From the NCBI RefSeq assembly GCF_028705895.1, contig NZ_JAQWCQ010000005.1:1-64000 (forward strand): a stretch of 64,000 bases of DNA, read 5' to 3'. Below are positions 1 to 64,000 of this stretch, in pieces (position 1 is the stretch's first letter; every line of letters starts with the position of its first letter). Both the position numbers and the translations under genes were made by a program. The notes under the pieces are model-generated. The model did no database searches. It saw only the letters and a program-made list of their open reading frames with translations, and was not told the origin of the DNA. This stretch comes from Massilibacteroides sp. Lineage in GTDB: Bacteria; Bacteroidota; Bacteroidia; Bacteroidales; Tannerellaceae.

Positions 1-91
1 CCGTTTTTTTTGAATTATCAAAATTGAACAAAAAAAGGCAATGGATAAAATCTCCCTATTCTTTTTGGAAAAAGATTCTATTCTTTTTTTG

Positions 92-129
92 AATATAAAG
101 GATATTTTTCAGAAAATAACCTTTATATT
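92..129. repeat. AT-rich palindromic repeat, copy 1
   Basis: This is an inverted repeat with 17-base arms, a 4-base centre (TCAG) and one mismatched pair (A102/A119). Its core AACCTTTATATTTT recurs at 768-804 and 54101-54136. It looks like a small interspersed palindrome family. On RNA it could form a stem, but no gene ends immediately beside it, so a terminator role is not supported here. Confidence 0.7.
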
Positions 130-370
130 TTCGGTAAAAAACGGGCTATTTTAGTCTAAATGCAATATTTATTGGTCTAAAACGATGCTATAAATCAAAA
201 AACAAGGATGGGCATTTTTTTTACGCGTAAGTAAAAGGATGAAAAAAGTGTCTATTTGTCAAAATAAAACACAAAAATCAAAACTCTTCGATTGATTTTA
301 ATGTATTGTAAATCAAGAATATGAACGGGATTGATTTTGTTGGAAGCCTCTGCTCAGCATAGTCTCTAAA

Positions 371-656
371 CCAATGTCATCAACTTAAGCTATACAGTTT
401 GGTTTTAAGGCTGAAAGCCTGCTATAGTATAGCTCAACGCAACGCGTTGGGAAGGATGTAGAACGAGTCTCGCGCCCTGAAGGGGCAACATAGTAGATGT
501 TCGGGTAGGTTTATACTGTCCTTTCAGGCCGCAAAGGAAGGGTGTCCTATTACCCAACACGTTGTGTTGGGCTGATATATACTCGGCTTTCAGCCGGAAT
601 TATTCGATGAATAGTAAGACTAAAGTGGAGCAAGAAGTTTGAGTTGATAACATTGG
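371..656. mobile_element. Foldback MITE-like element with 8-bp TSD
   Basis: The element begins CCAATGTCATCAACTTAA and ends with an inverted copy, 16 of 18 positions matching. It is flanked by identical 8-base direct repeats TCTCTAAA at 363-370 and 657-664, the expected footprint of transposition. Inside are nested complementary blocks: GGCTGAAAGCC (409-419) with GGCTTTCAGCC (585-595), and a 17-base block (435-451) that matches the inverse of 553-571 at 15 of 17 positions. GCTATAC (388-394) and GTATAGC (427-433) form a further local stem. There is no ORF, so it is a non-autonomous element moved by a transposase elsewhere. The internal GGCTGAAAGCC and CCTGAAGGGG type motifs resemble short palindromes that I recall as widespread in Bacteroidetes. 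I cannot assign the transposase family. Confidence 0.8.
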
Positions 657-767
657 TCTCTAAAATACCAGTTTGCAGTATAGACGTATCATGATGGATT
701 ATTACCATAACAACCGGCTATTTTGCCTGACCCCTTTTTTATTTGTTGAAAATCAATGCAAAAACAT

Positions 768-804
768 CCTTTATATTTCCGAAAATAACCTTTGTATTTT
801 TTTT
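768..804. repeat. AT-rich repeat, copy 2
   Basis: This is a direct-repeat form of the family: two CCTTTATATTT-like units joined by CGAAAATAA. It matches 54101-54136 at about 34 of 36 positions. It lies just downstream of the 3' end of the minus-strand muralytic gene, as the 54101 copy lies downstream of a minus-strand gene. That placement could mean a 3'-end role or merely tolerated insertion. Confidence 0.65.
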
Positions 805-830
805 GTGTTACTATGGTTTGAAAAACTTCT

Positions 831-1742
831 TTATCTCAGCTTTAATACATCTCCTTCTTCCGGAACGTATTCGTCATCTTTTTTATTCAATTTATAAAGG
901 TTCTTTAATCTCATCCCGTATTTCTGAGAGATGCTATGCATTGATTCTCCAATCTGGACTACATGGTCGTAATAAGGTTTATCTGCTTTTTTCTTTTTCT
1001 TTTGCAAATAGATCACATCTCCTTTCTGAAGAGGGAAACCTGCCGGTACATCGTTGTACTTTTGGAGATCCTTAACCTTAAAGCCTAAATCATAAGCGAT
1101 ATCTTCAAAACTGTCACTTTCTCCTGCATAAATATATATAAGCCCATGCGTCTTATAAATGTTTCGTTTACTAATAGGCCGCGTTTCTGTTTTTTTCTTT
1201 TGTGTTTTTCCTCGTTTTGCAGAGTCAAATTGATACAGTTCATAATCTTCAATCATCTTTATCAATTTGTTTGCATAGGCACGATCGGTTGCATAACCGC
1301 TTTTTTGTAATCCGCGCGCCCAGCCTTTATAATCTTTCGGATTGAGACTGAAAAGATGTGCATAACGAGATCTTCCCGTAAGAAATAAAGCGTGATCTTC
1401 GTATGATTCTTCTACTCGTTTGTATTTCCGAAAACATTCACCTCTTAAGTCGTCATCATGGTAAGCACGACTGCCATTCCAGTCGTTATGACATTTTATT
1501 CCAAAGTGATTGTTTGATTTACGCGCTAACTCACTTTGCCCTGCTCCTGATTCTAAAATACCCTGAGCCAACGTTATACTCGCCGGTATCCCATATTTTG
1601 ACTGATGGTTTACCGCTATAGCGTTATATTTATCAATATATTTTACGTAAGAAGCGTTCTTACGCTGCGCTTCCGCCTGTATCGAGGGAAAAAGAAAGAA
1701 AAGAAGGATAAGAAATCTGTATAATTGAGTTGTAAAATTCAT
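831..1742 (-). CDS. Secreted GH73 glucosaminidase with two LysM domains
   Basis: This is a peptidoglycan hydrolase that would cut the glycan backbone in the periplasm or at the cell surface. An N-terminal signal peptide covers about residues 1-25 (hydrophobic run, then AEA-Q). The glucosaminidase (GH73/FlgJ-like) domain spans about 32-170, with the motif ILESGAGQS containing the expected catalytic Glu and the downstream NNHFGIK block. Two LysM modules follow, at about 200-250 and 258-303, separated by a Lys-rich linker; they should anchor the enzyme to peptidoglycan. At 303 aa the domain arrangement is typical for Bacteroidales. The start is the ATG preceding the signal peptide, about 25 nt after a promoter-like element. 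It is monocistronic and faces away from the leu operon. Family is confident; exact bond cleaved is inferred. Confidence 0.9.
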   Translation of the reverse strand: MNFTTQLYRFLILLFFLFPSIQAEAQRKNASYVKYIDKYNAIAVNHQSKYGIPASITLAQGILESGAGQSELARKSNNHFGIKCHNDWNGSRAYHDDDLRGECFRKYKRVEESYEDHALFLTGRSRYAHLFSLNPKDYKGWARGLQKSGYATDRAYANKLIKMIEDYELYQFDSAKRGKTQKKKTETRPISKRNIYKTHGLIYIYAGESDSFEDIAYDLGFKVKDLQKYNDVPAGFPLQKGDVIYLQKKKKKADKPYYDHVVQIGESMHSISQKYGMRLKNLYKLNKKDDEYVPEEGDVLKLR

Positions 1743-1772
1743 GATTTAATTAGTCTTGAAAAAGTATCCCGA

Positions 1773-1780
1773 CAAATATA
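1773..1780 (-). promoter_or_regulatory. Promoter -7 element of GH73-LysM gene
   Basis: On the minus strand the sequence reads TATATTTG, matching the Bacteroidetes -7 consensus TAnnTTTG. Transcription would start near 1766, giving a leader of roughly 25 nt before the ATG at 1742. No clear TTTG -33 element was seen. Confidence 0.5.
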
Positions 1781-1970
1781 ATGAATAAAGAAAGACCATG
1801 GCCGTTTTGCGGTAAGACTCGTTTGTTTTTTTCATAAATCAAGGATATAAGATGCTCGTTTGCATACTAACTATAAGGTAATAACCGGTTGGGTAGTGAT
1901 AGTTCAGGATTAAAAAGAGTTTCCTGATTATAAATTAAAAGGAAAAATGAATAAAAAATACGATTTTGTA

Positions 1971-2000
1971 TTTGTTTGTTCCAAAAAAGATATATATTTG
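1971..2000 (+). promoter_or_regulatory. Promoter of the leu operon
   Basis: A TTTG (1971-1974) is followed after 18 bases by TATATTTG (1993-2000), matching the Bacteroidetes -33/-7 pattern. Transcription should begin near 2005-2007, just ahead of the leader peptide start at 2028 and about 205 nt upstream of leuA. The interval 1781-1970 shows nothing else recognisable. Confidence 0.65.
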
Positions 2001-2027
2001 CATCATAATAAAGTAAAAAATGAGGTG

Positions 2028-2102
2028 ATGACAAGTATTACAACAAATAGTCTTATTATTTCTCTAATTAATATTCTACTCTGGGGTCAGGTTAGGAAGT
2101 GA
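2028..2102 (+). CDS. leu operon leader peptide (24 aa)
   Basis: This short ORF encodes MTSITTNSLIISLINILLWG followed by QVRK and a TGA stop. Ten of 24 residues are branched-chain: 5 Ile, 4 Leu, 1 Val, concentrated between residues 9 and 18. An AGGTG purine run lies directly before the ATG. The ORF ends inside the 5' arm of an antiterminator and is followed by an intrinsic terminator before leuA, the hallmark layout of ribosome-mediated attenuation. Stalling on uncharged tRNA-Leu or tRNA-Ile would keep 2094-2104 free to block termination; a ribosome reaching the stop would cover it. The product has no other expected function. It was found by reading the leader directly and is too short for routine gene callers. 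Confidence 0.85.
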   Translation: MTSITTNSLIISLINILLWGQVRK

Positions 2103-2174
2103 GACTGTTGTGCTTGTTTGAGCGTGAAAATAAAAATAAAGCCTTTCTCACTTCCTTGTGAGAGGGGCTTTTTT
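2094..2174 (+). promoter_or_regulatory. leu attenuator: antiterminator and terminator
   Basis: The segment AGGAAGTGAGA (2094-2104) overlaps the leader stop codon and is perfectly complementary over 11 bases to TCTCACTTCCT (2146-2156). The latter overlaps the left arm of a terminator: AGCCTTTCTCAC (2140-2151), loop TTCCTT, GTGAGAGGGGCT (2158-2169), then a T run to 2174. The two structures are mutually exclusive. Stalling at the Leu/Ile codons (about 2052-2081) favours the antiterminator and leuA expression. Completed translation favours termination. Confidence 0.88.
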
Positions 2175-2212
2175 CATAATTAGCATATTAACAAATTTAG
2201 AATAAAAGGTTT

Positions 2213-3709
2213 ATGTCTGACAGATTGTTTATTTTTGATACAACGCTTCGTGATGGAGAACAGGTGCCCGGATGCCAGTTGAATACTGTAGAGAAGATTC
2301 AGGTAGCAAAAGCTCTGGAAGAATTAGGCGTTGATGTAATTGAGGCGGGCTTCCCGGTCTCGAGTCCCGGTGATTTTAATAGTGTGGTGGAAATCTCTAA
2401 AGCGGTCACCTGGCCTGTGATTTGCGCCCTGACCCGCGCAGTAGAGAAGGATATCCAAGTGGCGGCCGATGCGCTGAAATATGCCAAACGAGGCCGTATT
2501 CATACCGGTATAGGAACATCTGATTACCACATTAAGTACAAATTTAATTCGAATCAGGATGATATACTTGAACGTGCTATTGCTGCCACAAAATATGCGA
2601 AACAATTTGTAGAAGATGTAGAGTTTTACTGCGAAGATGCCGGCCGTACCGACAATGCTTATCTGGCACGTGTGGTTGAGGCGGTGATCAAAGCGGGAGC
2701 AACAGTCGTAAACATTCCGGATACTACCGGATATTGTTTGCCGGACGAATATGGTGCGAAGATCAAATACCTGATGGAAAATGTAAACGGCGTTCATAAC
2801 GCAACTATTTCTACTCACTGTCACAATGATTTGGGGATGGCTACGGCAAATACGGTTCAGGGAGTATTGAACGGAGCGCGCCAGGTAGAGGTGACCATGA
2901 ATGGCATCGGCGAACGTGCCGGAAATACTTCGTTAGAAGAAATTGCAATGATCTTCAAAAGTCATAAGGAACGTGGCATTGAAACCAATATCAACACAAC
3001 GCGTATTTATGGAGTGAGCCGGATGGTTTCGAGTTTGATGAATATGCCTATCCAACCGAACAAGGCGATTGTGGGGCGTAATGCCTTTGCTCATTCTTCG
3101 GGTATTCATCAGGATGGCGTGCTGAAGAATCGTGAAAGTTATGAAATTATTGATCCGAAAGATGTCGGTATTGATGATAGTGCAATTGTCTTGACAGCAC
3201 GAAGCGGACGTGCAGCTTTAAAACATCGTCTTCAGATTCTGGGTGTCGATTTAAGTCAGGAAAAGTTGGATAAAGTTTATGAAGAATTTCTTAAATTGGC
3301 AGACCGTAAAAAAGATATCAATGATGACGACGTGTTGATGCTGGCCGGAAAGGACAGAACAGCGATGCATCGGATCAAACTGGACTATTTGCAGGTAACC
3401 TCAGGCGTGGGATTACAATCAGTAGCCAGTGTCTGTCTGGATATTGCCGGAGAGAAATTTGAAGCAGCAGCTTCCGGAAACGGACCTGTTGATGCAGCGA
3501 TTAAGGCTGTTAAAATGATCATACACCGTCAAATGGTGATTCAGGAGTTCCTTATCCAGGCAATCAATAAAGGAAGTGATGATGTTGGTAAGGTACATAT
3601 GCAGGTAGAATATGATGGTAGTCACTATTATGGATTCTCTGCTAATACGGACATAATCGCGGCTTCGGTTGAGGCGTTTATTGATGCGATTAATAAGTTT
3701 GTGAAATGA
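2213..3709 (+). CDS. leuA: 2-isopropylmalate synthase
   Basis: This enzyme condenses acetyl-CoA with 2-oxoisovalerate, the first committed step of leucine synthesis, in the cytoplasm. The TIM-barrel catalytic domain carries the N-terminal [12 protein letters not shown] motif (residues 9-20), the metal-binding HCHNDLG segment and the NGIGERAGN signature. A C-terminal LeuA dimer/allosteric domain follows from about residue 380 to 498, so leucine feedback is expected. Its length of 498 aa is normal for the bacterial family. It is the first structural gene after the attenuator and is followed by leuC after a 115-nt gap holding a stable hairpin. Assignment as the true LeuA, rather than the paralogue at 5849, rests on the canonical motifs and its position beside leuCD. 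Confidence 0.93.
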
Positions 3710-3729
3710 CATGTTTTACCCCTAAGTCT

Positions 3730-3763
3730 TACCCCTAAGTTCCCTTCAGGGGATTTAGGGGTA
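3730..3763 (+). repeat. Intercistronic hairpin between leuA and leuC
   Basis: TACCCCTAAGTTCCC pairs with GGGGATTTAGGGGTA across a TTCA loop: 15 pairs including two G-T wobbles. The left arm is partly duplicated just upstream (TACCCCTAAGT, from 3717). No T run follows, so it is not a standard terminator. It could act as a processing or stabilising element that sets different mRNA levels for leuA and leuCD, or be a small mobile repeat. Confidence 0.65.
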
Positions 3764-3824
3764 GATTCCTACAGGTAAGAATAAACAATAAATATGTTCA
3801 ATACTAAATAGTGTAAATAGCAGA

Positions 3825-5225
3825 ATGAGTAAGACGTTATTTGAAAAAATATGGGAGAAGCATGTTGTGGATACGCTTCCCGACGGAACGATACAGTTGT
3901 ATATCGACCGTTTATATTGTCACGAAGTAACAAGCCCGCAAGCGTTTGCCGGCTTGCGAAGCAGAGGTTTGAAACCTTTCCGTCCGGATAAGATCACCTG
4001 TATGCCGGATCATAATATTCCGACTCTCGGACAGGAACGTCCTATTGAGGATCCGATATCTAAAAAGCAAGTGGATACGTTAGAGGAGAATGCTAAATTG
4101 TTCGGACTGACATATTATGGAATGAACCATCCTAAGAATGGTATTATTCATGTTGTCGGACCGGAAAACGGATTGACGCAACCGGGGATGACATTGGTTT
4201 GCGGGGACTCTCATACTTCTACGCATGGGGCGATGGGTGCCATTGCTTTCGGTATTGGAACCAGTGAAGTGGAAATGACGCTGGCTACGCAATGTATTAT
4301 GCAGCGTAAGCCGAAAACGATGCGTATTGTAGTGGATGGAAAACTGAAACCGGGTGTTACTGCTAAAGATATCGCACTGTATATTATTAGTAAGATGACA
4401 ACGGGAGGAGCTACCGGCTATTTTGTAGAGTATGCAGGAGAAGCGATCCGGAATACCACAATGGAAGAACGTTTAACAATCTGTAACCTGTCGATTGAGA
4501 TGGGAGCACGGGGGGGGATGATTGCTCCTGACGAAGTGACGTTTGAGTATTTGAAAGGTAGGGAATATTCTCCGAAAGGAAAAGATTGGGATGAGGCGGT
4601 AGCTGGTTGGAAGGCCTTGTGTACAGATGAAGATGCTGTATTTGACAAGGAAGTTCTCTTCCATGCTGAAGATATTGAACCGATGGTGACTTACGGAACA
4701 AACCCCGGTATGGGTATGGGAATAAAGGACTCTATTCCTGCTATGGAAAGCATTGATGAAGCCGGCCGGATTTCGTATAAGAAATCATTGGATTATATGG
4801 GCTTTAATGCCGGTGAACCGATTCAGGGAAAATCGATTGATTACGTGTTCTTGGGTAGTTGCACGAATGGTCGTATTGAAGACTTTCGTGCCTTTGCTTC
4901 TATCGTAAAAGGGCGTAAGAAAGCGGATAATGTAGTTGTTTGGTTAGTGCCCGGAAGTTGGGCTGTAGAAAAGCAATTGAAAGAAGAAGGAATCGATAAA
5001 ATTTTAGAAGATGCCGGATTCCAGCTACGTCAACCGGGTTGTTCAGCTTGTCTGGCGATGAATGATGATAAAGTCCCTGCCGGAAAATACGCTGTGTCAA
5101 CGTCCAACCGTAATTTTGAAGGACGTCAAGGTCCCGGAGCGCGAACAATTCTGGCCGGACCGCTTGTTGCAGCTGCAGCAGCCGTAACCGGTGTAATTAC
5201 CGATCCGAGGGAATTGATGAACTAA
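3825..5225 (+). CDS. leuC: 3-isopropylmalate dehydratase large subunit
   Basis: This is the aconitase-family large subunit that, with LeuD, isomerises 2-isopropylmalate to 3-isopropylmalate through an oxygen-sensitive [4Fe-4S] cluster. The three cluster ligands are visible: Cys346 in GSCTNGR, and Cys406 and Cys409 in GCSACLAMN. The [18 protein letters not shown] block near residue 135 is also characteristic. Its length of 466 aa matches the bacterial two-subunit form. leuD follows after 27 nt, so the subunits are co-transcribed. If the paralogue at 5849 is a citramalate synthase, the same LeuCD would process citramalate for isoleucine synthesis. Confidence 0.96.
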
Positions 5226-5252
5226 GTAAAACCAATATAAGTTTCATAACAG

Positions 5253-5840
5253 ATGAAAGAAAAACTAACAGTCGTTACGTCCACTTGCGTTCCTCTTCCT
5301 TTGGAGAATGTGGATACAGACCAGATTATACCAGCCCGTTTTCTGAAAGCTACAACCAAAGAGGGTTTCGGTGACAACCTATTTCGCGATTGGAGATATA
5401 ATAAAGACGGAAATCCAAATCCTGATTTTGTATTAAATCAGAACACATACAAAGGAGAAATCTTAGTTGCCGGTAAAAACTTCGGTAGTGGCAGTAGTCG
5501 TGAGCATGCTGCCTGGGCAATAGGTGGTTATGGATTCCGGATTATTGTAAGTAGCTTCTTCGCTGATATATTCAAGAATAACTCGATGAATAACGGTTTG
5601 CTGCCGGTTGTTGTCTCTCCTGAATTTTTGGCAGAAGCATTTGAAACGATTACAGCAGATCCCTCTGTTACACTGACCGTAAATTTGCCTGATCAAACTA
5701 TCACTAATAACGCAACGCAACGTACTGAACACTTCGATATCAATGCTTATAAAAAGGATTGTCTGATCAATGGATTGGATGATATCGATTACCTCTTATC
5801 TAATAAAAGCAAGATCGAAGAATACGAAAAGTCATTGTAA
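5253..5840 (+). CDS. leuD: 3-isopropylmalate dehydratase small subunit
   Basis: This is the swivel-domain partner of LeuC. The 195-aa product has the typical opening with [14 protein letters not shown] and the substrate-loop motif [13 protein letters not shown]. It begins 27 nt after leuC and ends 8 nt before the next gene, indicating tight operon packing. The short spacing, with no promoter match between, argues for a single transcript with leuC and the downstream synthase. No anomalies are seen; length is typical for the bacterial form. Confidence 0.96.
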
Positions 5841-5848
5841 GAAAGCGT

Positions 5849-7360
5849 ATGATAGAGATAATGGATACCACCCTCAGAGACGGGGAACAGACTTCCGGTG
5901 TTTCTTTTGCTCCGCATGAGAAGTTCGGTATAGCCCAAATGCTTCTTTCGGAAGTAGGTGTGGACAGGATTGAGATCGCTTCTGCGAGGGTGTCCAACGG
6001 CGAATATGATTCGGTCAGAAAACTGGCAGAATGGGGTAAACGAACAGGCAATTTAGACAAACTTGAAGTGCTTGGTTTTGTGGACGGCGGCGCGTCGCTT
6101 AAATGGATTGAGGACGCCGGGTGTCGTGTGGTAAACCTGCTTTGTAAAGGTTCGTTTAAGCATGTAACCGAACAGTTGCGAAAATCTCCGGAACAACATA
6201 TTGAAGATATTCGTTCCGTTATCGCGCTTGCGGTAGAAAAGAATATTTCCGTGAATATTTATCTGGAAGACTGGTCGAATGGTATCCAGAATTCACCAGA
6301 ATACGTGTTTCAATTGGTGGACGGATTAAAAGATCTGCCTATTAAGCGGTTTATGCTCCCTGATACGCTGGGAATCTTGAATCCGGGAAAGACTTATGAT
6401 TATTGTTTACTGATGGTAAACAAATATCCGGAACTCCGTTTTGATTTCCATGCGCATAACGACTATGACTTGGCTGTTGCAAATGTTTATTCAGCTATTC
6501 GTGCGGGAATTAAAGGAATTCATACTACCGTGAACGGCTTAGGGGAACGTGCCGGCAATGCTCCGTTGAGTAGCGTCTTGGCAGTTCTGAAAGATCAATT
6601 GGGCGAAGAAACCAATTTAAAGGAATCGAAGATCAATAAGATCAGTCGGTTAGTGGAAACCTATTCCGGCGTACGTTTATCACCTAACAAACCGGTTGTT
6701 GGCGAGCATGTGTTTACGCAATGTGCCGGTGTGCATGCAGATGGAGATAGCAAGAATAATTTATATTGCAATGATCTTTTGCCGGAGCGATTCGGAAGGG
6801 TGCGTGAATATGCATTAGGCAAAACGTCGGGAAAGGCTAATATACGTAAGAATCTGGAGGCACTCGGCATTGAACTCGATGATGAATCCATGCGTAAGGT
6901 CACGGATCGGATTATCGAACTGGGAGACCGGAAAGAGATGGTGACGTCAGAAGATTTACCTTATATTGTAAGTGATGTATTAAATCACGATGGTACATCC
7001 GAACAGAAGATTAAGATACTGAATTATTCGTTATCTTTGGCTCAGGGTTTAAAGCCTGTTGCCTCTCTGAAGATAGAGATTGATGGGGAAGCATACGAAG
7101 AGTCTGCGTCCGGAGATGGACAATATGATGCCTTTGTAAGAGCACTCCGGAAGATATATGCCGATCTGAGACGCCCGTTCCCAATGTTGACCAATTATTC
7201 CGTTTCAATTCCTCCGGGTGGACGAACAGATGCATTTGTTCAGACCATCATCAGTTGGAATTATGCGGGAGTTGACTTTAAAACAAGAGGATTAGATGCT
7301 GACCAGACGGAGGCTGCTATCAAGGCGACATTGAAAATGCTGAATCGAATAGAAGGATAA
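5849..7360 (+). CDS. 2-isopropylmalate/citramalate synthase paralogue
   Basis: This is a second LeuA-family Claisen-condensing enzyme. It carries [12 protein letters not shown] (residues 6-17), the metal-binding DFHAHNDYD segment and NGLGERAGNAP, plus a C-terminal LeuA-type regulatory domain from about residue 385. It is clearly diverged from the LeuA at 2213. A citramalate synthase role (pyruvate plus acetyl-CoA, feeding isoleucine via LeuCD and LeuB) is inferred from three points: the operon already has a canonical LeuA, it sits between leuCD and leuB, and the leader peptide contains more Ile than Leu codons. Alternatives are a second 2-isopropylmalate synthase with different feedback, or a homocitrate-type activity. 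The ATG lies 8 nt after leuD. Confidence 0.75.
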   Translation: MIEIMDTTLRDGEQTSGVSFAPHEKFGIAQMLLSEVGVDRIEIASARVSNGEYDSVRKLAEWGKRTGNLDKLEVLGFVDGGASLKWIEDAGCRVVNLLCKGSFKHVTEQLRKSPEQHIEDIRSVIALAVEKNISVNIYLEDWSNGIQNSPEYVFQLVDGLKDLPIKRFMLPDTLGILNPGKTYDYCLLMVNKYPELRFDFHAHNDYDLAVANVYSAIRAGIKGIHTTVNGLGERAGNAPLSSVLAVLKDQLGEETNLKESKINKISRLVETYSGVRLSPNKPVVGEHVFTQCAGVHADGDSKNNLYCNDLLPERFGRVREYALGKTSGKANIRKNLEALGIELDDESMRKVTDRIIELGDRKEMVTSEDLPYIVSDVLNHDGTSEQKIKILNYSLSLAQGLKPVASLKIEIDGEAYEESASGDGQYDAFVRALRKIYADLRRPFPMLTNYSVSIPPGGRTDAFVQTIISWNYAGVDFKTRGLDADQTEAAIKATLKMLNRIEG

Positions 7361-7379
7361 CGAATAAATACGAAATAGT

Positions 7380-7823
7380 ATGAATAAGAGATTAACAATT
7401 GCCTTGGTTGCGCATGATAATCGTAAGGCAGATATGGTGGATTGGGCTGTTCATAATGCTAATTTTTTAGCTGAACACCACTTAGTATGTACAGGAACAA
7501 CCGGTGGATTGATTGCCGAAGCATTCAGCGAGAAAGGTATTACTGCTGAGATCACCCGGATGCATTCAGGACCAATGGGAGGAGATGCCGAAATCGCAGC
7601 GATGGTGGTGCGTAAAGAGGTCGATCTTGCCATATTTCTGATAGACGATTTGAATCCTCAGCCGCATGAAGCAGATATCCAGATGCTATTGCGTCAGTGT
7701 AGAGTGCATAATATTCCGATTGCCTGCAATCGTTATAGCGCCGATCTGATGTTGACCAGTTCGTTATGGGATGATGACAACTATGTTCCGACAGAACCTC
7801 GTTACATATTCTTTAAACGTTAA
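7380..7823 (+). CDS. mgsA: Methylglyoxal synthase
   Basis: This converts dihydroxyacetone phosphate to methylglyoxal and phosphate, a phosphate-releasing bypass of lower glycolysis. The 147-aa protein matches the family throughout: N-terminal IALVAHD, phosphate-binding TGTTGGLI, SGPMGGDAEIA with the catalytic Asp, and a C-terminal HNIPIACNRYSAD segment. It lies 19 nt after the LeuA paralogue and 37 nt before leuB, so it should share the leu transcript and attenuator. The reason for placement inside an amino-acid operon is unclear. It may tie carbon overflow to branched-chain synthesis or simply be a lineage-specific insertion. Confidence 0.92.
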   Translation: MNKRLTIALVAHDNRKADMVDWAVHNANFLAEHHLVCTGTTGGLIAEAFSEKGITAEITRMHSGPMGGDAEIAAMVVRKEVDLAIFLIDDLNPQPHEADIQMLLRQCRVHNIPIACNRYSADLMLTSSLWDDDNYVPTEPRYIFFKR

Positions 7824-7860
7824 TCTCCGAAAAAAGAACACTTATTACAAACAAACATAG

Positions 7861-8931
7861 ATGAAATTAAATATTGCAGTCCTGCCGGGAGATGGAATTG
7901 GTCCCGAAATTGTAGAGCAGGCCATGAAAGCCGTGAAGGCTATTTGTGATAAATTCGGACATGAATTAAGTTACGAACAAGCATTAGTAGGTGCTTGCGC
8001 TATTGACGAAGTAGGTAATCCGTATCCCGATAATACACATGAATTGTGTATGAAGAGTGACGCCGTGTTGTTTGGCGCTATCGGATCACCAAAGTATGAT
8101 AATAACCCATCTGCTAAAGTAAGACCCGAACAAGGGTTACTGGCTATGCGAAAGAAATTAGGCTTGTATGCTAATATTCGTCCGGTAACGACTTTCCCTT
8201 CTTTATTACATAAATCTCCTTTGCGCTCAGACTTAGTTGACGGGGCAGACTTTATGTGTATCCGTGAATTAACAGGAGGTATGTACTTCGGTCGCCCGCA
8301 AGGAAGAAGCGAAGATGGAGATACGGCCTATGATACATGCGTTTATACTCGTGAAGAAATAGAACGTATTGTTCGCTTGGCTTATGAATACGCAGGGAAG
8401 CGTAAGAAGAAAGTTACCATTGTTGACAAAGCAAACGTATTGGCTACATCTCGTTTATGGCGTCAGGTTTCTCAGGAAATAGAAAAAGACTATCCGGAGA
8501 TTGAGACGGAATATATGTTTGTTGACAATGCAGCTATGCGTATAATCCAATGGCCCAAAAGCTTTGATGTAATGGTAACAGAAAATATGTTTGGCGATAT
8601 TCTGACTGATGAGGCTTCGGTTATTACGGGATCGCTCGGCATGTTGCCTTCAGCTTCAGTTGGAATTCACACTTCAGTATTCGAACCGATTCATGGTTCT
8701 TATCCTCAGGCAGCAGGGAAAAATATAGCCAATCCCCTGGCCACAATCCTGAGTGCCGCTCTTATGTTCGAATACGCTTTTAACCTAATGGAAGAAGGAA
8801 CATTAATACGTGAAGCGGTTGCTGCATCAATGGATGAAAAGATTGTTACAGAAGATATTTCAGGAGAAGGAAAAGCTTATAAAACTTCTGAAGTAGGTGA
8901 CTGGGTTGCCTCCTATATCACCAAAAAATAA
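7861..8931 (+). CDS. leuB: 3-isopropylmalate dehydrogenase
   Basis: This NAD-dependent beta-decarboxylating dehydrogenase converts 3-isopropylmalate to 2-oxoisocaproate. The 356-aa protein opens with [13 protein letters not shown] and has the metal-binding [13 protein letters not shown] segment near residue 240 and the nucleotide-binding [13 protein letters not shown] segment near 275. It is the last gene of the operon, ahead of a hairpin. In the isoleucine branch LeuB-type enzymes also act on 3-methylmalate, consistent with the proposed citramalate route. Length and motifs are fully typical. Confidence 0.96.
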
Positions 8932-8954
8932 AATCAGCAGAAAGAAATGATAAA

Positions 8955-8983
8955 GTAGAGACGTACAGAATGTGCGTCTCTAC
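8955..8983. terminator. Hairpin between convergent leuB and TPR genes
   Basis: GTAGAGACGTAC pairs with GTGCGTCTCTAC (one G-T wobble) around AGAAT. It is placed where transcription of leuB and the opposing TPR gene must end. There is no strong T run on either strand, so termination efficiency is uncertain. Confidence 0.55.
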
Positions 8984-8999
8984 ATGTATTTGTTCCTGT

Positions 9000-9821
9000 T
9001 TATTCCGTCATTTTCAGTAATTCATTGATAATCGTCTGATCATATCCCATTTCCTGTGCTTTGAGAAAGTCTTTTTTTGCGGATTCTTTTTCGTATTGTG
9101 CCAGGTTCACTTTTCCTCTGAGGACATAGATTGATGCGGTTGGTTCTGATTCTGACATAACCTTATTGATGTCTGATTTGGCGCGGGCATTTTTCCCCAT
9201 TAAGAAATATAATTCGGCACGACTTTCGTATAGTTGCAGGTCTTTTGGTTTTTCATTGATCAAATAATTGTATATCCGTTCGCTTTCTTCGTAGTTTCCC
9301 CGCATTCGCTCCATAATGGCATGCCCCAAACGTCCGTAAATAGTTTTTTCGTTTACTTCCAGAATTTTGTCAAAATCAGCTTCTGCCTGAAGAAAGTCTC
9401 TCTTCTGAAGGAAAAGTATGCCTCTGTTATAGAGTGCGTTTTGTTCGATCGGATCTTCCAATAACAGAAAAGTGTAATCTGCAATGGCTTTATCTGTTTC
9501 ACCCATTTCTGCATAAAGAGAGGCGCGATTACCCAATAATATGATATCCTTAGGGCGACGGCTTAGTGCAGTAGAATAGGATAGGAGTGCGTCATCCATT
9601 TTTCCCTGTCGGCGTTGGATTGTTCCGAGGTTGGTTAAAAGAGCATAGTTATAGGGATTAGCCGGCTCAAGGCGCATTGCCGCACGCAGACTTTCTTCTG
9701 CCGCTGTTAAATCTTCTTTTTCTAAATAATCGTAACTTTTCTCGATAAACTCTTCATAAGTTTGCGCGAGGGCTCCGAAAGAGAACGCAGAATATATTAT
9801 GAATAAAAAAATAAACCTCAT
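9000..9821 (-). CDS. Secreted tetratricopeptide-repeat protein
   Basis: This 273-aa protein starts with a signal peptide (MRFIFLFIIYSAFSFGALAQ) and continues as about six TPR units from residue 22 to the C terminus (for example NPYNYALLTNLGTIQRRQG). TPR arrays mediate protein-protein contacts, probably in the periplasm here; the partner is unknown. The frame stays open 39 codons further upstream, but that start would overlap the divergent mscS gene and the TAGTTTTG promoter element, and would bury the signal peptide. The ATG at 9821 is therefore preferred. It is monocistronic. Confidence 0.8.
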   Translation of the reverse strand: MRFIFLFIIYSAFSFGALAQTYEEFIEKSYDYLEKEDLTAAEESLRAAMRLEPANPYNYALLTNLGTIQRRQGKMDDALLSYSTALSRRPKDIILLGNRASLYAEMGETDKAIADYTFLLLEDPIEQNALYNRGILFLQKRDFLQAEADFDKILEVNEKTIYGRLGHAIMERMRGNYEESERIYNYLINEKPKDLQLYESRAELYFLMGKNARAKSDINKVMSESEPTASIYVLRGKVNLAQYEKESAKKDFLKAQEMGYDQTIINELLKMTE

Positions 9822-9841
9822 TTGAATAGATTTGATTGACA

Positions 9842-9849
9842 CAAAACTA
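9842..9849 (-). promoter_or_regulatory. Promoter -7 element of TPR gene
   Basis: The minus strand reads TAGTTTTG, a TAnnTTTG match. The start would fall near 9835, leaving a leader of about 14 nt before the ATG at 9821. This supports the shortened start of the TPR gene. Confidence 0.5.
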
Positions 9850-9922
9850 CGCAATAATTCAGTCATCCGTAATGAATACAAATTATTTATATCTTTACTA
9901 CAAATTATAAGATTTCGCAGAT

Positions 9923-10786
9923 ATGAGTTTTTTAGCAAATTTACTTACCATAATTCCCGATACGGTTACATCGCAAGAGACGGAAACCTATTTTGAAACA
10001 TTGTTACGAGAAGGGGCTGAATTAGGTTTCTCAATCTTGAAAGCGTTAATTGTATTTGCGATAGGGAAACTTCTTATTACCTTATTAAATAAATTATTCC
10101 GACGGATATTGACTAAACGGAAAATAGATCCTTCTGTTAAATCATTTCTTTCCAGCTTAGTAAATATTACTCTAACTATACTTTTGATAATTTCTGTTAT
10201 CGGAGCTTTAGGGATTCAGACCACATCGTTTGCGGCATTGATTGCATCTGCCGGAGTCGCAATTGGTGTTGCTCTCAGTGGAAATCTTTCAAATTTTGCA
10301 GGAGGTATTGTGATTTTGTTATTCAAACCATTCCGAGTGGGAGACTATATAGAGGCGCAAGGAATTGGAGGTACAGTTGAGGCTATTCAGATTTTTCATA
10401 CCATATTAAATACGGCTGACAATAAACAAATCTATGTTCCTAATGGGGCAATGAGTAGCGGTGTTGTTACCAATTATAACAGGCTGCCGACACGACGCAT
10501 CGAATGGGTGTTTTCTATAACTTACGGATCTGATTATGATGAAGTGTGCCGTGTTATTGAAGATATACTAAAAGACGATAAGCGAATATTACCGTCTCCC
10601 GAGCCATTTATTGCGCTTCACGCTATGGCGGAAACAAGTGTGAATATTGTTACCCGTGTATGGGTGCCGCGTGAGAATTATTGGAATGTTTACTTTGACA
10701 TAAACCGTCAGGTATATGCTGCATTTAATGAAAAAGGGATCGATTTTCCAATCCCTCGGGTATTACTCCATAAACCTGATGCATAA
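9923..10786 (+). CDS. mscS: Small-conductance mechanosensitive channel (MscS family)
   Basis: This inner-membrane tension-gated channel releases solutes on hypo-osmotic shock. The 287-aa protein has three predicted membrane segments (about 35-57, 77-98 and 105-130). The pore-lining third helix is rich in Gly/Ala (SAGVAIGVALSGNLSNFAGG), as in E. coli MscS. The beta domain PFRVGDYIEAQGIGGTVE and the alpha/beta C-terminal vestibule follow. Length is typical of the minimal MscS type. It is transcribed divergently from the TPR gene and converges with the lipoprotein gene, only 9 nt apart. Confidence 0.92.
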   Translation: MSFLANLLTIIPDTVTSQETETYFETLLREGAELGFSILKALIVFAIGKLLITLLNKLFRRILTKRKIDPSVKSFLSSLVNITLTILLIISVIGALGIQTTSFAALIASAGVAIGVALSGNLSNFAGGIVILLFKPFRVGDYIEAQGIGGTVEAIQIFHTILNTADNKQIYVPNGAMSSGVVTNYNRLPTRRIEWVFSITYGSDYDEVCRVIEDILKDDKRILPSPEPFIALHAMAETSVNIVTRVWVPRENYWNVYFDINRQVYAAFNEKGIDFPIPRVLLHKPDA

Positions 10787-10795
10787 AAAGTGACC

Positions 10796-11632
10796 TTACT
10801 TGGTCTCGTTGGTGTTTAGTTTCTTTTCTAAATACTCCAATCTCCCCTGCGCCTTGTTCATTTCTGTTGTCATATGATTGATATCGCTCAATACCGTTCC
10901 TAAATTGTAAGTAGCAACAAGCGCTTTCTTATCAGCATCAGCAATATAAATGATATAGGGCTTTCCCCCAGTATATTCAACCTTAATACGTTCTTTTGTA
11001 TTATTGAAAATAAGATTGATTGCATCTAAACCCGCTTCACCTTTATAAGTAACAACCTCCGTTACCGCTCCTTCATCCTTGAAACGATAGTTAACACCTC
11101 CGTCATACGGAATAGTAGCCGTTTCAGCAAAAAGACCACTTGGCGTGCTTAATTTTATTGACGTATGGTTAATAGGAGTATTTCCATAATAAACACTGGC
11201 TAAATACATTTCTCCTTTCTCATTTACTCCGCAACGAATATAACAACGATTAATATTTCGTTCTATCGTTTGCTGTTTCCATATGTAAGTTCCTATTTCT
11301 TCGTAAACCGAATCTTTTTCAAAAACAAAATCTTTCCTTAATGCTTCAATTTCGGTAAGGCGGATAGGCATCAAACTGTCACAATATGCTAATGTACGTT
11401 CAGCCTCTTTCTTTTCGACTAAACGCATGAGATTGATGCCTTCTTTAAGGACATTAAACTCTTTCGGATAGAGTACGCGTACGCTATCTATCTCATTCTT
11501 AGCTGCAAAAAACTCATTCGCTTCATACATTTTACGTGCGTTGTCTAACCTTGCACGTGCTTCTTTTTCGTTGTTATTGCAACTACTGAAGATGATACCT
11601 GACAAAATGATATAACCAATTACCTTTTTCAT
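10796..11632 (-). CDS. Predicted lipoprotein, function unknown
   Basis: The protein opens with a lipoprotein signal whose lipidated Cys would be residue 18 (FSSCNNNEK), so it is probably an outer- or inner-membrane-anchored periplasmic protein of 278 aa. Residues 20-100 are charged and helical, the centre (about 120-230) looks beta-rich, and the last 40 residues form a likely coiled coil (MTTEMNKAQGRLEYLEKKLN). I do not recognise a characterised family. It has its own promoter and is flanked by convergent mscS and divergent MFS genes, so context gives no function. Confidence 0.75.
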   Translation of the reverse strand: MKKVIGYIILSGIIFSSCNNNEKEARARLDNARKMYEANEFFAAKNEIDSVRVLYPKEFNVLKEGINLMRLVEKKEAERTLAYCDSLMPIRLTEIEALRKDFVFEKDSVYEEIGTYIWKQQTIERNINRCYIRCGVNEKGEMYLASVYYGNTPINHTSIKLSTPSGLFAETATIPYDGGVNYRFKDEGAVTEVVTYKGEAGLDAINLIFNNTKERIKVEYTGGKPYIIYIADADKKALVATYNLGTVLSDINHMTTEMNKAQGRLEYLEKKLNTNETK

Positions 11633-11656
11633 ATTCCATTTATGCTTATCTTAATG

Positions 11657-11686
11657 CAAACTTACAAAATTCCGTATATATCTTTG
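11657..11686. promoter_or_regulatory. Divergent promoters, lipoprotein and MFS exporter
   Basis: On the minus strand 11664-11657 reads TAAGTTTG, about 25 nt before the lipoprotein ATG. On the plus strand 11679-11686 reads TATCTTTG, about 70 nt before the MFS ATG. Both are TAnnTTTG matches; -33 elements are not clear. Confidence 0.45.
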
Positions 11687-11755
11687 CTTACTGCAACCGC
11701 TATATCTTTTTTACTGTTTACTCAATAGGTTGCTCATTTTATAAGATCATCATAA

Positions 11756-12964
11756 ATGAAAGATTGGAAGAACGTTTTTTATATTATCTGGACAGGACAG
11801 TTTGTCTCTATTTTAACCAGTACAATCGTTGGTTATGCAATTGTTTTATGGCTAAGCTTTGAGACACGTTCTGCAGAAGTTCTTGCTTTCGGAACAATAG
11901 CTGCATTCATTCCTCAGGCCATAATAGGTCCCTTCGCCGGAGTGTATATTGATCGTTGGGATAGAAAGAAAACTATGATTGCTGCAGATTCTTTTATAGC
12001 CTTATGTACTTTAATCCTGTCTTTGATTTTTATGATTGGAGAAGCAGAAGTTTGGCATATATACCTACTGCTGGTCTTACGTTCCATAGGATCCGCCTTT
12101 CATGGTCCTGCAATGCAGGCATCAGTGCCATTGTTAGCCCCCGAAGAAGAATTAGGTCGTATTGCAGGAGTTAACCAAATGATACAATCAATAAGTGTAA
12201 TCGCCGGACCGGCAATAGCGGCTTTGCTTATTTCTATTATGGATATAGGGTTTATTCTTTTGTTCGATATTGTGGGCGCAATTATTGCTTGTCTGTCGTT
12301 ATTGTTCGTTTTTATACCTAATCCGGAAAAGAGTATTAAGAAACAACATGTTTTAGGAGAAATGAGAGAAGGCCTGCAAACAATCACTTCGCATAAAGGC
12401 CTCCGCTATCTGGGACTTTTCTTTATACTGTCAATGGTTTGTATAATGCCTATCGGAGCCTTATTTCCTCTGATGACGCTAAACCATTTTAACGGAACCG
12501 CTTTTCAGATAGGCCTTGTTGAAGTGTTCTGGGGTGTCGGAATGCTTATTGGTGGTGCAATGATGGGACTTAATAAGAAATCTTACAATAAAGTGACCGC
12601 AATTAATATAATGTATCTACTCATAGGATTATCCTTTGCCTTTTCAGGAATGCTTCCTGCAACAGGAGGTTATGTGCCTTTTGTCGTTCTGACATTTTTC
12701 AATGGGATAGGAGGAGCTGTCCAAAATGCTTGCTTTACTACCATTATACAAGAGAAAATAGAACCAGATAAATTAGGACGTGTTTTTTCCATGTTCATGA
12801 GTGTTGCCGTACTCCCGTCAATGATCGGCTTGTTAGGCACCGGTTTTGCCGCCGATACAATCGGAATACCGAATACATTTATAATTCTCGGTAGTGTAAT
12901 TGTTCTGTTAGGAGTTTTTTCCTTTATGATTCCTTCATTGATGGCATTAGGACGAAGGAAATAA
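11756..12964 (+). CDS. MFS exporter, DHA3/macrolide-efflux-like
   Basis: This 402-aa polytopic inner-membrane protein has about 12 hydrophobic segments. The cytoplasmic loop between TM2 and TM3 carries the MFS signature GVYIDRWDRKK (residues 62-72), and a further proline/glycine-rich FMSVAVLPSMIGLLGTGF segment sits late in the C-terminal half. The arrangement resembles the DHA3 family that includes macrolide efflux MefA and enterobactin exporter EntS. Substrate cannot be inferred; a drug or small-molecule exporter is likely. It is monocistronic with a convergent terminator at 12993. Confidence 0.82.
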   Translation: MKDWKNVFYIIWTGQFVSILTSTIVGYAIVLWLSFETRSAEVLAFGTIAAFIPQAIIGPFAGVYIDRWDRKKTMIAADSFIALCTLILSLIFMIGEAEVWHIYLLLVLRSIGSAFHGPAMQASVPLLAPEEELGRIAGVNQMIQSISVIAGPAIAALLISIMDIGFILLFDIVGAIIACLSLLFVFIPNPEKSIKKQHVLGEMREGLQTITSHKGLRYLGLFFILSMVCIMPIGALFPLMTLNHFNGTAFQIGLVEVFWGVGMLIGGAMMGLNKKSYNKVTAINIMYLLIGLSFAFSGMLPATGGYVPFVVLTFFNGIGGAVQNACFTTIIQEKIEPDKLGRVFSMFMSVAVLPSMIGLLGTGFAADTIGIPNTFIILGSVIVLLGVFSFMIPSLMALGRRK

Positions 12965-12992
12965 AACGATATAATTGTGACTAAAAAGAAAA

Positions 12993-13024
12993 AGAGGACA
13001 TCTAAATAGTCTTAGATGCCCTCT
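12993..13024 (-). terminator. Terminator for SusD/SusC transcript (also faces MFS gene)
   Basis: AGAGGACATCTAA and TTAGATGCCCTCT form a 13-position stem with one mismatch around a 6-base loop. On the minus strand it is followed by TTTTCTTTTT, so it is a good intrinsic terminator for the SusC-SusD transcript. It may also stop the convergent MFS transcript. Confidence 0.8.
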
Positions 13025-13043
13025 TGATATTGTGTAAAAGCGG

Positions 13044-14663
13044 TTATTTAGCCCAGAATAATTTAATATAGTAACTATCATCTCCACCCATGCTTTGTAC
13101 TTGAGTTTCCCAGTTACTTGTATTATTACTACGTTCTGAAGCAGGATATTTTACTCGATAAGGTGCTTTCTTTAACAGTTGAGCTCCTCCATCTTCAGGA
13201 AAATAAATGTCAGGGAATCCTGTGCGACGAATTTCATTCCATGCTTGTGATGATTGAATAAATCCGAAATTCAGCCATTTTTGAGTAATAATAGCTTCTT
13301 CTTTATTGGATGCAACGTCCCATGCCTTGTTCGCATATGCCTCAACTACGGCATCCCCAGGATATGTTAGTTTTGTTCCTTCAGAACTCGGACTTATTTC
13401 ATTCTCATTGAAATAGAATTGAGAAGAGAACAAGACACCGTCAACATACGCTTGTTTTGCATCTCCGTTTGCCCATCCTTTCTGATAGGCTTCGGCTTTC
13501 AAGAAAGCTACTTCTGAAGCTGTAATAATCGGACTAATAAATTCAGTATTGTAGCTTACTGTTGTCGAGTCAATCCGTGAATACGCACGTTCTGCAGATG
13601 GTTTGTCAACATTTATCTTTTGCTCGGCATAGGTTTCGTTTTCTGGATCTAATCCCTTATATTCGCCAGCCGCATTCTTTGAATACAAGATTGGAAGACG
13701 AGGGTCATTTTCACCAGCAACAGTTTTTGTTAATGCATTAAGCATCGCACTGGAAGCATTTACATAATTACCATCAGCATATCCGGTTCTTAAGTCATCC
13801 GGATTAAAGAAATTAGCAGTATCTTCATTATTAGAATCTAATTGAATTCCTCCACTATTGCTATCAACTAATGGGAGATTTCCATTCAGAATTTCTGCAA
13901 CCACTTGTTTCCCTTTCTCTGCTAATGTACCTTGCGACGCTACACGAATAGCAAGACGTAAACGTAATGAGTTACAGTAAGCTTCCCACTTGTTCAGATC
14001 ACCTCCATTAATAAAGTCCTGATTAGGTAAATAAGCTGCAGCTTGTGCGCTTAAATTTCCGTTTAAGCTATGTATATTAGTATAAAGCTCTCCAAGACGA
14101 TCTAACATCATTGAATATAAATCTTCTGCTTTGTCATAAGAAGGAAAACTTCCCGCAACATCACCAGTAATGTAGAGATACCCTGCTTTTTCAAAAGGAC
14201 AGTCTCCAAAAATATCTACGATTTGTGACAGATGATCATAAACAAAGACTTCTGCAAGATCTTTAAAGATGGAGTAAGTAATTTTTTCTTCATCGCTCAA
14301 TTTACTATACACATCTTCTAAAACGCGAAACTGCGTTAGGGTGTTGTAAAAGTTTACCCAGCGATCATTGGCATAACCATCACTTACCGCGTAAATATTT
14401 CCTTCATCATTCATAAAGCCTACGGTTTGGGCATAAACTCCGAGTGAGTAGTTGTCCCAAGTCCAGGCACGCCAATAAGAATTGAATGTATATGTACGAC
14501 CAGTATAAAATACACCTGTCATCAGTTTATCACATGAAGCTTTTGATGTTTCTGATGGATTATCGTACTTGTCCGTATATTCACTGTCTGCACAAGAACC
14601 CAAAGAGAACGTAGCTGCTAATATGATGAGGTATGAATATATTTTTTTCATTTTATTTTTCAT
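13044..14663 (-). CDS. SusD/RagB-like outer-membrane lipoprotein
   Basis: This is a surface lipoprotein that captures substrate and caps the SusC channel. From the chosen start it has 539 aa, a short Lys-rich N terminus, and a lipobox ending in Cys24 (FSLGSCADSEY). The body is helix-rich with TPR-like segments and a C-terminal WNEIRRTGFPDIYFP motif near residue 490, which favours the SusD-like_2 type. The frame opens 14 codons further upstream, inside the end of susC, but the two ATGs at 14663 and 14651 both give a proper lipoprotein signal. I chose 14663; 14651 is equally possible. It lies 16 nt after susC. Substrate unknown, since no degradative enzyme is adjacent. Confidence 0.88.
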   Translation of the reverse strand: MKNKMKKIYSYLIILAATFSLGSCADSEYTDKYDNPSETSKASCDKLMTGVFYTGRTYTFNSYWRAWTWDNYSLGVYAQTVGFMNDEGNIYAVSDGYANDRWVNFYNTLTQFRVLEDVYSKLSDEEKITYSIFKDLAEVFVYDHLSQIVDIFGDCPFEKAGYLYITGDVAGSFPSYDKAEDLYSMMLDRLGELYTNIHSLNGNLSAQAAAYLPNQDFINGGDLNKWEAYCNSLRLRLAIRVASQGTLAEKGKQVVAEILNGNLPLVDSNSGGIQLDSNNEDTANFFNPDDLRTGYADGNYVNASSAMLNALTKTVAGENDPRLPILYSKNAAGEYKGLDPENETYAEQKINVDKPSAERAYSRIDSTTVSYNTEFISPIITASEVAFLKAEAYQKGWANGDAKQAYVDGVLFSSQFYFNENEISPSSEGTKLTYPGDAVVEAYANKAWDVASNKEEAIITQKWLNFGFIQSSQAWNEIRRTGFPDIYFPEDGGAQLLKKAPYRVKYPASERSNNTSNWETQVQSMGGDDSYYIKLFWAK

Positions 14664-14679
14664 TTTATTTGATAAATAT

Positions 14680-17600
14680 TTAGAACGTTGCACGAAGTGA
14701 TACACCTAATGAACGAGCTGTTGCAGTAGAACCACCCATTTTTGCTTGCGTAATCCAAGTGGTACCATCAGTTGCTTCTGCATCAAATCCAGGTAAATTT
14801 TTGTAGATATAGAACAAGTTACGACCATAGGCAGATACCTGAATGCTTTTACAGAAAAATTTGGATAAAAGAGGTTTCGGCAGACTGTAACTAAACGAAA
14901 GCTCACGACATTTCAAATAAGAATTATCAAATACACCAAGATCATAATGGGTGATTGCGTCATTTGGACCACTTCCCCAGTTGTAGTTCCAGTTAGCCCA
15001 TTGGTCTGCAGCGATCATTTGGGTGTTGGCTTCTCCTGTTTTTACGTTTACCCCCGGAAGGATAATACCATTGTCATAAATTCTTTCACCATTAGGACCT
15101 GTTGTTCCATTGTAAGGAACTAATGTACTACCATTCATGTAAAATGTAGAGCCATAGCCTTCACCATCATGATATTTCAACGTTTCTTCTAATGCACCCT
15201 GACCCATCATATACATCCAGCCGGTGTTCAGTACAGCTCCACCTATACGGTAGTCAAATGACATGTCGATTGAGAAATCCTTCCATGTTAATGATGTTGC
15301 GAAACCTCCTACTAACTTAGGCATAGCATTTCCAACCTTAACTGGTTCGTCAGTCAATTTGTAGAACCCATTATCTAAAACAAGATATTCACCATTTTCA
15401 TTTTTATCAGGTACATATGTATATATATCACCCATGGGTTCTCCTACTTTTGAATAAAGATAAGCTGCACCTCCGTCCCAGTTAGCATGTTCTAATTGAT
15501 CTACACCGTCCATTAATTTACTTACCATATTTTTGTTCCATGCAAGATTTCCACGCAGAGTCCATGTCCAGTCACGTGTGGAAATTGGCGTTCCGTAAAG
15601 AGAGAGTTCGAAACCTTTGTTTTTAAGTTCACCTACGTTCAACCAAATACTTGTTCCACCGGCAGAAGCAGGCATTGTTGTTTGTAGTATTTGATCTTTT
15701 ACTGTATTTGTATAGTATGATAGTTCAAAGCCAAGACGATTATTGAAGAATTTACTTTCTAAACCTAATTCCCACTCATATTTCTTTTCGGGACGAAGGT
15801 TTTCATTACCAACGGCACTGTTTACGCTGTTGTATATCCATTGTCCTCCTGTTGTTTTCTGTATAAAAGCTTTTGATCCTTTATATATCGCCGGTGCATT
15901 ACCTACTATACCATACGAAAGACGTACTTTCCCATAATTGTACCATTCGGGAAGCTTTTCTCTCAAGAGTGAAGTGTAGATTAAGCTTCCATTTACTGAT
16001 GGGTAGAAGAACGAATTGTTACCAGGAGCCAAAGTTGATATTTTTTCTTGACGACCTGTTCCTTCTAAATAAGCCCAATCGCTGTAAGAAAGACTTAACA
16101 TTCCGAATGCTGCCGTTTTTAAGAACTCTAATGTGTTCATTCCGGAACTTGCAGTCTTGTTACTTGCATTTAAATGAAACCAGTTTTCTACAGATAGTCC
16201 GCCATTAGTCCCTACAGATACGTTTGTTTGCTTTTCTTGACGTCCTTGCCAGCCAATAGTTGCATCAAATCCCAATTTATCAGTAAGTTGAGTATTGTAA
16301 TTTAGCATTGCATCACCGTAGAAAATATCGTAACGGTTGTTTTGTAAACCATAATATCCGTAATTTCCATTATTGAACACAATAGATTGTTCTACAGATT
16401 CCTTATTTTCTATCTTATATATTGAAACGTCAGTTGCGATACGTCCTTTTAATGTCAATCCTTTGATAATTTCCCAAGTCGGAGTAATATTAGCCATTAA
16501 ACGGTTGTTGTTTTCTAACTGTTCTTTTCCTAAAATATTCCAATAATATTCATCAACTAATGCACCTGCTGGAATACTGTATTCAAAACCTTCGTCAGGT
16601 GTTAACTGAGTATCGTTATTATACTTTTGATTACGGTATCCGAGGCTGGTTAAAGTATGATTACGTAAATAATTAATATCATCGAACGGTCCAAAGAATC
16701 CACTGAAGTTATCTGTTAAACGACTGATACGATATGGACGATTCTTGATATCCTGAATAATATAGGTAATTCCATAACCGAGTTTAATTTTATCAGTTAT
16801 ACTTTGACTACCAGTTAAATTGAAATTATTCTTTTTAAACGTAGAGTTGTATTGTGTAGGCAAATTATCTACGTAGGTATAAGAAAAACGCACATTGCTG
16901 TTTTCGCCGCCTTTAGTAATTGCTACATTATACTGTTGGTTGAAACCTGTACGGAATACATCACTCCAAGGGTCATCTGTAATGGGTTCATACTTGCGTA
17001 CAGTACCATCATAGAAAAGGACATCACGGCCATCATATCTTGGCCCCCAATAACTATAAGTTTCTTTGAGTCCTGTATATTCTTTTCCGTCTCTACCTGT
17101 CACCTTGCGGAATCCGTCCGCATCTGTTCCTCCCGAAATACGTGATCCAACTCTTTGACCTGGACCATATTTTGTTTGATACTCTGGCATGTAGGCAACA
17201 ATATCTGCAGACAAACTGGCGTTGAATTCAACTCCATAACCTGTACCTCCTTTTCCAGACTTTGTGGTAATCATTACGACACCATTTGCTGCTTCAGATC
17301 CATAAAGAGCCGATGCCGATGCTCCCTTTAATATAGACAAGCTTTCAATGTCTTCGGGATTAATATCTGCTAATCCGTTTTGTTGAATACGTTGGTTTCC
17401 CCAGTATCCATCTGTGTTGGTGTCGCCGTTGTGGATTGGAACACCATCTACAACAACTAATGGCTGGTTTGTCCCAGTTATGGAACTTAAACCACGAACG
17501 TTAATTGAGATTGATCCCATAGCTCCACCCGGAGCAGTCTGAATACGTACTCCAGGAGCTTTTCCGTAAAGTGCAGAACCTAAGTTGGGTGCTGAAGCTT

Positions 17601-18045
17601 TGGTTAAATCACTTGCCGTAACGGTACTTACGGCATATCCTAATTTTTTAGCTTCTTTTCTAATACCAAGCGCAGTTACTACTACTTCATCTAATTTCTG
17701 CGTATCTTCCTCTAATGTTATAGAAAGATTACTTTGTCCGGTGTACTTAATTTCTTGAGTGAAATATCCTATAAAAGATATCTGGATCGTTGCTCCATCA
17801 GGGATATTATCCAGGGTGAAGTTTCCATCAAAGTCACTGATGGTGCCGTTTGTTGTTCCCTTTACTACGACAGAAGCGCCAGCAACAGAGCCCATATTAT
17901 CTACTATTGAACCAGTGATTTTCCCTTTTTGCTGAACGACTTGCGTCCCTGGTCTTTCGGGAACAAGGTCTGCTTGTACACTTCCTGAGAAAATCAAAGC
18001 ACCAGTAAGCAATAAGAGGCTAACAGGTTTGTACGATTTGAACAT
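14680..18045 (-). CDS. SusC/RagA-family TonB-dependent receptor
   Basis: This 1121-aa outer-membrane barrel imports the ligand captured by the neighbouring SusD using TonB energy. A signal peptide (1-25) is followed by a carboxypeptidase-regulatory-like domain (about 40-125, KITGSIVDNMGSVAGASVVV), a TonB-box-like segment (LDEVVVTALG, about 118-127), a plug domain (about 135-260) and a 22-strand barrel to the C-terminal Phe. It has no STN domain, so it should not signal to an anti-sigma factor. This fits control by the divergent hybrid two-component gene. Its promoter lies about 120 nt upstream. Confidence 0.93.
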   Translation of the reverse strand: MFKSYKPVSLLLLTGALIFSGSVQADLVPERPGTQVVQQKGKITGSIVDNMGSVAGASVVVKGTTNGTISDFDGNFTLDNIPDGATIQISFIGYFTQEIKYTGQSNLSITLEEDTQKLDEVVVTALGIRKEAKKLGYAVSTVTASDLTKASAPNLGSALYGKAPGVRIQTAPGGAMGSISINVRGLSSITGTNQPLVVVDGVPIHNGDTNTDGYWGNQRIQQNGLADINPEDIESLSILKGASASALYGSEAANGVVMITTKSGKGGTGYGVEFNASLSADIVAYMPEYQTKYGPGQRVGSRISGGTDADGFRKVTGRDGKEYTGLKETYSYWGPRYDGRDVLFYDGTVRKYEPITDDPWSDVFRTGFNQQYNVAITKGGENSNVRFSYTYVDNLPTQYNSTFKKNNFNLTGSQSITDKIKLGYGITYIIQDIKNRPYRISRLTDNFSGFFGPFDDINYLRNHTLTSLGYRNQKYNNDTQLTPDEGFEYSIPAGALVDEYYWNILGKEQLENNNRLMANITPTWEIIKGLTLKGRIATDVSIYKIENKESVEQSIVFNNGNYGYYGLQNNRYDIFYGDAMLNYNTQLTDKLGFDATIGWQGRQEKQTNVSVGTNGGLSVENWFHLNASNKTASSGMNTLEFLKTAAFGMLSLSYSDWAYLEGTGRQEKISTLAPGNNSFFYPSVNGSLIYTSLLREKLPEWYNYGKVRLSYGIVGNAPAIYKGSKAFIQKTTGGQWIYNSVNSAVGNENLRPEKKYEWELGLESKFFNNRLGFELSYYTNTVKDQILQTTMPASAGGTSIWLNVGELKNKGFELSLYGTPISTRDWTWTLRGNLAWNKNMVSKLMDGVDQLEHANWDGGAAYLYSKVGEPMGDIYTYVPDKNENGEYLVLDNGFYKLTDEPVKVGNAMPKLVGGFATSLTWKDFSIDMSFDYRIGGAVLNTGWMYMMGQGALEETLKYHDGEGYGSTFYMNGSTLVPYNGTTGPNGERIYDNGIILPGVNVKTGEANTQMIAADQWANWNYNWGSGPNDAITHYDLGVFDNSYLKCRELSFSYSLPKPLLSKFFCKSIQVSAYGRNLFYIYKNLPGFDAEATDGTTWITQAKMGGSTATARSLGVSLRATF

Positions 18046-18163
18046 AATGAATGATTTTAATTAAACATGAATAATTGTTAATATTCTGAGATTGAAAAGT
18101 TTCTTCACCTTTTGTGAGGTGTTGTTTTTTCGTTAGATTAACTAATGTGTTAAATTTCCGTTA

Positions 18164-18171
18164 CAAATCTA
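18164..18171 (-). promoter_or_regulatory. Promoter -7 element of susC-susD
   Basis: The minus strand reads TAGATTTG, a TAnnTTTG match. Transcription would start near 18158, giving a leader of about 110 nt. Upstream, near the -33 position, only a weak TTGACA-like sequence is seen, which suggests dependence on an activator. Confidence 0.5.
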
Positions 18172-18229
18172 TTTATATAATATAACCTTATATATGTCAA
18201 TATTGTTTATTGATAGCAATTGGATGCTG

Positions 18230-18258
18230 TGAACGATTTTGTATCTATAATGAACGAT
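18230..18258. promoter_or_regulatory. Candidate operator: TGAACGAT direct repeats
   Basis: TGAACGAT occurs at 18230-18237 and again at 18251-18258, exactly 21 bp apart, so both copies face the same side of the helix. Direct repeats with this spacing suit a dimeric AraC-type HTH such as that of the adjacent hybrid regulator. The site lies 60-90 bp upstream of the susC start and also covers the -33 position of the regulator's own promoter. Confidence 0.5.
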
Positions 18259-18275
18259 ATTATCTTCTCTTTGAT

Positions 18276-18283
18276 TATATTTG
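18276..18283 (+). promoter_or_regulatory. Promoter -7 element of hybrid regulator
   Basis: TATATTTG matches TAnnTTTG and lies about 33 nt upstream of the ATG at 18316. No TTTG is found at the expected -33 distance; the TGAACGAT repeat occupies that position, consistent with autoregulation. Confidence 0.5.
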
Positions 18284-18315
18284 CGTATTTAAAAGAATGA
18301 TCAGAATGTATATTT

Positions 18316-21300
18316 ATGCAAAAATGTAAATGGCTTCATTTAACACTTATTTTCTGTTTCTTTTGTTTACCAATTAGTGGGGAGCGCTTTCATTTTAGAA
18401 CTGTTGGAATTCTGCAAGGTCTTTCTCAAGCTTCGGCAATATCTATCTGGCAGGATAATATTGGTAGAATGTGGTTTGGTAATGATGCTCTTAATTGCTA
18501 TAATGGAGAAACAACTCAGGTATATCGCGTGTCCGAATATTTCCCGGAGATTGAAGATTCCAATATTCATGGAATTTGTGGTGGCGATTCTGTGCTATAT
18601 TTATTGGCAGAGGAATATATTGTGGGCCTTGATCTGATAACTAATCAATTGTTTTTCCCGAATATTCGAGCTACTCATATTGAAGTTGTCAATAATATCT
18701 TGTATTATTCTTCTTTAGAAGGTGATTTATTTAGATATGACAAAAAAACTAACGAAGCAAACTGCGTTTTTGATTTAAAAGAAAAGAATATACAGATTTA
18801 TAGCTTTTTGTCTGAAAAAGAGGACGTGTTTTGGTTAGGAACGTCTTCCGGATTATATAAAGTTGACATTAAAACAGGACAGATTCTTTCCGGATACTTC
18901 GAGAATGATGTTGTTGGCAGTTTGTTTAAAGATTCAAATGAGAATATGTGGGTTTCCTGCCGCTCGAAGAATATTCGTATCATTAATTCTAATGGAAATA
19001 TCTCTACATTAGTCTATAAGAAAGACTTGCAAACTCAGTTTGAGAAAGATGCATATTGTTTCACTGAAGATTCTAAAGGAAATATCTGGCTTGGAACATT
19101 GAATGGCATTTATCAGGTTGTTCCTCCTCTTCATGGAGCACCGGCTCAAGTCCTGAATGATGTTTTTTTACCTGAATTTTCTATTTATGCATTATATACT
19201 GACAAACAGGGAACTATATGGATAGGTCCGTATTATGGAGAAGTTAGATGTTTTAATCCGGAGACAGATAACTATACCCTTTACTCCAGTAAAGAAAATG
19301 AACCCTCTTATCTACATGGAGTAGTACTTGGAGATATTGTGGAAGATAATGACGGTTACCTGTATGTAGCATCGGAGGGAAGCGGAATAAATGTTATATC
19401 GCCGGATAGGGTGACTATCAAACACATAACTGTGGCTTCTCATAACCTTCCGCACGATAAGGTGAGATCCTTATTCTACGACTCTCAGTATGACCGTTTG
19501 TATATCGGAACTTATATGGAAGGGTTGGTTTATTATGACAGGAAGACAGATAAAGTGTATCGGGTAAATTCAAAAACTCTTACTACCCGATATCAAAATA
19601 TTATTGAAGAAATCATTTCGTATCGTGATTATCTTATCTTCTTGACTCAGGATGGTTTGTTTAAAATGGATAGGAAAACGATGATTATTTCTCCTCTTTT
19701 TAAAGAGAAGGATTTAGCCGAGCTATCATCAGGCATCTCTCGTACAATTTATTTAGACGACAGGGATGTTTTATGGATTTCTTCATTAAATAGCGGACTC
19801 TTTACTGTTGATATGAAGACTTTGAAAGTCTTGTCGTTTTACGGAGATGGATTAAAGAAAGAGAGTATTATTCCCAGTGCCGTAATCAGTATTTGCGGTA
19901 ATTCGAGAGAAGGTCTGTATTTTGCAACATTAAAATCTGGGGTATTGAGTTATGATGTTGAAAAGGACGCGTTTACGAATTATAGGGAGGAAGAAGGCTT
20001 TTTGTTGAGTGATATCTGTTATAATGTTGCACTTTCAATGTATGGCAATTTGATTGTAACCTCCAACAAAGGAGTCTCTATTCTTAATATATCAGGTCGC
20101 CGGACAATAGATTCATCAAGTCATATTCGTTTAGATGGAACTTCTCCAATAATGTCATTAAGTCCCGATTGCGGACTTTATATTTCTCCTCGCAACAGAG
20201 ATATCTATATTGGCGGTTTGCAAAAATTAATCGCGTTTGATGAAAAAGATATAAGTACAGTTAAGAGCAATTATACATTATATATTAGTTCTATTCAGAT
20301 AAACAACACTGCATTCAGTGATTTTTCTCCTTATTCTATTGATGATTCTTCAAAAGAAAATCTTGTCTTACCTTTCGATAAGAATACTGTGAATATAAGT
20401 TTTGCTTCGTCAAATTATCTGGGTTCCTATTATACGGGTTATGAATATAAAATGGATGGCCTTTTTGGTCTTGAAGATTGGATGCAAACAGATAATAAGG
20501 CTATCTCGTTTACTTCTTTACCTGCTGGAGAATACACGTTTACAGTTCGTGAGACGACAAATCCCGAAAAGCATGTAAGCCTTTCAATTCTTGTCAAACC
20601 TCCTTTTTGGAAATCTTATCCGGCATATTGCTTGTATGTTATACTAATAGGAGGTTTGTTATGGATATTTATCCGTTCAAGCAAGGCCAAGGCAGTACTT
20701 CATGCGTCACTTGATTTTGAAAAAAGAGAAGCAAAACGGGTCTTAGAAGAGAACAGGAACAGATTAGATTTTTTTGCAGGTATATCAAATGAATTCAGAA
20801 CGCCTCTTACTTTAATAATTACAGCACTCGATGGTGCGTTGAATAATATCGACTCTCTGTCTAAATCTAAATTGGAGAAAATAAAGAAGCAAGCTCTACG
20901 TATGCAAAGTCTTTTTGTTGAATTGCAAGAATTCAGAGAAGCTGAGAATGGTATGTTAAGTTTGAAAGTAGGTTATCATAGTCTGACTCAACTTTTACAG
21001 GAAATTTTTGAAACTGTTTCTGATTATGAATCAACTCTCCAAATCACATTTCACTATTTCCATCCTGAAGAAGATGTAAAGGTCTGGTTTGACTGGGCGC
21101 AAATGCAAAAAGTAATTTACAATATCTTATTTGCCATATCGAAATTAGTGCATGTCAAAGGTCGCGTTGATATTTCCTTGCAACAAAAATCAGAATGGAT
21201 TGAAGTGATGGTCAGTTGTGTTGGTGATATCTATGACGAAGATATGTTAAAACAACTATTTGATATTTTTGAGAATTCAACGAATGCAGTAAACGAAACG

Positions 21301-22320
21301 GCTGAATTAAAATCATTGCCCAATAATACAATCGGACTGGCCTTTAGTCGTAAAATTGTATCAATGCATAAAGGAGAACTAATTGTCAGAACCGAGAAAG
21401 AAAGGACATCTTTTATTGTTCGCCTTCAGACAGGAGAAAACCATTTTACTACAAAGGAAAAGACAGCTTCAACAAAAATACCGCTTCGTCAGTTACCAAT
21501 GTATTTTGATCTACCTGAACAAACAACAGAATCTGTTTCAATAGAAAATATTGATTTAGGAGAAAAAAGATTCAAGATATTATTGGTCGATAGTAATGAT
21601 GAATTACGGTTCATGATGAATGAATCTTTTGCTTCTGTATATGAGGTTTTTGAAGCGACAAGAGCTGAGGAAGCTATAGCCATAGCAATACAAAAGCAAC
21701 CGGATATTATTATCAGTGAAGTTTCTTTAGTGGGAATCTCCGGTATGGAGTTGTGTAATAGCTTGAAAGCAAATGTTGTAACTCTCCATATCCCCGTTAT
21801 ACTTATTACGAATAATCCATCAGTAAAACAACAGAATGAAAGTGTCCGTTCCGGAGCTGATGAATATTTGGTTAAACCATTTAGTATGGAATATCTTTTT
21901 CTGCGTTGCAATAGCATTGTAAAGAACAGAGCTGGAATACTACAGAAATATACCGGTCATGTAGAGGAAGAGATACAGGGCTTAGCGACGAATCCCCATG
22001 ATCAACGTTTCCTGGATAAAGCAATTCTTGTTTTAGAAAAATATATAGAAGATGCCTCCTTTGATACGCATACATGGAGTAAGGAATTAGGTATCGGGCG
22101 CACCCGCTTATTCGATCGGATAAAACATATAACAGGAATGACGCCTAATGATTATCTTTTATATATAAAAATGAATAAGGCGATGACCTTTCTAAAAGAT
22201 TACGAAGAACTTACCATAGCGGAGATTGCTTACAAACTTGGTTTCTCGAATCCGGCATATTTTAGTAAATGCTTTAAAAAACAAGTAGGATTAACGCCAC
22301 AACAATATCGTAAAAAGTAA
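18316..22320 (+). CDS. Hybrid two-component regulator with degenerate phosphotransfer sites
   Basis: This is a one-protein sensor-regulator that should bind a breakdown product in the periplasm and activate the divergent susCD. Its order is: signal peptide (1-22), two-propeller sensor of Reg_prop repeats (to about 680), Y_Y_Y domain (681-760), one TM helix (about 769-788), HisKA (about 810-880), HATPase (915-1055), receiver (1087-1205) and AraC-type HTH (1235-1334). The length of 1334 aa is standard. Several catalytic residues are lost. The H-box reads SNEFRTPLTL, with Asn825 where the phospho-accepting His is expected. The N-box has Ala940 in place of the Mg-binding Asn (NILFA). The G1 box is degraded (CVGDIYDED). 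The receiver has Glu1135 in place of the phospho-accepting Asp (IISEVSL), though Asp1092, Thr1165 and Lys1187 remain. The HTH looks intact. I infer a phosphorylation-independent or constitutively active relay. Confidence 0.92.
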   Translation: MQKCKWLHLTLIFCFFCLPISGERFHFRTVGILQGLSQASAISIWQDNIGRMWFGNDALNCYNGETTQVYRVSEYFPEIEDSNIHGICGGDSVLYLLAEEYIVGLDLITNQLFFPNIRATHIEVVNNILYYSSLEGDLFRYDKKTNEANCVFDLKEKNIQIYSFLSEKEDVFWLGTSSGLYKVDIKTGQILSGYFENDVVGSLFKDSNENMWVSCRSKNIRIINSNGNISTLVYKKDLQTQFEKDAYCFTEDSKGNIWLGTLNGIYQVVPPLHGAPAQVLNDVFLPEFSIYALYTDKQGTIWIGPYYGEVRCFNPETDNYTLYSSKENEPSYLHGVVLGDIVEDNDGYLYVASEGSGINVISPDRVTIKHITVASHNLPHDKVRSLFYDSQYDRLYIGTYMEGLVYYDRKTDKVYRVNSKTLTTRYQNIIEEIISYRDYLIFLTQDGLFKMDRKTMIISPLFKEKDLAELSSGISRTIYLDDRDVLWISSLNSGLFTVDMKTLKVLSFYGDGLKKESIIPSAVISICGNSREGLYFATLKSGVLSYDVEKDAFTNYREEEGFLLSDICYNVALSMYGNLIVTSNKGVSILNISGRRTIDSSSHIRLDGTSPIMSLSPDCGLYISPRNRDIYIGGLQKLIAFDEKDISTVKSNYTLYISSIQINNTAFSDFSPYSIDDSSKENLVLPFDKNTVNISFASSNYLGSYYTGYEYKMDGLFGLEDWMQTDNKAISFTSLPAGEYTFTVRETTNPEKHVSLSILVKPPFWKSYPAYCLYVILIGGLLWIFIRSSKAKAVLHASLDFEKREAKRVLEENRNRLDFFAGISNEFRTPLTLIITALDGALNNIDSLSKSKLEKIKKQALRMQSLFVELQEFREAENGMLSLKVGYHSLTQLLQEIFETVSDYESTLQITFHYFHPEEDVKVWFDWAQMQKVIYNILFAISKLVHVKGRVDISLQQKSEWIEVMVSCVGDIYDEDMLKQLFDIFENSTNAVNETAELKSLPNNTIGLAFSRKIVSMHKGELIVRTEKERTSFIVRLQTGENHFTTKEKTASTKIPLRQLPMYFDLPEQTTESVSIENIDLGEKRFKILLVDSNDELRFMMNESFASVYEVFEATRAEEAIAIAIQKQPDIIISEVSLVGISGMELCNSLKANVVTLHIPVILITNNPSVKQQNESVRSGADEYLVKPFSMEYLFLRCNSIVKNRAGILQKYTGHVEEEIQGLATNPHDQRFLDKAILVLEKYIEDASFDTHTWSKELGIGRTRLFDRIKHITGMTPNDYLLYIKMNKAMTFLKDYEELTIAEIAYKLGFSNPAYFSKCFKKQVGLTPQQYRKK

Positions 22321-22411
22321 AATTAAGTCAGTATTGTCTTATTCACATAAAACTATCGTTTGGAAGAGCTTGACTCTCAGTATAGTTCTTTTTCTATAGT
22401 TGTCGTAAAAC

Positions 22412-22437
22412 TTTACCACAGCTATGGTAAAACTTTT
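22412..22437 (+). terminator. Weak terminator after hybrid regulator
   Basis: TTTACCA and TGGTAAA flank a 6-base loop and are followed by ACTTTTT. The stem has only 7 pairs, so this is a tentative terminator for the regulator transcript. Confidence 0.4.
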
Positions 22438-22497
22438 TGACAGATGTCGAAAAAGAACAGTGTTGTATAAAGAATAATCATATAGACATAAAATAAA

Positions 22498-22530
22498 AAG
22501 CCGCGATAGCTTTTGTTGCTACGCGGCTTT
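22498..22530 (-). terminator. Terminator of the EEP-susD-susC transcript
   Basis: AAGCCGCG-A-TAGC pairs with GCTA-CGCGGCTT around TTTTGTT, leaving one bulged base. On the minus strand it is followed by TTTTTATTTTA, a good T run. It sits 20 nt past the EEP gene stop. Confidence 0.85.
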
Positions 22531-22550
22531 CATGTATAATTAATTGTCTT

Positions 22551-23405
22551 TTAGAATGTAGCCTTGATCATTACGGGATAGTGGTCCGAAGCAAAATGAC
22601 CATACTGATTATCTGTCAAAACACCATACTTGTTTACTGTAACGTTTTTTGAAACAAATATATAATCAATACGTTTTTTCATTGGAGCATCCCATTTATA
22701 ACTGGTAAATGTTCCGACAGGACCATAAGGCGGTTGTTTAGATACTTTGTACGAATCCATAAACATACCATCGTTATAGAGAATCTGTATCGGTTCATCT
22801 TCCGGAGCCGCATTAAAGTCTCCCGTACAGAAGAAAGTAGCTTTACCTACGATTTCTTTCATTTTCTTCAATAATAACTTGGAAGACTCACGGCGGGCAA
22901 CCTTTCCTTGATGATCGTAATGCGAATTAAAGAAGTAGAATACCTTACCGCTTACACTGTCTTTAAACTTAGCCCATGAACAAATACGATTACAACATTC
23001 AGCATCCCATCCCTTGCCCGGAACATCCGGTGTTTCAGAATACCAAAAGTCCCCATTCTCCAATACTTTAAAACGACTTTTATCGTAAAATATCGCCGAA
23101 TGCTCCCCGGCATCTTTCCCATCATCACGACCTCCGCCTACATAAGCATACTTACCAGTCTCTAAGATACCATCCAACTGATGTTTAAAACCTTCCTGCG
23201 TCCCGAATATATCAAATTCGTGAAATAACACTAAAGCCTTAACCATCTCCTTGCGATGCTCCCACGCGTTTTCGCCATCCTTTGGAGTGTCCATACGGAG
23301 GTTGAACGTTGCAACATTTATATTGCATTTATCCTTAGCGTTTGATGGAAGCAGTGCCCCCATCAAACAAAAAGCCAATAAAAATAATTTTGTTTTCATA
23401 TTCAT
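22551..23405 (-). CDS. Secreted endonuclease/exonuclease/phosphatase-fold hydrolase
   Basis: This is a metal-dependent phosphodiesterase or phosphatase of the EEP (DNase I-like) superfamily, exported by a signal peptide (1-23). Motifs in order are ATFNLRMD with the metal-binding Asn, GTQEG with the catalytic Glu, NSHYDHQG with the active-site His, TGDFNAAPED with Asp/Asn, and a C-terminal ASDHYPV with the Asp-His pair. All catalytic positions are present. Length (284 aa) is typical. It lies 8 nt after the SusD stop, so it belongs to the SusC-SusD operon. It may remove phosphate or cleave a phosphodiester in the imported ligand. The actual substrate (nucleic acid, phospholipid headgroup, phosphorylated glycan) cannot be told. 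Confidence 0.9.
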   Translation of the reverse strand: MNMKTKLFLLAFCLMGALLPSNAKDKCNINVATFNLRMDTPKDGENAWEHRKEMVKALVLFHEFDIFGTQEGFKHQLDGILETGKYAYVGGGRDDGKDAGEHSAIFYDKSRFKVLENGDFWYSETPDVPGKGWDAECCNRICSWAKFKDSVSGKVFYFFNSHYDHQGKVARRESSKLLLKKMKEIVGKATFFCTGDFNAAPEDEPIQILYNDGMFMDSYKVSKQPPYGPVGTFTSYKWDAPMKKRIDYIFVSKNVTVNKYGVLTDNQYGHFASDHYPVMIKATF

Positions 23406-23412
23406 AAACTAA

Positions 23413-25251
23413 TTAGTTACCATCATTAGAAGCTCCATTTTCCCAACCCTTATTTTGAGTGATATTCGGATTTTTAACCATCACCAATGAAGGGATTGGA
23501 TAAAGATATTGTTTTTCTCCGAATACTCGTTTATAGTCGTTTGGTGTATCCCAGGTAATGTAATATCCAGCAGCAGGATTACCCTTTTCTACCTCTTCAA
23601 CTCTTTGAAGAATGTTGTCTCCCTGTATTTGGATTGTTGCACAAGTCTTACCCACAACAGACCAGTCTAATTGCGCTTTTGCTGCTTCAAGGTTTGCATT
23701 AGTATCATAAAACAAAACATCGTAAGTACCATCCCTGTCTAAGTCAATAGCTTCGTTTAGTTTTTTGATATGCATACCATCCCAGCTCATGTTTAATAAA
23801 TAACCACATTTCCAACGACGGATATCATCAAAACGGAATCCTTCAAGGCATAGTTCGATTGCGCGCTCTCTTCTGATTTCAAGAAGAGTGGGGTCTGAAA
23901 TGGATGGAAAATAGGTTTGCTGGAAATAAGAATCTACGACTGTAGGTTTCGCGCTAATTCCACCAGTAATTCCTGCTCTTGAACGTAATGCTCCAATAGT
24001 TTTACTCCAATCTTCATCGGTTAATTTTCCTAATTCAGCTTTTGCTTCTGCATAGTTTAGCAGAACTTCTGCATAACGAAAAAGAGGTATCGCATTGGTA
24101 TTAAGAGATGCGTCATCATATTTCTTATCATCCAAACAGAGTTTGAGGGGTTGATATCCTGTTCTCGAATATCCCATAAAATCCGGAGCCGTAGCAGTAC
24201 CTTCACGAGTATAACCCGGAGTACGAATTGTTTGTGCAAGACGTGCATCACGATTCTGGCATTCTTCATAGAATAATTCCGTTTCCCAACCTGTACGTGA
24301 TGTGTATGGGGTTCCATCAGTTTGTAGATATGTATTGATGAATGTTCTTGTCATACTAAAACGATTACCATAGGTTGGAGAAGTCCATTTCCAGTTAGCA
24401 TGATGTAATACTCCCAGTTCAGAACTTGAACATACCGCAAGTAATACTTCTTCTGTAACAGGATCATCGCTTGTAAATAAAGCTCTGTACGATTTGTTTG
24501 TGCCGGCAGCTGTATATAGCTTTTTCCCGGAGTTTGTCATCACATATTCTGCTTTATCTGCAGCTCTTTGCAACCAAGTGTCTGCAGATGTCGATAAGCT
24601 CAAATTATGATATTTTCTGAATGTGCCTTCAAATAAAGCCACGCGAGAAGCAAAAGCATAAGCTACCCATTTTGTAACCATACTGCCTGATGCGTCTGAA
24701 AGCAAAGTGATGTTCTCACAGGCAAATTCCAAATCTTCATAAACTTTTTCCATCACTAACTCACGAGAGTCGCGAGGGGCGTAGAGTTCTTCGTCTTCAA
24801 CATCCAGAGTTTTGTCTATCCATGGAACATCTCCAAAACGTCTGACCATGTCATAATAGAAATAAGCTCTGAAAAAACGAGCAAGTCCGATATAGTGATT
24901 ACGGATTTTTTCATCTACAGTTTCGCTGGTACAATTTTCAATGAAGTAATTAATATTACGCAAATTACTCCAAGACCAACCACTTGAGTTTGTTTCACTG
25001 TATGCATTCTTTATCTGGAAGTCTGGGAGATTATTAATTGCTCCAAAATCAACCAGATTAATCTCGATTTGACTGGCATCACTACCTGACGGAAACTGTT
25101 TTTCATAAAATGAATATACATAGGTCTGTAGTCCAGCTTCTGAACTCATAATCGCATCTTTACTAACAGATGCTTTAGGTTCTTCATATAAATCACAAGA
25201 CGTGATATAAAGAGCTGAAAATAGAATAAACAAATAATGTATTTTTTTCAT
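23413..25251 (-). CDS. RagB/SusD-family outer-membrane lipoprotein
   Basis: This 612-aa surface lipoprotein has a lipobox ending in Cys19 (ALYITSCDLYEE). The N-terminal SusD-like helical repeat region (about 60-230) and the C-terminal RagB/SusD domain (about 300-610) are both recognisable, including the conserved RRERAIELCLEGFRFDDIRR-type segment near residue 460. It should bind the ligand and pass it to the SusC encoded 12 nt upstream. Its family branch differs from the SusD at 13044, so the two systems probably take different ligands. It is followed directly by the EEP hydrolase. Confidence 0.94.
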   Translation of the reverse strand: MKKIHYLFILFSALYITSCDLYEEPKASVSKDAIMSSEAGLQTYVYSFYEKQFPSGSDASQIEINLVDFGAINNLPDFQIKNAYSETNSSGWSWSNLRNINYFIENCTSETVDEKIRNHYIGLARFFRAYFYYDMVRRFGDVPWIDKTLDVEDEELYAPRDSRELVMEKVYEDLEFACENITLLSDASGSMVTKWVAYAFASRVALFEGTFRKYHNLSLSTSADTWLQRAADKAEYVMTNSGKKLYTAAGTNKSYRALFTSDDPVTEEVLLAVCSSSELGVLHHANWKWTSPTYGNRFSMTRTFINTYLQTDGTPYTSRTGWETELFYEECQNRDARLAQTIRTPGYTREGTATAPDFMGYSRTGYQPLKLCLDDKKYDDASLNTNAIPLFRYAEVLLNYAEAKAELGKLTDEDWSKTIGALRSRAGITGGISAKPTVVDSYFQQTYFPSISDPTLLEIRRERAIELCLEGFRFDDIRRWKCGYLLNMSWDGMHIKKLNEAIDLDRDGTYDVLFYDTNANLEAAKAQLDWSVVGKTCATIQIQGDNILQRVEEVEKGNPAAGYYITWDTPNDYKRVFGEKQYLYPIPSLVMVKNPNITQNKGWENGASNDGN

Positions 25252-25263
25252 TGCATCTCTGTT

Positions 25264-28200
25264 TTAAAATGTTACTGATAATCCAAATGTTATATTTTTC
25301 ATCAACGGATAGGTGTAGTTATCACCACTTGTTCCCGATGTCAAATCCGGATCAGATCCTGAAGAGGTGTTTGTTACATCATAATCTTTTGTCCGTTTAT
25401 ATAATGGTGACCAACTCCACAGGTTTTCACCACTTAAATAAACACGTACGTTTTGCATACCGGCTTTACTTGTTAAACTTTGCGGTAATGTATAACCCAC
25501 TTGTATATTTCTTAAACGGATGTAGGCGATGTTCTGAATATATCGATCAGTTATTGTTGTACGTAAAGATGGAGTATATCCTGCATAACGTGGAAGATAA
25601 GCATTGGGGTTATCTTCTGTCCAGTAATTTCCAAGGTGCCATGTCGGTAGTTGGTTATATGGACGGTTATATTGTCCCCAGAAGCCAGATTCGTTACTTG
25701 GATACCAATCTTGTTTGCCTACCCCTTGGAAGAATGCAGAGAAAAAGAAACTATTCCAATCTCCACTTAGCGTGAAGCTATAGATATAACGAGGCTCTTC
25801 GTTTCCAAGAATAACTTTATCACCCGGGTTATCTACAGTATTATCGCCATAGTCAATTTTTCCATTCTTATTTACATCAACAAACTTGATATCTCCGCGA
25901 TATGTTGTTCCATTTGAAGATGTCTTGATAATCGTATTTATATATCCATTGATCTCTTCTTCGGACTGGAATAAACCATCTGTACGATAGCCCCATATTT
26001 CTCCCACTCGTTGCCCTTCATAATAGTCGTCAAGACTTTTGGTGGAGTTGTTATATCGGTCTATAGTTGATTTATAATCGGCAATAGTTGCTTTGATTTC
26101 GTAATTGAACGGTTTGTCAACTAAAGTGAAACGGTCACGATAGTTAATTGATAACTCCCAACCTTTGGTTGTCATATCTGCATAGTTTCCTTTAGGGGAT
26201 GTTGCTCCGAATACATCAGGAAGAGTTACCCCTTTCGTGTACATATCAGTTGTCTTTCGGACATAATAATCTCCCGTCAATCTTAATTTTCCTCCGAGGA
26301 AACCTATGTCTGCACCCACATCCGTAGTTGTTGCTGTTTCCCAAGTAAGAGATCTTGGTATTACTGCCGGAGAATTTGTGTATTTGTTTTTAGCTCCATT
26401 TACAATATACCCTGCTGTACTGATTGAAAGTAACTCTAAAAAGCTATACGAATCTACATTCCCATTTCCTAATGATCCGTATGATCCACGAAGTTTAGCG
26501 TCTGAAATGAAATTTTCATTTACATTCCAGAAGCTTTCTTCTGAAATTCTCCAACCTAAAGAAACAGATGGGAAGAATGCCCATTGTTGGCTTTCAGGAA
26601 ATTTAGAAGAACCGTCATAACGGCCGTTTACTTCTAACAGATAACGATCTTTAAATCCATAATTCAAACGGAAAAAAGCTCCGGCAATCCGCCATTTTTC
26701 CCAACCTGCAGATGTCGTAATTGCATCTCCAAGAGCTAAATTTAAGCTTTCTGAATCTGATAATAACAGACCATTACGTTGTACATAAGTGCTTTCATAT
26801 TTAGATGTTTCGTAGTTATATCCGACCATACCTTTCAGATAGTGAGCATCGTTGAATGTGTCTTCATATTCAGCATATAGGTTAGTCGCAGTATATAATG
26901 TGTTACGTATACTTTTTTTGTAGTCATTGTACTTTTCACTTAGTTTAGTAATTACTCCTTCTTTTGTACTATACGGTACTGGAACACGACGTTGGATGTC
27001 GTTGTTATCGTAATTACGGAATGTAAAGTCGCCATTGATCCTTAATTTGTTATTTAAGAATTTAGCAGAAAACCCTGTTGTGTTTTTTAGAACTTTCTTA
27101 TGTGTATCTAATCCGTTCTTTCCATAAATAAAATCACCTACGGTATAGGCCGCAGACATTGTCAGTGATCCGTCAGGGTTGAATATCGGAGAGGTAGGGT
27201 GTCCTTCATCCGCAATGTTTCTCCAAATAGAACCTCCTTCACCCACATTTATCGGGTTATGGTATGTCATGTCCGAGAATTCCATATTGTTTGTCAGACG
27301 AAGCCAATCTGTCAACTGTAAAGAGCCTTTTGCACGAATATTCAACATGTCATAATTGTCCGTATTATACCGGAACAACCCATCATAACCATAATATCGT
27401 CCGGAAATATAAAAATCAGCTTTTTCAGTTCCTCCGGATACGGTCATATTATGATCCTGAGCGTAAGTCTGGTTTTTGTATAGCTCATCATAGTAATTAA
27501 CATTGCCATAATAAGTATATGTTCCGTCAGCACCAACCTCAACTTCATCTGTTATCCCTTGCGCACGGCGTTCTTTGAATTTCTCTAACCATGCGTCTGA
27601 ATACAATTGAGACTTGTTTATTTTACTTGGTAGTGATGAATAGTTATTCCATCCATAATAAGCTTCACGGAAATGTTCTGCATAAACTAAACCATCGGAG
27701 ACAATGTCTGGAACAGCTGTCGGCTTTTGCAAAGATACACTTCCTGAATAGTTGATCGTGACCTTTCCTTTCTCAGGATTTTTTGTCGTTATCAAAACAA
27801 CCCCGAATGACCCCCTGGCTCCATAAATAGCAGCAGAAGCAGCATCTTTCAATACAGATACGCTGGCGATGTCATTTGGATTTAATAAGGCAGGATCGCC
27901 CTCTACACCGTCAATAAGAACTAATGCGCTACCTCCCTGTCCGATTGATGTTGTACCGCGTACATTGTAATCCGCAGAGCGAGTCGGTTTTCCGTCAGCT
28001 AATGATATGTTTAAGTTCGGAATCGTACCTTGTAAAGCCTGAGAGACGTTAGAAACAGAACGGTTGTCAAAAACTTCACTTGTTACTTGGTCAACAGCTC
28101 CTGTCAGATTTACTTTCTTTTGTGTTCCATAACCAACTACCACGACTTCTTCTAATTTTTGTGTGTCTTCCTTTAGAATAATAGAGAGTTGATTTTTACC

Positions 28201-28812
28201 GGTTGTATTGATCTGTTGTTCTATATAACCAATGTAAGTGATGACTAAAACTGCATTTTCGGGAACATCCTGTAAACTGAAATTACCATCTACATCAGTA
28301 ATTGTTCCTTGAGTCATTCCCTTTACAACAACATTCGCTCCAATGACCGGTTCATTCGCCCCATCTACAATGGTACCTGTTATTGTCTTATTCTGTTGTT
28401 GTTGGAGCGTTCTTAAATCTGTTTTATCCAACATGTTTTTTTTTGCCAAGACAATGTTTTTGTCTAATACTTTATAGGCAATGTCGGTATTGTTGAATAT
28501 TTGATCAAGAATAACAAACACATCTTTTTCTGATGCACTTATTGACACTTCGCGTGATAAATTAATCTGCTTGTTATTATAAAAGAATTTGAAATCAGAG
28601 TTCTTCTCTATTTCTTGTAATACTTGTTGCATGGGTTTATTTTCAATATGCAACGAGACCAAAGCTGTTTGAGCATAAGCTGTTGTAGCACTACATATGC
28701 CTGTTGTCAATAGAAATATGACAGCAATAAACAGTCCTCTTATAGCGCTTATTTTTAGAAGATTAAGAAAAGTAATAATTCTTAATCTTTTGTTTGTATT
28801 TTTCTTTGTCAT
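25264..28812 (-). CDS. SusC-family TonB-dependent transducer with STN domain
   Basis: This 1182-aa outer-membrane receptor has an N-terminal extension. After a long signal/TM segment (about 24-48) comes a secretin/TonB N-terminal (STN) domain at about 50-110, then a carboxypeptidase-regulatory-like domain (about 140-220), a TonB-box-like region EEVVVVGYG, a plug and a barrel. STN domains of FecA-type transducers contact a FecR anti-sigma factor, and exactly such a gene lies 154 nt upstream, with an ECF sigma gene beyond it. Ligand binding should therefore release the sigma factor to raise transcription of this operon. The promoter before susC is not clear; a strong hairpin lies between fecR and susC. 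Confidence 0.94.
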   Translation of the reverse strand: MTKKNTNKRLRIITFLNLLKISAIRGLFIAVIFLLTTGICSATTAYAQTALVSLHIENKPMQQVLQEIEKNSDFKFFYNNKQINLSREVSISASEKDVFVILDQIFNNTDIAYKVLDKNIVLAKKNMLDKTDLRTLQQQQNKTITGTIVDGANEPVIGANVVVKGMTQGTITDVDGNFSLQDVPENAVLVITYIGYIEQQINTTGKNQLSIILKEDTQKLEEVVVVGYGTQKKVNLTGAVDQVTSEVFDNRSVSNVSQALQGTIPNLNISLADGKPTRSADYNVRGTTSIGQGGSALVLIDGVEGDPALLNPNDIASVSVLKDAASAAIYGARGSFGVVLITTKNPEKGKVTINYSGSVSLQKPTAVPDIVSDGLVYAEHFREAYYGWNNYSSLPSKINKSQLYSDAWLEKFKERRAQGITDEVEVGADGTYTYYGNVNYYDELYKNQTYAQDHNMTVSGGTEKADFYISGRYYGYDGLFRYNTDNYDMLNIRAKGSLQLTDWLRLTNNMEFSDMTYHNPINVGEGGSIWRNIADEGHPTSPIFNPDGSLTMSAAYTVGDFIYGKNGLDTHKKVLKNTTGFSAKFLNNKLRINGDFTFRNYDNNDIQRRVPVPYSTKEGVITKLSEKYNDYKKSIRNTLYTATNLYAEYEDTFNDAHYLKGMVGYNYETSKYESTYVQRNGLLLSDSESLNLALGDAITTSAGWEKWRIAGAFFRLNYGFKDRYLLEVNGRYDGSSKFPESQQWAFFPSVSLGWRISEESFWNVNENFISDAKLRGSYGSLGNGNVDSYSFLELLSISTAGYIVNGAKNKYTNSPAVIPRSLTWETATTTDVGADIGFLGGKLRLTGDYYVRKTTDMYTKGVTLPDVFGATSPKGNYADMTTKGWELSINYRDRFTLVDKPFNYEIKATIADYKSTIDRYNNSTKSLDDYYEGQRVGEIWGYRTDGLFQSEEEINGYINTIIKTSSNGTTYRGDIKFVDVNKNGKIDYGDNTVDNPGDKVILGNEEPRYIYSFTLSGDWNSFFFSAFFQGVGKQDWYPSNESGFWGQYNRPYNQLPTWHLGNYWTEDNPNAYLPRYAGYTPSLRTTITDRYIQNIAYIRLRNIQVGYTLPQSLTSKAGMQNVRVYLSGENLWSWSPLYKRTKDYDVTNTSSGSDPDLTSGTSGDNYTYPLMKNITFGLSVTF

Positions 28813-28884
28813 AGATTTGTAACTGTTTTTTTTGTGAAACTATGTTGATTACTTGTGTGAGTAATTATAAAATTCAGTTTCTGG

Positions 28885-28916
28885 TACGGGATAGTGTTCC
28901 GCAACGCTTTCCCGTA
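28885..28916 (-). repeat. Hairpin between fecR and susC
   Basis: TACGGGA and TCCCGTA enclose an inner stem AGTGTT/AACGCT around CCGC; there is one T-T mismatch and one wobble. No T run follows on the minus strand. It may separate fecR and susC expression by partial termination or processing. Confidence 0.5.
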
Positions 28917-28966
28917 TTCTTTTCTAAGGAGGTTGATATGCTTTCATAATAGGTTGAATTTAGTAT

Positions 28967-29989
28967 TTAATATAATATTATTTTTATGCGTTCATCCAAG
29001 TCATTACCCTTGGGCATTTTGATTTTATGTCTTATTCCGGAGGATAACTCAAGATGTTTTAGAATGAGATCTAAATCTTGTGATCCGAATGTTCCGGTAA
29101 AATAATTGTCTTTTATTTTTTTATTTTCTAATATGAAATCAACATCAAAACGCTTTCTTAATGTATGAAGTAGATGCCTTAAAGGCGTATTTTCTAAATA
29201 AATTTTGCCGTCTTTCCATCCTGTTTCAACTAAGGGAGAGGCGTATGACGTGGTGACTTTTCTTGTTTTCTTTTCAAAAAATATTTTTTGTCCCGGTTTT
29301 AATGTTGATTCTTCTTTTGTTTTTGTTAGGCTTGGATAACTCATGTTTATGCCTCCGGAAACAAGCATGGCTGTTATTGTTCTGCTTCTTTCATAGGCAT
29401 CTACGTTAAATTCTGTTCCGGTCACTTCTATGTTTACATTATCGCTTAGCTGTACAATAAATGGCTGTTCCATGTCTTGCTCAACTTGAAAGTAGGCTTC
29501 GCCCGATAGTTTTACTTCTCGTTTTTTTCCTTTGAAAAAAGAAGGGTAACTTAATTCTGAATGTGCATTTAACCATACTTTGGAACCATCGGGAAGGATG
29601 AAATCGGCAATAATACCTGGATTTGTTTTGAAGGTGATATATTCCGGCTCTTTATTTATGTCTTTCAGTAACAGATATATGACGGAGATAAAAAGAGGAA
29701 TGAAAAGTAATGCAGCTATCTTTTGCATTGACTTGGCGTACTTAGTCATTCTCTGTGACCATATTTTACGGTTGACGTTTTTAAGCGCTTCTTTTTCTGA
29801 AAGAGTATCGATTGTGTTTAATATATCCAGGCCGAATACAATCCGATATATATCTTCGGCTATTTTTCTGTTTTCTTCAGATACGGAAATCCACTCTTCA
29901 ACACGTAAGACTTCATGTTGCTCTAATTCGGATTTAAAGTATCTGATTAAATCAGTCTCTTTTATATTTTCGGTTGTATTCTGTGTCAT
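28967..29989 (-). CDS. FecR-family anti-sigma factor
   Basis: This 340-aa protein is an inner-membrane anti-sigma regulator. The cytoplasmic N-terminal part (1-88) should bind the ECF sigma factor. A single TM helix lies at about 92-110 (IAALLFIPLFISVIYLLL). The periplasmic FecR domain runs from about 115 to 220 and a DUF4974-type C-terminal domain to 340, which would contact the STN domain of SusC. It is divergent from the sigma gene and upstream of susC on the same strand. The three genes form a standard trans-envelope signalling set. Confidence 0.93.
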   Translation of the reverse strand: MTQNTTENIKETDLIRYFKSELEQHEVLRVEEWISVSEENRKIAEDIYRIVFGLDILNTIDTLSEKEALKNVNRKIWSQRMTKYAKSMQKIAALLFIPLFISVIYLLLKDINKEPEYITFKTNPGIIADFILPDGSKVWLNAHSELSYPSFFKGKKREVKLSGEAYFQVEQDMEQPFIVQLSDNVNIEVTGTEFNVDAYERSRTITAMLVSGGINMSYPSLTKTKEESTLKPGQKIFFEKKTRKVTTSYASPLVETGWKDGKIYLENTPLRHLLHTLRKRFDVDFILENKKIKDNYFTGTFGSQDLDLILKHLELSSGIRHKIKMPKGNDLDERIKIILY

Positions 29990-30245
29990 CTTGTTTTGTC
30001 CTTTATAAATAAGACTGATGAAATGAGAAATGTCCTAAACATAAATTGTGTTTTTTTTGATAAAAAATAAATAGATAAATTTTAACGGAGATGTAAAAGC
30101 ATATTCATTGACATGCAATTTCAGAGCAGGAAATTTGCAGAATAAACAATTTGTAGAATAAAAATAGAATGGTGAGCGCCGAAAAAATTAGTCTGAGAAG
30201 TTATGTTTTGCATGTTATGTTCTCGTCTTTTAGTTTTAAAATGAC

Positions 30246-30253
30246 TATGTTTG
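30246..30253 (+). promoter_or_regulatory. Promoter -7 element of ECF sigma gene
   Basis: TATGTTTG is a TAnnTTTG match lying 18 nt before the ATG at 30272. It excludes the longer TTG-initiated reading of the sigma gene, which would start inside this element. Confidence 0.5.
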
Positions 30254-30271
30254 TATCAAATATTCTGTATT

Positions 30272-30844
30272 ATGAATTATAACCACCACTCTGATATCGA
30301 CCTGATTTATTGTATTAAAGATGGGGATAAGAAGGCTTTTGATGCTTTTTTTATTCGATATTATGCTGCTTTGTGCGCCTATTCGAAACAGTTTGTTCGT
30401 TTGGAGGATGGTCAGGATATAGTTCAGGATATTATGGCAAATCTTTGGATTAACAGGAAGCGGTTGTTCATTCCTGACTCGCCCCGTAGTTATATTTTTC
30501 AATCAGTAAAAAATAAATGCCTGACGTTCTTGTCCAGAGAAGAATTAAAAGAAAAACTTGAAATGACCATTCATGAGAAGATGGGGTATCTGTATGATTC
30601 TCCTGATCTTTATATTGTCGAGGAGTTGACAGGCAAAATTGAAGAAGCCTTGAAACGTCTTCCCGAAAGTTATCGGACGGCATTTGAATTAAATCGTTTC
30701 AGAAATATGACCTACAAGGAGATTGCAGACGAACTGTCTATTTCTTCTAAGACGATTGACTATCGGATACAGCAAGCCCTTAAGCTCCTGCGAAAGGATC
30801 TCAAAGAATACCTTCCATTGCTTATATTAGTTGAAATTCTTTAA
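30272..30844 (+). CDS. ECF RNA polymerase sigma factor (FecI-like)
   Basis: This 190-aa sigma factor should direct transcription of the SusC/SusD/EEP operon when freed by FecR. Region 2 spans about residues 15-85, including the QDIVQDIMANLW segment for -10 recognition. Region 4 spans about 125-178, with the HTH MTYKEIADELSISSKTIDYR. The start is the ATG that gives MNYNHHSDID; a TTG seven codons upstream falls in the promoter. The gene converges with the small acetyltransferase gene and the two stop codons overlap by 4 bases. Confidence 0.93.
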   Translation: MNYNHHSDIDLIYCIKDGDKKAFDAFFIRYYAALCAYSKQFVRLEDGQDIVQDIMANLWINRKRLFIPDSPRSYIFQSVKNKCLTFLSREELKEKLEMTIHEKMGYLYDSPDLYIVEELTGKIEEALKRLPESYRTAFELNRFRNMTYKEIADELSISSKTIDYRIQQALKLLRKDLKEYLPLLILVEIL

Positions 30845-31110
30845 TAACGAACATATTCCGGATGACGTTGCAGCCAGGTTACTGCGTACGAACAGGTTCC
30901 TACGGGCTTCAATTTATTCTCCAAAGCATAATCATACGCTTCTTTAACCAAAGCGGATGCTAATCCTTTGCCTTCCCAAAGTTTGGGAACGTAGGTATGT
31001 TCGATGTCCAGATTGCCATCATGTAATGTATATTCTACGTAAGCAGTGTTTTCTCCGTCATTAATTTCAAATCGTTGCAAATCTTTTAAGTGTATTATCT
31101 GATAGTCCAT
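30841..31110 (-). CDS. Small GNAT-like N-acetyltransferase (YjdJ type)
   Basis: This 89-aa protein is a minimal acetyl-CoA-binding fold, shorter than classical GNAT enzymes (about 150 aa) but the usual size of the YjdJ-type family. The VPKLWEGKGLASALV segment (about residues 41-55) contains the acetyl-CoA pyrophosphate-binding pattern, and the CSYAVTWLQRHPEY tail is characteristic. The acceptor is unknown. It overlaps the sigma factor stop codon by 4 bases in convergent orientation and is not obviously linked to the Sus locus. Confidence 0.85.
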   Translation of the reverse strand: MDYQIIHLKDLQRFEINDGENTAYVEYTLHDGNLDIEHTYVPKLWEGKGLASALVKEAYDYALENKLKPVGTCSYAVTWLQRHPEYVRY

Positions 31111-31172
31111 GGATTTGTATTTTGTTTCTATTCGTATAACAATCTGTTTGGATGAAATGTTATTTCTTTTTC

Positions 31173-31940
31173 TTACGGTTGTTTTTCTGTCAGATATTTC
31201 CAGAAACGAACCGGGAGATGTTGTTTGTGAAGTCTTGGGTTGATTCGCTCCTTTATAGCAATAGACTTAAAGTAGGTTTTCCATAATTGCTGGAACAGCA
31301 GTTCGTCCTTATCTAAAAGTTTTTCGTCTAAGATGGCGGATAGTAGTGATCTCTCTTTTTCTTCAAATCGCACCTCTCTTGCTTCTTCCATATCGTAATA
31401 GTAGCCGTACTCTCGTTTCATATCGTAGATCAACCATTTCTGTCCGGCATAGCGATCTTTCAGGTGTTCGAGTGTAAGTGGTAATACATTATATATAGGT
31501 TCTACCGGTGCGAAATAGATTTCGTCTGTTGTTTTCTGGAAACGCAGGAATTGAATTACACGAAGCCGTTCGTTGTTGATCTGTTTCCATATTTTGGCAA
31601 GTTGCAATACGTCCGGATCTCCGAAATTGAGTTCGATAGATTTCGGTGCATCGATGGCTTTACGAATATAATTGAAAAGCAACAGATCAATTCCGGGCAG
31701 TTCGGAAAGCCAGCAGACGGTCAGACTGGATAGGGCTGAGGCGGAGATTTTCTGTTCTAATCCATGCCATACGCGGGAAGACTTTGCTTCATCTGTAATA
31801 ACCGTATGAGTTTCTTCGCAAAATAAGGGGAGTATCTCACCTTCTTCAATCAGTGTATCGGGGAATGTGTGGCGATTATATGCATCGAAAACGGCCGTAA
31901 GTAATCCCTCGAATGTTTTATCGTAGATGAAGACTAACAT
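31173..31940 (-). CDS. DNA metabolism protein, partner of radical SAM enzyme (DUF4130-like)
   Basis: This 255-aa protein resembles the family described as TIGR03915, which in many bacteria is either next to or fused with a uracil-DNA-glycosylase-like protein and always near a radical SAM enzyme. Visible features are an opening MLVFIYDKTFEGLLTAVFDAY, a central RFQKTTDEIYFAPVEPIYNV segment and a tail with MPRKYWKYLTE-like character (LPVRFWKYLTEKQP). Its start lies 4 nt after the stop of the radical SAM gene, so they form one transcript. The biochemical function is not established; a role in DNA repair or base modification is inferred from family context. Confidence 0.82.
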   Translation of the reverse strand: MLVFIYDKTFEGLLTAVFDAYNRHTFPDTLIEEGEILPLFCEETHTVITDEAKSSRVWHGLEQKISASALSSLTVCWLSELPGIDLLLFNYIRKAIDAPKSIELNFGDPDVLQLAKIWKQINNERLRVIQFLRFQKTTDEIYFAPVEPIYNVLPLTLEHLKDRYAGQKWLIYDMKREYGYYYDMEEAREVRFEEKERSLLSAILDEKLLDKDELLFQQLWKTYFKSIAIKERINPRLHKQHLPVRFWKYLTEKQP

Positions 31941-31944
31941 ACTA

Positions 31945-33204
31945 CTAATCTTCGAATTGGAGGATTAGTTGACGGTGGTCCGTTTTACGTGCAGGTTTCC
32001 GAATCAGTAAGTCTCTAACGTTTTGAGGTGTTAATTCCTGAATTGTTCGTATGCCAAGTTCATGACAGGTAATGAAATATTGAGCCTTTTTCATTACCAC
32101 ACCGATTTTTTTTAGTTGTAATGATCCGAGACGCCCATATCGTCTGGAGGTAACAATTAATTTGGCCGATTTAACTCCGATGCCGGGAACGCGAAGCAGC
32201 ATTTCATAATCTGCCCGATTTATATCAACCGGAAAATGTTGCGGATTACGAAGCGCCCAGGAAAGCTTCGGGTCAACTTCCAAATCCAGATCAGGATAAG
32301 CGTCATTGACAATCTCGTCCACTTTAAACTCGTAGAAACGCAATAGCCAATCGGCCTGATATAGTCTGTTCTCACGTACTAACGGCGGTTGCTTCAGAGC
32401 CGGTAGTCTGTTGTCATAGGAGTTAACAGGAATAAAACCGGAATAATACACCCGCTTCATTGTCGGACGCTGATATAACGCCGATGATAACCGGAGAATA
32501 TCTTTATCTGTATCTGCTGTAGCTCCCACAATCATTTGTGTGCTTTGTCCGGCCGGAGCGAAGCGTGGCGCATGGCGAAACTTTCGTCTTTCTTCTTTAC
32601 TTTGAAGGACTCCTTGCTGGATATACCTCATCGGACTGAACACACTCTGGAAATCTTTGTCGGGCGCAAGTATCTTCAGACTGGTTTCATTGGGAATCTC
32701 TATATTGACACTCAAACGATCAGCATACATACCAGCCTCATTAACCAATTCCTGACTGGATCCCGGAATACTCTTCATGTGAATATAGCCGTTAAACCGA
32801 TGTACTAACCGGAGGTCTTTGATTACGCGCACCAAACGTTCCATCGTATAATCCGGACTACGCACCACTCCCGAACTCAGAAACAGCCCCTCAATGTAAT
32901 TCCGTTTGTAAAACTCTATTGTCAAATCAACCAATTCCGACACCGAAAGAGTAGCTCTTGGAATATCATTGCTTCTACGATTAATACAATACGCACAATC
33001 GTACATGCAGTTGTTCGTAAGCATAATTTTCAACAATGCGATACAACGACCATCCTCAGCAAAACTATGACAAATACCCCAACCCGCAGCACTTCCGATC
33101 TCTCCCTTTTTAGAAGAACGGGAAGTTCCGCTCGAAGCACACGAAACATCATATTTCGCTGATTCAGCCAGCACTTTAAGCTTTTCTAATACGTTTGCGT
33201 TCAT
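31945..33204 (-). CDS. Radical SAM protein with helix-hairpin-helix, DNA repair-like
   Basis: This 419-aa protein carries the radical SAM cluster motif CMYDCAYC (Cys66, Cys70, Cys73), which binds [4Fe-4S] and S-adenosylmethionine. The TIM-barrel-like core runs to about residue 290. Near residues 335-360 is a helix-hairpin-helix DNA-binding motif (RVPGIGVKSAKLI). The family corresponds to TIGR03916, a putative DNA modification or repair enzyme. Two further Cys at about 22 and 45 lie before the motif. It is 4 nt upstream of its partner and probably co-transcribed. The reaction and lesion are unknown. Confidence 0.9.
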   Translation of the reverse strand: MNANVLEKLKVLAESAKYDVSCASSGTSRSSKKGEIGSAAGWGICHSFAEDGRCIALLKIMLTNNCMYDCAYCINRRSNDIPRATLSVSELVDLTIEFYKRNYIEGLFLSSGVVRSPDYTMERLVRVIKDLRLVHRFNGYIHMKSIPGSSQELVNEAGMYADRLSVNIEIPNETSLKILAPDKDFQSVFSPMRYIQQGVLQSKEERRKFRHAPRFAPAGQSTQMIVGATADTDKDILRLSSALYQRPTMKRVYYSGFIPVNSYDNRLPALKQPPLVRENRLYQADWLLRFYEFKVDEIVNDAYPDLDLEVDPKLSWALRNPQHFPVDINRADYEMLLRVPGIGVKSAKLIVTSRRYGRLGSLQLKKIGVVMKKAQYFITCHELGIRTIQELTPQNVRDLLIRKPARKTDHRQLILQFED

Positions 33205-33320
33205 CGAATTGATCAGTCCGTTAATTACACGAAGATACTTTTCTTTTGCTATATCTACCTATACTTTCCCGGCAACTTTTCAACAATGTAAAATGCAGCT
33301 TGAAAACCAAAAACTATAGA

Positions 33321-33698
33321 TTAAGTTTTGTCAAACTCCATTAATTCAATAGGAGCTCCATTATGTTCTATCATTGCCACGCGGAGACCTTCAAATGGCA
33401 GGTTGGGGGCTGTTAAAACATGTAGATTACGGTTTTCTAATTCATAATCTAAATTGTTTACAACGAATGCTAAATGAGGAATAGTTTGAACTAATGGATG
33501 AATTTGACAATCTTTATCAAATCGCATCCACTCAACACCAAATGGACTTGTTGGAAATCCGGATACATAAAACTTTAAATGTGGCAAATATCTTTCATTA
33601 GGCATTTTTTCTTTTGTCGGAATACCTAAATGATGATATTTCCAACCCCATTCCTCAATGCATCTTGCAAATTCTTGGTCTAATCTATTTGTGGACAT
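33321..33698 (-). CDS. VOC-superfamily protein (glyoxalase/dioxygenase fold)
   Basis: This 125-aa protein has the paired beta-alpha-beta-beta-beta fold of the VOC superfamily: N-terminal YHHLGIPT with a possible metal His, a central IPHLAFVVNNLDYEL segment and a C-terminal NGAPIELMEFDK with a potential metal Glu. Members include glyoxalases, fosfomycin-resistance enzymes and dioxygenases. The metal ligands suggest an active enzyme, but substrate is not evident. It lies 64 nt downstream of the nitroreductase on the same strand and may share its transcript. Confidence 0.75.
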   Translation of the reverse strand: MSTNRLDQEFARCIEEWGWKYHHLGIPTKEKMPNERYLPHLKFYVSGFPTSPFGVEWMRFDKDCQIHPLVQTIPHLAFVVNNLDYELENRNLHVLTAPNLPFEGLRVAMIEHNGAPIELMEFDKT

Positions 33699-33762
33699 AG
33701 TGTTGTTTTTTTGTTTACGAGCAGCTTTTTTTAATGAATATATTGATTGTGTGTATGATTAT

Positions 33763-34719
33763 TCATATTTCAATCCTTTTCGAATAAGGTTGCCTTTCTC
33801 CGTATCCGAGGCGTAATATTATTGTCGGGTATTCCGATAGATTTAGAGCTTTTGTCATTTCTACGGATAATTCTTTTATTTCATTGGGTTGGTTCAGGTA
33901 GGCGTGTGAGATTCCTGACTGAGTGCTTTTTAGTAAGAATCGTTCCAGACTTCTGCCGAGATTGATCCATTGTTCTTGCGTGTTGTCTTGTGTCGTGAAT
34001 AAAACGAAGTGGGAGGAAGATTGCATTTTTTTGATATCCCCTTTGTTTTGTTTTTCTGCATTCAGAAAGCTTGATATAATTGGCTTTACGATGAATAGAG
34101 GGAGATTGGGTGCTCCAAAAACAGCATAGCTCAATCCGTCGTTTGTTCTGTCCTGGTGTTTTTTATTAAAGCGCATCCATGATTTTAGTTCTTCCCGAAA
34201 TGCTTCATCTTGCATTTGGAGGGTGTTTCCCTTTACAACGAAATTTGAAATGGAGTCAAATTCTTTTGTTCCTTTTGCGTAAAAATGAATACCGACACCA
34301 GCGTCTAATTCTGTTTCTTTTAACTCATCTAAGATCGTGTCCGGTATTACTTTTCCGCTGTATAGGCTCCTGTTGGTTTGTCTTATGGATATCTGTTCGG
34401 CTAAAGGACTTGGCTTTATTTGTTTATCTGTTTCTAATTTGATGAAAATATGTCCGTCTTTTGTTGTGTTTACTTGAGGTGTATATCCTTTTAAGGAGGC
34501 TGCAATACACAAATTCTCTGTAGCACAGCCAAGACTGATAAATAGTTCCCGGTTATCGGGGTCAACGACAGGTAATGATCTTTTGAAATCAGGGCTGATT
34601 TCAATTTTTTCCTCATTTATTTTGAAGATCCATGGTTGGGTATTATGTCCCGATGGTGCTTTTATTGCTTGTTTTATCAGAAATTGATAATCCTCGGTTG
34701 GCGTATTTGCGTTGTTCAT
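33763..34719 (-). CDS. Acg-like nitroreductase-family protein
   Basis: This 318-aa protein resembles the long nitroreductase-family branch that includes Mycobacterium Acg: N-terminal KQAIKAPSGHNTQPW for FMN binding, then a second lobe with SIRQTNRSLYSG and a C-terminal ILRLGYGERQP. Length is about 1.5 times the classical nitroreductase, as expected for two fused half-domains. A role in flavin-dependent reduction or flavin storage is inferred. It is flanked by the VOC gene and by the nuclease gene, all on the minus strand, but spacing (54 nt to the nuclease) does not prove an operon. Confidence 0.82.
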   Translation of the reverse strand: MNNANTPTEDYQFLIKQAIKAPSGHNTQPWIFKINEEKIEISPDFKRSLPVVDPDNRELFISLGCATENLCIAASLKGYTPQVNTTKDGHIFIKLETDKQIKPSPLAEQISIRQTNRSLYSGKVIPDTILDELKETELDAGVGIHFYAKGTKEFDSISNFVVKGNTLQMQDEAFREELKSWMRFNKKHQDRTNDGLSYAVFGAPNLPLFIVKPIISSFLNAEKQNKGDIKKMQSSSHFVLFTTQDNTQEQWINLGRSLERFLLKSTQSGISHAYLNQPNEIKELSVEMTKALNLSEYPTIILRLGYGERQPYSKRIEI

Positions 34720-34773
34720 GTCTTTAATTAGCAGTTGTTTACTGAATGAATATATAAATATAGGTATAAATAA

Positions 34774-37656
34774 TTAGTTTTTTTCGCAGATATTCTTGAA
34801 CGGACAATAGATGCAGGCCTTGCCGGTTGGCGTTTGTATAAAGGGAATTTCGGGTGAGAATATCTGATCTAAACATCCCCTGAACCCTTCTTCAAATTCT
34901 TCGATGTAGTCTGTGAAATTCGTTACTGCTTCTAATTTTCCTCGTTCAACGCGATGGTAAACAGATGGATCAAAATTGTCAGTAAATAAAGTGCGCAGAT
35001 AGTAGATCGTTGGCTGCACAGTCACGGCTCGTTTTTCTTCTGCATGATACATCCAGGAATACATAAATACCTGCATAATCGCTTTGGGGCGGTCTTTTTC
35101 TTCGAGGTTGAAGAGGCTGTCTATGCTGTTGAAAACAGAAAGACCATTGCCACTTTTATAATCTACGATACGAAGCAGACCTCCGACTTCATCTATACGG
35201 TCGATAAATCCTTTTAATGCGATTTCATCTCCGTTTGTCAGTTTGAAATCGGTCTTTATCTTTCTTTCCGATTGGATATACTGAAAAGGAGTCAGTTCGC
35301 TGTCACGAGCCAGTATCTTCAGCACATATTTACGGATCATTTCACCGATCAGGTAGTTTTGTCCTGTAAGCGGACGAATTTTATCTGTCTTGAAAAACTC
35401 ATTTGTGTAGGCTTCTGTGATTACATTCGTCAACATCCGTTCGTCTTTACGAATGATTTTTAGCAAGTCGGCTGTTATCATCTGACCACAAAAACGTTTG
35501 TAAAGTACTTCCATCACTTTGTGCAGAATACTTCCGAACATACTGCTCTCAACCGTTTCCATCACTTCTTCCTCTTCCTGAACAGATTCCACAACGGAAA
35601 AATAGAACTTTAACGGACAATCTAACCAGGTGTTGATCGCACTTGCCGAGAGAGCCCGCTCGCCACCTTTACGGAATGCCGCTAAACGGGTAAGAATTTC
35701 GTCCGTTTTCCGAATCGTAATAGGAGGTGTTTTAGAAGAAGCCACGTTGTAAACAGCGAGTTTACGCTCCAGAGCTTCCCCGTAATGATAATGTAGTTGA
35801 TGAACAAAACGACTGATTTCTCCGGTCTGTAATCCGCTACCACTACGCGTATCATAAAGCAAGGTTACTTGTTTAGCCCGATGGATAAGTCGGTAGAAAT
35901 GGTATGCCCAAACACTGTCCTGATGTTCATACGTGGGTAATTCAAAGCCCCTTCGTAGATTATACGGGATAAAGGAATTGGGCGCACTTCGTTTGGGGAA
36001 TATCCCTTCATTCATAGACAGGATAATTAATCGATCAAAATCTAATGCGCGGGTTTCCAGAACTCCCATCACCTGCAATCCCGATAGTGGTTCACCGTGA
36101 AAAGGAATCGTGATTGTATCCGTCACCCGTTTGACAAGGCGGAAGTAAGTGTCGATCTTCATGTTGATCCCAGTCGTAATCAATAACTCTTTCATCCGGT
36201 TTACTGTCGTAAAATAATAGAAGATAAACTCTTGCTCCAAATCATTGATAGACATGGGTGAGTCTTCTTCATTTTCCTTTACTGCTTCCCGGCTAATCGT
36301 TTTATTCAGTACTTTCAATACCTTGATCAGATAGTCAGAGAATTCACTTACATCCTGAAACGTAGAAAATAAGACCTCTAACAGCGGAGTAACTGTCAAT
36401 TCACTTGCCTGAATATAAATCCGGTTATATTTAATGATCTCCTTCAGTAAATTGGTGACTACCGGAGGATTCGATCCGTAAACATATTGATGATTCAGAA
36501 CCGGCAACACATCGCGGAAATAAAAAGTGGGTTTACCTTCCGTGAAGCGTATGTTTTTTTGTAAAGTAAGAATGCTCTCCATCAAAGAAGCTACCGGAGT
36601 ACCCGTCAGAGGATAGCCCATCGTTACATTTACGCGTTTGATGTTTTCCGGAATGGAATTCAGTACAGGAATCAACATTTGTTCGTCCGGCAAAACTACA
36701 GCCGTACGAAGCGCCTCTTCCGCATCCAGATCTTGCAGTCCATAAGCCGATAAAAGTTCGTAGATCTGTTTTGCCTGACCCACAGCCGAAGGAATACCGA
36801 TTACCTCTATGGCAGGCGTATTCTTTTCTTCTTCCGGCAGGCTATAAAACGAAGGATACCGTTTCCTGTTACGTAATGCAAAAAATGAAGCTTTGTTACT
36901 CTCATCAAGCACCTTTGGTGAAGCATAATCCCAGTAGAAATCAGCCAATTCCCGTTTCTGCAGCTCATCTAAAAAATACTCTTCCGATTTAGATAAAGCA
37001 TTAAGTCCCACAAAAATAATCTTATCATAAGGCAAGGTTAAATCCGCCCCACTTTGCAGCTGCTCTACTACCTGACGGAAGATCATTCCTTCATAACCTT
37101 TACTTTCCGCTCTCAATTCCTCTTGTAAGCGCGTGTAAAGAGGATAAAGTATTTCCCAAAGAGCAAGAAAACTCTTCTGATTCGGAGTGTCACCTTTCGG
37201 TTGGAAAGAAGACCAGAATGTACGGATGGCCGCAATCTGTTCCGGATCAAGATACGTGAAATCATCCTCTAACTGTTTCAGGTCGGTCACATTAGTAAAA
37301 AGCATACGCGCATTAACCATATACTTATCCACATCATCGAAATCACTCAACAACATTTCGCCCCAATACAGAAAATCATCAAAAGCCTCATCCGACCCGC
37401 TTATCTCCCTATATATATTGTATAATTTAAACAACAAACTAATTTTATCAGCCGGTTGTATATTTGCGAGCTTCACAAACAAGTCATTGATGGTAAGTAC
37501 AGCAGGAGAAAAAATAGGCTTACCCGCAATTTCCGACAGATATTTCTGAAAGAACAAACCCGCACGGCGGTTAGGGAAAACAAAAGCTAAACGACTGATC
37601 TTACCTTTGTATTCCGAATAGAACAAGGACGCAATTTGATAGAGGAACGGTTTCAT
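34774..37656 (-). CDS. PD-(D/E)XK nuclease, AddB-like
   Basis: This 960-aa protein resembles the AddB/RexB side of AddAB-type double-strand-break resection enzymes. The N terminus (about 1-60, LAFVFPNRRAGLFFQKYLSE) is a degenerate helicase-like region. The C-terminal PD-(D/E)XK nuclease domain includes SAINTWLDCPLKFYF and a GFIDRIDEV...RIVDYKSGNG segment with the catalytic Asp and Lys. A cysteine from the first block and the terminal CIYCPFKNIC cluster probably hold an iron-sulphur cluster, as in AddB. The frame extends 7 codons upstream, but the promoter-like element at 37675 favours the ATG at 37656. No AddA helicase gene is adjacent. Confidence 0.85.
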   Translation of the reverse strand: MKPFLYQIASLFYSEYKGKISRLAFVFPNRRAGLFFQKYLSEIAGKPIFSPAVLTINDLFVKLANIQPADKISLLFKLYNIYREISGSDEAFDDFLYWGEMLLSDFDDVDKYMVNARMLFTNVTDLKQLEDDFTYLDPEQIAAIRTFWSSFQPKGDTPNQKSFLALWEILYPLYTRLQEELRAESKGYEGMIFRQVVEQLQSGADLTLPYDKIIFVGLNALSKSEEYFLDELQKRELADFYWDYASPKVLDESNKASFFALRNRKRYPSFYSLPEEEKNTPAIEVIGIPSAVGQAKQIYELLSAYGLQDLDAEEALRTAVVLPDEQMLIPVLNSIPENIKRVNVTMGYPLTGTPVASLMESILTLQKNIRFTEGKPTFYFRDVLPVLNHQYVYGSNPPVVTNLLKEIIKYNRIYIQASELTVTPLLEVLFSTFQDVSEFSDYLIKVLKVLNKTISREAVKENEEDSPMSINDLEQEFIFYYFTTVNRMKELLITTGINMKIDTYFRLVKRVTDTITIPFHGEPLSGLQVMGVLETRALDFDRLIILSMNEGIFPKRSAPNSFIPYNLRRGFELPTYEHQDSVWAYHFYRLIHRAKQVTLLYDTRSGSGLQTGEISRFVHQLHYHYGEALERKLAVYNVASSKTPPITIRKTDEILTRLAAFRKGGERALSASAINTWLDCPLKFYFSVVESVQEEEEVMETVESSMFGSILHKVMEVLYKRFCGQMITADLLKIIRKDERMLTNVITEAYTNEFFKTDKIRPLTGQNYLIGEMIRKYVLKILARDSELTPFQYIQSERKIKTDFKLTNGDEIALKGFIDRIDEVGGLLRIVDYKSGNGLSVFNSIDSLFNLEEKDRPKAIMQVFMYSWMYHAEEKRAVTVQPTIYYLRTLFTDNFDPSVYHRVERGKLEAVTNFTDYIEEFEEGFRGCLDQIFSPEIPFIQTPTGKACIYCPFKNICEKN

Positions 37657-37674
37657 TACAACACGATTTAGAAA

Positions 37675-37682
37675 CAAATATA
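37675..37682 (-). promoter_or_regulatory. Promoter -7 element of nuclease gene
   Basis: The minus strand reads TATATTTG. Transcription would begin near 37668, which places the ATG at 37677 within the promoter and supports 37656 as the start, with about 12 nt of leader. Confidence 0.55.
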
Positions 37683-37725
37683 CAATGAGTACACCGTAAA
37701 AAGTGTTTTATTCAAAAAAAATTAA

Positions 37726-37802
37726 AGGCGCCTGGAAACGAATGTTGAGGCGCCTCAACTTTCGTTTCCAGGCGCCTCAGCAAACAAGTTGAGGCGCCTC
37801 AA
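37726..37802. repeat. GC-rich nested palindrome cluster
   Basis: 37726-37777 is a 52-bp palindrome with 26-base arms and a single mismatched pair (T43/T60 of the 377xx numbering). Its centre is GTTGAGGCGCCTCAAC. A further copy of TTGAGGCGCCTCAA follows at 37789-37802. In all, GGCGCC occurs four times in 77 bp of otherwise AT-rich DNA. It lies between two divergent promoters, so it is not a terminator for a known gene. It could be a cruciform, a REP-like mobile repeat or a protein-binding site. Confidence 0.85.
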
Positions 37803-37859
37803 AATTTCCGGAAGTACTATTTGTGGCTCAGGTTTTAAGTGTAAACAATTCAAAATCAA

Positions 37860-37890
37860 TTTGATCTCTCTTGAAAAAGGGTTATATTTG
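37860..37890 (+). promoter_or_regulatory. Promoter of aspartate dehydrogenase, near-leaderless
   Basis: TTTG (37860-37863) and TATATTTG (37883-37890) are separated by 19 bases, a full match to the -33/-7 pattern. The start codon is at 37896, only 5 bases after the -7 element, so the mRNA should have almost no leader. Confidence 0.7.
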
Positions 37891-37895
37891 TTCGC

Positions 37896-38684
37896 ATGAA
37901 GACGTTAGTTATTGTAGGGTGTGGACGATTAGGCGGTATAGTTGCTGATGCTATTGTCAAAGGATTATTGCCGGAGTATAATCTGGTGGGTGTTTATTCT
38001 CGTTCAGTTGATAAAGCTGAACGTATGGCTTCATTGATGAAACAATACGGAAGAAAATGCAGAGTAACTTATTCCATAGAAGAGCTGTTCGCTTTAAAGC
38101 CTGACTATCTTCTGGAAGCAGCTTCTCCGGCTGCAATGCGGGAACTTGCTTTGCCTGCGTTAAGGAATGGAACTTCAATTGTTACCCTGTCTATTGGGGC
38201 TTTTGCAGATGACGATTTTTATCATGAAGTGGCTGATACGGCAAAGGCCAATGGGGCACGTGTGTATATTGCCTCTGGTGCTACAGGAGGCTTTGATGTG
38301 CTTCGTACGGCTTATTTGATGGGGAATGCGCAAGCAAACTTCTTTAACGAAAAAGGACCGAACGGTCTGAGAGGCACATCCGTTTATTCGGATTCGTTAC
38401 ATACAGAGCAGAAGATTGTTTTTAAAGGAAATGCGGAAGAGGCCATTGCGATGTTTCCAACGCGGGTTAATGTGACGGTTGCAGCTTCAAGAGCTTCTGT
38501 AGGACCGAAGAATATGCAGGTGACTATGCAGTCAACGCCTGATTTTGTAGGGGATACACAGCGAGTCGAGATAAAAAATAATCAGGTGCATGCTGTCGTC
38601 GATGTGTACAGCGCTACACCTGATATTGCGGGATGGTCAGTGGTGAATACACTGATTAATATCGTATCACCTATTGTATTCTGA
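37896..38684 (+). CDS. nadX: L-aspartate dehydrogenase family protein (DUF108)
   Basis: This 262-aa protein has an N-terminal Rossmann motif GCGRLGG (residues 8-14) and the C-terminal DUF108 catalytic region, including ASGATGGFDVLRTA (near residue 130). The family oxidises aspartate to iminoaspartate with NAD(P), which can feed quinolinate and NAD synthesis in place of NadB. No other NAD-biosynthesis gene is in view, so pathway assignment is inferred. The gene has a strong promoter directly abutting the ATG, and its 3' end overlaps the convergent dehydrogenase gene by 18 bp. Confidence 0.75.
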   Translation: MKTLVIVGCGRLGGIVADAIVKGLLPEYNLVGVYSRSVDKAERMASLMKQYGRKCRVTYSIEELFALKPDYLLEAASPAAMRELALPALRNGTSIVTLSIGAFADDDFYHEVADTAKANGARVYIASGATGGFDVLRTAYLMGNAQANFFNEKGPNGLRGTSVYSDSLHTEQKIVFKGNAEEAIAMFPTRVNVTVAASRASVGPKNMQVTMQSTPDFVGDTQRVEIKNNQVHAVVDVYSATPDIAGWSVVNTLINIVSPIVF

Positions 38685-39551
38685 TAAATTGGCTAAGACT
38701 TTTTCGCTTAACCGGTCGAACGCCTGACGGGTTCGTCCGGTTGAGGTTTCCATACAACGTACATGCGGATGGGAGAGAAGATGATCTCCTCCTAATGCCC
38801 CTGTACTATCACAGAAACAAAGATTGTCTTGCTCTATCCACTTGATAAAAGGTTTTTCAGCCCAGGCGGGAGATAAGCCGGTATTGAATAGGATTTTTCG
38901 GTTACCTAATGCTTTGAATTCCTCCCCGTGGAGTAAAACCGTGTTTTTGTTGAGACAACAACAAACCATCTCGCTTTGATTAAGCAATTCTTTCAACGGC
39001 AAGAAACGATAACCTTTTGCCTTAGCTTCTTGTTTTTCACTACGCGCATAATACATAATCTCTGCACCAAAGAACGTAAGCGCATCAGCAATCATACCAC
39101 CTAATTTTCCAAGTCCTACGATACCGACTTTCAGTCCAGTAATCTCACGTGGCATGCCGTCCCATGGTTCCTGTCCGAAACCGTGAAGACAACGTACTAA
39201 TTCGCTGATCACATATTCAACAACGCCTTCATCCCCGTAATCCCTGATTCCGGTAACCGTAATTCCCCGTTCGTTTGCATAAAGAATGTCCACGTTAGCA
39301 CTCTCCGGTGAATAGAGAGAACAGCACATTCCGATATAGTTCACATTCGGACATCTTTCCAATGCCTGGCGTGTAAGCCGGGACGTATAACTTAGTAATA
39401 CGGCATCCGCATCGCCAATACGGGAAACAATCTCGTTGTCATCTGTAGGTATATCATCATACATGATTACTTCTTTCGCAAAGGAATATAGTTTCTTCTC
39501 AGCCGAAGGAATAAGGCTGACGGGTTCAATAGCAACAAGTTTCTTAAACAT
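38667..39551 (-). CDS. D-isomer-specific 2-hydroxyacid dehydrogenase family
   Basis: This 294-aa NAD(P)-dependent oxidoreductase has the family's nucleotide-binding motif VGIVGLGKLGG (about residue 150) in the middle of a flexible two-domain fold. The catalytic Arg-Glu-His pattern is only partly clear: an Asp/Glu region near NTGLSPAWAEKP, and no confident terminal His motif. At 294 aa it is shorter than glyoxylate or lactate dehydrogenases of the family (about 320-330). Substrate is unknown. It converges on the aspartate dehydrogenase gene and overlaps its last 18 bp; it lies 15 nt after the TPR gene stop and could share that transcript. Confidence 0.78.
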   Translation of the reverse strand: MFKKLVAIEPVSLIPSAEKKLYSFAKEVIMYDDIPTDDNEIVSRIGDADAVLLSYTSRLTRQALERCPNVNYIGMCCSLYSPESANVDILYANERGITVTGIRDYGDEGVVEYVISELVRCLHGFGQEPWDGMPREITGLKVGIVGLGKLGGMIADALTFFGAEIMYYARSEKQEAKAKGYRFLPLKELLNQSEMVCCCLNKNTVLLHGEEFKALGNRKILFNTGLSPAWAEKPFIKWIEQDNLCFCDSTGALGGDHLLSHPHVRCMETSTGRTRQAFDRLSEKVLANLSEYNR

Positions 39552-39566
39552 GATTATTTTGTGTTT

Positions 39567-41726
39567 TTAAAGCGAATACAGCACTTGATCCAGTATTAAA
39601 GGAAATTCATTTTCTTCGATGCCGGCAAGAAGTAAATCTTCCTTGTCTTCATAAAACAACTCTTTGAAGCGATGAAAATTTCCTCCTTCAAGTTGAATTG
39701 TCTTTTTGTAATACTCAGATGCCCCTTTCAGGTTTTGTAACGCCCATTCCGTATGTCCTGCGTTGAGGTAATCCTGAGAAGAAGGGGATTCGTCTAATAT
39801 CTTTTTGTAATAATTCTTAGCCTGATCATATTTACCAATCAAGAATGAACACCAAGCAATCGGACGCCATGTTTTATGACTCTTACTATCTATATAATCT
39901 ACTTTATAATAATATTTCAAGGCTTCATTGTATTCCTTTAATTCAAGATAACAATGCCCGATGCTACTAAGAATAGACAAATTGTCAGGTTGCATTTTAT
40001 CGTATCTTAAATAATATTTCAATGCGCTTTGTGGCTCTTTCATTGCTTTATAGCAAAATGCAATTCGTCTTGTCAACCATTTGTTGTCAGGAGAAAGAAT
40101 ATCGGCATGAAGATAATCTTCCAATGCCTTCTCGAAGTCTCCGTTCATCTGATGGCAATATCCTGTTTTCTGGAACAAGACGGGATTGTCCATTTGTTCA
40201 TTTGCTAATCTATCGTATATAGCCAATGCGTCATTGAAATAATTTTTTCTGAGATAATATTCTGCGATGATCGTAAGACTTTCTTCGTCTGATAAATACG
40301 GTCTTAGAATATCTAAATTATGAAAATCGAGTGGCAAATCGAATATATCATTGAAGTCAAGATGTGCAGGAAGCAACTTGTAGAAACGATATAAATCCTG
40401 AACATATTGGCTTGTGATGGTTGAGGTTGTGTCCATGTTATTGAGTAACTCTTCCTTGTTCTGTCGCATCATTTCCTCTACTTGCCCACTGAATTGTCCC
40501 ATCATCATTGAACGATGACTTTCAGGAAGCTGCATGACACTGAAAAAAAGCGAATACTTGTCGGAATTACACATGAATGGAGCTGTTTCCAGCATGCTTA
40601 ATATCGGGTCGGGCTTTTCTGTTGAAGGCACTGACGGGCGCAATAATGACAGATTTGCAGAAAAGGGCAAGAACCAATTGGCTATTTTAGAAAAGAATGA
40701 GAATGATTTCAAATGAGAAAAAGTGGAATGCATCACGTCTGCACCTTCTTGCTGCAGTTCACTAAATTCTTCTATCTTTTTGTTTAGTCCGCTACCTTCC
40801 ATCATTTCCATCCATTCCGGATTCATACCTTCCGTCATCTGTTCCGGATTGATATCTGTCAGGTCTGTCTTTTTATTTATTCTCGCATTCAGCTTTAGCA
40901 TTTCCGGGATAATTTCATCTTGCAATTTGCGCGTAATCTTTTCAGTTTCCCGTGCAAGAATAAAACGTAATGTTATTGTTCGTACTATTTTGACAAACTG
41001 GTCATGCTCAGAAAGAATACTTAACCGGTCATAAATAGAAGGGTAGAGTGTGATTCGTTTTTGATATATATATAATGTAAGCAATAATCCGATATAAGCC
41101 CTTATTCTGATTTCGTTGTTTGTTTGCGATGCTGCAGTAAAAAGCAGCATGATTTTGTTAATATCAAACATCGTCTGCAAACCAAGTGTAAGGGCGGAAA
41201 CAATCTGACATCCCACTTGATGAGGCAGGGTCGTATCGTTTAATATATCTTTGATTTCTTCTGCTGCCGGAATCGTTAAAGCATCAGAAAGCCATAAGCG
41301 ATTAAATAAGTTCGTCAACTCATCTTCATATCCTGCCTGATTTTGGAGTTCACTCATTAGCTTAATTTGCTTGTGAGTCTCTGCGTAGGCCGGGAAGATC
41401 GTTTTATCAGTGTTACGAAGATGCGTATAATAACTTAAGGAAGATACTTCACTCAACAATACTCTCTGTATCGTATCCGCTAATTCGTAGGTCTGTATCT
41501 GAAGAGTTTTGTAGATATGTTCCTGCATCGGATCTTTTGCCCCTTCGGAACGATAGCGAAGCATGTTGATATAAGTGTTTTGGATTTCATCTAATCTGTC
41601 CTGAAACGAATAGACCCTACTTCCGGATATAAGTCCTTGCAAGGTGTCTAATGCGTTTTTCAGCTCTTTATTATCCAATGCTCCGATTGCCCGATAACAG
41701 GCTTGATTTATTTCTTGTTGTGTCAT
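39567..41726 (-). CDS. Cytoplasmic TPR-containing protein, unknown function
   Basis: This 719-aa protein has no signal peptide. The N-terminal 450 residues are helical without a recognised domain. The C-terminal part (about 490-690) holds at least five TPR units, for example ALAIYDRLANEQMDNPVLF and EALKYYYKVDYID. It looks like a scaffold of a type frequently seen in Bacteroidales, of unknown role. It is divergent from lepA and followed 15 nt later by the 2-hydroxyacid dehydrogenase. Confidence 0.8.
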   Translation of the reverse strand: MTQQEINQACYRAIGALDNKELKNALDTLQGLISGSRVYSFQDRLDEIQNTYINMLRYRSEGAKDPMQEHIYKTLQIQTYELADTIQRVLLSEVSSLSYYTHLRNTDKTIFPAYAETHKQIKLMSELQNQAGYEDELTNLFNRLWLSDALTIPAAEEIKDILNDTTLPHQVGCQIVSALTLGLQTMFDINKIMLLFTAASQTNNEIRIRAYIGLLLTLYIYQKRITLYPSIYDRLSILSEHDQFVKIVRTITLRFILARETEKITRKLQDEIIPEMLKLNARINKKTDLTDINPEQMTEGMNPEWMEMMEGSGLNKKIEEFSELQQEGADVMHSTFSHLKSFSFFSKIANWFLPFSANLSLLRPSVPSTEKPDPILSMLETAPFMCNSDKYSLFFSVMQLPESHRSMMMGQFSGQVEEMMRQNKEELLNNMDTTSTITSQYVQDLYRFYKLLPAHLDFNDIFDLPLDFHNLDILRPYLSDEESLTIIAEYYLRKNYFNDALAIYDRLANEQMDNPVLFQKTGYCHQMNGDFEKALEDYLHADILSPDNKWLTRRIAFCYKAMKEPQSALKYYLRYDKMQPDNLSILSSIGHCYLELKEYNEALKYYYKVDYIDSKSHKTWRPIAWCSFLIGKYDQAKNYYKKILDESPSSQDYLNAGHTEWALQNLKGASEYYKKTIQLEGGNFHRFKELFYEDKEDLLLAGIEENEFPLILDQVLYSL

Positions 41727-41778
41727 ATTCCTATAATAATATGGTATGTCAAAAATATAGTTTTTAGCCTAAAATTCC

Positions 41779-41786
41779 TATCTTTG
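41779..41786 (+). promoter_or_regulatory. Promoter -7 element of lepA
   Basis: TATCTTTG is a TAnnTTTG match 23 nt upstream of the lepA ATG at 41810. A -33 element is not clear. Confidence 0.5.
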
Positions 41787-41809
41787 CGCACTTATAATAA
41801 AATTAGCAG

Positions 41810-43597
41810 ATGAAGAATATTCGCAATTTCTGTATTATTGCCCATATTGACCATGGGAAAAGTACCTTGGCCGACCGTTTGCTTGAGTTTACTAAAACCG
41901 TTGAAGGCAAAGATTTACAAGCGCAAGTCTTAGACAATATGGATTTGGAACGCGAACGTGGAATTACTATCAAAAGTCATGCCATTCAAATGAAATATCA
42001 TAAAGACGGAGAGGATTATATCCTGAATCTGATTGATACTCCGGGGCATGTGGACTTTTCATATGAAGTATCCCGTTCAATAGCTGCCTGTGAAGGAGCT
42101 TTACTGATCGTGGACGCAGCGCAGGGAATTCAGGCTCAGACTATCTCTAATCTGTATATGGCTATTGAGCATGATCTGGAAATTATTCCGGTCATAAATA
42201 AGATAGATTTGCCGAGTGCAATGCCGGAAGAGGTGGAAGATCAGATTGTGGAATTGCTTGGTTGTCCGAGAACAGATATTCTTCGTGCAAGCGGTAAAAC
42301 GGGTGAAGGCGTTTATGAAATTTTAGACGCAATCATTCATAAAGTTCCGTGTCCGAAGGGTGACCCGGATGCCCCGCTTCAATGTCTGATTTTTGATTCT
42401 GTGTTTAACTCCTTTAGAGGTATTATTGCCTATTTTAAGGTGGTAAACGGAGTGATAAGAAAAGGTGATGAAGTGAAATTTATTGCTACTGAAAAAGAAT
42501 ATGAGGCTGACGAAGTAGGTGTCTTAAAACTTACAATGTCTCCACGCGATGAAATTCGCACCGGTGATGTGGGGTATATTATTTCCGGAATAAAAACATC
42601 AAAAGAAGTTCGGGTAGGAGATACGATAACGCATGTGAAAAATGGTGCTAAAGAAGCGATAGCCGGTTTTGAAGAAGTAAAGCCAATGGTGTTTGCGGGT
42701 GTCTATCCTATAGATAGTGAAGATTTTGAGAATCTTCGTTCTTCTTTGGAAAAGCTTCAGCTAAATGATGCTTCTCTGACGTTTCAACCGGAGAGTTCTG
42801 CAGCTTTAGGTTTTGGTTTCCGTTGCGGATTTCTTGGCCTTTTACATATGGAGATTGTACAGGAACGTCTGGATCGAGAGTTTAATATGGATGTGATTAC
42901 AACTGTTCCAAACGTATCGTATAAAGTATATGATAGGAAAGGGAATTGTACGGAAGTGCATAATCCGAGCGGTTTACCTGATATTACGTTGATTGACCAC
43001 ATAGATGAACCTTATATCCGTGCCTCTGTGATTACGAATACAACTTATATCGGGCCGATTATGACTCTTTGTCTGGGTAAGCGTGGTATTCTTCTGAAGC
43101 AGGAATATATATCCGGCGATCGTGTTGAGATACATTATGATATGCCCTTAGGTGAGATTGTGATCGATTTTTACGATAAGCTGAAAAGTATATCTAAAGG
43201 TTATGCGTCTTTTGACTATCATTTGCATGATTATCGCCCAAGTAAATTAGTTAAATTGGATATTTTGTTGAACGGTGAATCAGTGGATGCATTATCTACG
43301 TTGACTCACTTTGATAATAGTGTAAACTTTGGGCGTCGTATGTGTGAAAAGTTGAAGGAACTAATTCCAAGACAACAATTTGATATAGCCATTCAGGCGG
43401 CCATCGGAGCAAAAATTATCGCTCGCGAAACAATTAAAGCTGTTCGGAAAGATGTGACTGCAAAATGTTATGGTGGGGATATCTCGCGTAAACGTAAACT
43501 ACTGGAGAAACAGAAAGAGGGAAAGAAGAAAATGAAACAAATTGGTACAGTAGAAGTTCCCCAAAAAGCTTTCCTTGCCGTTCTTAAGTTAGATTAA
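41810..43597 (+). CDS. lepA: Elongation factor 4 (LepA)
   Basis: This ribosome-associated GTPase promotes back-translocation or remodelling of stalled ribosomes and is membrane-peripheral or cytoplasmic. The 595-aa protein has G1 AHIDHGKST (residues 10-18), G3 DTPGHVDF and G4 NKIDLP, an EF-Tu-like domain 2, two elongation-factor G-like domains and the LepA-specific C-terminal domain rich in Lys ([19 protein letters not shown]). Length is standard. It is monocistronic, with a promoter match close to its start and no clear terminator downstream. Confidence 0.97.
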
Positions 43598-43718
43598 CAG
43601 TCTTGTATTGTATAGGGTGCAGCGTTTTTATTCATTTTATTATCTATCTTAATATAAGACAACTGTTGAAAATATAGTTAAAGTATATATAAATAATTGA
43701 TTTATATATGACTTTATT

Positions 43719-43726
43719 TATATTTG
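43719..43726 (+). promoter_or_regulatory. Promoter -7 element, aromatic/SR-rich protein
   Basis: TATATTTG gives a start near 43732 and a leader of about 110 nt before the ATG at 43846. The gene has an unusual purine-rich GAGGAG (43831-43836) 9 nt upstream of the ATG, a strong Shine-Dalgarno by the standards of this phylum. Confidence 0.5.
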
Positions 43727-43845
43727 TATAGGTTCGGTGTAGGGAAGATTTAACTGTTGTAACATTTCGATTAAACTTTATCCTATATCTTCAGTCTAAA
43801 AAATAAGAATTGGTTATTAACTAAATTAAAGAGGAGAAACAAAAA

Positions 43846-45153
43846 ATGAAACCTATGAAATTAACATCCTTATTGATGATGCTTCTGGCTGCAATGAGTG
43901 TTGCCGCACAGGATGAGTTTTTCGATGATGTGTATTTCTCTTCAAGCAAAGACAAGAAACAAGATAAGATTGTAGAAGAGAAGGTTGTTACCCAATCTCG
44001 TACGCAAACAGTTGCTGTTCCTTCAACAGAACGAAGCGTGGATGAGTATAACCGTCGTTATGTTCCTGAAGATGATTACACATATGATCGGACTGATACA
44101 TTAGTAGTGGAAGAAAATGGTCGCAGATCCGATACGGAATATACTGAACGTATAATCCGTTATCATTCGCCAAGCAAAATAACAATTGCCGGAGCAGATC
44201 AGATTGACCTTTATCTGAGTGATGGTTATTATGGTTATGGTTATGAGGCCTATGATAATGGTTACGGAGGAGCTAATGTAGATGTAAATATTAATATTGG
44301 AAACACCTGGGGAGGCTATGGTGGTTGGTATGATCCATGGTATTATAGCTATAGGCCTTGGGGATTCTATTCATCTTGGTATCGCCCGTCTTATTGGGGA
44401 TGGGGATTTGGATGGGGAGGCTTCTATGCTGGTTGGTATGACCCATGGTATTATGGCGGAGGCTGGTACGGCCCGTCTTATGGCTGGTACGGTGGTGGTT
44501 ATTATGGAGGTGGCTATTATGTTGGCGGTTATTACCATCATCGTCCACATTACGCTTCAACTAACCGGAATTATTACAATGGACATAGAGCAGCTGCCGG
44601 AAGAACTAATCGTACCGGAAATTCTGCTTATAGTAGTACCTCGCGTTCTTCTTCAAGAAGCTCAAATGCAAATATCAGCAGGAACAGGTCAACTTCTCTA
44701 AGATCAGAGAGTATAAATTCAATGGACAGAATGAGCAGAGAACGTAATAGTGTACGTTCTGGTTCTTCAACAAATTCAACCAGAGAGTCTGTACGCTCTT
44801 CAAGTACACGTACTCGTGAATCTGGAACATACAGATCCGGTTCTTCTTCAACAAGAAGTCAACAACGAGTGGCTACAACAAGATCCGGTAGTTCCAGTGA
44901 CCGATCTGTAGGAAGATCTTCAAACCGAAGTAGCAGTAGCCGTAGCTATTCAGCTCCAAGTACAAGAAGTTCGAGTTCTGAATCATATAATAGTAATCGT
45001 TCTTCATCTAATAGCTCACGTTCTTATAGCACTCCTTCTTCTTCAAGTAGTTCTCGCTCAAGTGGTAGCTATAGTAGTGGTGGAGGTAGTAGTCGTTCTT
45101 CTTCGTCTTCTTCCGGTGGCGGAGGTCGTTCCGGTGGTGGACGTTCCAGATAA
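43846..45153 (+). CDS. Secreted low-complexity Gly/Tyr/Trp- and Ser/Arg-rich protein
   Basis: This 435-aa protein has a signal peptide (1-21, ending SVAAQ), a charged N-terminal region (22-120), an aromatic-glycine block (about 128-235) with WYDPWYY repeats and GGYYGGGYY runs, and a Ser/Arg/Gly-rich tail (about 250-435) with over 100 serines. No known domain is recognised. The composition suggests an intrinsically disordered, possibly self-assembling or adhesive exported protein. A transmembrane or lipid anchor is absent. It is translated from a strong Shine-Dalgarno, suggesting high expression, and is followed by a terminator and an OmpP1-type porin gene. Function unknown. Confidence 0.82.
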   Translation: MKPMKLTSLLMMLLAAMSVAAQDEFFDDVYFSSSKDKKQDKIVEEKVVTQSRTQTVAVPSTERSVDEYNRRYVPEDDYTYDRTDTLVVEENGRRSDTEYTERIIRYHSPSKITIAGADQIDLYLSDGYYGYGYEAYDNGYGGANVDVNINIGNTWGGYGGWYDPWYYSYRPWGFYSSWYRPSYWGWGFGWGGFYAGWYDPWYYGGGWYGPSYGWYGGGYYGGGYYVGGYYHHRPHYASTNRNYYNGHRAAAGRTNRTGNSAYSSTSRSSSRSSNANISRNRSTSLRSESINSMDRMSRERNSVRSGSSTNSTRESVRSSSTRTRESGTYRSGSSSTRSQQRVATTRSGSSSDRSVGRSSNRSSSSRSYSAPSTRSSSSESYNSNRSSSNSSRSYSTPSSSSSSRSSGSYSSGGGSSRSSSSSSGGGGRSGGGRSR

Positions 45154-45174
45154 AAAAACAGTGAGATTTTTTAT

Positions 45175-45200
45175 AAAAGGGCATGTTTCTATGCCCTTTT
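45175..45200 (+). terminator. Terminator after low-complexity protein
   Basis: AAAAGGGCAT and ATGCCCTTTT form a perfect 10-bp stem around GTTTCT, ending in four T. It separates the low-complexity gene from the porin gene, with which it may still share partial read-through. Confidence 0.75.
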
Positions 45201-45225
45201 AATGTTGAAATAATAATATAAGGTG

Positions 45226-46806
45226 ATGAAAAAGATTGTAAGTAGTATATTCGTGTTAGTCTCTTTTATAGGAGTAAATGCATTTGCACAAGGAGAAATG
45301 GATGCTTATAAGTATTCACAGCAAGACTTACATGGAACGGCTCGTTATTCAAGTATGGCGGGAGCCTTTGGGGCTTTAGGTGGAGATATTTCGGCGATGA
45401 CAACAAATCCTGCAGGTTTAGGTATATATAGAAGTTCGGAAGTAGTGGCAACATTAAATCTTTCTTCCATAAATGCTAAAACAGATTGGACGGGTTCTAA
45501 GATAGATCAGAAAAAAACAAAGTTTAACTTTGATAATATAGCCTATGTAGGGTATTTTCCTACAGGGAACTATTCGGGGATAAAAGGATGGAATGTCGGT
45601 TTTGCTTATAATCGCGTGAAAAATTTTAATCGTCGCTATCGCATGTCGGGAACACAACTTTATTCTGTAGCAGATTATATAGCTGATATTACGAATTTAT
45701 ATGCTGCGGAAAATAGTTCATATACCGGCGATAATTTATTGCATACGGAAGACTATAATCCTTATAATAGTTATAATCCTATATCTGTGATAGGATATAA
45801 TGCCGGCCTTATTGGATCTCAAGCCCCTTCTCAAACTGGTGGTTTCTTTAATGAATTTGGGGATGATAGTGGTCTTTGGCCGGTGGAATCTGCTGACTTA
45901 GAAGTAATCGAAAAAGGAGCAATCGACAGATATGACATTTCATTTGCAACGAATATTTCCGACATCGTTTTTCTTGGCGCAACTGTCGCTTTAACAGATG
46001 TTGATTACAGCTATAGATCTTATTATACGGAAACATTTGGTCATGGTGATTATCTGAATCTTGATAATGGTCTTTCTACAGAAGGAAATGGTTATTCTTT
46101 TAATGTAGGAGCAATTGTAAGACCTATTGACTATCTTCGTTTAGGAGTTGCCTATAATTCTCCGACCTGGTATAAGTTGACGGATTACTATTCAAGTGTA
46201 GCTGAGTCTCGCATTGGTGATACGAAGCCTTGGGTAGAGGAAACTCCCGGAGGAGTGACTGACTATAAGTTGAGAACGAATGATCGTTGGATATTCAGTG
46301 CTGCAGGAATAATAGGACAATACGGTTTGATTAGTGTTGACTACGAACTGAATAATTACAAAGGAATGCGTTTGTCAGATCTTGATGGGCGTGATTACTT
46401 CGATAATGATTTCATTAAAGAAGACTATAAAACTTCCGGAACATTACGTATCGGTGCTGAAGCCAAAATAACTCCGCAATTCTCGATTCGTGCCGGCGGA
46501 GCTTGGGTAAGCAGTCCGGTGCAAAGTCAGGTAAAGAATGGTGAGGTTGAGATTATAACTTCTTCAAGGACTATACCTCATTATACTGTGGATAAAGGAA
46601 AAAATTATTATACGGTTGGCTTTGGTTACCGCTTTACTCCTCGTTTTTATGCAGACTTGGCGTGCGTGTATAAAGAACAAAAGGAAGATTTATATGCTTT
46701 CTCTAAAACGATTGGAGATGATAATTTACCTTATATAGACTCAACTCCTTCTTCGTTAAAAACAAATACCACCCGTATTTCGTTAACATTAGGATATAAG
46801 TTTTGA
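45226..46806 (+). CDS. OmpP1/FadL-family outer-membrane transport protein
   Basis: This 526-aa protein is a beta-barrel for hydrophobic substrates. It has a signal peptide (about 1-21, ending NAFAQ) and the family's conserved N-terminal segment SMAGAFGALGGDISAMTTNP (residues 43-62) that forms the hatch. Amphipathic strands continue to the C-terminal Phe (LGYKF). It may also be labelled a hemin-receptor-type protein in Bacteroidales; substrate is unknown. I chose the ATG at 45226, since the codon just upstream is GTG and gives no added sequence of note. Confidence 0.85.
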   Translation: MKKIVSSIFVLVSFIGVNAFAQGEMDAYKYSQQDLHGTARYSSMAGAFGALGGDISAMTTNPAGLGIYRSSEVVATLNLSSINAKTDWTGSKIDQKKTKFNFDNIAYVGYFPTGNYSGIKGWNVGFAYNRVKNFNRRYRMSGTQLYSVADYIADITNLYAAENSSYTGDNLLHTEDYNPYNSYNPISVIGYNAGLIGSQAPSQTGGFFNEFGDDSGLWPVESADLEVIEKGAIDRYDISFATNISDIVFLGATVALTDVDYSYRSYYTETFGHGDYLNLDNGLSTEGNGYSFNVGAIVRPIDYLRLGVAYNSPTWYKLTDYYSSVAESRIGDTKPWVEETPGGVTDYKLRTNDRWIFSAAGIIGQYGLISVDYELNNYKGMRLSDLDGRDYFDNDFIKEDYKTSGTLRIGAEAKITPQFSIRAGGAWVSSPVQSQVKNGEVEIITSSRTIPHYTVDKGKNYYTVGFGYRFTPRFYADLACVYKEQKEDLYAFSKTIGDDNLPYIDSTPSSLKTNTTRISLTLGYKF

Positions 46807-46832
46807 TATAGCACAAACAAAGGTTTGTCAGG

Positions 46833-46879
46833 AAATGTCCCTGATTTGTACTGGAAAGTACGGATTAGGGACATTTTTT
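46833..46879 (+). terminator. Terminator after OmpP1 gene
   Basis: AAATGTCCCT pairs with AGGGACATTT, enclosing a second stem GTACT/AGTAC around GGAA, followed by a run of six T. This is a strong intrinsic terminator. Confidence 0.88.
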
Positions 46880-47013
46880 GTTGAATCTTGTCTGAAAAGT
46901 TGTTTATTCCAAATTTATGTTGTTTTTTTGTGATTAATAAATATTGTATAACCATTCAAAATTCAATTGCCTATTGCATAACATTACTTAATAGAATCTT
47001 AAATTAAAAAGTA

Positions 47014-47607
47014 ATGAATACATTGAAGAAGATGACTGATGAAGAATTAGTTGTCATTTATGCGGAAGGTAATAATACCGCTTTTGACGTTCTTTTGAAT
47101 CGTCATAAGAATACTATCCATTCATATATTTATTTCATTGTACGTAATAAAGACTTGACGGAAGATATCTTTCAAGAGACTTTTGTGAAGGCTATTGTGA
47201 CTATTAAACAAGGACGTTATACCGAAAACGGAAAGTTTAAGGCATGGATTACGCGTATTGCCCACAATCTTATTATTGATAATTTCCGTCAGGAACGTAG
47301 CGAAAATACCATTTCGAATGATGATGTTGAAATGGACTTATTCAATAACATGAAGCTTTGCGACGGTACAGTGGAAGATCGTTTAGTGAATCGTCAGGTT
47401 CTATCCGATGTTAAGAAGTTGGTAAAGCATCTTCCGGATAATCAACGTGAGGTTTTAGAGATGCGCTACTATCAGGATTTAAGCTTTAAAGAAATTGCCG
47501 ACATGACCGGTGTGAGCATTAATACTGCTTTGGGGCGTATGCGCTATGCAATCCTGAACATGCGTAGAATGGCAAGCGAAAATCAAATTGAGTTATCTTT
47601 GGCATAA
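47014..47607 (+). CDS. ECF-type RNA polymerase sigma factor
   Basis: This 197-aa sigma-70-family protein has region 2 at about 15-90 (LTEDIFQETFVKAI) and region 4 at about 130-185 (LSFKEIADMTGVSINTALGR). It has no Sus or FecR gene nearby, so it is not of the FecI type by context. No classical zinc-binding anti-sigma gene follows; instead a 57-aa ORF lies 77 nt downstream. Regulon and signal are unknown. Related stand-alone ECF factors in Bacteroides govern stress or membrane responses; I cannot place this one. Confidence 0.9.
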   Translation: MNTLKKMTDEELVVIYAEGNNTAFDVLLNRHKNTIHSYIYFIVRNKDLTEDIFQETFVKAIVTIKQGRYTENGKFKAWITRIAHNLIIDNFRQERSENTISNDDVEMDLFNNMKLCDGTVEDRLVNRQVLSDVKKLVKHLPDNQREVLEMRYYQDLSFKEIADMTGVSINTALGRMRYAILNMRRMASENQIELSLA

Positions 47608-47684
47608 ATAATTTCGTAAAAAGATAGTACTCATACAATAAGCAAGTTAAGGTTGCGTTTAGTAGGTATAAAATAAATTAGCCT

Positions 47685-47858
47685 ATGAAGAAACTTTCTA
47701 CTCATTGTATGGATGATATGAACAATAAAAAAGGGAAAGAACTTGAAGAGAAAAGTTCTCCGCGAAAAAAAACAATTGATTTTTTAGCCCAGTTTGCACG
47801 GGTATATTGTTCGGAAAAAACATTAAACGCGGGACATTGTGGTTTTGTCCTGAATTGA
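47685..47858 (+). CDS. 57-aa hypothetical protein downstream of sigma factor
   Basis: This ORF starts at ATG 47685 and ends at TGA 47858. The protein has a Lys/Glu-rich first half (NKKGKELEEKSS) and a second half with KKTIDFLAQFARVYC and a GFVLN ending. It has three Cys (residues 8, 42 and 52) but no HxxxCxxC anti-sigma motif. Two in-frame internal ATGs (residues 9 and 12) are possible starts. It lies 77 nt after the sigma gene and ends 7 nt before a good terminator, which supports a real transcript end here. The FLAQFAR-type segment seems familiar from small Bacteroidales proteins, but I cannot name a family. It is too short for routine ORF calling. Confidence 0.6.
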   Translation: MKKLSTHCMDDMNNKKGKELEEKSSPRKKTIDFLAQFARVYCSEKTLNAGHCGFVLN

Positions 47859-47864
47859 AAAGAC

Positions 47865-47902
47865 AAGAAGAGAGATTCGTATGAGTCTCTCTTCTTTTTT
47901 TC
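47865..47902 (+). terminator. Terminator after sigma/57-aa ORF
   Basis: AAGAAGAGAGA and TCTCTCTTCTT form an 11-bp perfect stem around a 10-base loop, followed by a run of T. It closes the sigma factor transcript. Confidence 0.9.
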
Positions 47903-47903
47903 T

Positions 47904-47911
47904 TACATTTG
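47904..47911 (+). promoter_or_regulatory. Promoter -7 element of rpe
   Basis: TACATTTG is a TAnnTTTG match 13 nt before the rpe ATG at 47925, giving a very short leader. It immediately abuts the preceding terminator. Confidence 0.5.
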
Positions 47912-47924
47912 TATTAAATATAAT

Positions 47925-48581
47925 ATGGCTATGAAACATTTAGTGGCTCCTTCGTTGCTTGCTGCCGATTTCCTCCATTTAAAAGAGGATATAGAGATGG
48001 TGAATGAAAGTTCTGCCGACTGGCTGCATATGGATATTATGGATGGTGTTTTCGTTCCGAATATATCTTTTGGTTTTCCTATACTTGAGGTGGTTAATGC
48101 CGTGTCCAAAAAACCTATGGATGTACATCTTATGATTGTAGAACCTCAAAAGTTCGTTAAAGAAATAGCTGCTACAGGTGCTTATATGATGAACGTTCAT
48201 TACGAAGCCTGTACGCATCTACATCGCGTAATAGGAGCTATTAAAGATGCCGGAATGAAAGCGGCGGTGACATTAAATCCTCATACGCCGGTTCTTTTGC
48301 TCGAAGATATCATACAAGATTTGGATATGGTATTGCTTATGTCTGTGAATCCCGGCTTCGGAGGGCAGAAATTTATTGAACATTCTGTAGAGAAAACAGC
48401 TGCACTTAAAAAGATGATTACAGATAGAGAACTGAAAACCTTAATCGAGGTTGACGGTGGAATCAATCTGGAAACAGGAAAGCGCTTGCTAAAGGCTGGT
48501 GCAGATGTGCTTGTTGCCGGTAATGCCGTATTTAAAGCAAAAGATCCCAAACAGATGATTGATGAGCTGAAAAAACTCTGA
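47925..48581 (+). CDS. rpe: Ribulose-phosphate 3-epimerase
   Basis: This metal-dependent TIM-barrel enzyme interconverts ribulose-5-phosphate and xylulose-5-phosphate in the pentose phosphate pathway. The 218-aa protein shows the metal-binding DWLHMDIMDGVFVPN segment (about 32-46), DVHLMI with its metal His, and the phosphate-binding MSVNPGFGGQKF. Length is typical. It is 22 nt upstream of comEC, with which it probably shares a transcript. Confidence 0.96.
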   Translation: MAMKHLVAPSLLAADFLHLKEDIEMVNESSADWLHMDIMDGVFVPNISFGFPILEVVNAVSKKPMDVHLMIVEPQKFVKEIAATGAYMMNVHYEACTHLHRVIGAIKDAGMKAAVTLNPHTPVLLLEDIIQDLDMVLLMSVNPGFGGQKFIEHSVEKTAALKKMITDRELKTLIEVDGGINLETGKRLLKAGADVLVAGNAVFKAKDPKQMIDELKKL

Positions 48582-48603
48582 CCTACGACCAACCAAAACC
48601 TAC

Positions 48604-49872
48604 ATGATAAACGAATTGCAGAAGCGACCATTTACCAGGCCGCTTTTAGTCTGGATTATAGGAATCTATCTTTATGTCTTCTTTCCTGTTGAACAGGTTT
48701 CTTCCCTTTTACTCTTTCTTTTATTAGGAATGCTTGTGTTTTCTCGCGTAGGAAATCATCCACATTATAATTCTCGTTGGCATTGGGGGATGTCTTTTTC
48801 TATTCTGCTATTCGTTACATCAATTCTCGTTTCAGCAATGCGTGATATATGTCAGGACGGAAATCCCTTACTGCCATTTTTGACAGACTTTGCGACGGAT
48901 GCAAGAACTGACTTGTTGACCCGTCTTGAACGGTTGCAGCTCTCAAAGACTTCCCGTGATGTGTTGGGAACAATGTTGTTAGGGAATGCTACTGTTATTG
49001 AACGAGAAGTACGTGTGCAGTTCTCCGTTACCGGAGTTGCTCATATCCTTTCCGTCAGTGGCTTTCATGTGGCAGTTGTTTGCGGTTTCATCTCTATTCT
49101 ATTAAAAGCCTTACCCTCCGGATCCCTTTTTCGATGGACTAAATATATAATAATGATGCTACTCCTCTGGAGTTTTACATTGATTTCCGGATTGGCTCCG
49201 CCTTCTGTCCGCGCCGCAATGATGCTATCATTCTTTCTTACCGGGCAAATGATCAATCGTTCGACCGATGGATATAATACCTTAGCTGCTTCAGCCTTTA
49301 TTATGTTGGTTTACAATCCGTTTTATTTGTTTGATATCGGATTCCAACTTAGTTATATCGCTGTTTGGTTTATCTTGTTGCTTCAGCCGCCTTTGGAACG
49401 ATTACTTGAGATACGTAATCCTTTGCTTAGTAAGCCTTATGCTTGGATTACAGTATCATTAGCTGCGCAAGCAGGTACAGCGTTCCTTTGTTTATATTAT
49501 TTTAGTCAGTTTCCGACTCTGTTTCTGCTGACCAATCTGCCATTTTCGTTAGTAAGTCTGTTTCTTATTCCTTCAGGACTTGTCTATATGTTGCTTCCCG
49601 AAGGTTTCCCGGGAATTGTATTCTTAGAACGAGCCATAGAATGGATGACTAATTTGTTGATGTATATTGTAGAATCCTTCAGCATATTTCCCTGGGCAGC
49701 ATTTGTAATTCCGTTTGATTTCTTTGATTTGATCTTGGGCTATTTGTTCCTGTTTTTGCTGATCTTTTTTATTTATCGCAAGCGGCCTGCGTTTCTTCTC
49801 CTTTCATTGTCGTTTTTAGCTTTGCTGCTAATCAAATTACTTATAGAAACTCTTTGGTTTTCCGCAACATAA
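48604..49872 (+). CDS. comEC: Short ComEC/Rec2-family membrane protein
   Basis: This polytopic inner-membrane protein (422 aa) carries the ComEC competence domain: GTMLLGNATVIEREVRVQFS and HILSVSGFHVAVV (about 137-160), and LAPPSVRAAMMLSFFLTG (near 200). Full ComEC proteins are about 700-800 aa with an N-terminal soluble domain and a C-terminal metallo-beta-lactamase domain. Here both are absent, and the frame ends cleanly in a stop with no sign of a following fragment. It forms the single-strand DNA channel in competent bacteria; whether this short form transports DNA is unknown. Confidence 0.85.
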   Translation: MINELQKRPFTRPLLVWIIGIYLYVFFPVEQVSSLLLFLLLGMLVFSRVGNHPHYNSRWHWGMSFSILLFVTSILVSAMRDICQDGNPLLPFLTDFATDARTDLLTRLERLQLSKTSRDVLGTMLLGNATVIEREVRVQFSVTGVAHILSVSGFHVAVVCGFISILLKALPSGSLFRWTKYIIMMLLLWSFTLISGLAPPSVRAAMMLSFFLTGQMINRSTDGYNTLAASAFIMLVYNPFYLFDIGFQLSYIAVWFILLLQPPLERLLEIRNPLLSKPYAWITVSLAAQAGTAFLCLYYFSQFPTLFLLTNLPFSLVSLFLIPSGLVYMLLPEGFPGIVFLERAIEWMTNLLMYIVESFSIFPWAAFVIPFDFFDLILGYLFLFLLIFFIYRKRPAFLLLSLSFLALLLIKLLIETLWFSAT

Positions 49873-49879
49873 AAAGTAG

Positions 49880-49887
49880 TACATTTG
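49880..49887 (+). promoter_or_regulatory. Promoter -7 element of nrnA
   Basis: TACATTTG is a TAnnTTTG match; transcription would begin near 49892, about 19 nt before the ATG at 49911. Confidence 0.5.
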
Positions 49888-49910
49888 TAGAGTAAAACAA
49901 AGTGGATAGT

Positions 49911-50960
49911 ATGATCACAAAGATAATTTCTGAAGAAAAGATTCAAAAAGCGAAAAAATACGTTGAAAAAGGCGATAATTTCGTGATTGTTACTCATGTT
50001 ACGCCGGATGGAGATGCTTTAGGGTCATCTCTTGGCCTATATCATTTTTTAGTAGAATACGGGAAAGAGAATGTTACAGTAATCGTTCCTAACGATTTTC
50101 CGCAGTTTTATAAATGGATGCGTGGAACAAAAGACATTATCATTCACGAAAAATACCCGGACTACGCAGAAGAGCTGATACAGAATGCCGACGTACTATT
50201 CTGTCTTGATTTTAACGATCCGAAACGGATTGAAAAGTTAGGAGGCCCTGTTGTTGCTTCCGAAGCCCGTAAAGTAATGATAGACCATCATCTGAACCCC
50301 GCAGATTTTTGTAGGGTAACGATGTCTTACCCCGAAATGTCATCGACCAGTGAGATGGTTTTTCGTTTTATCTGCCGGATGGGATTCTTTGACTTGTTGA
50401 ATAAAGATGCAGCAGAGTGCATTTATACGGGAATGATGACTGATACCGGTTCTTTTACCTATAACTCTAATCAGCCCGAAATCTACGTAATTATCAGTGA
50501 GCTGTTGAAAAAAGGCATAGATAAAGATTTGATATACCGAAGAGTTAATCAGGTATATTCAGAATCACGCTTACGATTGATGGGATATGTTTTATATGAG
50601 AAAATGAAAGTTTATCCCGAATCTAAGGCTGCATTAATCACGCTTACACAAAAAGAACTGAATCAGTTTAATTATGTAACCGGAGATGCTGAAGGCTTTG
50701 TGAATTTACCATTAAGTATTGAAGATGTAGAGTTCAGTGTCTTTATACGAGAAGATAAAGACTATCTGAAAATTTCACTTCGTTCAGTTGGAAATTTTCC
50801 TTGTAATCTTTTTGCCGAGAAATATTTTAACGGCGGCGGACACAAAAATGCTTCGGGAGGAGAGTTTTATGGTAGCTTAGAACAAGCAGTTGCTGTTTTT
50901 GAGGAAGGTTTGTCCTTATTTAATCCTAATAAATCGGAAGAAATCAAACCAAATGAATGA
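49911..50960 (+). CDS. nrnA: NrnA-type DHH phosphoesterase (nano-RNase/pAp phosphatase)
   Basis: This 349-aa protein degrades very short RNA oligomers and dephosphorylates pAp. The DHH domain includes HVTPDGDALGSSLGL (metal-binding), FCLDFND and the signature MIDHHLNP. The C-terminal DHHA1 domain ends with FNGGGHKNASGGEF. A GTG three codons earlier also opens the frame, but the ATG at 49911 lies right after a promoter match and begins the conserved sequence. Length is typical. The DUF4827 lipoprotein follows on the same strand after about 53 nt. Confidence 0.92.
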   Translation: MITKIISEEKIQKAKKYVEKGDNFVIVTHVTPDGDALGSSLGLYHFLVEYGKENVTVIVPNDFPQFYKWMRGTKDIIIHEKYPDYAEELIQNADVLFCLDFNDPKRIEKLGGPVVASEARKVMIDHHLNPADFCRVTMSYPEMSSTSEMVFRFICRMGFFDLLNKDAAECIYTGMMTDTGSFTYNSNQPEIYVIISELLKKGIDKDLIYRRVNQVYSESRLRLMGYVLYEKMKVYPESKAALITLTQKELNQFNYVTGDAEGFVNLPLSIEDVEFSVFIREDKDYLKISLRSVGNFPCNLFAEKYFNGGGHKNASGGEFYGSLEQAVAVFEEGLSLFNPNKSEEIKPNE

Positions 50961-51013
50961 AGAATGACAGATATTACATACATTTGTCTCATTGATAAAT
51001 AAATAAAAAATAG

Positions 51014-51580
51014 ATGAAGAAAGGTTTTGGCGTATTGGTGATGGTTGTAGCAGCAGTTTTCGTAGTGTCTTCATGTAGTAAAAGTCAACGAACCTATACG
51101 GAAATGCTGAAAGATGAGCGTAAAGCAATACAGAGATTAATGGATAGTTTAGATATTAAAGTAATTGATGATTATCCTACAAACGGTGTTTTTGCAGAAA
51201 ATGAGTTCTATAAAACTGAAACAGGCTTGTATATAAACGTAATTGATTCAGGGAATGGGAATAGGGCTGTTTTAAATCAAACATCTGTGTTGACTCGTTT
51301 TGAATTTGACTATATAAGTGCTGTTTCTAAAACCTATTACACAATTGACGGGTTTGAAAATACCTTTTTTCCATTGGTCTTTACTTATGGAGGAAGTTTA
51401 ACATCGGGAGACTACTACCTGTCTGATTATTTTTCTTCCGGTATGGTGGAACCACTTCAATATGTGGGTGATAGTTCTTATGTAAAACTGATTATTCCTT
51501 TTAAAATTGGCAGCCAAACTCAGCAAACGGGTGGGGATCCAATTTTCTGTAAAAAACTCAGATATATTTTCGAAAAATAA
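51014..51580 (+). CDS. DUF4827-type lipoprotein
   Basis: This 188-aa protein has a lipobox ending in Cys21 (VFVVSSCSKSQ). The mature part is a compact alpha/beta domain resembling DUF4827, which in Bacteroidales is often found in this chromosomal position. A conserved block PLVFTYGGSLTSGDYYLSDY and a C-terminal PFKIGSQTQQTGG segment could hint at a peptidyl-prolyl isomerase-like fold, but this is speculative. It lies between nrnA and glmM, both on the plus strand, so it may be co-transcribed. Confidence 0.8.
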   Translation: MKKGFGVLVMVVAAVFVVSSCSKSQRTYTEMLKDERKAIQRLMDSLDIKVIDDYPTNGVFAENEFYKTETGLYINVIDSGNGNRAVLNQTSVLTRFEFDYISAVSKTYYTIDGFENTFFPLVFTYGGSLTSGDYYLSDYFSSGMVEPLQYVGDSSYVKLIIPFKIGSQTQQTGGDPIFCKKLRYIFEK

Positions 51581-51595
51581 TATCACTTAAAAGCT

Positions 51596-52984
51596 ATGAC
51601 GTTAATTAAATCTATTTCAGGTATCAGAGGTACTATCGGAGGTGCGCCCGAAGACGGTTTAAGTCCGTTAGCCATCGTAAAATTCGTATCTGCTTATGCC
51701 GTATTTATCAGAAAACACACAAAATCAACAACCAACAAAATTGTCGTTGGACGCGATGCCCGTATATCCGGCCCAATGGTAAAACAAGTTGTGTTAGGCA
51801 CACTTACCGGAATGGGTTTTGATGTTGTGGATATTGATCTGGCGACTACTCCGACTACCGAGTTTGCCGTTATTCAGGAAAAAGCTTGCGGAGGAATTAT
51901 TCTGACAGCAAGTCATAATCCCAAACAATGGAATGCACTAAAGCTTTTAAATGAACGCGGTGAGTTTTTGAATGCTGCAGAAGGAGCCGAAGTACTTCGC
52001 TTAGCTGAAGCGGAAGACTTTAGTTATGCAGATGTGGATAGTCTGGGGAAAATAATTCCGGATAATACCTACAAACAAAAACATATTGAGAGTGTCCTGA
52101 ACCTGGATTTAGTAGATATCAAGGCGATTGCAGGTGCTAATTTCCGTGTAGCGATAGACTGTGTAAACTCTGTCGGGGGAATTGTTTTACCTGATTTATT
52201 ATACGCATTAGGAGTTAAGGAAATATTCAAACTCCACTGTGCGCCTCATGGTAATTTCTCTCATAATCCGGAGCCACTACCTGAACATCTGACGGAAATA
52301 TCAGCCTTAATGAAACAGGCAAAAGCAGATGTAGGATTCGTGGTAGATCCCGACGTTGATCGTTTAGCGATCATCTGTGAAAACGGAGCCATGTTTGGCG
52401 AAGAATATACGTTGGTTGCCGTAAGTGACTATGTGTTAAGTAAAACGCCGGGTAATACGGTGAGTAATCTAAGTTCAAGCCGTGCATTGAGAGATGTAAC
52501 CCATTCTTATGGTTGTGAATACAATGCCGCAGCAGTAGGAGAAGTCAATGTAGTCACAAAAATGAAAGAAACGAATGCTGTGATCGGTGGTGAAGGCAAT
52601 GGTGGTGTGATCTATCCTGCCAGTCATTACGGACGAGACGCACTGGTAGGTATTGCTCTTTTCCTGACTCATTTAGCAAAGAAAAAGATGACAGTCAGCG
52701 AACTACGCGCAACCTATCCTCCTTATTTTATTTCAAAACAAAAAGTAGAATTAACTCCAGATATAGATGTTGATGCTATCCTTGCGAAAGTAAAGGCACA
52801 GTTTGCGCAATATGATATAACAGATATTGACGGAGTGAAAATTGACTTTCCGGACAAATGGGTTCACTTGCGTAAAAGTAACACAGAACCTATCATTCGT
52901 ATCTATTCCGAAGCGCACACCATGAAAGAAGCAGAGGAAATAGGAGGGCAGTTGATTCAAATAATCAAGGATATGTGTTCATAA
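51596..52984 (+). CDS. glmM: Phosphoglucosamine mutase
   Basis: This enzyme interconverts glucosamine-6-phosphate and glucosamine-1-phosphate for UDP-GlcNAc and cell-wall synthesis. The 462-aa protein has the phosphoserine motif TASHNPKQWN with Ser106, the metal-binding DPDVDRLAI and the sugar-binding GGEGNGGVI. The C-terminal phosphate-binding RKSNTEPIIRIY is intact. Assignment as GlmM rather than phosphomannomutase is based on overall similarity and is fairly but not fully secure. It lies 15 nt after the DUF4827 gene and ends near a bidirectional terminator. Confidence 0.9.
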   Translation: MTLIKSISGIRGTIGGAPEDGLSPLAIVKFVSAYAVFIRKHTKSTTNKIVVGRDARISGPMVKQVVLGTLTGMGFDVVDIDLATTPTTEFAVIQEKACGGIILTASHNPKQWNALKLLNERGEFLNAAEGAEVLRLAEAEDFSYADVDSLGKIIPDNTYKQKHIESVLNLDLVDIKAIAGANFRVAIDCVNSVGGIVLPDLLYALGVKEIFKLHCAPHGNFSHNPEPLPEHLTEISALMKQAKADVGFVVDPDVDRLAIICENGAMFGEEYTLVAVSDYVLSKTPGNTVSNLSSSRALRDVTHSYGCEYNAAAVGEVNVVTKMKETNAVIGGEGNGGVIYPASHYGRDALVGIALFLTHLAKKKMTVSELRATYPPYFISKQKVELTPDIDVDAILAKVKAQFAQYDITDIDGVKIDFPDKWVHLRKSNTEPIIRIYSEAHTMKEAEEIGGQLIQIIKDMCS

Positions 52985-53002
52985 ATTCTTGAAAAGAGGA
53001 AT

Positions 53003-53039
53003 AAAAAATCGCGATCTTAACAGGACCGCGATTTTTTTT
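53003..53039. terminator. Bidirectional terminator, glmM/gpmA
   Basis: ATCGCG-ATC and GGAC-CGCGAT form a G/C-rich stem with one bulge. It is flanked by AAAAAA on the left and a long T run on the right, so it should end both the glmM and the convergent gpmA transcripts. Confidence 0.88.
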
Positions 53040-53044
53040 GTTTT

Positions 53045-53791
53045 TTATTTCTTCTTACCTTGATTAGCAACAGCCTCCATTAGCTTTTTTATTTCTTCAG
53101 GATCACCGAGGAAGTAATCCTTCACTAAATTCAGATTGTCGTCAAATTCAAAAACATAAGGTACGGCTGTAGGCAAGTTTAGATGAACGATTTCTTCGTC
53201 AGAAATATTTTTCAGATACTTGATAATACCGCGTAAGCTATTACCATGTGCCGCAACAAGCACCTGGTCAGCATTCTTCAGCGTAGGGAAGATTACTTCT
53301 TTCCAATACGGAAGAATACGAGCAACCGTATCTTTCAATGATTCCGTAGCAGGAAGATCAGCTTTAGCTACCCCCTTGTAACGGATGTCATTACCCGGAT
53401 GACGAGGATCGCTTTCTGCTAATGGATTAGGAGCAATGTCATAACTTCTGCGCCAGATCAAAACCTGCTCATCTCCATACTTTTCTGCTGTTTCAGCCTT
53501 GTTAAGACCTTGTAGATCACCATAATGTTTTTCATTCAGTCTCCAGTTTTTTTCAACAGGAATCCAGTCCAGATCCATTCTGTCCAAAACTACGTTAAGC
53601 GTTTTAACAGCACGTTTCAGATAAGAAGTATAAGCCTTGTCGAAAACATAGCCTTTTTCTTTCAATAGATTACCAGCTTTAGTTGCTTCAGCTACTCCTT
53701 TTTCTGTAAGATCTACGTCTGTCCAACCAGTGAATCTGTTTTCCTGATTCCATACACTCTCGCCGTGGCGGATTAGTACAATCGTCTTCAT
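53045..53791 (-). CDS. gpmA: 2,3-bisphosphoglycerate-dependent phosphoglycerate mutase
   Basis: This glycolytic enzyme interconverts 3- and 2-phosphoglycerate via a phosphohistidine. The 248-aa protein has [10 protein letters not shown] with catalytic His9 and the second His in [10 protein letters not shown] near residue 182. The [13 protein letters not shown] segment is typical. Length and motifs are standard. It is monocistronic, with a 75-nt leader, and converges on glmM. Confidence 0.96.
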
Positions 53792-53871
53792 TCTTTACTT
53801 GATTTATAACTTATTTAATATTAATACTAAAAATCAATTTTTATTGAGCACATGACTTGTTCATGTCTCTG

Positions 53872-53879
53872 CAAAATTA
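53872..53879 (-). promoter_or_regulatory. Promoter -7 element of gpmA
   Basis: The minus strand reads TAATTTTG, a TAnnTTTG match. It would give a leader of about 75 nt containing an ACATGA/TCATGT stem. Confidence 0.5.
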
Positions 53880-54070
53880 ACAATAATCATCTGCAGATAG
53901 TTCTACCTATTTATTGGTATTTTTAGTCTCATGCGGATGAATATTTATACCGTTTGCTAAAACGAGAAAAAGAGTAGAAACCGTGTTTTTTCAACCTGCG
54001 GATCGATCCATAATGGCTCGTAAAAATGCAGAAAGTATTTCGATTGAAAATCAATTAAAAAATACGCGTA

Positions 54071-54136
54071 AAAATATAAAGGATATTTTTGCAAAAATAT
54101 CCTTTATATTTTCGAAAATAACCTTTATATTTTTTT
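54071..54136. repeat. 42-bp perfect palindrome plus AT-rich repeat
   Basis: 54071-54112 is a perfect 42-bp palindrome with 21-base arms and no loop (centre TTTTTGCAAAAA). It continues into a further unit so that 54101-54136 matches 768-804. On the minus strand it lies 27 nt after the end of the Big_2 gene, where it could act in transcript ending, although its A/T arms are weak as an RNA stem and better suited to DNA cruciform formation. Confidence 0.85.
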
Positions 54137-54162
54137 CTTTATTCTAATCGGTTAAAAATCTA

Positions 54163-55959
54163 CTATTGAACAACAAATTTAAATGTATTCTTTTCACCCT
54201 GCTTCGTTCCGGATAATACATAAATACCTGAAGATAGATTTATCTTATGTGAATAATCATCGCCAGCTACTTGAATCGCATTTACGATACGCCCATCCAG
54301 TGAAATAACACATGCTGTATAACCGTCCATGTTTCTGATAATAAGATTGCCATCTTTATAATAAGCTGATGGGGTGATTAGGTTGACTGTTTCGTTTGAG
54401 ACAGCATTTGAGAGTTGAGTTTCCATTGTTGCAATTACAATGTCTTTATTGTCTTTATGTTGAACAGCCTCTATTTTAACTAAATAATCAAACTTAATGT
54501 CTTTTCTGGTTAAGGTTACAGATAATTGATTAGAAGAGCCATTCTGACTTTTCATCTGTTCTGTTATATTCCCATTTTCATCAAGAACATAAGATGATTC
54601 TAAACCTGGCTCATCATCCTTTAAACTATATAAATAAACATTATAGCTGTTGGCTTTTTCTACCTTAGTGAAATTTAGTGTAATTTCGGAGTCATTTGAT
54701 AATTCTATCTCAAAAGGTATCTTTCCAATAACGGTAACATATGAAATGCTGGTATGTCCTCCATCTTCTGTTGTTGCACGAACTTCAGTTGTTCCTCCTT
54801 GTATGGCATGGATGGTTCCATATTCATTTACTATTGCTACAGATGGGTCGCTACTGCTCCATGTTATATTCTGATTATCAGAATTGTAAGGAAGTATCGT
54901 GACTCCAAATCTAAATGTTTCTTCTTCTTCTAATGTTAAAATTGACGGGCTTATATTAATGCTTTCTACATAAATTATTTTGCGATTTACTGTAATCACG
55001 CACGAAGCGCTATAATCTCCGTCAACTGTCGTGGCAGTGATTGTTGTTTCTCCTACTGAAATAGCAGATATAGTACCAGATTCACTAACACCTACTATTT
55101 CAGGATTTGAGCTACTCCAAATCAGTTCTTTATTTGTTGCGTCCTCCGGAGAGATTGTAGCTGTAAGAGTGAAACTGTCACCGGTTTCCATGGTTAATGT
55201 TTCTTTATCCAATGATATTCCTGATACTGGAGTTGGCGGAGGAAGTGCAGCAACAAACGGAGCTTTAGGAAGCGTGCCTTCCCAACTTTCCCATCCATCT
55301 TGATATCCCCATCCATCGACACTACCATTTTGTAATTCTCTACTTGAAGCACCCAATCCTGAATAGGCAAAGTCATCCTCTAAATTATCCTTTACCTGAT
55401 AGCTCCAATAGCCTTCATACCAGCCACTTCTCCAATAATCGGCAGGATCGGATGTTGTCCAGGAATCATAATTATAAGCATTTGTGGTAACAGTACCATT
55501 TTCCGGACAAATAGGATTATCGGTATCTCCATCATAATAAAGACATTGAGAGCCTTCCCCATCAACATCATACCCAAAACCTGCAATTGTGTTACCCATC
55601 GGACCTGTAGCGTGAGTCAGGAAGGTAAATCTTGGGTCTGCTGCAGCAATAGCCAGAACCATATCAATTCCATAGGCAGTTCCATCCCATTTATAACCCC
55701 AGACTAAAGTTTGGCTACCGTCTAAATACCAATCAATGACTAATAGCGCTTTGTTTTCTCCTTCACCGACCCAGAATTTGACATCATCAAATGTAAATCC
55801 GTCATTGCTTCTTAATGTAGGTGATTTATTCTCTTTTGAAAGAGTTGAAATGCTAATATCAGGGCGAGGTTGTCCCTGAACATGATAGACTTTTTCTTGG
55901 GAATGCAAAGTCCCCAGACATACTGTAATGAAAACAAATAGAAGTAAAAGTTTTTTCAT
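54163..55959 (-). CDS. Cobalamin-regulated surface protein with Big_2 domains
   Basis: This 598-aa exported protein has a signal peptide (1-20) and an N-terminal domain (about 25-240) marked by DVKFWVGEGENKALLVIDWY and GYKWDG. A proline-rich linker leads to two Ig-like Big_2 domains (about 245-325 and 330-412), a fibronectin-like region and a C-terminal sorting-type tail (about 530-598) typical of type IX or related export. A cobalamin riboswitch precedes it on the same strand, so it is repressed by B12. Similar N-terminal domains occur in proteins of Bacteroidetes B12 loci as far as I recall, and may bind cobalamin (BtuH-like); this is inference. The riboswitch-to-ATG leader is about 280 nt. 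Confidence 0.85.
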   Translation of the reverse strand: MKKLLLLFVFITVCLGTLHSQEKVYHVQGQPRPDISISTLSKENKSPTLRSNDGFTFDDVKFWVGEGENKALLVIDWYLDGSQTLVWGYKWDGTAYGIDMVLAIAAADPRFTFLTHATGPMGNTIAGFGYDVDGEGSQCLYYDGDTDNPICPENGTVTTNAYNYDSWTTSDPADYWRSGWYEGYWSYQVKDNLEDDFAYSGLGASSRELQNGSVDGWGYQDGWESWEGTLPKAPFVAALPPPTPVSGISLDKETLTMETGDSFTLTATISPEDATNKELIWSSSNPEIVGVSESGTISAISVGETTITATTVDGDYSASCVITVNRKIIYVESINISPSILTLEEEETFRFGVTILPYNSDNQNITWSSSDPSVAIVNEYGTIHAIQGGTTEVRATTEDGGHTSISYVTVIGKIPFEIELSNDSEITLNFTKVEKANSYNVYLYSLKDDEPGLESSYVLDENGNITEQMKSQNGSSNQLSVTLTRKDIKFDYLVKIEAVQHKDNKDIVIATMETQLSNAVSNETVNLITPSAYYKDGNLIIRNMDGYTACVISLDGRIVNAIQVAGDDYSHKINLSSGIYVLSGTKQGEKNTFKFVVQ

Positions 55960-56048
55960 TATTATAATAATTAATTGTTAAAAAATAATTCAACTGTTAA
56001 AGCCACAATTATATGCTACTCCATTTTTACAAGACAGGAAATACACAG

Positions 56049-56106
56049 ACTATAGTCTTTTTGGTTAAACACTATAGTCTTTTTAAAAAAACACTACTGT
56101 CTTTTC
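56049..56106. repeat. Three 22-bp-spaced direct repeats
   Basis: ACTATAGTCTTTTT occurs at 56049-56062 and 56071-56084, and a variant ACTACTGTCTTTTC at 56093-56106. The period is exactly 22 bp. They lie within the long leader of the Big_2 gene, between the riboswitch and the start codon. ACTATAGT is itself palindromic. A role as protein-binding or RNA element is possible. Confidence 0.7.
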
Positions 56107-56133
56107 AAAAAAGGCCTTTAGGCTTAATATGTT

Positions 56134-56204
56134 AAAAAGAAGCCGAGTCTGATTTTAATGACATTCGTCACTGATTATTTTTCTTTTAATCGTACAATCG
56201 GCTT
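56134..56204 (-). terminator. Putative expression-platform terminator, minus riboswitch
   Basis: Read on the minus strand, AAGCCGA (56204-56198) pairs with TCGGCTT (56146-56140) across about 50 nt that contains its own TGAC/GTCA stem, and is followed by CTTTTT. It lies between the cobalamin aptamer and the Big_2 gene, so B12 binding may favour it. A second short GC stem with a T run lies at 56107-56126. Confidence 0.5.
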
Positions 56205-56239
56205 ATTCCACTACAAATCCCGTTAGGTGGAATATAATT

Positions 56240-56422
56240 CACATGTATGGCAGGTCTTCTGACTTACTCAACTTCAGAGCCGCCTTCCCGTCTATTGTAA
56301 AGACAGTGGCATAGGTATTGTCTGAAGTATTGGATGAGCTTACAGCAGCGGGTCTGTCCGGGATTTTCACCCGGTTCCCTTTTAATCGCCGTTCCTGAAC
56401 AGGTGGGCGAACCAATACGATG
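56240..56422 (-). ncRNA. Cobalamin riboswitch upstream of Big_2 surface gene
   Basis: Read on the minus strand, the segment has AAAGGGAA, GGTGAAAATCCCGGACAG, ACCCGCTGCTGTAAGC, GCCACTG, GGGAAGGC and the closing AGTCAGAAGACCTGCC. All are hallmark blocks of the cobalamin (B12) aptamer in the expected order. It lies in the leader of the Big_2 surface protein gene and should lower its expression when B12 is plentiful. Confidence 0.95.
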
Positions 56423-56423
56423 A

Positions 56424-56475
56424 CAAAGGTATAAATCTTATTCAAATAAAGAATGTAAAGTTTTTATTATCTTTA
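56424..56475. promoter_or_regulatory. Back-to-back promoters of the two riboswitches
   Basis: On the minus strand 56431-56424 reads TACCTTTG, directly ahead of the minus riboswitch. On the plus strand 56468-56475 reads TATCTTTA, a near match ahead of the plus riboswitch. The two aptamers are only about 60 bp apart, leaving room for just these two promoters. Confidence 0.55.
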
Positions 56476-56483
56476 CATCAGTT

Positions 56484-56657
56484 TTGGTGATGATCTTTGT
56501 TTTCCAAAGAATCATTGAAAAGGGAATCAGGTGAAAGTCCTGAACAGACCCGCTGCTGTAAGCCCTGTTTTTATGTTGAGACATTCTTCAAGCCACTGTT
56601 CCGGAAGGGAATGGGAAGGCAGTCTTCAACAAGGGTAAGTCAGAAAACCTGCCAGAA
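56484..56657 (+). ncRNA. Cobalamin riboswitch upstream of btuB
   Basis: The blocks AAAAGGGAATCAGGTGAAAG, CCTGAACAGACCCGCTGCTG, AAGCCACTG, GGGAAGGC and GTCAGAAAACCTGCC occur in the canonical cobalamin-aptamer order. About 150 nt separate it from the btuB ATG. Downstream GCTTTCGT and ACGAAAGC (about 56672 and 56772) are complementary and could belong to the expression platform. Confidence 0.95.
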
Positions 56658-56807
56658 TGTTTATGTTAAAAGCTTTCGTGGAATAGAGCTTAGGACAAAC
56701 TGATGGGACAAATGATTTCCCCACTATAGTTTATCTTTTATCAAACTCCGGTAATCTGTTGCAGATCTCGAACGAAAGCGGTTAAAAAATGGTTTAAGCA
56801 GCTTTTT

Positions 56808-58823
56808 ATGTTTATAAAAAAAACATGTTTGATTTTTGTTTCTTTTTTCGGCTTTGTTGTGTTGTCTGCGCAGAGTCGTTTGGATAGTATCCAGGTTTTG
56901 AATGAGGTGGTGGTCACTGCCTCTCAGAATAAAGAGGTTATTGCTCCTCAGAAACTTTCCGGCAAAGAATTAGAAATGCTCAATACATTTTCTGTTGCTG
57001 ATGCCATACGCTATTTTTCCGGAGTTCAGTTGAAAGATTATGGAGGGGTAGGCGGATTAAAAACGGTTAATATCCGTAGTTTGGGAACGAATCAGGTCGG
57101 TGTTTTTTATAACGGCATTCAGCTGGGAAATGCACAGAACGGACAAGTCGATCTGGGTAAATTCTCTATGGATAATATCGAAGAAATAGCACTTTATAAT
57201 GGTCAGAAAAGTAAGATATTCCAATCTGCCCGTGATTTCGGAGCGGCAAGCAGTATTTATATTACCCCACGTAAACCTCGTTTTAGCGGAAATAAAAATA
57301 CGAATATCAGAGCAGGACTGAAAGTGGGTTCTTTTGATCAGCTCAATCCTTCACTTTTGGTGGAATATAAAATAAGCGATTATGTGAATCTGTCGTTTAA
57401 TGGAGAATGGATTAATTCAAGCGGGAAATACAAAGTACATTATAAACGGGTTTTCCCCGATACCGATATAGTCGCTTACGATACGACGGCAACGCGTGAG
57501 AACGGAGATATCAATGCCTCTCGCTTAGAAGCGTCTCTGTATGGTGCTTTATCAAAAGGTTCATGGAATATCAATGCGTATAATTATTCTTCAAACCGGG
57601 GAGTGCCGGGAGCTATAATTAATAATGTGTGGCGACGGGGTGAACGGATGAATGATGTTAATTCGTTTATTCAAGGTAATGGAAAATATGAGGTTTCTGA
57701 TTGGTGGACCACCCAGCTGAATGCAAAGTATGCTGCCGACTATACTCATTTTGAAAACTTCGACTATACGCTTTATCCTACCAATAATAAGTTCAGGCAG
57801 AAAGAATTCTATATCGCAACCGCCAATCTCTTTCCGCTTACAAGCTGGTGGGATATGTCTTTATCCTACGATTTTCAATGGAATACGCTGGATGCCGACT
57901 TTCAACGTATGGATGATTATGATGTTTTTGCGTATCCAACCCGCTATTCGCATTGGCTTGCTTTGGCCACGGCTGTTGAATTCAATCGTTTGCGTATGCA
58001 GGCAAGTCTCTTGGGTACGTTTGTTAATGAAACGGTAAAAAAGTATGAGGCTCCGGAAGATAAACAAGTATTTTCTCCCGCTTTTTTTGCTTCCTATAAA
58101 CTCTTAAGAGAAGCGGATTTTCGGTTGAATGCGTTCTATAAGAAAGTGTTCAGAATGGCTACATTCAATGAAATGTATTATGTAGAGATGATTAGCTCTG
58201 ATATTAATCCCGAATATGCCACTCAGTATAATCTGGGGCTGACTTATCAGAAAGAGAATAAACATTCTTTTATCCGGAATCTGAACGTACAGGTGGATGC
58301 GTATTATAATAAAGTGGAAGATAAGATTATTTCCACGCCTAAAAGTCCCCTGTTTAAATGGACTACGTATAATCTGGGACTTGTCGAGATTAAGGGAATT
58401 GATGCGTCAGTGGGTACTATGTTCGATATGCATAAGGTCTTGTTCAATACAAAAATACAATATACGTATCAGAAAGCGCAAAACTTTACGGACCCGACCG
58501 ATACCTTTTATGGCGACCAGATTCCGTATATTCCCTGGCATAGTGGAACGTTGATCGCCTCTGCAATGTATAAAAACTGGATTCTGAATTATAGTTTTAT
58601 CTACACAGGCGAACGTTATAGTCAGTCAGACAATATTATCTACAACCATGTACAACCCTGGTACACACACGATATCTCGTTGGTTAAGACATTCAAAATA
58701 AATGAACTGAACTTTAAAGCAACCTTAGAAGTGAATAACCTGCTTAGCCAGGATTATGAAGTGATTTTTAATTATCCGATGCCTAAACGTAATTACAGGC
58801 TCTCATTCGTGGTGGAATTATGA
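56808..58823 (+). CDS. btuB: TonB-dependent cobalamin receptor
   Basis: This 671-aa outer-membrane barrel imports B12 using TonB energy. A signal peptide (about 1-22) is followed by a TonB-box-like NEVVVTAS (about 31-38), a plug domain (about 40-160, VADAIRYFSGVQLKDYGGVG) and a barrel ending in a C-terminal aromatic-Val-Glu-Leu. The upstream cobalamin riboswitch makes the ligand assignment strong. The stop overlaps the start of the next gene (ATGA), so the btuG-like lipoprotein is translationally coupled. Confidence 0.92.
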   Translation: MFIKKTCLIFVSFFGFVVLSAQSRLDSIQVLNEVVVTASQNKEVIAPQKLSGKELEMLNTFSVADAIRYFSGVQLKDYGGVGGLKTVNIRSLGTNQVGVFYNGIQLGNAQNGQVDLGKFSMDNIEEIALYNGQKSKIFQSARDFGAASSIYITPRKPRFSGNKNTNIRAGLKVGSFDQLNPSLLVEYKISDYVNLSFNGEWINSSGKYKVHYKRVFPDTDIVAYDTTATRENGDINASRLEASLYGALSKGSWNINAYNYSSNRGVPGAIINNVWRRGERMNDVNSFIQGNGKYEVSDWWTTQLNAKYAADYTHFENFDYTLYPTNNKFRQKEFYIATANLFPLTSWWDMSLSYDFQWNTLDADFQRMDDYDVFAYPTRYSHWLALATAVEFNRLRMQASLLGTFVNETVKKYEAPEDKQVFSPAFFASYKLLREADFRLNAFYKKVFRMATFNEMYYVEMISSDINPEYATQYNLGLTYQKENKHSFIRNLNVQVDAYYNKVEDKIISTPKSPLFKWTTYNLGLVEIKGIDASVGTMFDMHKVLFNTKIQYTYQKAQNFTDPTDTFYGDQIPYIPWHSGTLIASAMYKNWILNYSFIYTGERYSQSDNIIYNHVQPWYTHDISLVKTFKINELNFKATLEVNNLLSQDYEVIFNYPMPKRNYRLSFVVEL

Positions 58824-59995
58824 GGCATTTGAAACTATATATTACTTGTTTTTTTACTCTCTGCCTGCTGTTTTCGTGTAGAGAAGACGAACATATTGTT
58901 ATTTCAGAATTTCAGCGGATACCCGATACCGTTGATGCGGATACGGAAATTGCCGGTATGTACCTGGTGAACGAGGGGAATATGGGAAGTAATAAATGTA
59001 CGTTGGATTATCTGGATTTTACTACTTCCGTTTACCTGCGTAATATATATGCCGAACGTAATCCTACTGTTGTTAAAGAGTTGGGAGACGTGGGAAATGA
59101 CATTCAGATCTATGGCGGCAAACTTTATGTTGTTGTCAACTGCTCGAATAAGGTCGAAGTTTTGGATGCGCGAACCGGCATACGTTTGACACAGATTGAA
59201 ATACCTAATTGCCGGTATGTACGTTTCTATCGAGGGTATGCGTATGTAAGTTCTTATGTGTCGGGCGTGCTGATAGATCCGAATGCTCCTTTAGGCGCCG
59301 TCTTTAAAGTGGACACAACGACATTGAATATTGTAGATAAAGTAACCGTTGGCTATCAGCCTGAAGAAATGGAAGTGCTTGGCGAATACCTCTATGTGGC
59401 CAATTCGGGAGGGTATAGAACTCCCTATTATGATAATACGGTGTCTGTTATAGAGTTGGAGCGATTTAAGCAAGTTAAAAAGATTGTTGTAGAAATAAAC
59501 CTACACCGGATCAGAAAAGATAAGTATAACAGACTCTGGGTGAGTTCGCGTGGAAATTATAATGATGTGGATTCTCCCTACGGTACGGTATCTTCTAATT
59601 TGTTCTTATTGGAAAAGAAGGTCGGCTACAATGACATGGTCGTGACTGATACAATCAATATCCCATGTTCAAATATGGCATTGCACGGAGATTCGCTGTA
59701 TCTCTACAGTCATGATTATGACAACCAGACGCAAAATAGTAGTCTGACCTATGCTATTGTTGATATTCGAACAAAAGAGGTTGTTAGCAAGAACTTTATT
59801 ACGGATGGGACGGAAGATGAAATTAAGATGCCTTATGGAATAAATATCCATCCCGAAACAGGTGATATCTACGTGACCGATGCAAAAAATTACGTGTCAA
59901 CAGGAACCTTATCTTGCTATGATAAAACGGGAAAGCGTAAATGGCGTGTACAAACAGGGGATATCCCTGCTCATATGGTGTTTCTAAAGAAATGA
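58820..59995 (+). CDS. btuG: BtuG-like surface lipoprotein (DUF5074 beta-propeller)
   Basis: This 391-aa lipoprotein has a lipobox ending in Cys20 (LLFSCRED) and a single beta-propeller of YncE/DUF5074 type (about 45-391) with repeated strands such as GGKLYVVVNCSNKVEVLD and GEYLYVANSGGY. In Bacteroides, BtuG lipoproteins of this architecture bind cobalamin extremely tightly and sit on BtuB. The position directly after btuB, overlapping it by 4 bases, agrees. Sequence-level proof of cobalamin binding cannot be given here. Confidence 0.85.
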   Translation: MRHLKLYITCFFTLCLLFSCREDEHIVISEFQRIPDTVDADTEIAGMYLVNEGNMGSNKCTLDYLDFTTSVYLRNIYAERNPTVVKELGDVGNDIQIYGGKLYVVVNCSNKVEVLDARTGIRLTQIEIPNCRYVRFYRGYAYVSSYVSGVLIDPNAPLGAVFKVDTTTLNIVDKVTVGYQPEEMEVLGEYLYVANSGGYRTPYYDNTVSVIELERFKQVKKIVVEINLHRIRKDKYNRLWVSSRGNYNDVDSPYGTVSSNLFLLEKKVGYNDMVVTDTINIPCSNMALHGDSLYLYSHDYDNQTQNSSLTYAIVDIRTKEVVSKNFITDGTEDEIKMPYGINIHPETGDIYVTDAKNYVSTGTLSCYDKTGKRKWRVQTGDIPAHMVFLKK

Positions 59996-61206
59996 GAATG
60001 AAAGAACAACATAGTATATTTCTGATCCTGTTAGGATTTATCGCATCGTTTTGGAGTTGCGAACGAGAAACGCCTATTCTCAGTTTGGGATTAGATGATG
60101 AATATTATTTATATCGGATGCAGGGCTATCGGTTTTCGCCCGGGTTTACAGGAGATTCTTATCGGTGGAGTCTGTTGTTACCAGATGGCAGGGACTCATT
60201 ACTCTCAACCGAACACAGTTATACTTTTGTTCAGAAAGAGGAGGGGAGCTATTCTATTCGCTTTGAGATTCTTGATGCGGAAAAACCATACGTTTTTGAT
60301 TTTGAGGTGGAAGTCTTACATGAGACTGTAGAGTATAGTCCTTATATCTCTCGTGTGCTTGAATACAAACCGGCTCCCGGACAGTTCGTTAATGAAATGC
60401 CTTTATATGAGGAAGGTGATACTGAGGAAACAATGCGAAAAAAAGCGGAAGAGAATATTTCCGGCAAAAACGATGTGATGATTTCTTTAGGTGGTTTCGG
60501 AGGCTATGTAACTTTTGGCTTTGATCATACAGTAATGAATGTAAAAGGGGGTAAAGATTTTTCGATACTCGGCAATGCTTTTTATTCTTTGGTGGAAGTT
60601 GGAAAATCAGGTGGTAGTTGCGAACCGGGTATTGTAATGGTAGCCTTTGATGAAAATCAAAACGGTCAACCGGACGAGGAGGAATGGTTTGAATTAGCCG
60701 GTAGTGAATACTATAAACCGGAAACTTTCAAGAATTATAAAATTACTTATTATAAACCTGAAGCAGATAAGCTACCGTTGCCCGATAATAGCGGTAATCT
60801 GACAGATACTACTTATGTCAAATGGATCGATAATCTGGGAATGAGCGGTTACATTCCTAAAAATAAATTTCACAAACAAGATTATTATCCCAAGTGGATC
60901 AATGAAACAGAGCTCTCTTTTCAGGGGACACGGTTGGCTGATAATGCGGAGGATGTCAGTGGGTTGGGTACGTATTGGGTATTATACTCGTATGATTGGG
61001 GATATGTGGACAATCATCCGAATGACTCTACGTCATTGATTAGTTTTGATATAGACTGGGCAATAGATAAAAATGGTCAGCCGGTTGATCTTCCGGGTGT
61101 AGATTTCGTACGCGTCTATACAGGAATAAATCAATCTTGCGGTTGGATAGGTGAAACCTCTACAGAAATAATTCGTGCACAGGATTTACACCTTGAAGCA
61201 AAATAA
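59992..61206 (+). CDS. Cobalamin-locus surface lipoprotein, unknown fold
   Basis: This 404-aa lipoprotein has a lipobox ending in Cys23 (ASFWSCERET). The start at 59992 overlaps the btuG stop (ATGA), indicating coupling; a longer frame opens upstream but lies inside btuG and lacks a signal. After an Ig-like N-terminal region (about 40-130) comes a domain with ISLGGFGGYVTFGFDH and the calcium-binding-like DENQNGQPDEEEW. No catalytic motif was recognised. Placement in a B12-repressed operon suggests a role in B12 capture or handover at the cell surface, which is inference. Confidence 0.8.
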   Translation: MRMKEQHSIFLILLGFIASFWSCERETPILSLGLDDEYYLYRMQGYRFSPGFTGDSYRWSLLLPDGRDSLLSTEHSYTFVQKEEGSYSIRFEILDAEKPYVFDFEVEVLHETVEYSPYISRVLEYKPAPGQFVNEMPLYEEGDTEETMRKKAEENISGKNDVMISLGGFGGYVTFGFDHTVMNVKGGKDFSILGNAFYSLVEVGKSGGSCEPGIVMVAFDENQNGQPDEEEWFELAGSEYYKPETFKNYKITYYKPEADKLPLPDNSGNLTDTTYVKWIDNLGMSGYIPKNKFHKQDYYPKWINETELSFQGTRLADNAEDVSGLGTYWVLYSYDWGYVDNHPNDSTSLISFDIDWAIDKNGQPVDLPGVDFVRVYTGINQSCGWIGETSTEIIRAQDLHLEAK

Positions 61207-61233
61207 TAAATGAATAACAAATAAGAATAAAAA

Positions 61234-62973
61234 ATGAACAGGATCTTTACTTTATTAGTTGCATTATCTGTTTCTTTTTCTGTTTTTAGCCAGGAAGAAA
61301 CAGAATATACTGAAGGAGTCTTCATTGTTAATGAAGATTGGTACGGACATCAGAATAGTACTATTAATTTTCTTTCTGATGACGGAGAATGGACATATCG
61401 GGTTTTCCAGAAAAATAATTCCGGAAAAGAATTAGGTTGTACAAGTCAGTTCGGAGCGATCTATGGAGGAAAATTCTATGTCGTGTCAAAACAAGAACGT
61501 GATCCCGGAGCTCAGGTAACCGGTAGTCGTTTTGCTGTTTGTGATGCTAAAACAATGAAATGCCTGAAAGAGTTTCAAACGATTGCAACAGACGATTCGG
61601 GTAAATCAATCGCTGACGGTCGTTCGTTTCTTGGTGTAAATGAGAAAAAAGGATATATCGGTACAAGCAACGGTATCTGGCTTTATGATATAGAGAAGAT
61701 GGAGATCGGAAACCAGATCGAAGGAACCGGAAACCCCAATGGCTCGGGTTATGGGCAATTATATTATGCGCAAATAGGAACAATGATCCGTACAGAAGAT
61801 TATGTGTTTGCGGTACATCAGAAAAACGGTCTGATTGTTATTGACCCTGAAACGGATAAAGTAATACGCACAATTGCTCCACCTGAATATATAGATGAAG
61901 AAGAGGTTAAATCCCGTGGGTTTGGTTCAATAGTACAATCTAAGGACGGTTCCTTATGGATCAGTATGGCATATAACACAGCCGGTGGTGGAGGAACACT
62001 GCCTTATCTGATTAAAATGAACCCCTATACCTTTGAAGCAGATACAATTCAGATTCCGAATGAACAAGGCATTGAAGAAATTCCTAACTCTTGGTATGCC
62101 TGGACTGCCGATGGTTTTTGTGCAAGTACGCAGGAAAATAAGATTTACTGGAATGGAAACAATGGTAATAGCTGGTTTAAAGGCAGAAGAATATTCTGTT
62201 ATGACATAGACAACAATACTTTTTCAAAGATTTATGATTTTGAAGAAATGCCGGGCAACTGGATATTGTATGGTGCAGGGTTTAGATTGCATCCAGTGAC
62301 AGACGATATCTATGCCTCTATATTTCACGAGTTTCAGGATCCGACTTATGAGACAGTGCGTATAAATAATAAAGGAGAATTGCTTCACGAATACCCGATG
62401 ATTTCAAATTACTGGTTTCCGGCCATGCCTGTATTTCCCGATAATCATGTACCGGTGGTTACTGATATTCCAAATGTTTATTGTAACAGGGCGGATACTT
62501 ATACGCTTCCTCTAAATACTTATGTCAAAGATGAAGATAATACGTCTGTCTCTATCGTAAAAACAGTTTTAAGTAATAGTGCTCCTGATATTTATGAAGC
62601 AACCACGCGTAACGGGGAATTACAGATTAATCCTGTTGGTGACAAGACAGGTAGTGGAACTATTATAGTGCAATTCAATTCGAATGGACAGCTCATTAGC
62701 CGGAATATTAACGTAACGATTGGCGATCTGCCTACGGCAACCGAAACTGTTTCTACAGATAACGAACGCATTTATATTGCCAATAATACACTGTATGCTG
62801 AAAATTGCAACGCATACCAAATCAGCCTGTTTAATATCAATGGTGTAAAATTGAAAGAAATAAGAATTGGCGGAAATGAGTATTCCGAATCGCTCAATCT
62901 ACCAAGAGGAATCTATATCCTTCACGCCACGAAAGACGGCTCCGTTATAACGAGAAAAATTGTAATAAAGTAA
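61234..62973 (+). CDS. Secreted DUF5074-like beta-propeller with C-terminal sorting tail
   Basis: This 579-aa protein has a signal peptide (1-19), a beta-propeller region (about 25-390; for example GGKFYVVSKQERDPG and GSLWISMAYN), an Ig-like domain (about 405-485) and a C-terminal sorting-type tail (about 495-579, LPRGIYILHATKDG) like that of the Big_2 protein. The propeller resembles that of the preceding btuG-like protein, but it has no lipobox and would be anchored or secreted through its tail. A second B12-binding surface protein is a reasonable hypothesis. It is the last gene of the plus-strand cobalamin operon. Confidence 0.82.
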   Translation: MNRIFTLLVALSVSFSVFSQEETEYTEGVFIVNEDWYGHQNSTINFLSDDGEWTYRVFQKNNSGKELGCTSQFGAIYGGKFYVVSKQERDPGAQVTGSRFAVCDAKTMKCLKEFQTIATDDSGKSIADGRSFLGVNEKKGYIGTSNGIWLYDIEKMEIGNQIEGTGNPNGSGYGQLYYAQIGTMIRTEDYVFAVHQKNGLIVIDPETDKVIRTIAPPEYIDEEEVKSRGFGSIVQSKDGSLWISMAYNTAGGGGTLPYLIKMNPYTFEADTIQIPNEQGIEEIPNSWYAWTADGFCASTQENKIYWNGNNGNSWFKGRRIFCYDIDNNTFSKIYDFEEMPGNWILYGAGFRLHPVTDDIYASIFHEFQDPTYETVRINNKGELLHEYPMISNYWFPAMPVFPDNHVPVVTDIPNVYCNRADTYTLPLNTYVKDEDNTSVSIVKTVLSNSAPDIYEATTRNGELQINPVGDKTGSGTIIVQFNSNGQLISRNINVTIGDLPTATETVSTDNERIYIANNTLYAENCNAYQISLFNINGVKLKEIRIGGNEYSESLNLPRGIYILHATKDGSVITRKIVIK

Positions 62974-62981
62974 GTTTGTGT

Positions 62982-63021
62982 TTTTACGGGATTAAAGTTT
63001 ATAACCTTTGATCCCGTAAAA
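62982..63021. terminator. Hairpin at convergent 3' ends
   Basis: TTTTACGGGAT and ATCCCGTAAAA form an 11-bp perfect stem with a short inner AAAG/CTTT stem. The stop codon of the minus-strand transporter lies in one arm. T runs are short, so it is a probable but modest terminator for both converging transcripts. Confidence 0.6.
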
Positions 63022-64000
63022 CATAATATAAATAAAGCATACTAATGGTATGATGAAGCCTATAGCCATTGTCTTTTCACCCATATAACCCATTAACATG
63101 GGAGCAAAAGCTCCTCCCGATACTCCCATAATGATGTACGAGGAGGCTCTTTTAGTATAAGACCCCATCCCCGATAATCCCAAGGCAAAAATAGTAGGGA
63201 ACATAATCGACATAAAAAAGAAACTGGCATACAAGGCATATAACGAGATCGTACCAAGTTGTAAAATCACTAATATCATGGCTATGACACATATTAAGGA
63301 ATAGGCTGTCAATAGTTTATGCGCTTTGAAGCGTCCCATAATGAAACTGCCCGATAGACGTCCGATCATGAATAATAACATACCACCGAACGCAAGAAAA
63401 TGAGAGGCCTTAAGAGGAGTGATGGTTGTGTCGAGTTCGGTTACATAGTTAATGAAGAAACTGAATATACCCGTCTGAGCTGCACAATAAAGAAACTGTG
63501 CTATAACCGCTAATAAAAAATGTTTATGCTTCCACATAGGACGAGATGGTTCCGACGCAACGATCTGTTCATCTTTCTCTTCTATATTAGGTAAGCGCGT
63601 GAAAGCAAACAAGATCGCAATTAACAATGTGCAAATACCCAGTATTATATATGGTTTTGTTAATGCCATAGTGTCTCCCGCTTCTGCTCCTAAGATTAAT
63701 TGTCCGCCAATAAACGGACCTAATACCCAGCCTAAACCGTTAAAAGACTGAGAGAGATTGATGCGTTGAGCTGCACTTTCCTTCGGTCCTAAAACGGTAG
63801 AATAAGGATTTGCTGCCGTTTCTAAAACACATAATCCGCAGGCAACAATAAACAAGGCTATCAGAAAAGGATCTGCTGAGTGTAAATAAGCTGCAGGTAT
63901 AAAACTTAACGCCCCAAGAGCATAGAGTAATAATCCGAGAATGATGCCTTTCTTATAGCCATAACGTTTCATAAACAATCCCGCCGGTATGCCGATTAAA
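62992..64000 (-). CDS. FucP-like sugar MFS transporter (5' end beyond window)
   Basis: This is the C-terminal part of an inner-membrane proton-coupled sugar symporter of the L-fucose permease family. The frame stays open to the window edge (LIGIPAGLFMKRYGYKKG), so the N terminus lies beyond 64000; a TTG at 63978 is not the true start. About 336 residues with ten or so hydrophobic segments are visible. Conserved features include the FMKRYGYKKGI loop, CGLCVLETAANPYS, and QSFNGLGWVLGPFIGG. Sugar specificity (fucose, glucose or galactose) cannot be deduced. Confidence 0.88.
   Translation of the reverse strand, partial: LIGIPAGLFMKRYGYKKGIILGLLLYALGALSFIPAAYLHSADPFLIALFIVACGLCVLETAANPYSTVLGPKESAAQRINLSQSFNGLGWVLGPFIGGQLILGAEAGDTMALTKPYIILGICTLLIAILFAFTRLPNIEEKDEQIVASEPSRPMWKHKHFLLAVIAQFLYCAAQTGIFSFFINYVTELDTTITPLKASHFLAFGGMLLFMIGRLSGSFIMGRFKAHKLLTAYSLICVIAMILVILQLGTISLYALYASFFFMSIMFPTIFALGLSGMGSYTKRASSYIIMGVSGGAFAPMLMGYMGEKTMAIGFIIPLVCFIYIMFYGIKGYKL

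Follow-up and report, generated by a model that had tools for sequence, protein, structure and literature searches.

Organization of the locus

The window (the whole analysed stretch of DNA, 64,000 nucleotides), which comes from a gut-type bacterium, carries a gene for a hybrid two-component regulator (HTCS) with divergently oriented susC- and susD-like genes as its presumed targets (Table 1). The protein combines Reg_prop/Y_Y_Y, transmembrane, HisKA, HATPase_c, Response_reg and AraC HTH modules in one chain and therefore qualifies as an HTCS. Its translated reading frame is uninterrupted over 1,334 codons. Pfam recognised HisKA (31.8 bits, cut-off 26.9), HATPase_c (28.7), Response_reg (60), HTH_18 (72.6) and Reg_prop; Y_Y_Y scored 25.5 bits, slightly under the cut-off of 26.6, which was exceeded by the orthologue L062. 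The periplasmic sensor matched by sequence the solved HTCS sensor structure 4a2l. In AlphaFold2 models, the order of folds was the same as in an intact paralogue. An intact paralogue with 30-32% identity, L004, is encoded in the same genome. The pTM values were 0.48 and 0.53 (0.48 for the HTCS), so confidence between domains was low and the geometry of the receiver and the DNA-binding domain (DBD) was not resolved.

Table 1. Positions of the regulator, its domains and altered residues, and the predicted promoter elements and target genes within the window
Feature	Position	Strand	Remark
HTCS without phospho-acceptors	18316..22320	+	1334 aa
Periplasmic Reg_prop beta-propeller and Y_Y_Y sensor	18382..20610	+	About aa 23-765
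Transmembrane helix	20614..20676	+	About aa 767-787; hydrophobic run between sensor and DHp, read from translation
DHp (HisKA) domain	20686..20970	+	aa 791-885
AAT, Asn825 at phospho-His position	20788..20790	+	Asn in 16/16 clade members
Degenerate catalytic/ATP-binding domain	20971..21435	+	aa 886-1040
Ala940 codon, second N-box Asn position	21133..21135	+	Clade: Ala/Phe/Thr; sister lineage: Ser
Destroyed G1 box, SCVGDIYDED	21214..21243	+	In place of DNGIGI
Pseudo-receiver domain	21571..21930	+	aa 1086-1205; Thr1165, Tyr1184, Lys1187 retained
GAA, Glu1135 at phospho-Asp position	21718..21720	+	Clade: Glu 15/16, Lys 1
LHIP, altered S/CHIP half of clamp motif	21784..21795	+	aa 1157-1160
AraC-type DBD	21931..22317	+	aa 1206-1334
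Arg1268 replacing clamp Lys	22117..22119	+	Clade: Arg/Gln/Leu 16/16; sister lineage: Lys
Putative operator, 21-bp direct repeat GAACGATTTT-N11-GAACGATATT	18231..18261	+	Sole exact match in genome
Putative -7 element of susC promoter, TAGATTTG	18164..18171	-	59-61 bp from box in 9 loci
Divergent susC-like TonB-dependent transporter, presumed target	14680..18045	-	
susD-like lipoprotein (SusD-like_2/SusD-like), presumed target	13044..14705	-	

Loss of the phosphotransfer and ATP-binding residues

A sequence-only reading of this DNA had described a regulator in which both phospho-acceptors and the second N-box Asn were lost and the G1 box was degraded, while the sensor, the receiver Lys and Thr, the AraC HTH and the frame were intact. 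All of this was borne out by the sequence, its translation and the domain matches. The H-box is GISNEFRTPLTLI, with Asn825 in it, instead of the consensus SHEFRTPLTLI. The N-box, NILFAISK, retains Asn936, and Ala940 replaces the second Asn of the NLLSNAFK found in relatives; G2 reads NNTIGL where GSGIGL is expected. A functional hybrid histidine kinase requires a phospho-accepting His in the H-box as well as the N-box, G1 and G2 motifs for ATP binding, and the protein fails on both counts. The receiver motif is PDIIISEVSLVG, containing Glu1135 (consensus SDVMMP). The second acidic residue of the receiver was found to be lost too (Asp1092-Ser1093 versus Glu-Asp in relatives), so that the phospho-Asp and the two acidic Mg-binding residues of a canonical phospho-receiver are not all present. 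The protein does meet the definitions of an aspartate-less pseudo-receiver (PF00072 recognised, Asp gone) and of a pseudo-histidine kinase (HisKA and HATPase_c recognised, catalytic residues gone, protein retained by selection).

Published loss rates are 0.9% for the HisKA His and 2.0% for the receiver Asp (PMC12632262), and in 125 family genomes the x in the context xEFRTPLTLI was His 119 times, Asn 11 times and never another residue; the loss can therefore not be ascribed to chance. No other HTCS lacking His or Asp was present among those recovered from the same genome, a set taken from loci and not from the complete genome. To examine the coupling of His loss with clamp change, 393 genomes were searched for His losses that had arisen independently in other parts of the order. 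The patterns, which covered Asn and any codon not starting with C but not Gln and other C-starting codons, matched only members of this HTCS family.

A clade sharing the loss and its half-degraded sister lineage

Two orthologues from the same genus, Massilibacteroides, are 68-71% identical to the HTCS, and both carry Asn825, Ala940 and Glu1135. Intact His and Asp in close relatives, which would have pointed to recent decay, were thus not the case, and the agreement between independently sequenced genomes removes the doubts that called for resequencing. These three proteins and 13 others, mostly from Tannerellaceae, form one clade of 16 (support 100/98), with Asn at the His position in all members, Glu at the Asp position in all but one and an intact ATP site in none. 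Across this clade, Asn825 is invariant over a total branch length of 7.4 substitutions per site, whereas there is free variation at the G1/G2 positions and at the second N-box Asn. A phosphatase role of the retained E826/T829 motif was considered as a clade-wide function and rejected, since the Glu is Ala in one member and the Thr is Ile in three.

Judging from the tree, loss of the phosphotransfer residues is of single origin; correlations within the clade are therefore not independent. In the sister lineage, His and Asp are still in place, yet neither the G1 box nor the second N-box Asn survives. Because of this, ATP binding was probably the first function to disappear, followed by stepwise loss of the rest.

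For pairs with usable dS, dN/dS was 0.03-0.07 in DHp, 0.06-0.18 in REC, 0.07-0.16 in the DBD and 0.10-0.19 in the sensor. Purifying selection is thus strong in every domain and strongest in DHp despite the missing His; in contrast, a disrupted relative (G007:C104) contains 10 in-frame stops. Recent decay or a sequencing error would agree with the degraded ATP-binding motifs, but the open frame, replacement residues common to 16 proteins, low dN/dS and a conserved predicted operator leave this explanation almost no room, and the orthologues already refute it. The earlier inference of selection rather than decay is supported, while actual signalling without phosphate, which the sequence-only reading had also suggested, remains an inference. 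The original observation was confirmed as real and proved larger than claimed.

Altered contacts between the receiver and the DNA-binding domain

According to PMC11253607, S/CHIP-DK contacts clamp the DBD onto the receiver in HTCSs, and substitution in this motif in B. theta BT4124 led to phosphorylation-independent DNA binding. Clamp positions were assigned from the published description, with Asp and Lys 39 residues apart. The HTCS has LHIP-D-R and so does not belong to the clamp-regulated S/CHIP-DK class; the S/C and K positions are substituted in all 16 proteins of the clade. Some HTCSs that have retained both His and Asp likewise show changed clamp residues. Moreover, because residue 1268 is part of the recognition helix, its substitution could reflect DNA specificity instead.

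The main rival of the ligand-gated activation proposed below is a constitutive regulator, in which Glu1135 permanently mimics phosphorylation and the DBD, no longer held by the broken clamp, is always free; susCD would then be expressed independently of ligand and controlled through the protein level or other regulators. The altered clamp, the Glu, and the Thr/Ser and Lys retained in most clade members favour it, and Glu in 15 of 16 proteins fits it equally well; Glu is the commonest substitute in Asp-less receivers and is often partly activating (PMC12632262). However, the same source reports that the phosphomimic idea was disproved for some pseudo-receivers. One member, L065, has Lys1135 and Gln at the Lys1187 site and still retains the box and susCD, so the phosphomimicry suggested earlier has only partial support, and a permanent phosphomimic is not required clade-wide. 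Constrained sensor and DHp domains, which neither a constitutive nor a decaying protein would need, also speak against it. Constitutive activity is therefore considered possible but unlikely.

Predicted operator and target genes

In loci with and without the His and Asp alike, the direct-repeat box precedes a conserved susC -7 element by 59-61 bp. Because the box is common to the His/Asp-intact sister and to the clade, the output appears to have been kept. A -33 TTG at the usual spacing was absent in nearly all loci examined. Synteny is conserved as well: divergent susC, with susD where the contig extends, was found in 12 of the 15 clade loci whose flanks were read, including this one, and in the sister locus.

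It might be supposed that the unphosphorylated protein represses susCD from the box until released by ligand. Non-consensus HTCSs have been proposed to act in this way, among them BT2391, whose non-consensus clamp motif is tied to repression in PMC11253607. Nevertheless, a box upstream of the promoter at a fixed distance from the -7 element, together with the missing -33 TTG, is an activator-type arrangement, and such a brake is very improbable.

DHp domains dimerise. It is thus conceivable that the protein receives its signal from an intact kinase or HTCS, which would control it or form a heterodimer with it, and L004 would be an available partner. On the other hand, no kinase or HTCS was recognised next to the regulator at those clade loci that were read (flanks were matched only to proteins of the window), the box is single and local, and a partner would find no Asp in the receiver to phosphorylate. 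Partner dependence accordingly seems improbable.

Under this regulator, the SusC barrel and SusD have been swapped on three or more occasions, each time immediately behind the SusC N-terminal periplasmic domain, which follows the regulator tree. Sensor divergence was unchanged by the importer type. A second copy carrying the SusC type of the other species, which would indicate in-genome shuffling, was not found elsewhere in the three Massilibacteroides genomes.

The altered clamp, the half-degraded sister lineage, the conserved promoter box and the lost second acidic residue had not been part of the sequence-only reading.

Comparison with known systems

ToxR and CadC are membrane one-component activators with a periplasmic sensor, one membrane helix and a cytoplasmic DBD, and they use no phosphotransfer. 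The protein studied here probably works alike, but its domains are unrelated and it is not a member of that group. Caulobacter DivL is a pseudo-histidine kinase, HisKA-like without the His, that has been repurposed and works on other proteins. The HTCS shares the missing His with DivL (PMC4211667) but has the output DBD in the same chain.

Bacteroides HTCSs (BT4124, BT1754; sensors 4a2l/4a2m and 3v9f; REC-DBD 12aw) have the same domain order and also a divergent susCD, but not the loss of the phospho-His, phospho-Asp, second N-box Asn and G1 box, nor LHIP-DR in place of S/CHIP-DK. Among the literature retrieved on other phosphorylation-independent HTCSs, only PMC11253607 was relevant. It describes B. 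thetaiotaomicron BT4236, with Gln848 for His and a CSIP-EK clamp, for which a single sentence of the paper proposes a phosphorylation-independent mechanism. BT4236 likewise lacks the phospho-His and has a non-consensus clamp, but it differs in having Gln and not Asn, in its other clamp changes and in being a lone protein rather than a clade; the passage on it mentions neither its receiver Asp nor its ATP site. In the literature retrieved, this sentence was the only precedent, and no published clade of this kind was found. Aspartate-less receivers (PMC12632262), the switching mechanism of which is called a mystery, resemble this one in the Asp to Glu change, the weakened acidic pair and the mostly retained Thr and Lys. 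In this protein, however, a single chain joins the pseudo-receiver to its own membrane sensor and dead kinase, and the likely source of its input is that same chain.

Proposed mechanism and significance

The reading considered probable is that the protein is an HTCS-derived, phosphorylation-independent and ligand-gated transmembrane activator of the divergent susCD, although no biochemistry or expression data are available. The propeller/Y_Y_Y sensor would detect a ligand, and the resulting change of conformation would travel along the one membrane helix to the DHp coiled coil; even without its His, this coil would still serve as a dimeric mechanical conduit. With the residues for ATP binding and phosphotransfer lost, direct contact would carry the change onward to the pseudo-receiver and to the AraC domain, between which the former S/CHIP-DK clamp may have been rebuilt. 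By binding to the 21-bp direct repeat in front of susC, the dimer would then activate the importer. That the protein dimerises, is gated by a ligand, activates rather than represses, relays the change mechanically, and binds DNA and activates without phosphate is in each case inferred, and neither a different phosphorylated residue nor activation through a partner can be ruled out. More speculatively, and with little confidence, the whole lineage may have exchanged its phosphorelay for a mechanical switch, of one component and spanning the membrane, whose input is the state of the importer and not the imported nutrient; this reading rests on the swaps of the SusC barrel and SusD, on the SusC N-terminal domain following the regulator tree and on the sensor divergence being unaffected by importer type.

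How pseudo-receivers and pseudo-kinases switch is an open question (PMC12632262). Here a dead kinase, a dead receiver, a sensor and a DBD are joined in a single chain, at a single locus with a predicted operator and target, and the half-degraded sister lineage provides a natural intermediate. Therefore, both phosphate-free signalling by the ancestral fold and the first step of the loss become directly testable. Annotation of a protein as an HTCS does not by itself imply phosphotransfer. Since the loss is common to a lineage of related species and is kept by selection, the sensors of this clade probably signal by a change of shape instead of phosphate, and the membrane sensor described here probably switches on a nutrient importer.

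Phosphotransfer residues in the window regulator and its relatives

Sequence and translation agreed with what the sequence-only reading had described in the window regulator, a hybrid two-component regulator (HTCS): Asn825, Ala940 at the second N-box Asn site, a degraded G1 box (SCVGDIYDED; G2 is NNTIGL), Glu1135 and an uninterrupted frame. The second acidic receiver residue was lost too (Ser1093), and Thr1165, Tyr1184 and Lys1187 were retained, including the Lys and Thr that had been called intact.

Coordinates of the regulator, its sites and related loci
Feature	Location	Strand	Description
HTCS ORF	18316-22320	+	1,334 aa; Reg_prop, Y_Y_Y, HisKA, HATPase_c, Response_reg, AraC HTH domains
Phospho-His site	20788-20790	+	AAT = Asn825
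Phospho-Asp site	21718-21720	+	GAA = Glu1135
Putative operator (box)	18231-18261 (window)		21-bp direct repeat between regulator and susC
Sister HTCSs	L036 1501-3126; L066 7959-9584		His/Asp kept; no second N-box Asn, no G1 box
SusC body and SusD swaps	window 14680-18045; L062 1931-5368; L070/L073; L071/L067		breakpoint directly past N-terminal domain

The two orthologues, at 71% and 68% identity and from Massilibacteroides (Tannerellaceae), the genus of the window's own genome, did not have the intact His and Asp that would have indicated recent decay; both shared Asn825, Ala940, Glu1135 and the divergent susC. Other HTCSs recovered from the same three genomes kept His and Asp. A search of the family, extended by scanning 84,980 species genomes, yielded 16 distinct proteins (the dead clade) from Massilibacteroides, Parabacteroides sp., Tannerellaceae and Tannerella MAGs, together with a single MAG carrying the label Bacteroides sp. 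Alignment for co-loss placed Asn at the His position in all 16 and Glu at the Asp position in 15, with Lys in the member L065; none had the second N-box Asn or an intact G1 box. The clade was monophyletic (ultrafast bootstrap/SH-aLRT, 100/98) in a tree built without the trait columns. One relative (G007:C104:187410-188882) carried 10 in-frame stops, which reflect either genuine decay of an HTCS or some different coding problem.

Missing His (0.9% of HisKA domains) and missing Asp (2.0% of receivers) are rare yet described, and the switching mechanism of such proteins has been termed a mystery (PMC12632262). The only HTCS without a phospho-acceptor found in the literature was BT4236 (Gln848), to which a single sentence is devoted (PMC11253607). 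No report was found of an HTCS clade with all phosphotransfer residues lost; subscription papers were mostly outside the literature searched.

In the sister lineage (L036, L066; support 100/100), the second N-box Asn was replaced by Ser. Because this lineage keeps His and Asp without that Asn or the G1 box, failure of ATP binding seems to have preceded phospho-acceptor replacement, as inferred from one lineage, and its members are apparently an ATP-dead evolutionary intermediate.

Selection on the dead clade

Nei-Gojobori dN/dS was calculated for dead-clade pairs close enough for dS (within L063/L064/L038 and L068/L074/L072). The overall value was 0.12-0.17; by domain, it was 0.03-0.07 for HisKA (DHp), 0.10-0.25 for the ATP-binding domain, 0.06-0.18 for the receiver and 0.07-0.16 for the DNA-binding domain (DBD). 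Overall values for intact relatives were 0.03-0.15. In Massilibacteroides pairs dS was saturated, and therefore only low dN was informative. Asn825 was unchanged across 7.4 substitutions per site, the summed branch length within the clade, over which, by inference, several changes would be expected at a freely drifting position. Given this constancy and the low DHp values, it may be concluded from sequence comparison that the DHp is held despite its inability to carry phosphate. The earlier proposal of selection rather than decay was upheld by low dN/dS and by a loss common to both orthologues and the whole clade; on this comparative evidence, the loss in the window regulator is not decay.

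Target genes and putative operator

A divergent susC adjoined the regulator in the window, at 11 of the 14 other dead-clade loci with flanks and at sister locus L066; L038, whose flank was unusable, was left out. Neither an adjacent susCD nor the box was found at the dead-clade loci L063, L064 and L072; one MAG carries both L063 and its paralogue L068. At every susC-linked locus where the contig extended far enough, susD lay behind susC (the L071 contig ends past susC). The box, GWACGATTTT-N11-GWACGATWTT, scored well over other spacings tried (17-26) at its 21-bp period and beat shuffles in 12 of 13 susC-linked loci (exception, L069). The window copy was the sole exact match in its genome, the next best having three mismatches. 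At nine loci, among them the His/Asp-intact sister, the box started 59-61 bp from CAAANNTA (TAnnTTTG, susC strand), which we take to be a Bacteroides -7 type promoter element. Because this architecture is alike before and after phospho-acceptor loss, output appears to have been preserved; the architecture is the strongest evidence, and binding to the box is inferred without binding data.

SusC bodies at dead-clade loci were of two types (identity 51-94% within, 26-30% between). Residues 1-128, which comprise signal peptide, CarboxypepD_reg domain and EVVVTA, tracked the regulator tree, with identities of 79% for the window and its Massilibacteroides orthologue L062, 75% for L070/L073 and 77% for L071/L067. 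SusC body and SusD have been exchanged between the two types at least three times, at a recurrent breakpoint within one regulator lineage. Sensor dN did not jump with importer type, and scanned SusD partners of both types belonged to the SusD-like/SusD-like_2 families. A scan of ten window genes near the regulator showed no carbohydrate-active enzyme. On the other side of the regulator (22551-28812) lies a second susCD pair, whose SusC carries an STN domain, accompanied by an endonuclease/exonuclease/phosphatase-family gene.

Receiver-DBD contact and signalling

According to Gao, Wu and Stock (PMC11253607), receiver S/CHIP and a D and K of the DBD clamp the DBD onto the receiver in HTCSs, these residues are conserved at 84-98% among 6,908 HTCSs, and their substitution makes DNA binding independent of phosphorylation. 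With D and K located via the published 39-residue distance, the window regulator had LHIP-D-R. Both of these clamp sites were altered in all 16 dead-clade proteins: L, D, H, M, Y or R occupied the S/C position, and R, Q or L stood in place of K. The sister lineage had FHIP-D-K; intact relatives in the tree set had D-K in 24/24 and S or C in 23/24. This evidence is limited by the single origin of the changes and by alterations in some intact HTCSs of the wider set; moreover, the clamp Lys sits within the recognition helix. His/Asp-intact HTCSs with an altered clamp Lys (L092, L106, L111, L112, L122, L128, L131, L138 and L140) are candidates for further phosphorylation-independent regulation.

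The suggestion that Glu mimics phosphorylation held only in part. It fits the 15 members with Glu. By acting through Lys1187, Glu1135 may favour the receiver's active form; L065 (5604-9596) combines Lys1135 with a Gln replacing the conserved receiver Lys. This apparent paired charge change suggests that the two positions interact and that Glu is dispensable. The main rival explanation, a constitutive regulator, is disfavoured by the conserved sensor, which does not exclude it. Taken with the conserved dead DHp, the rebuilt receiver-DBD contact and the preserved operator, the conserved sensor points to a signal that would be passed by conformational relay instead of phosphotransfer.
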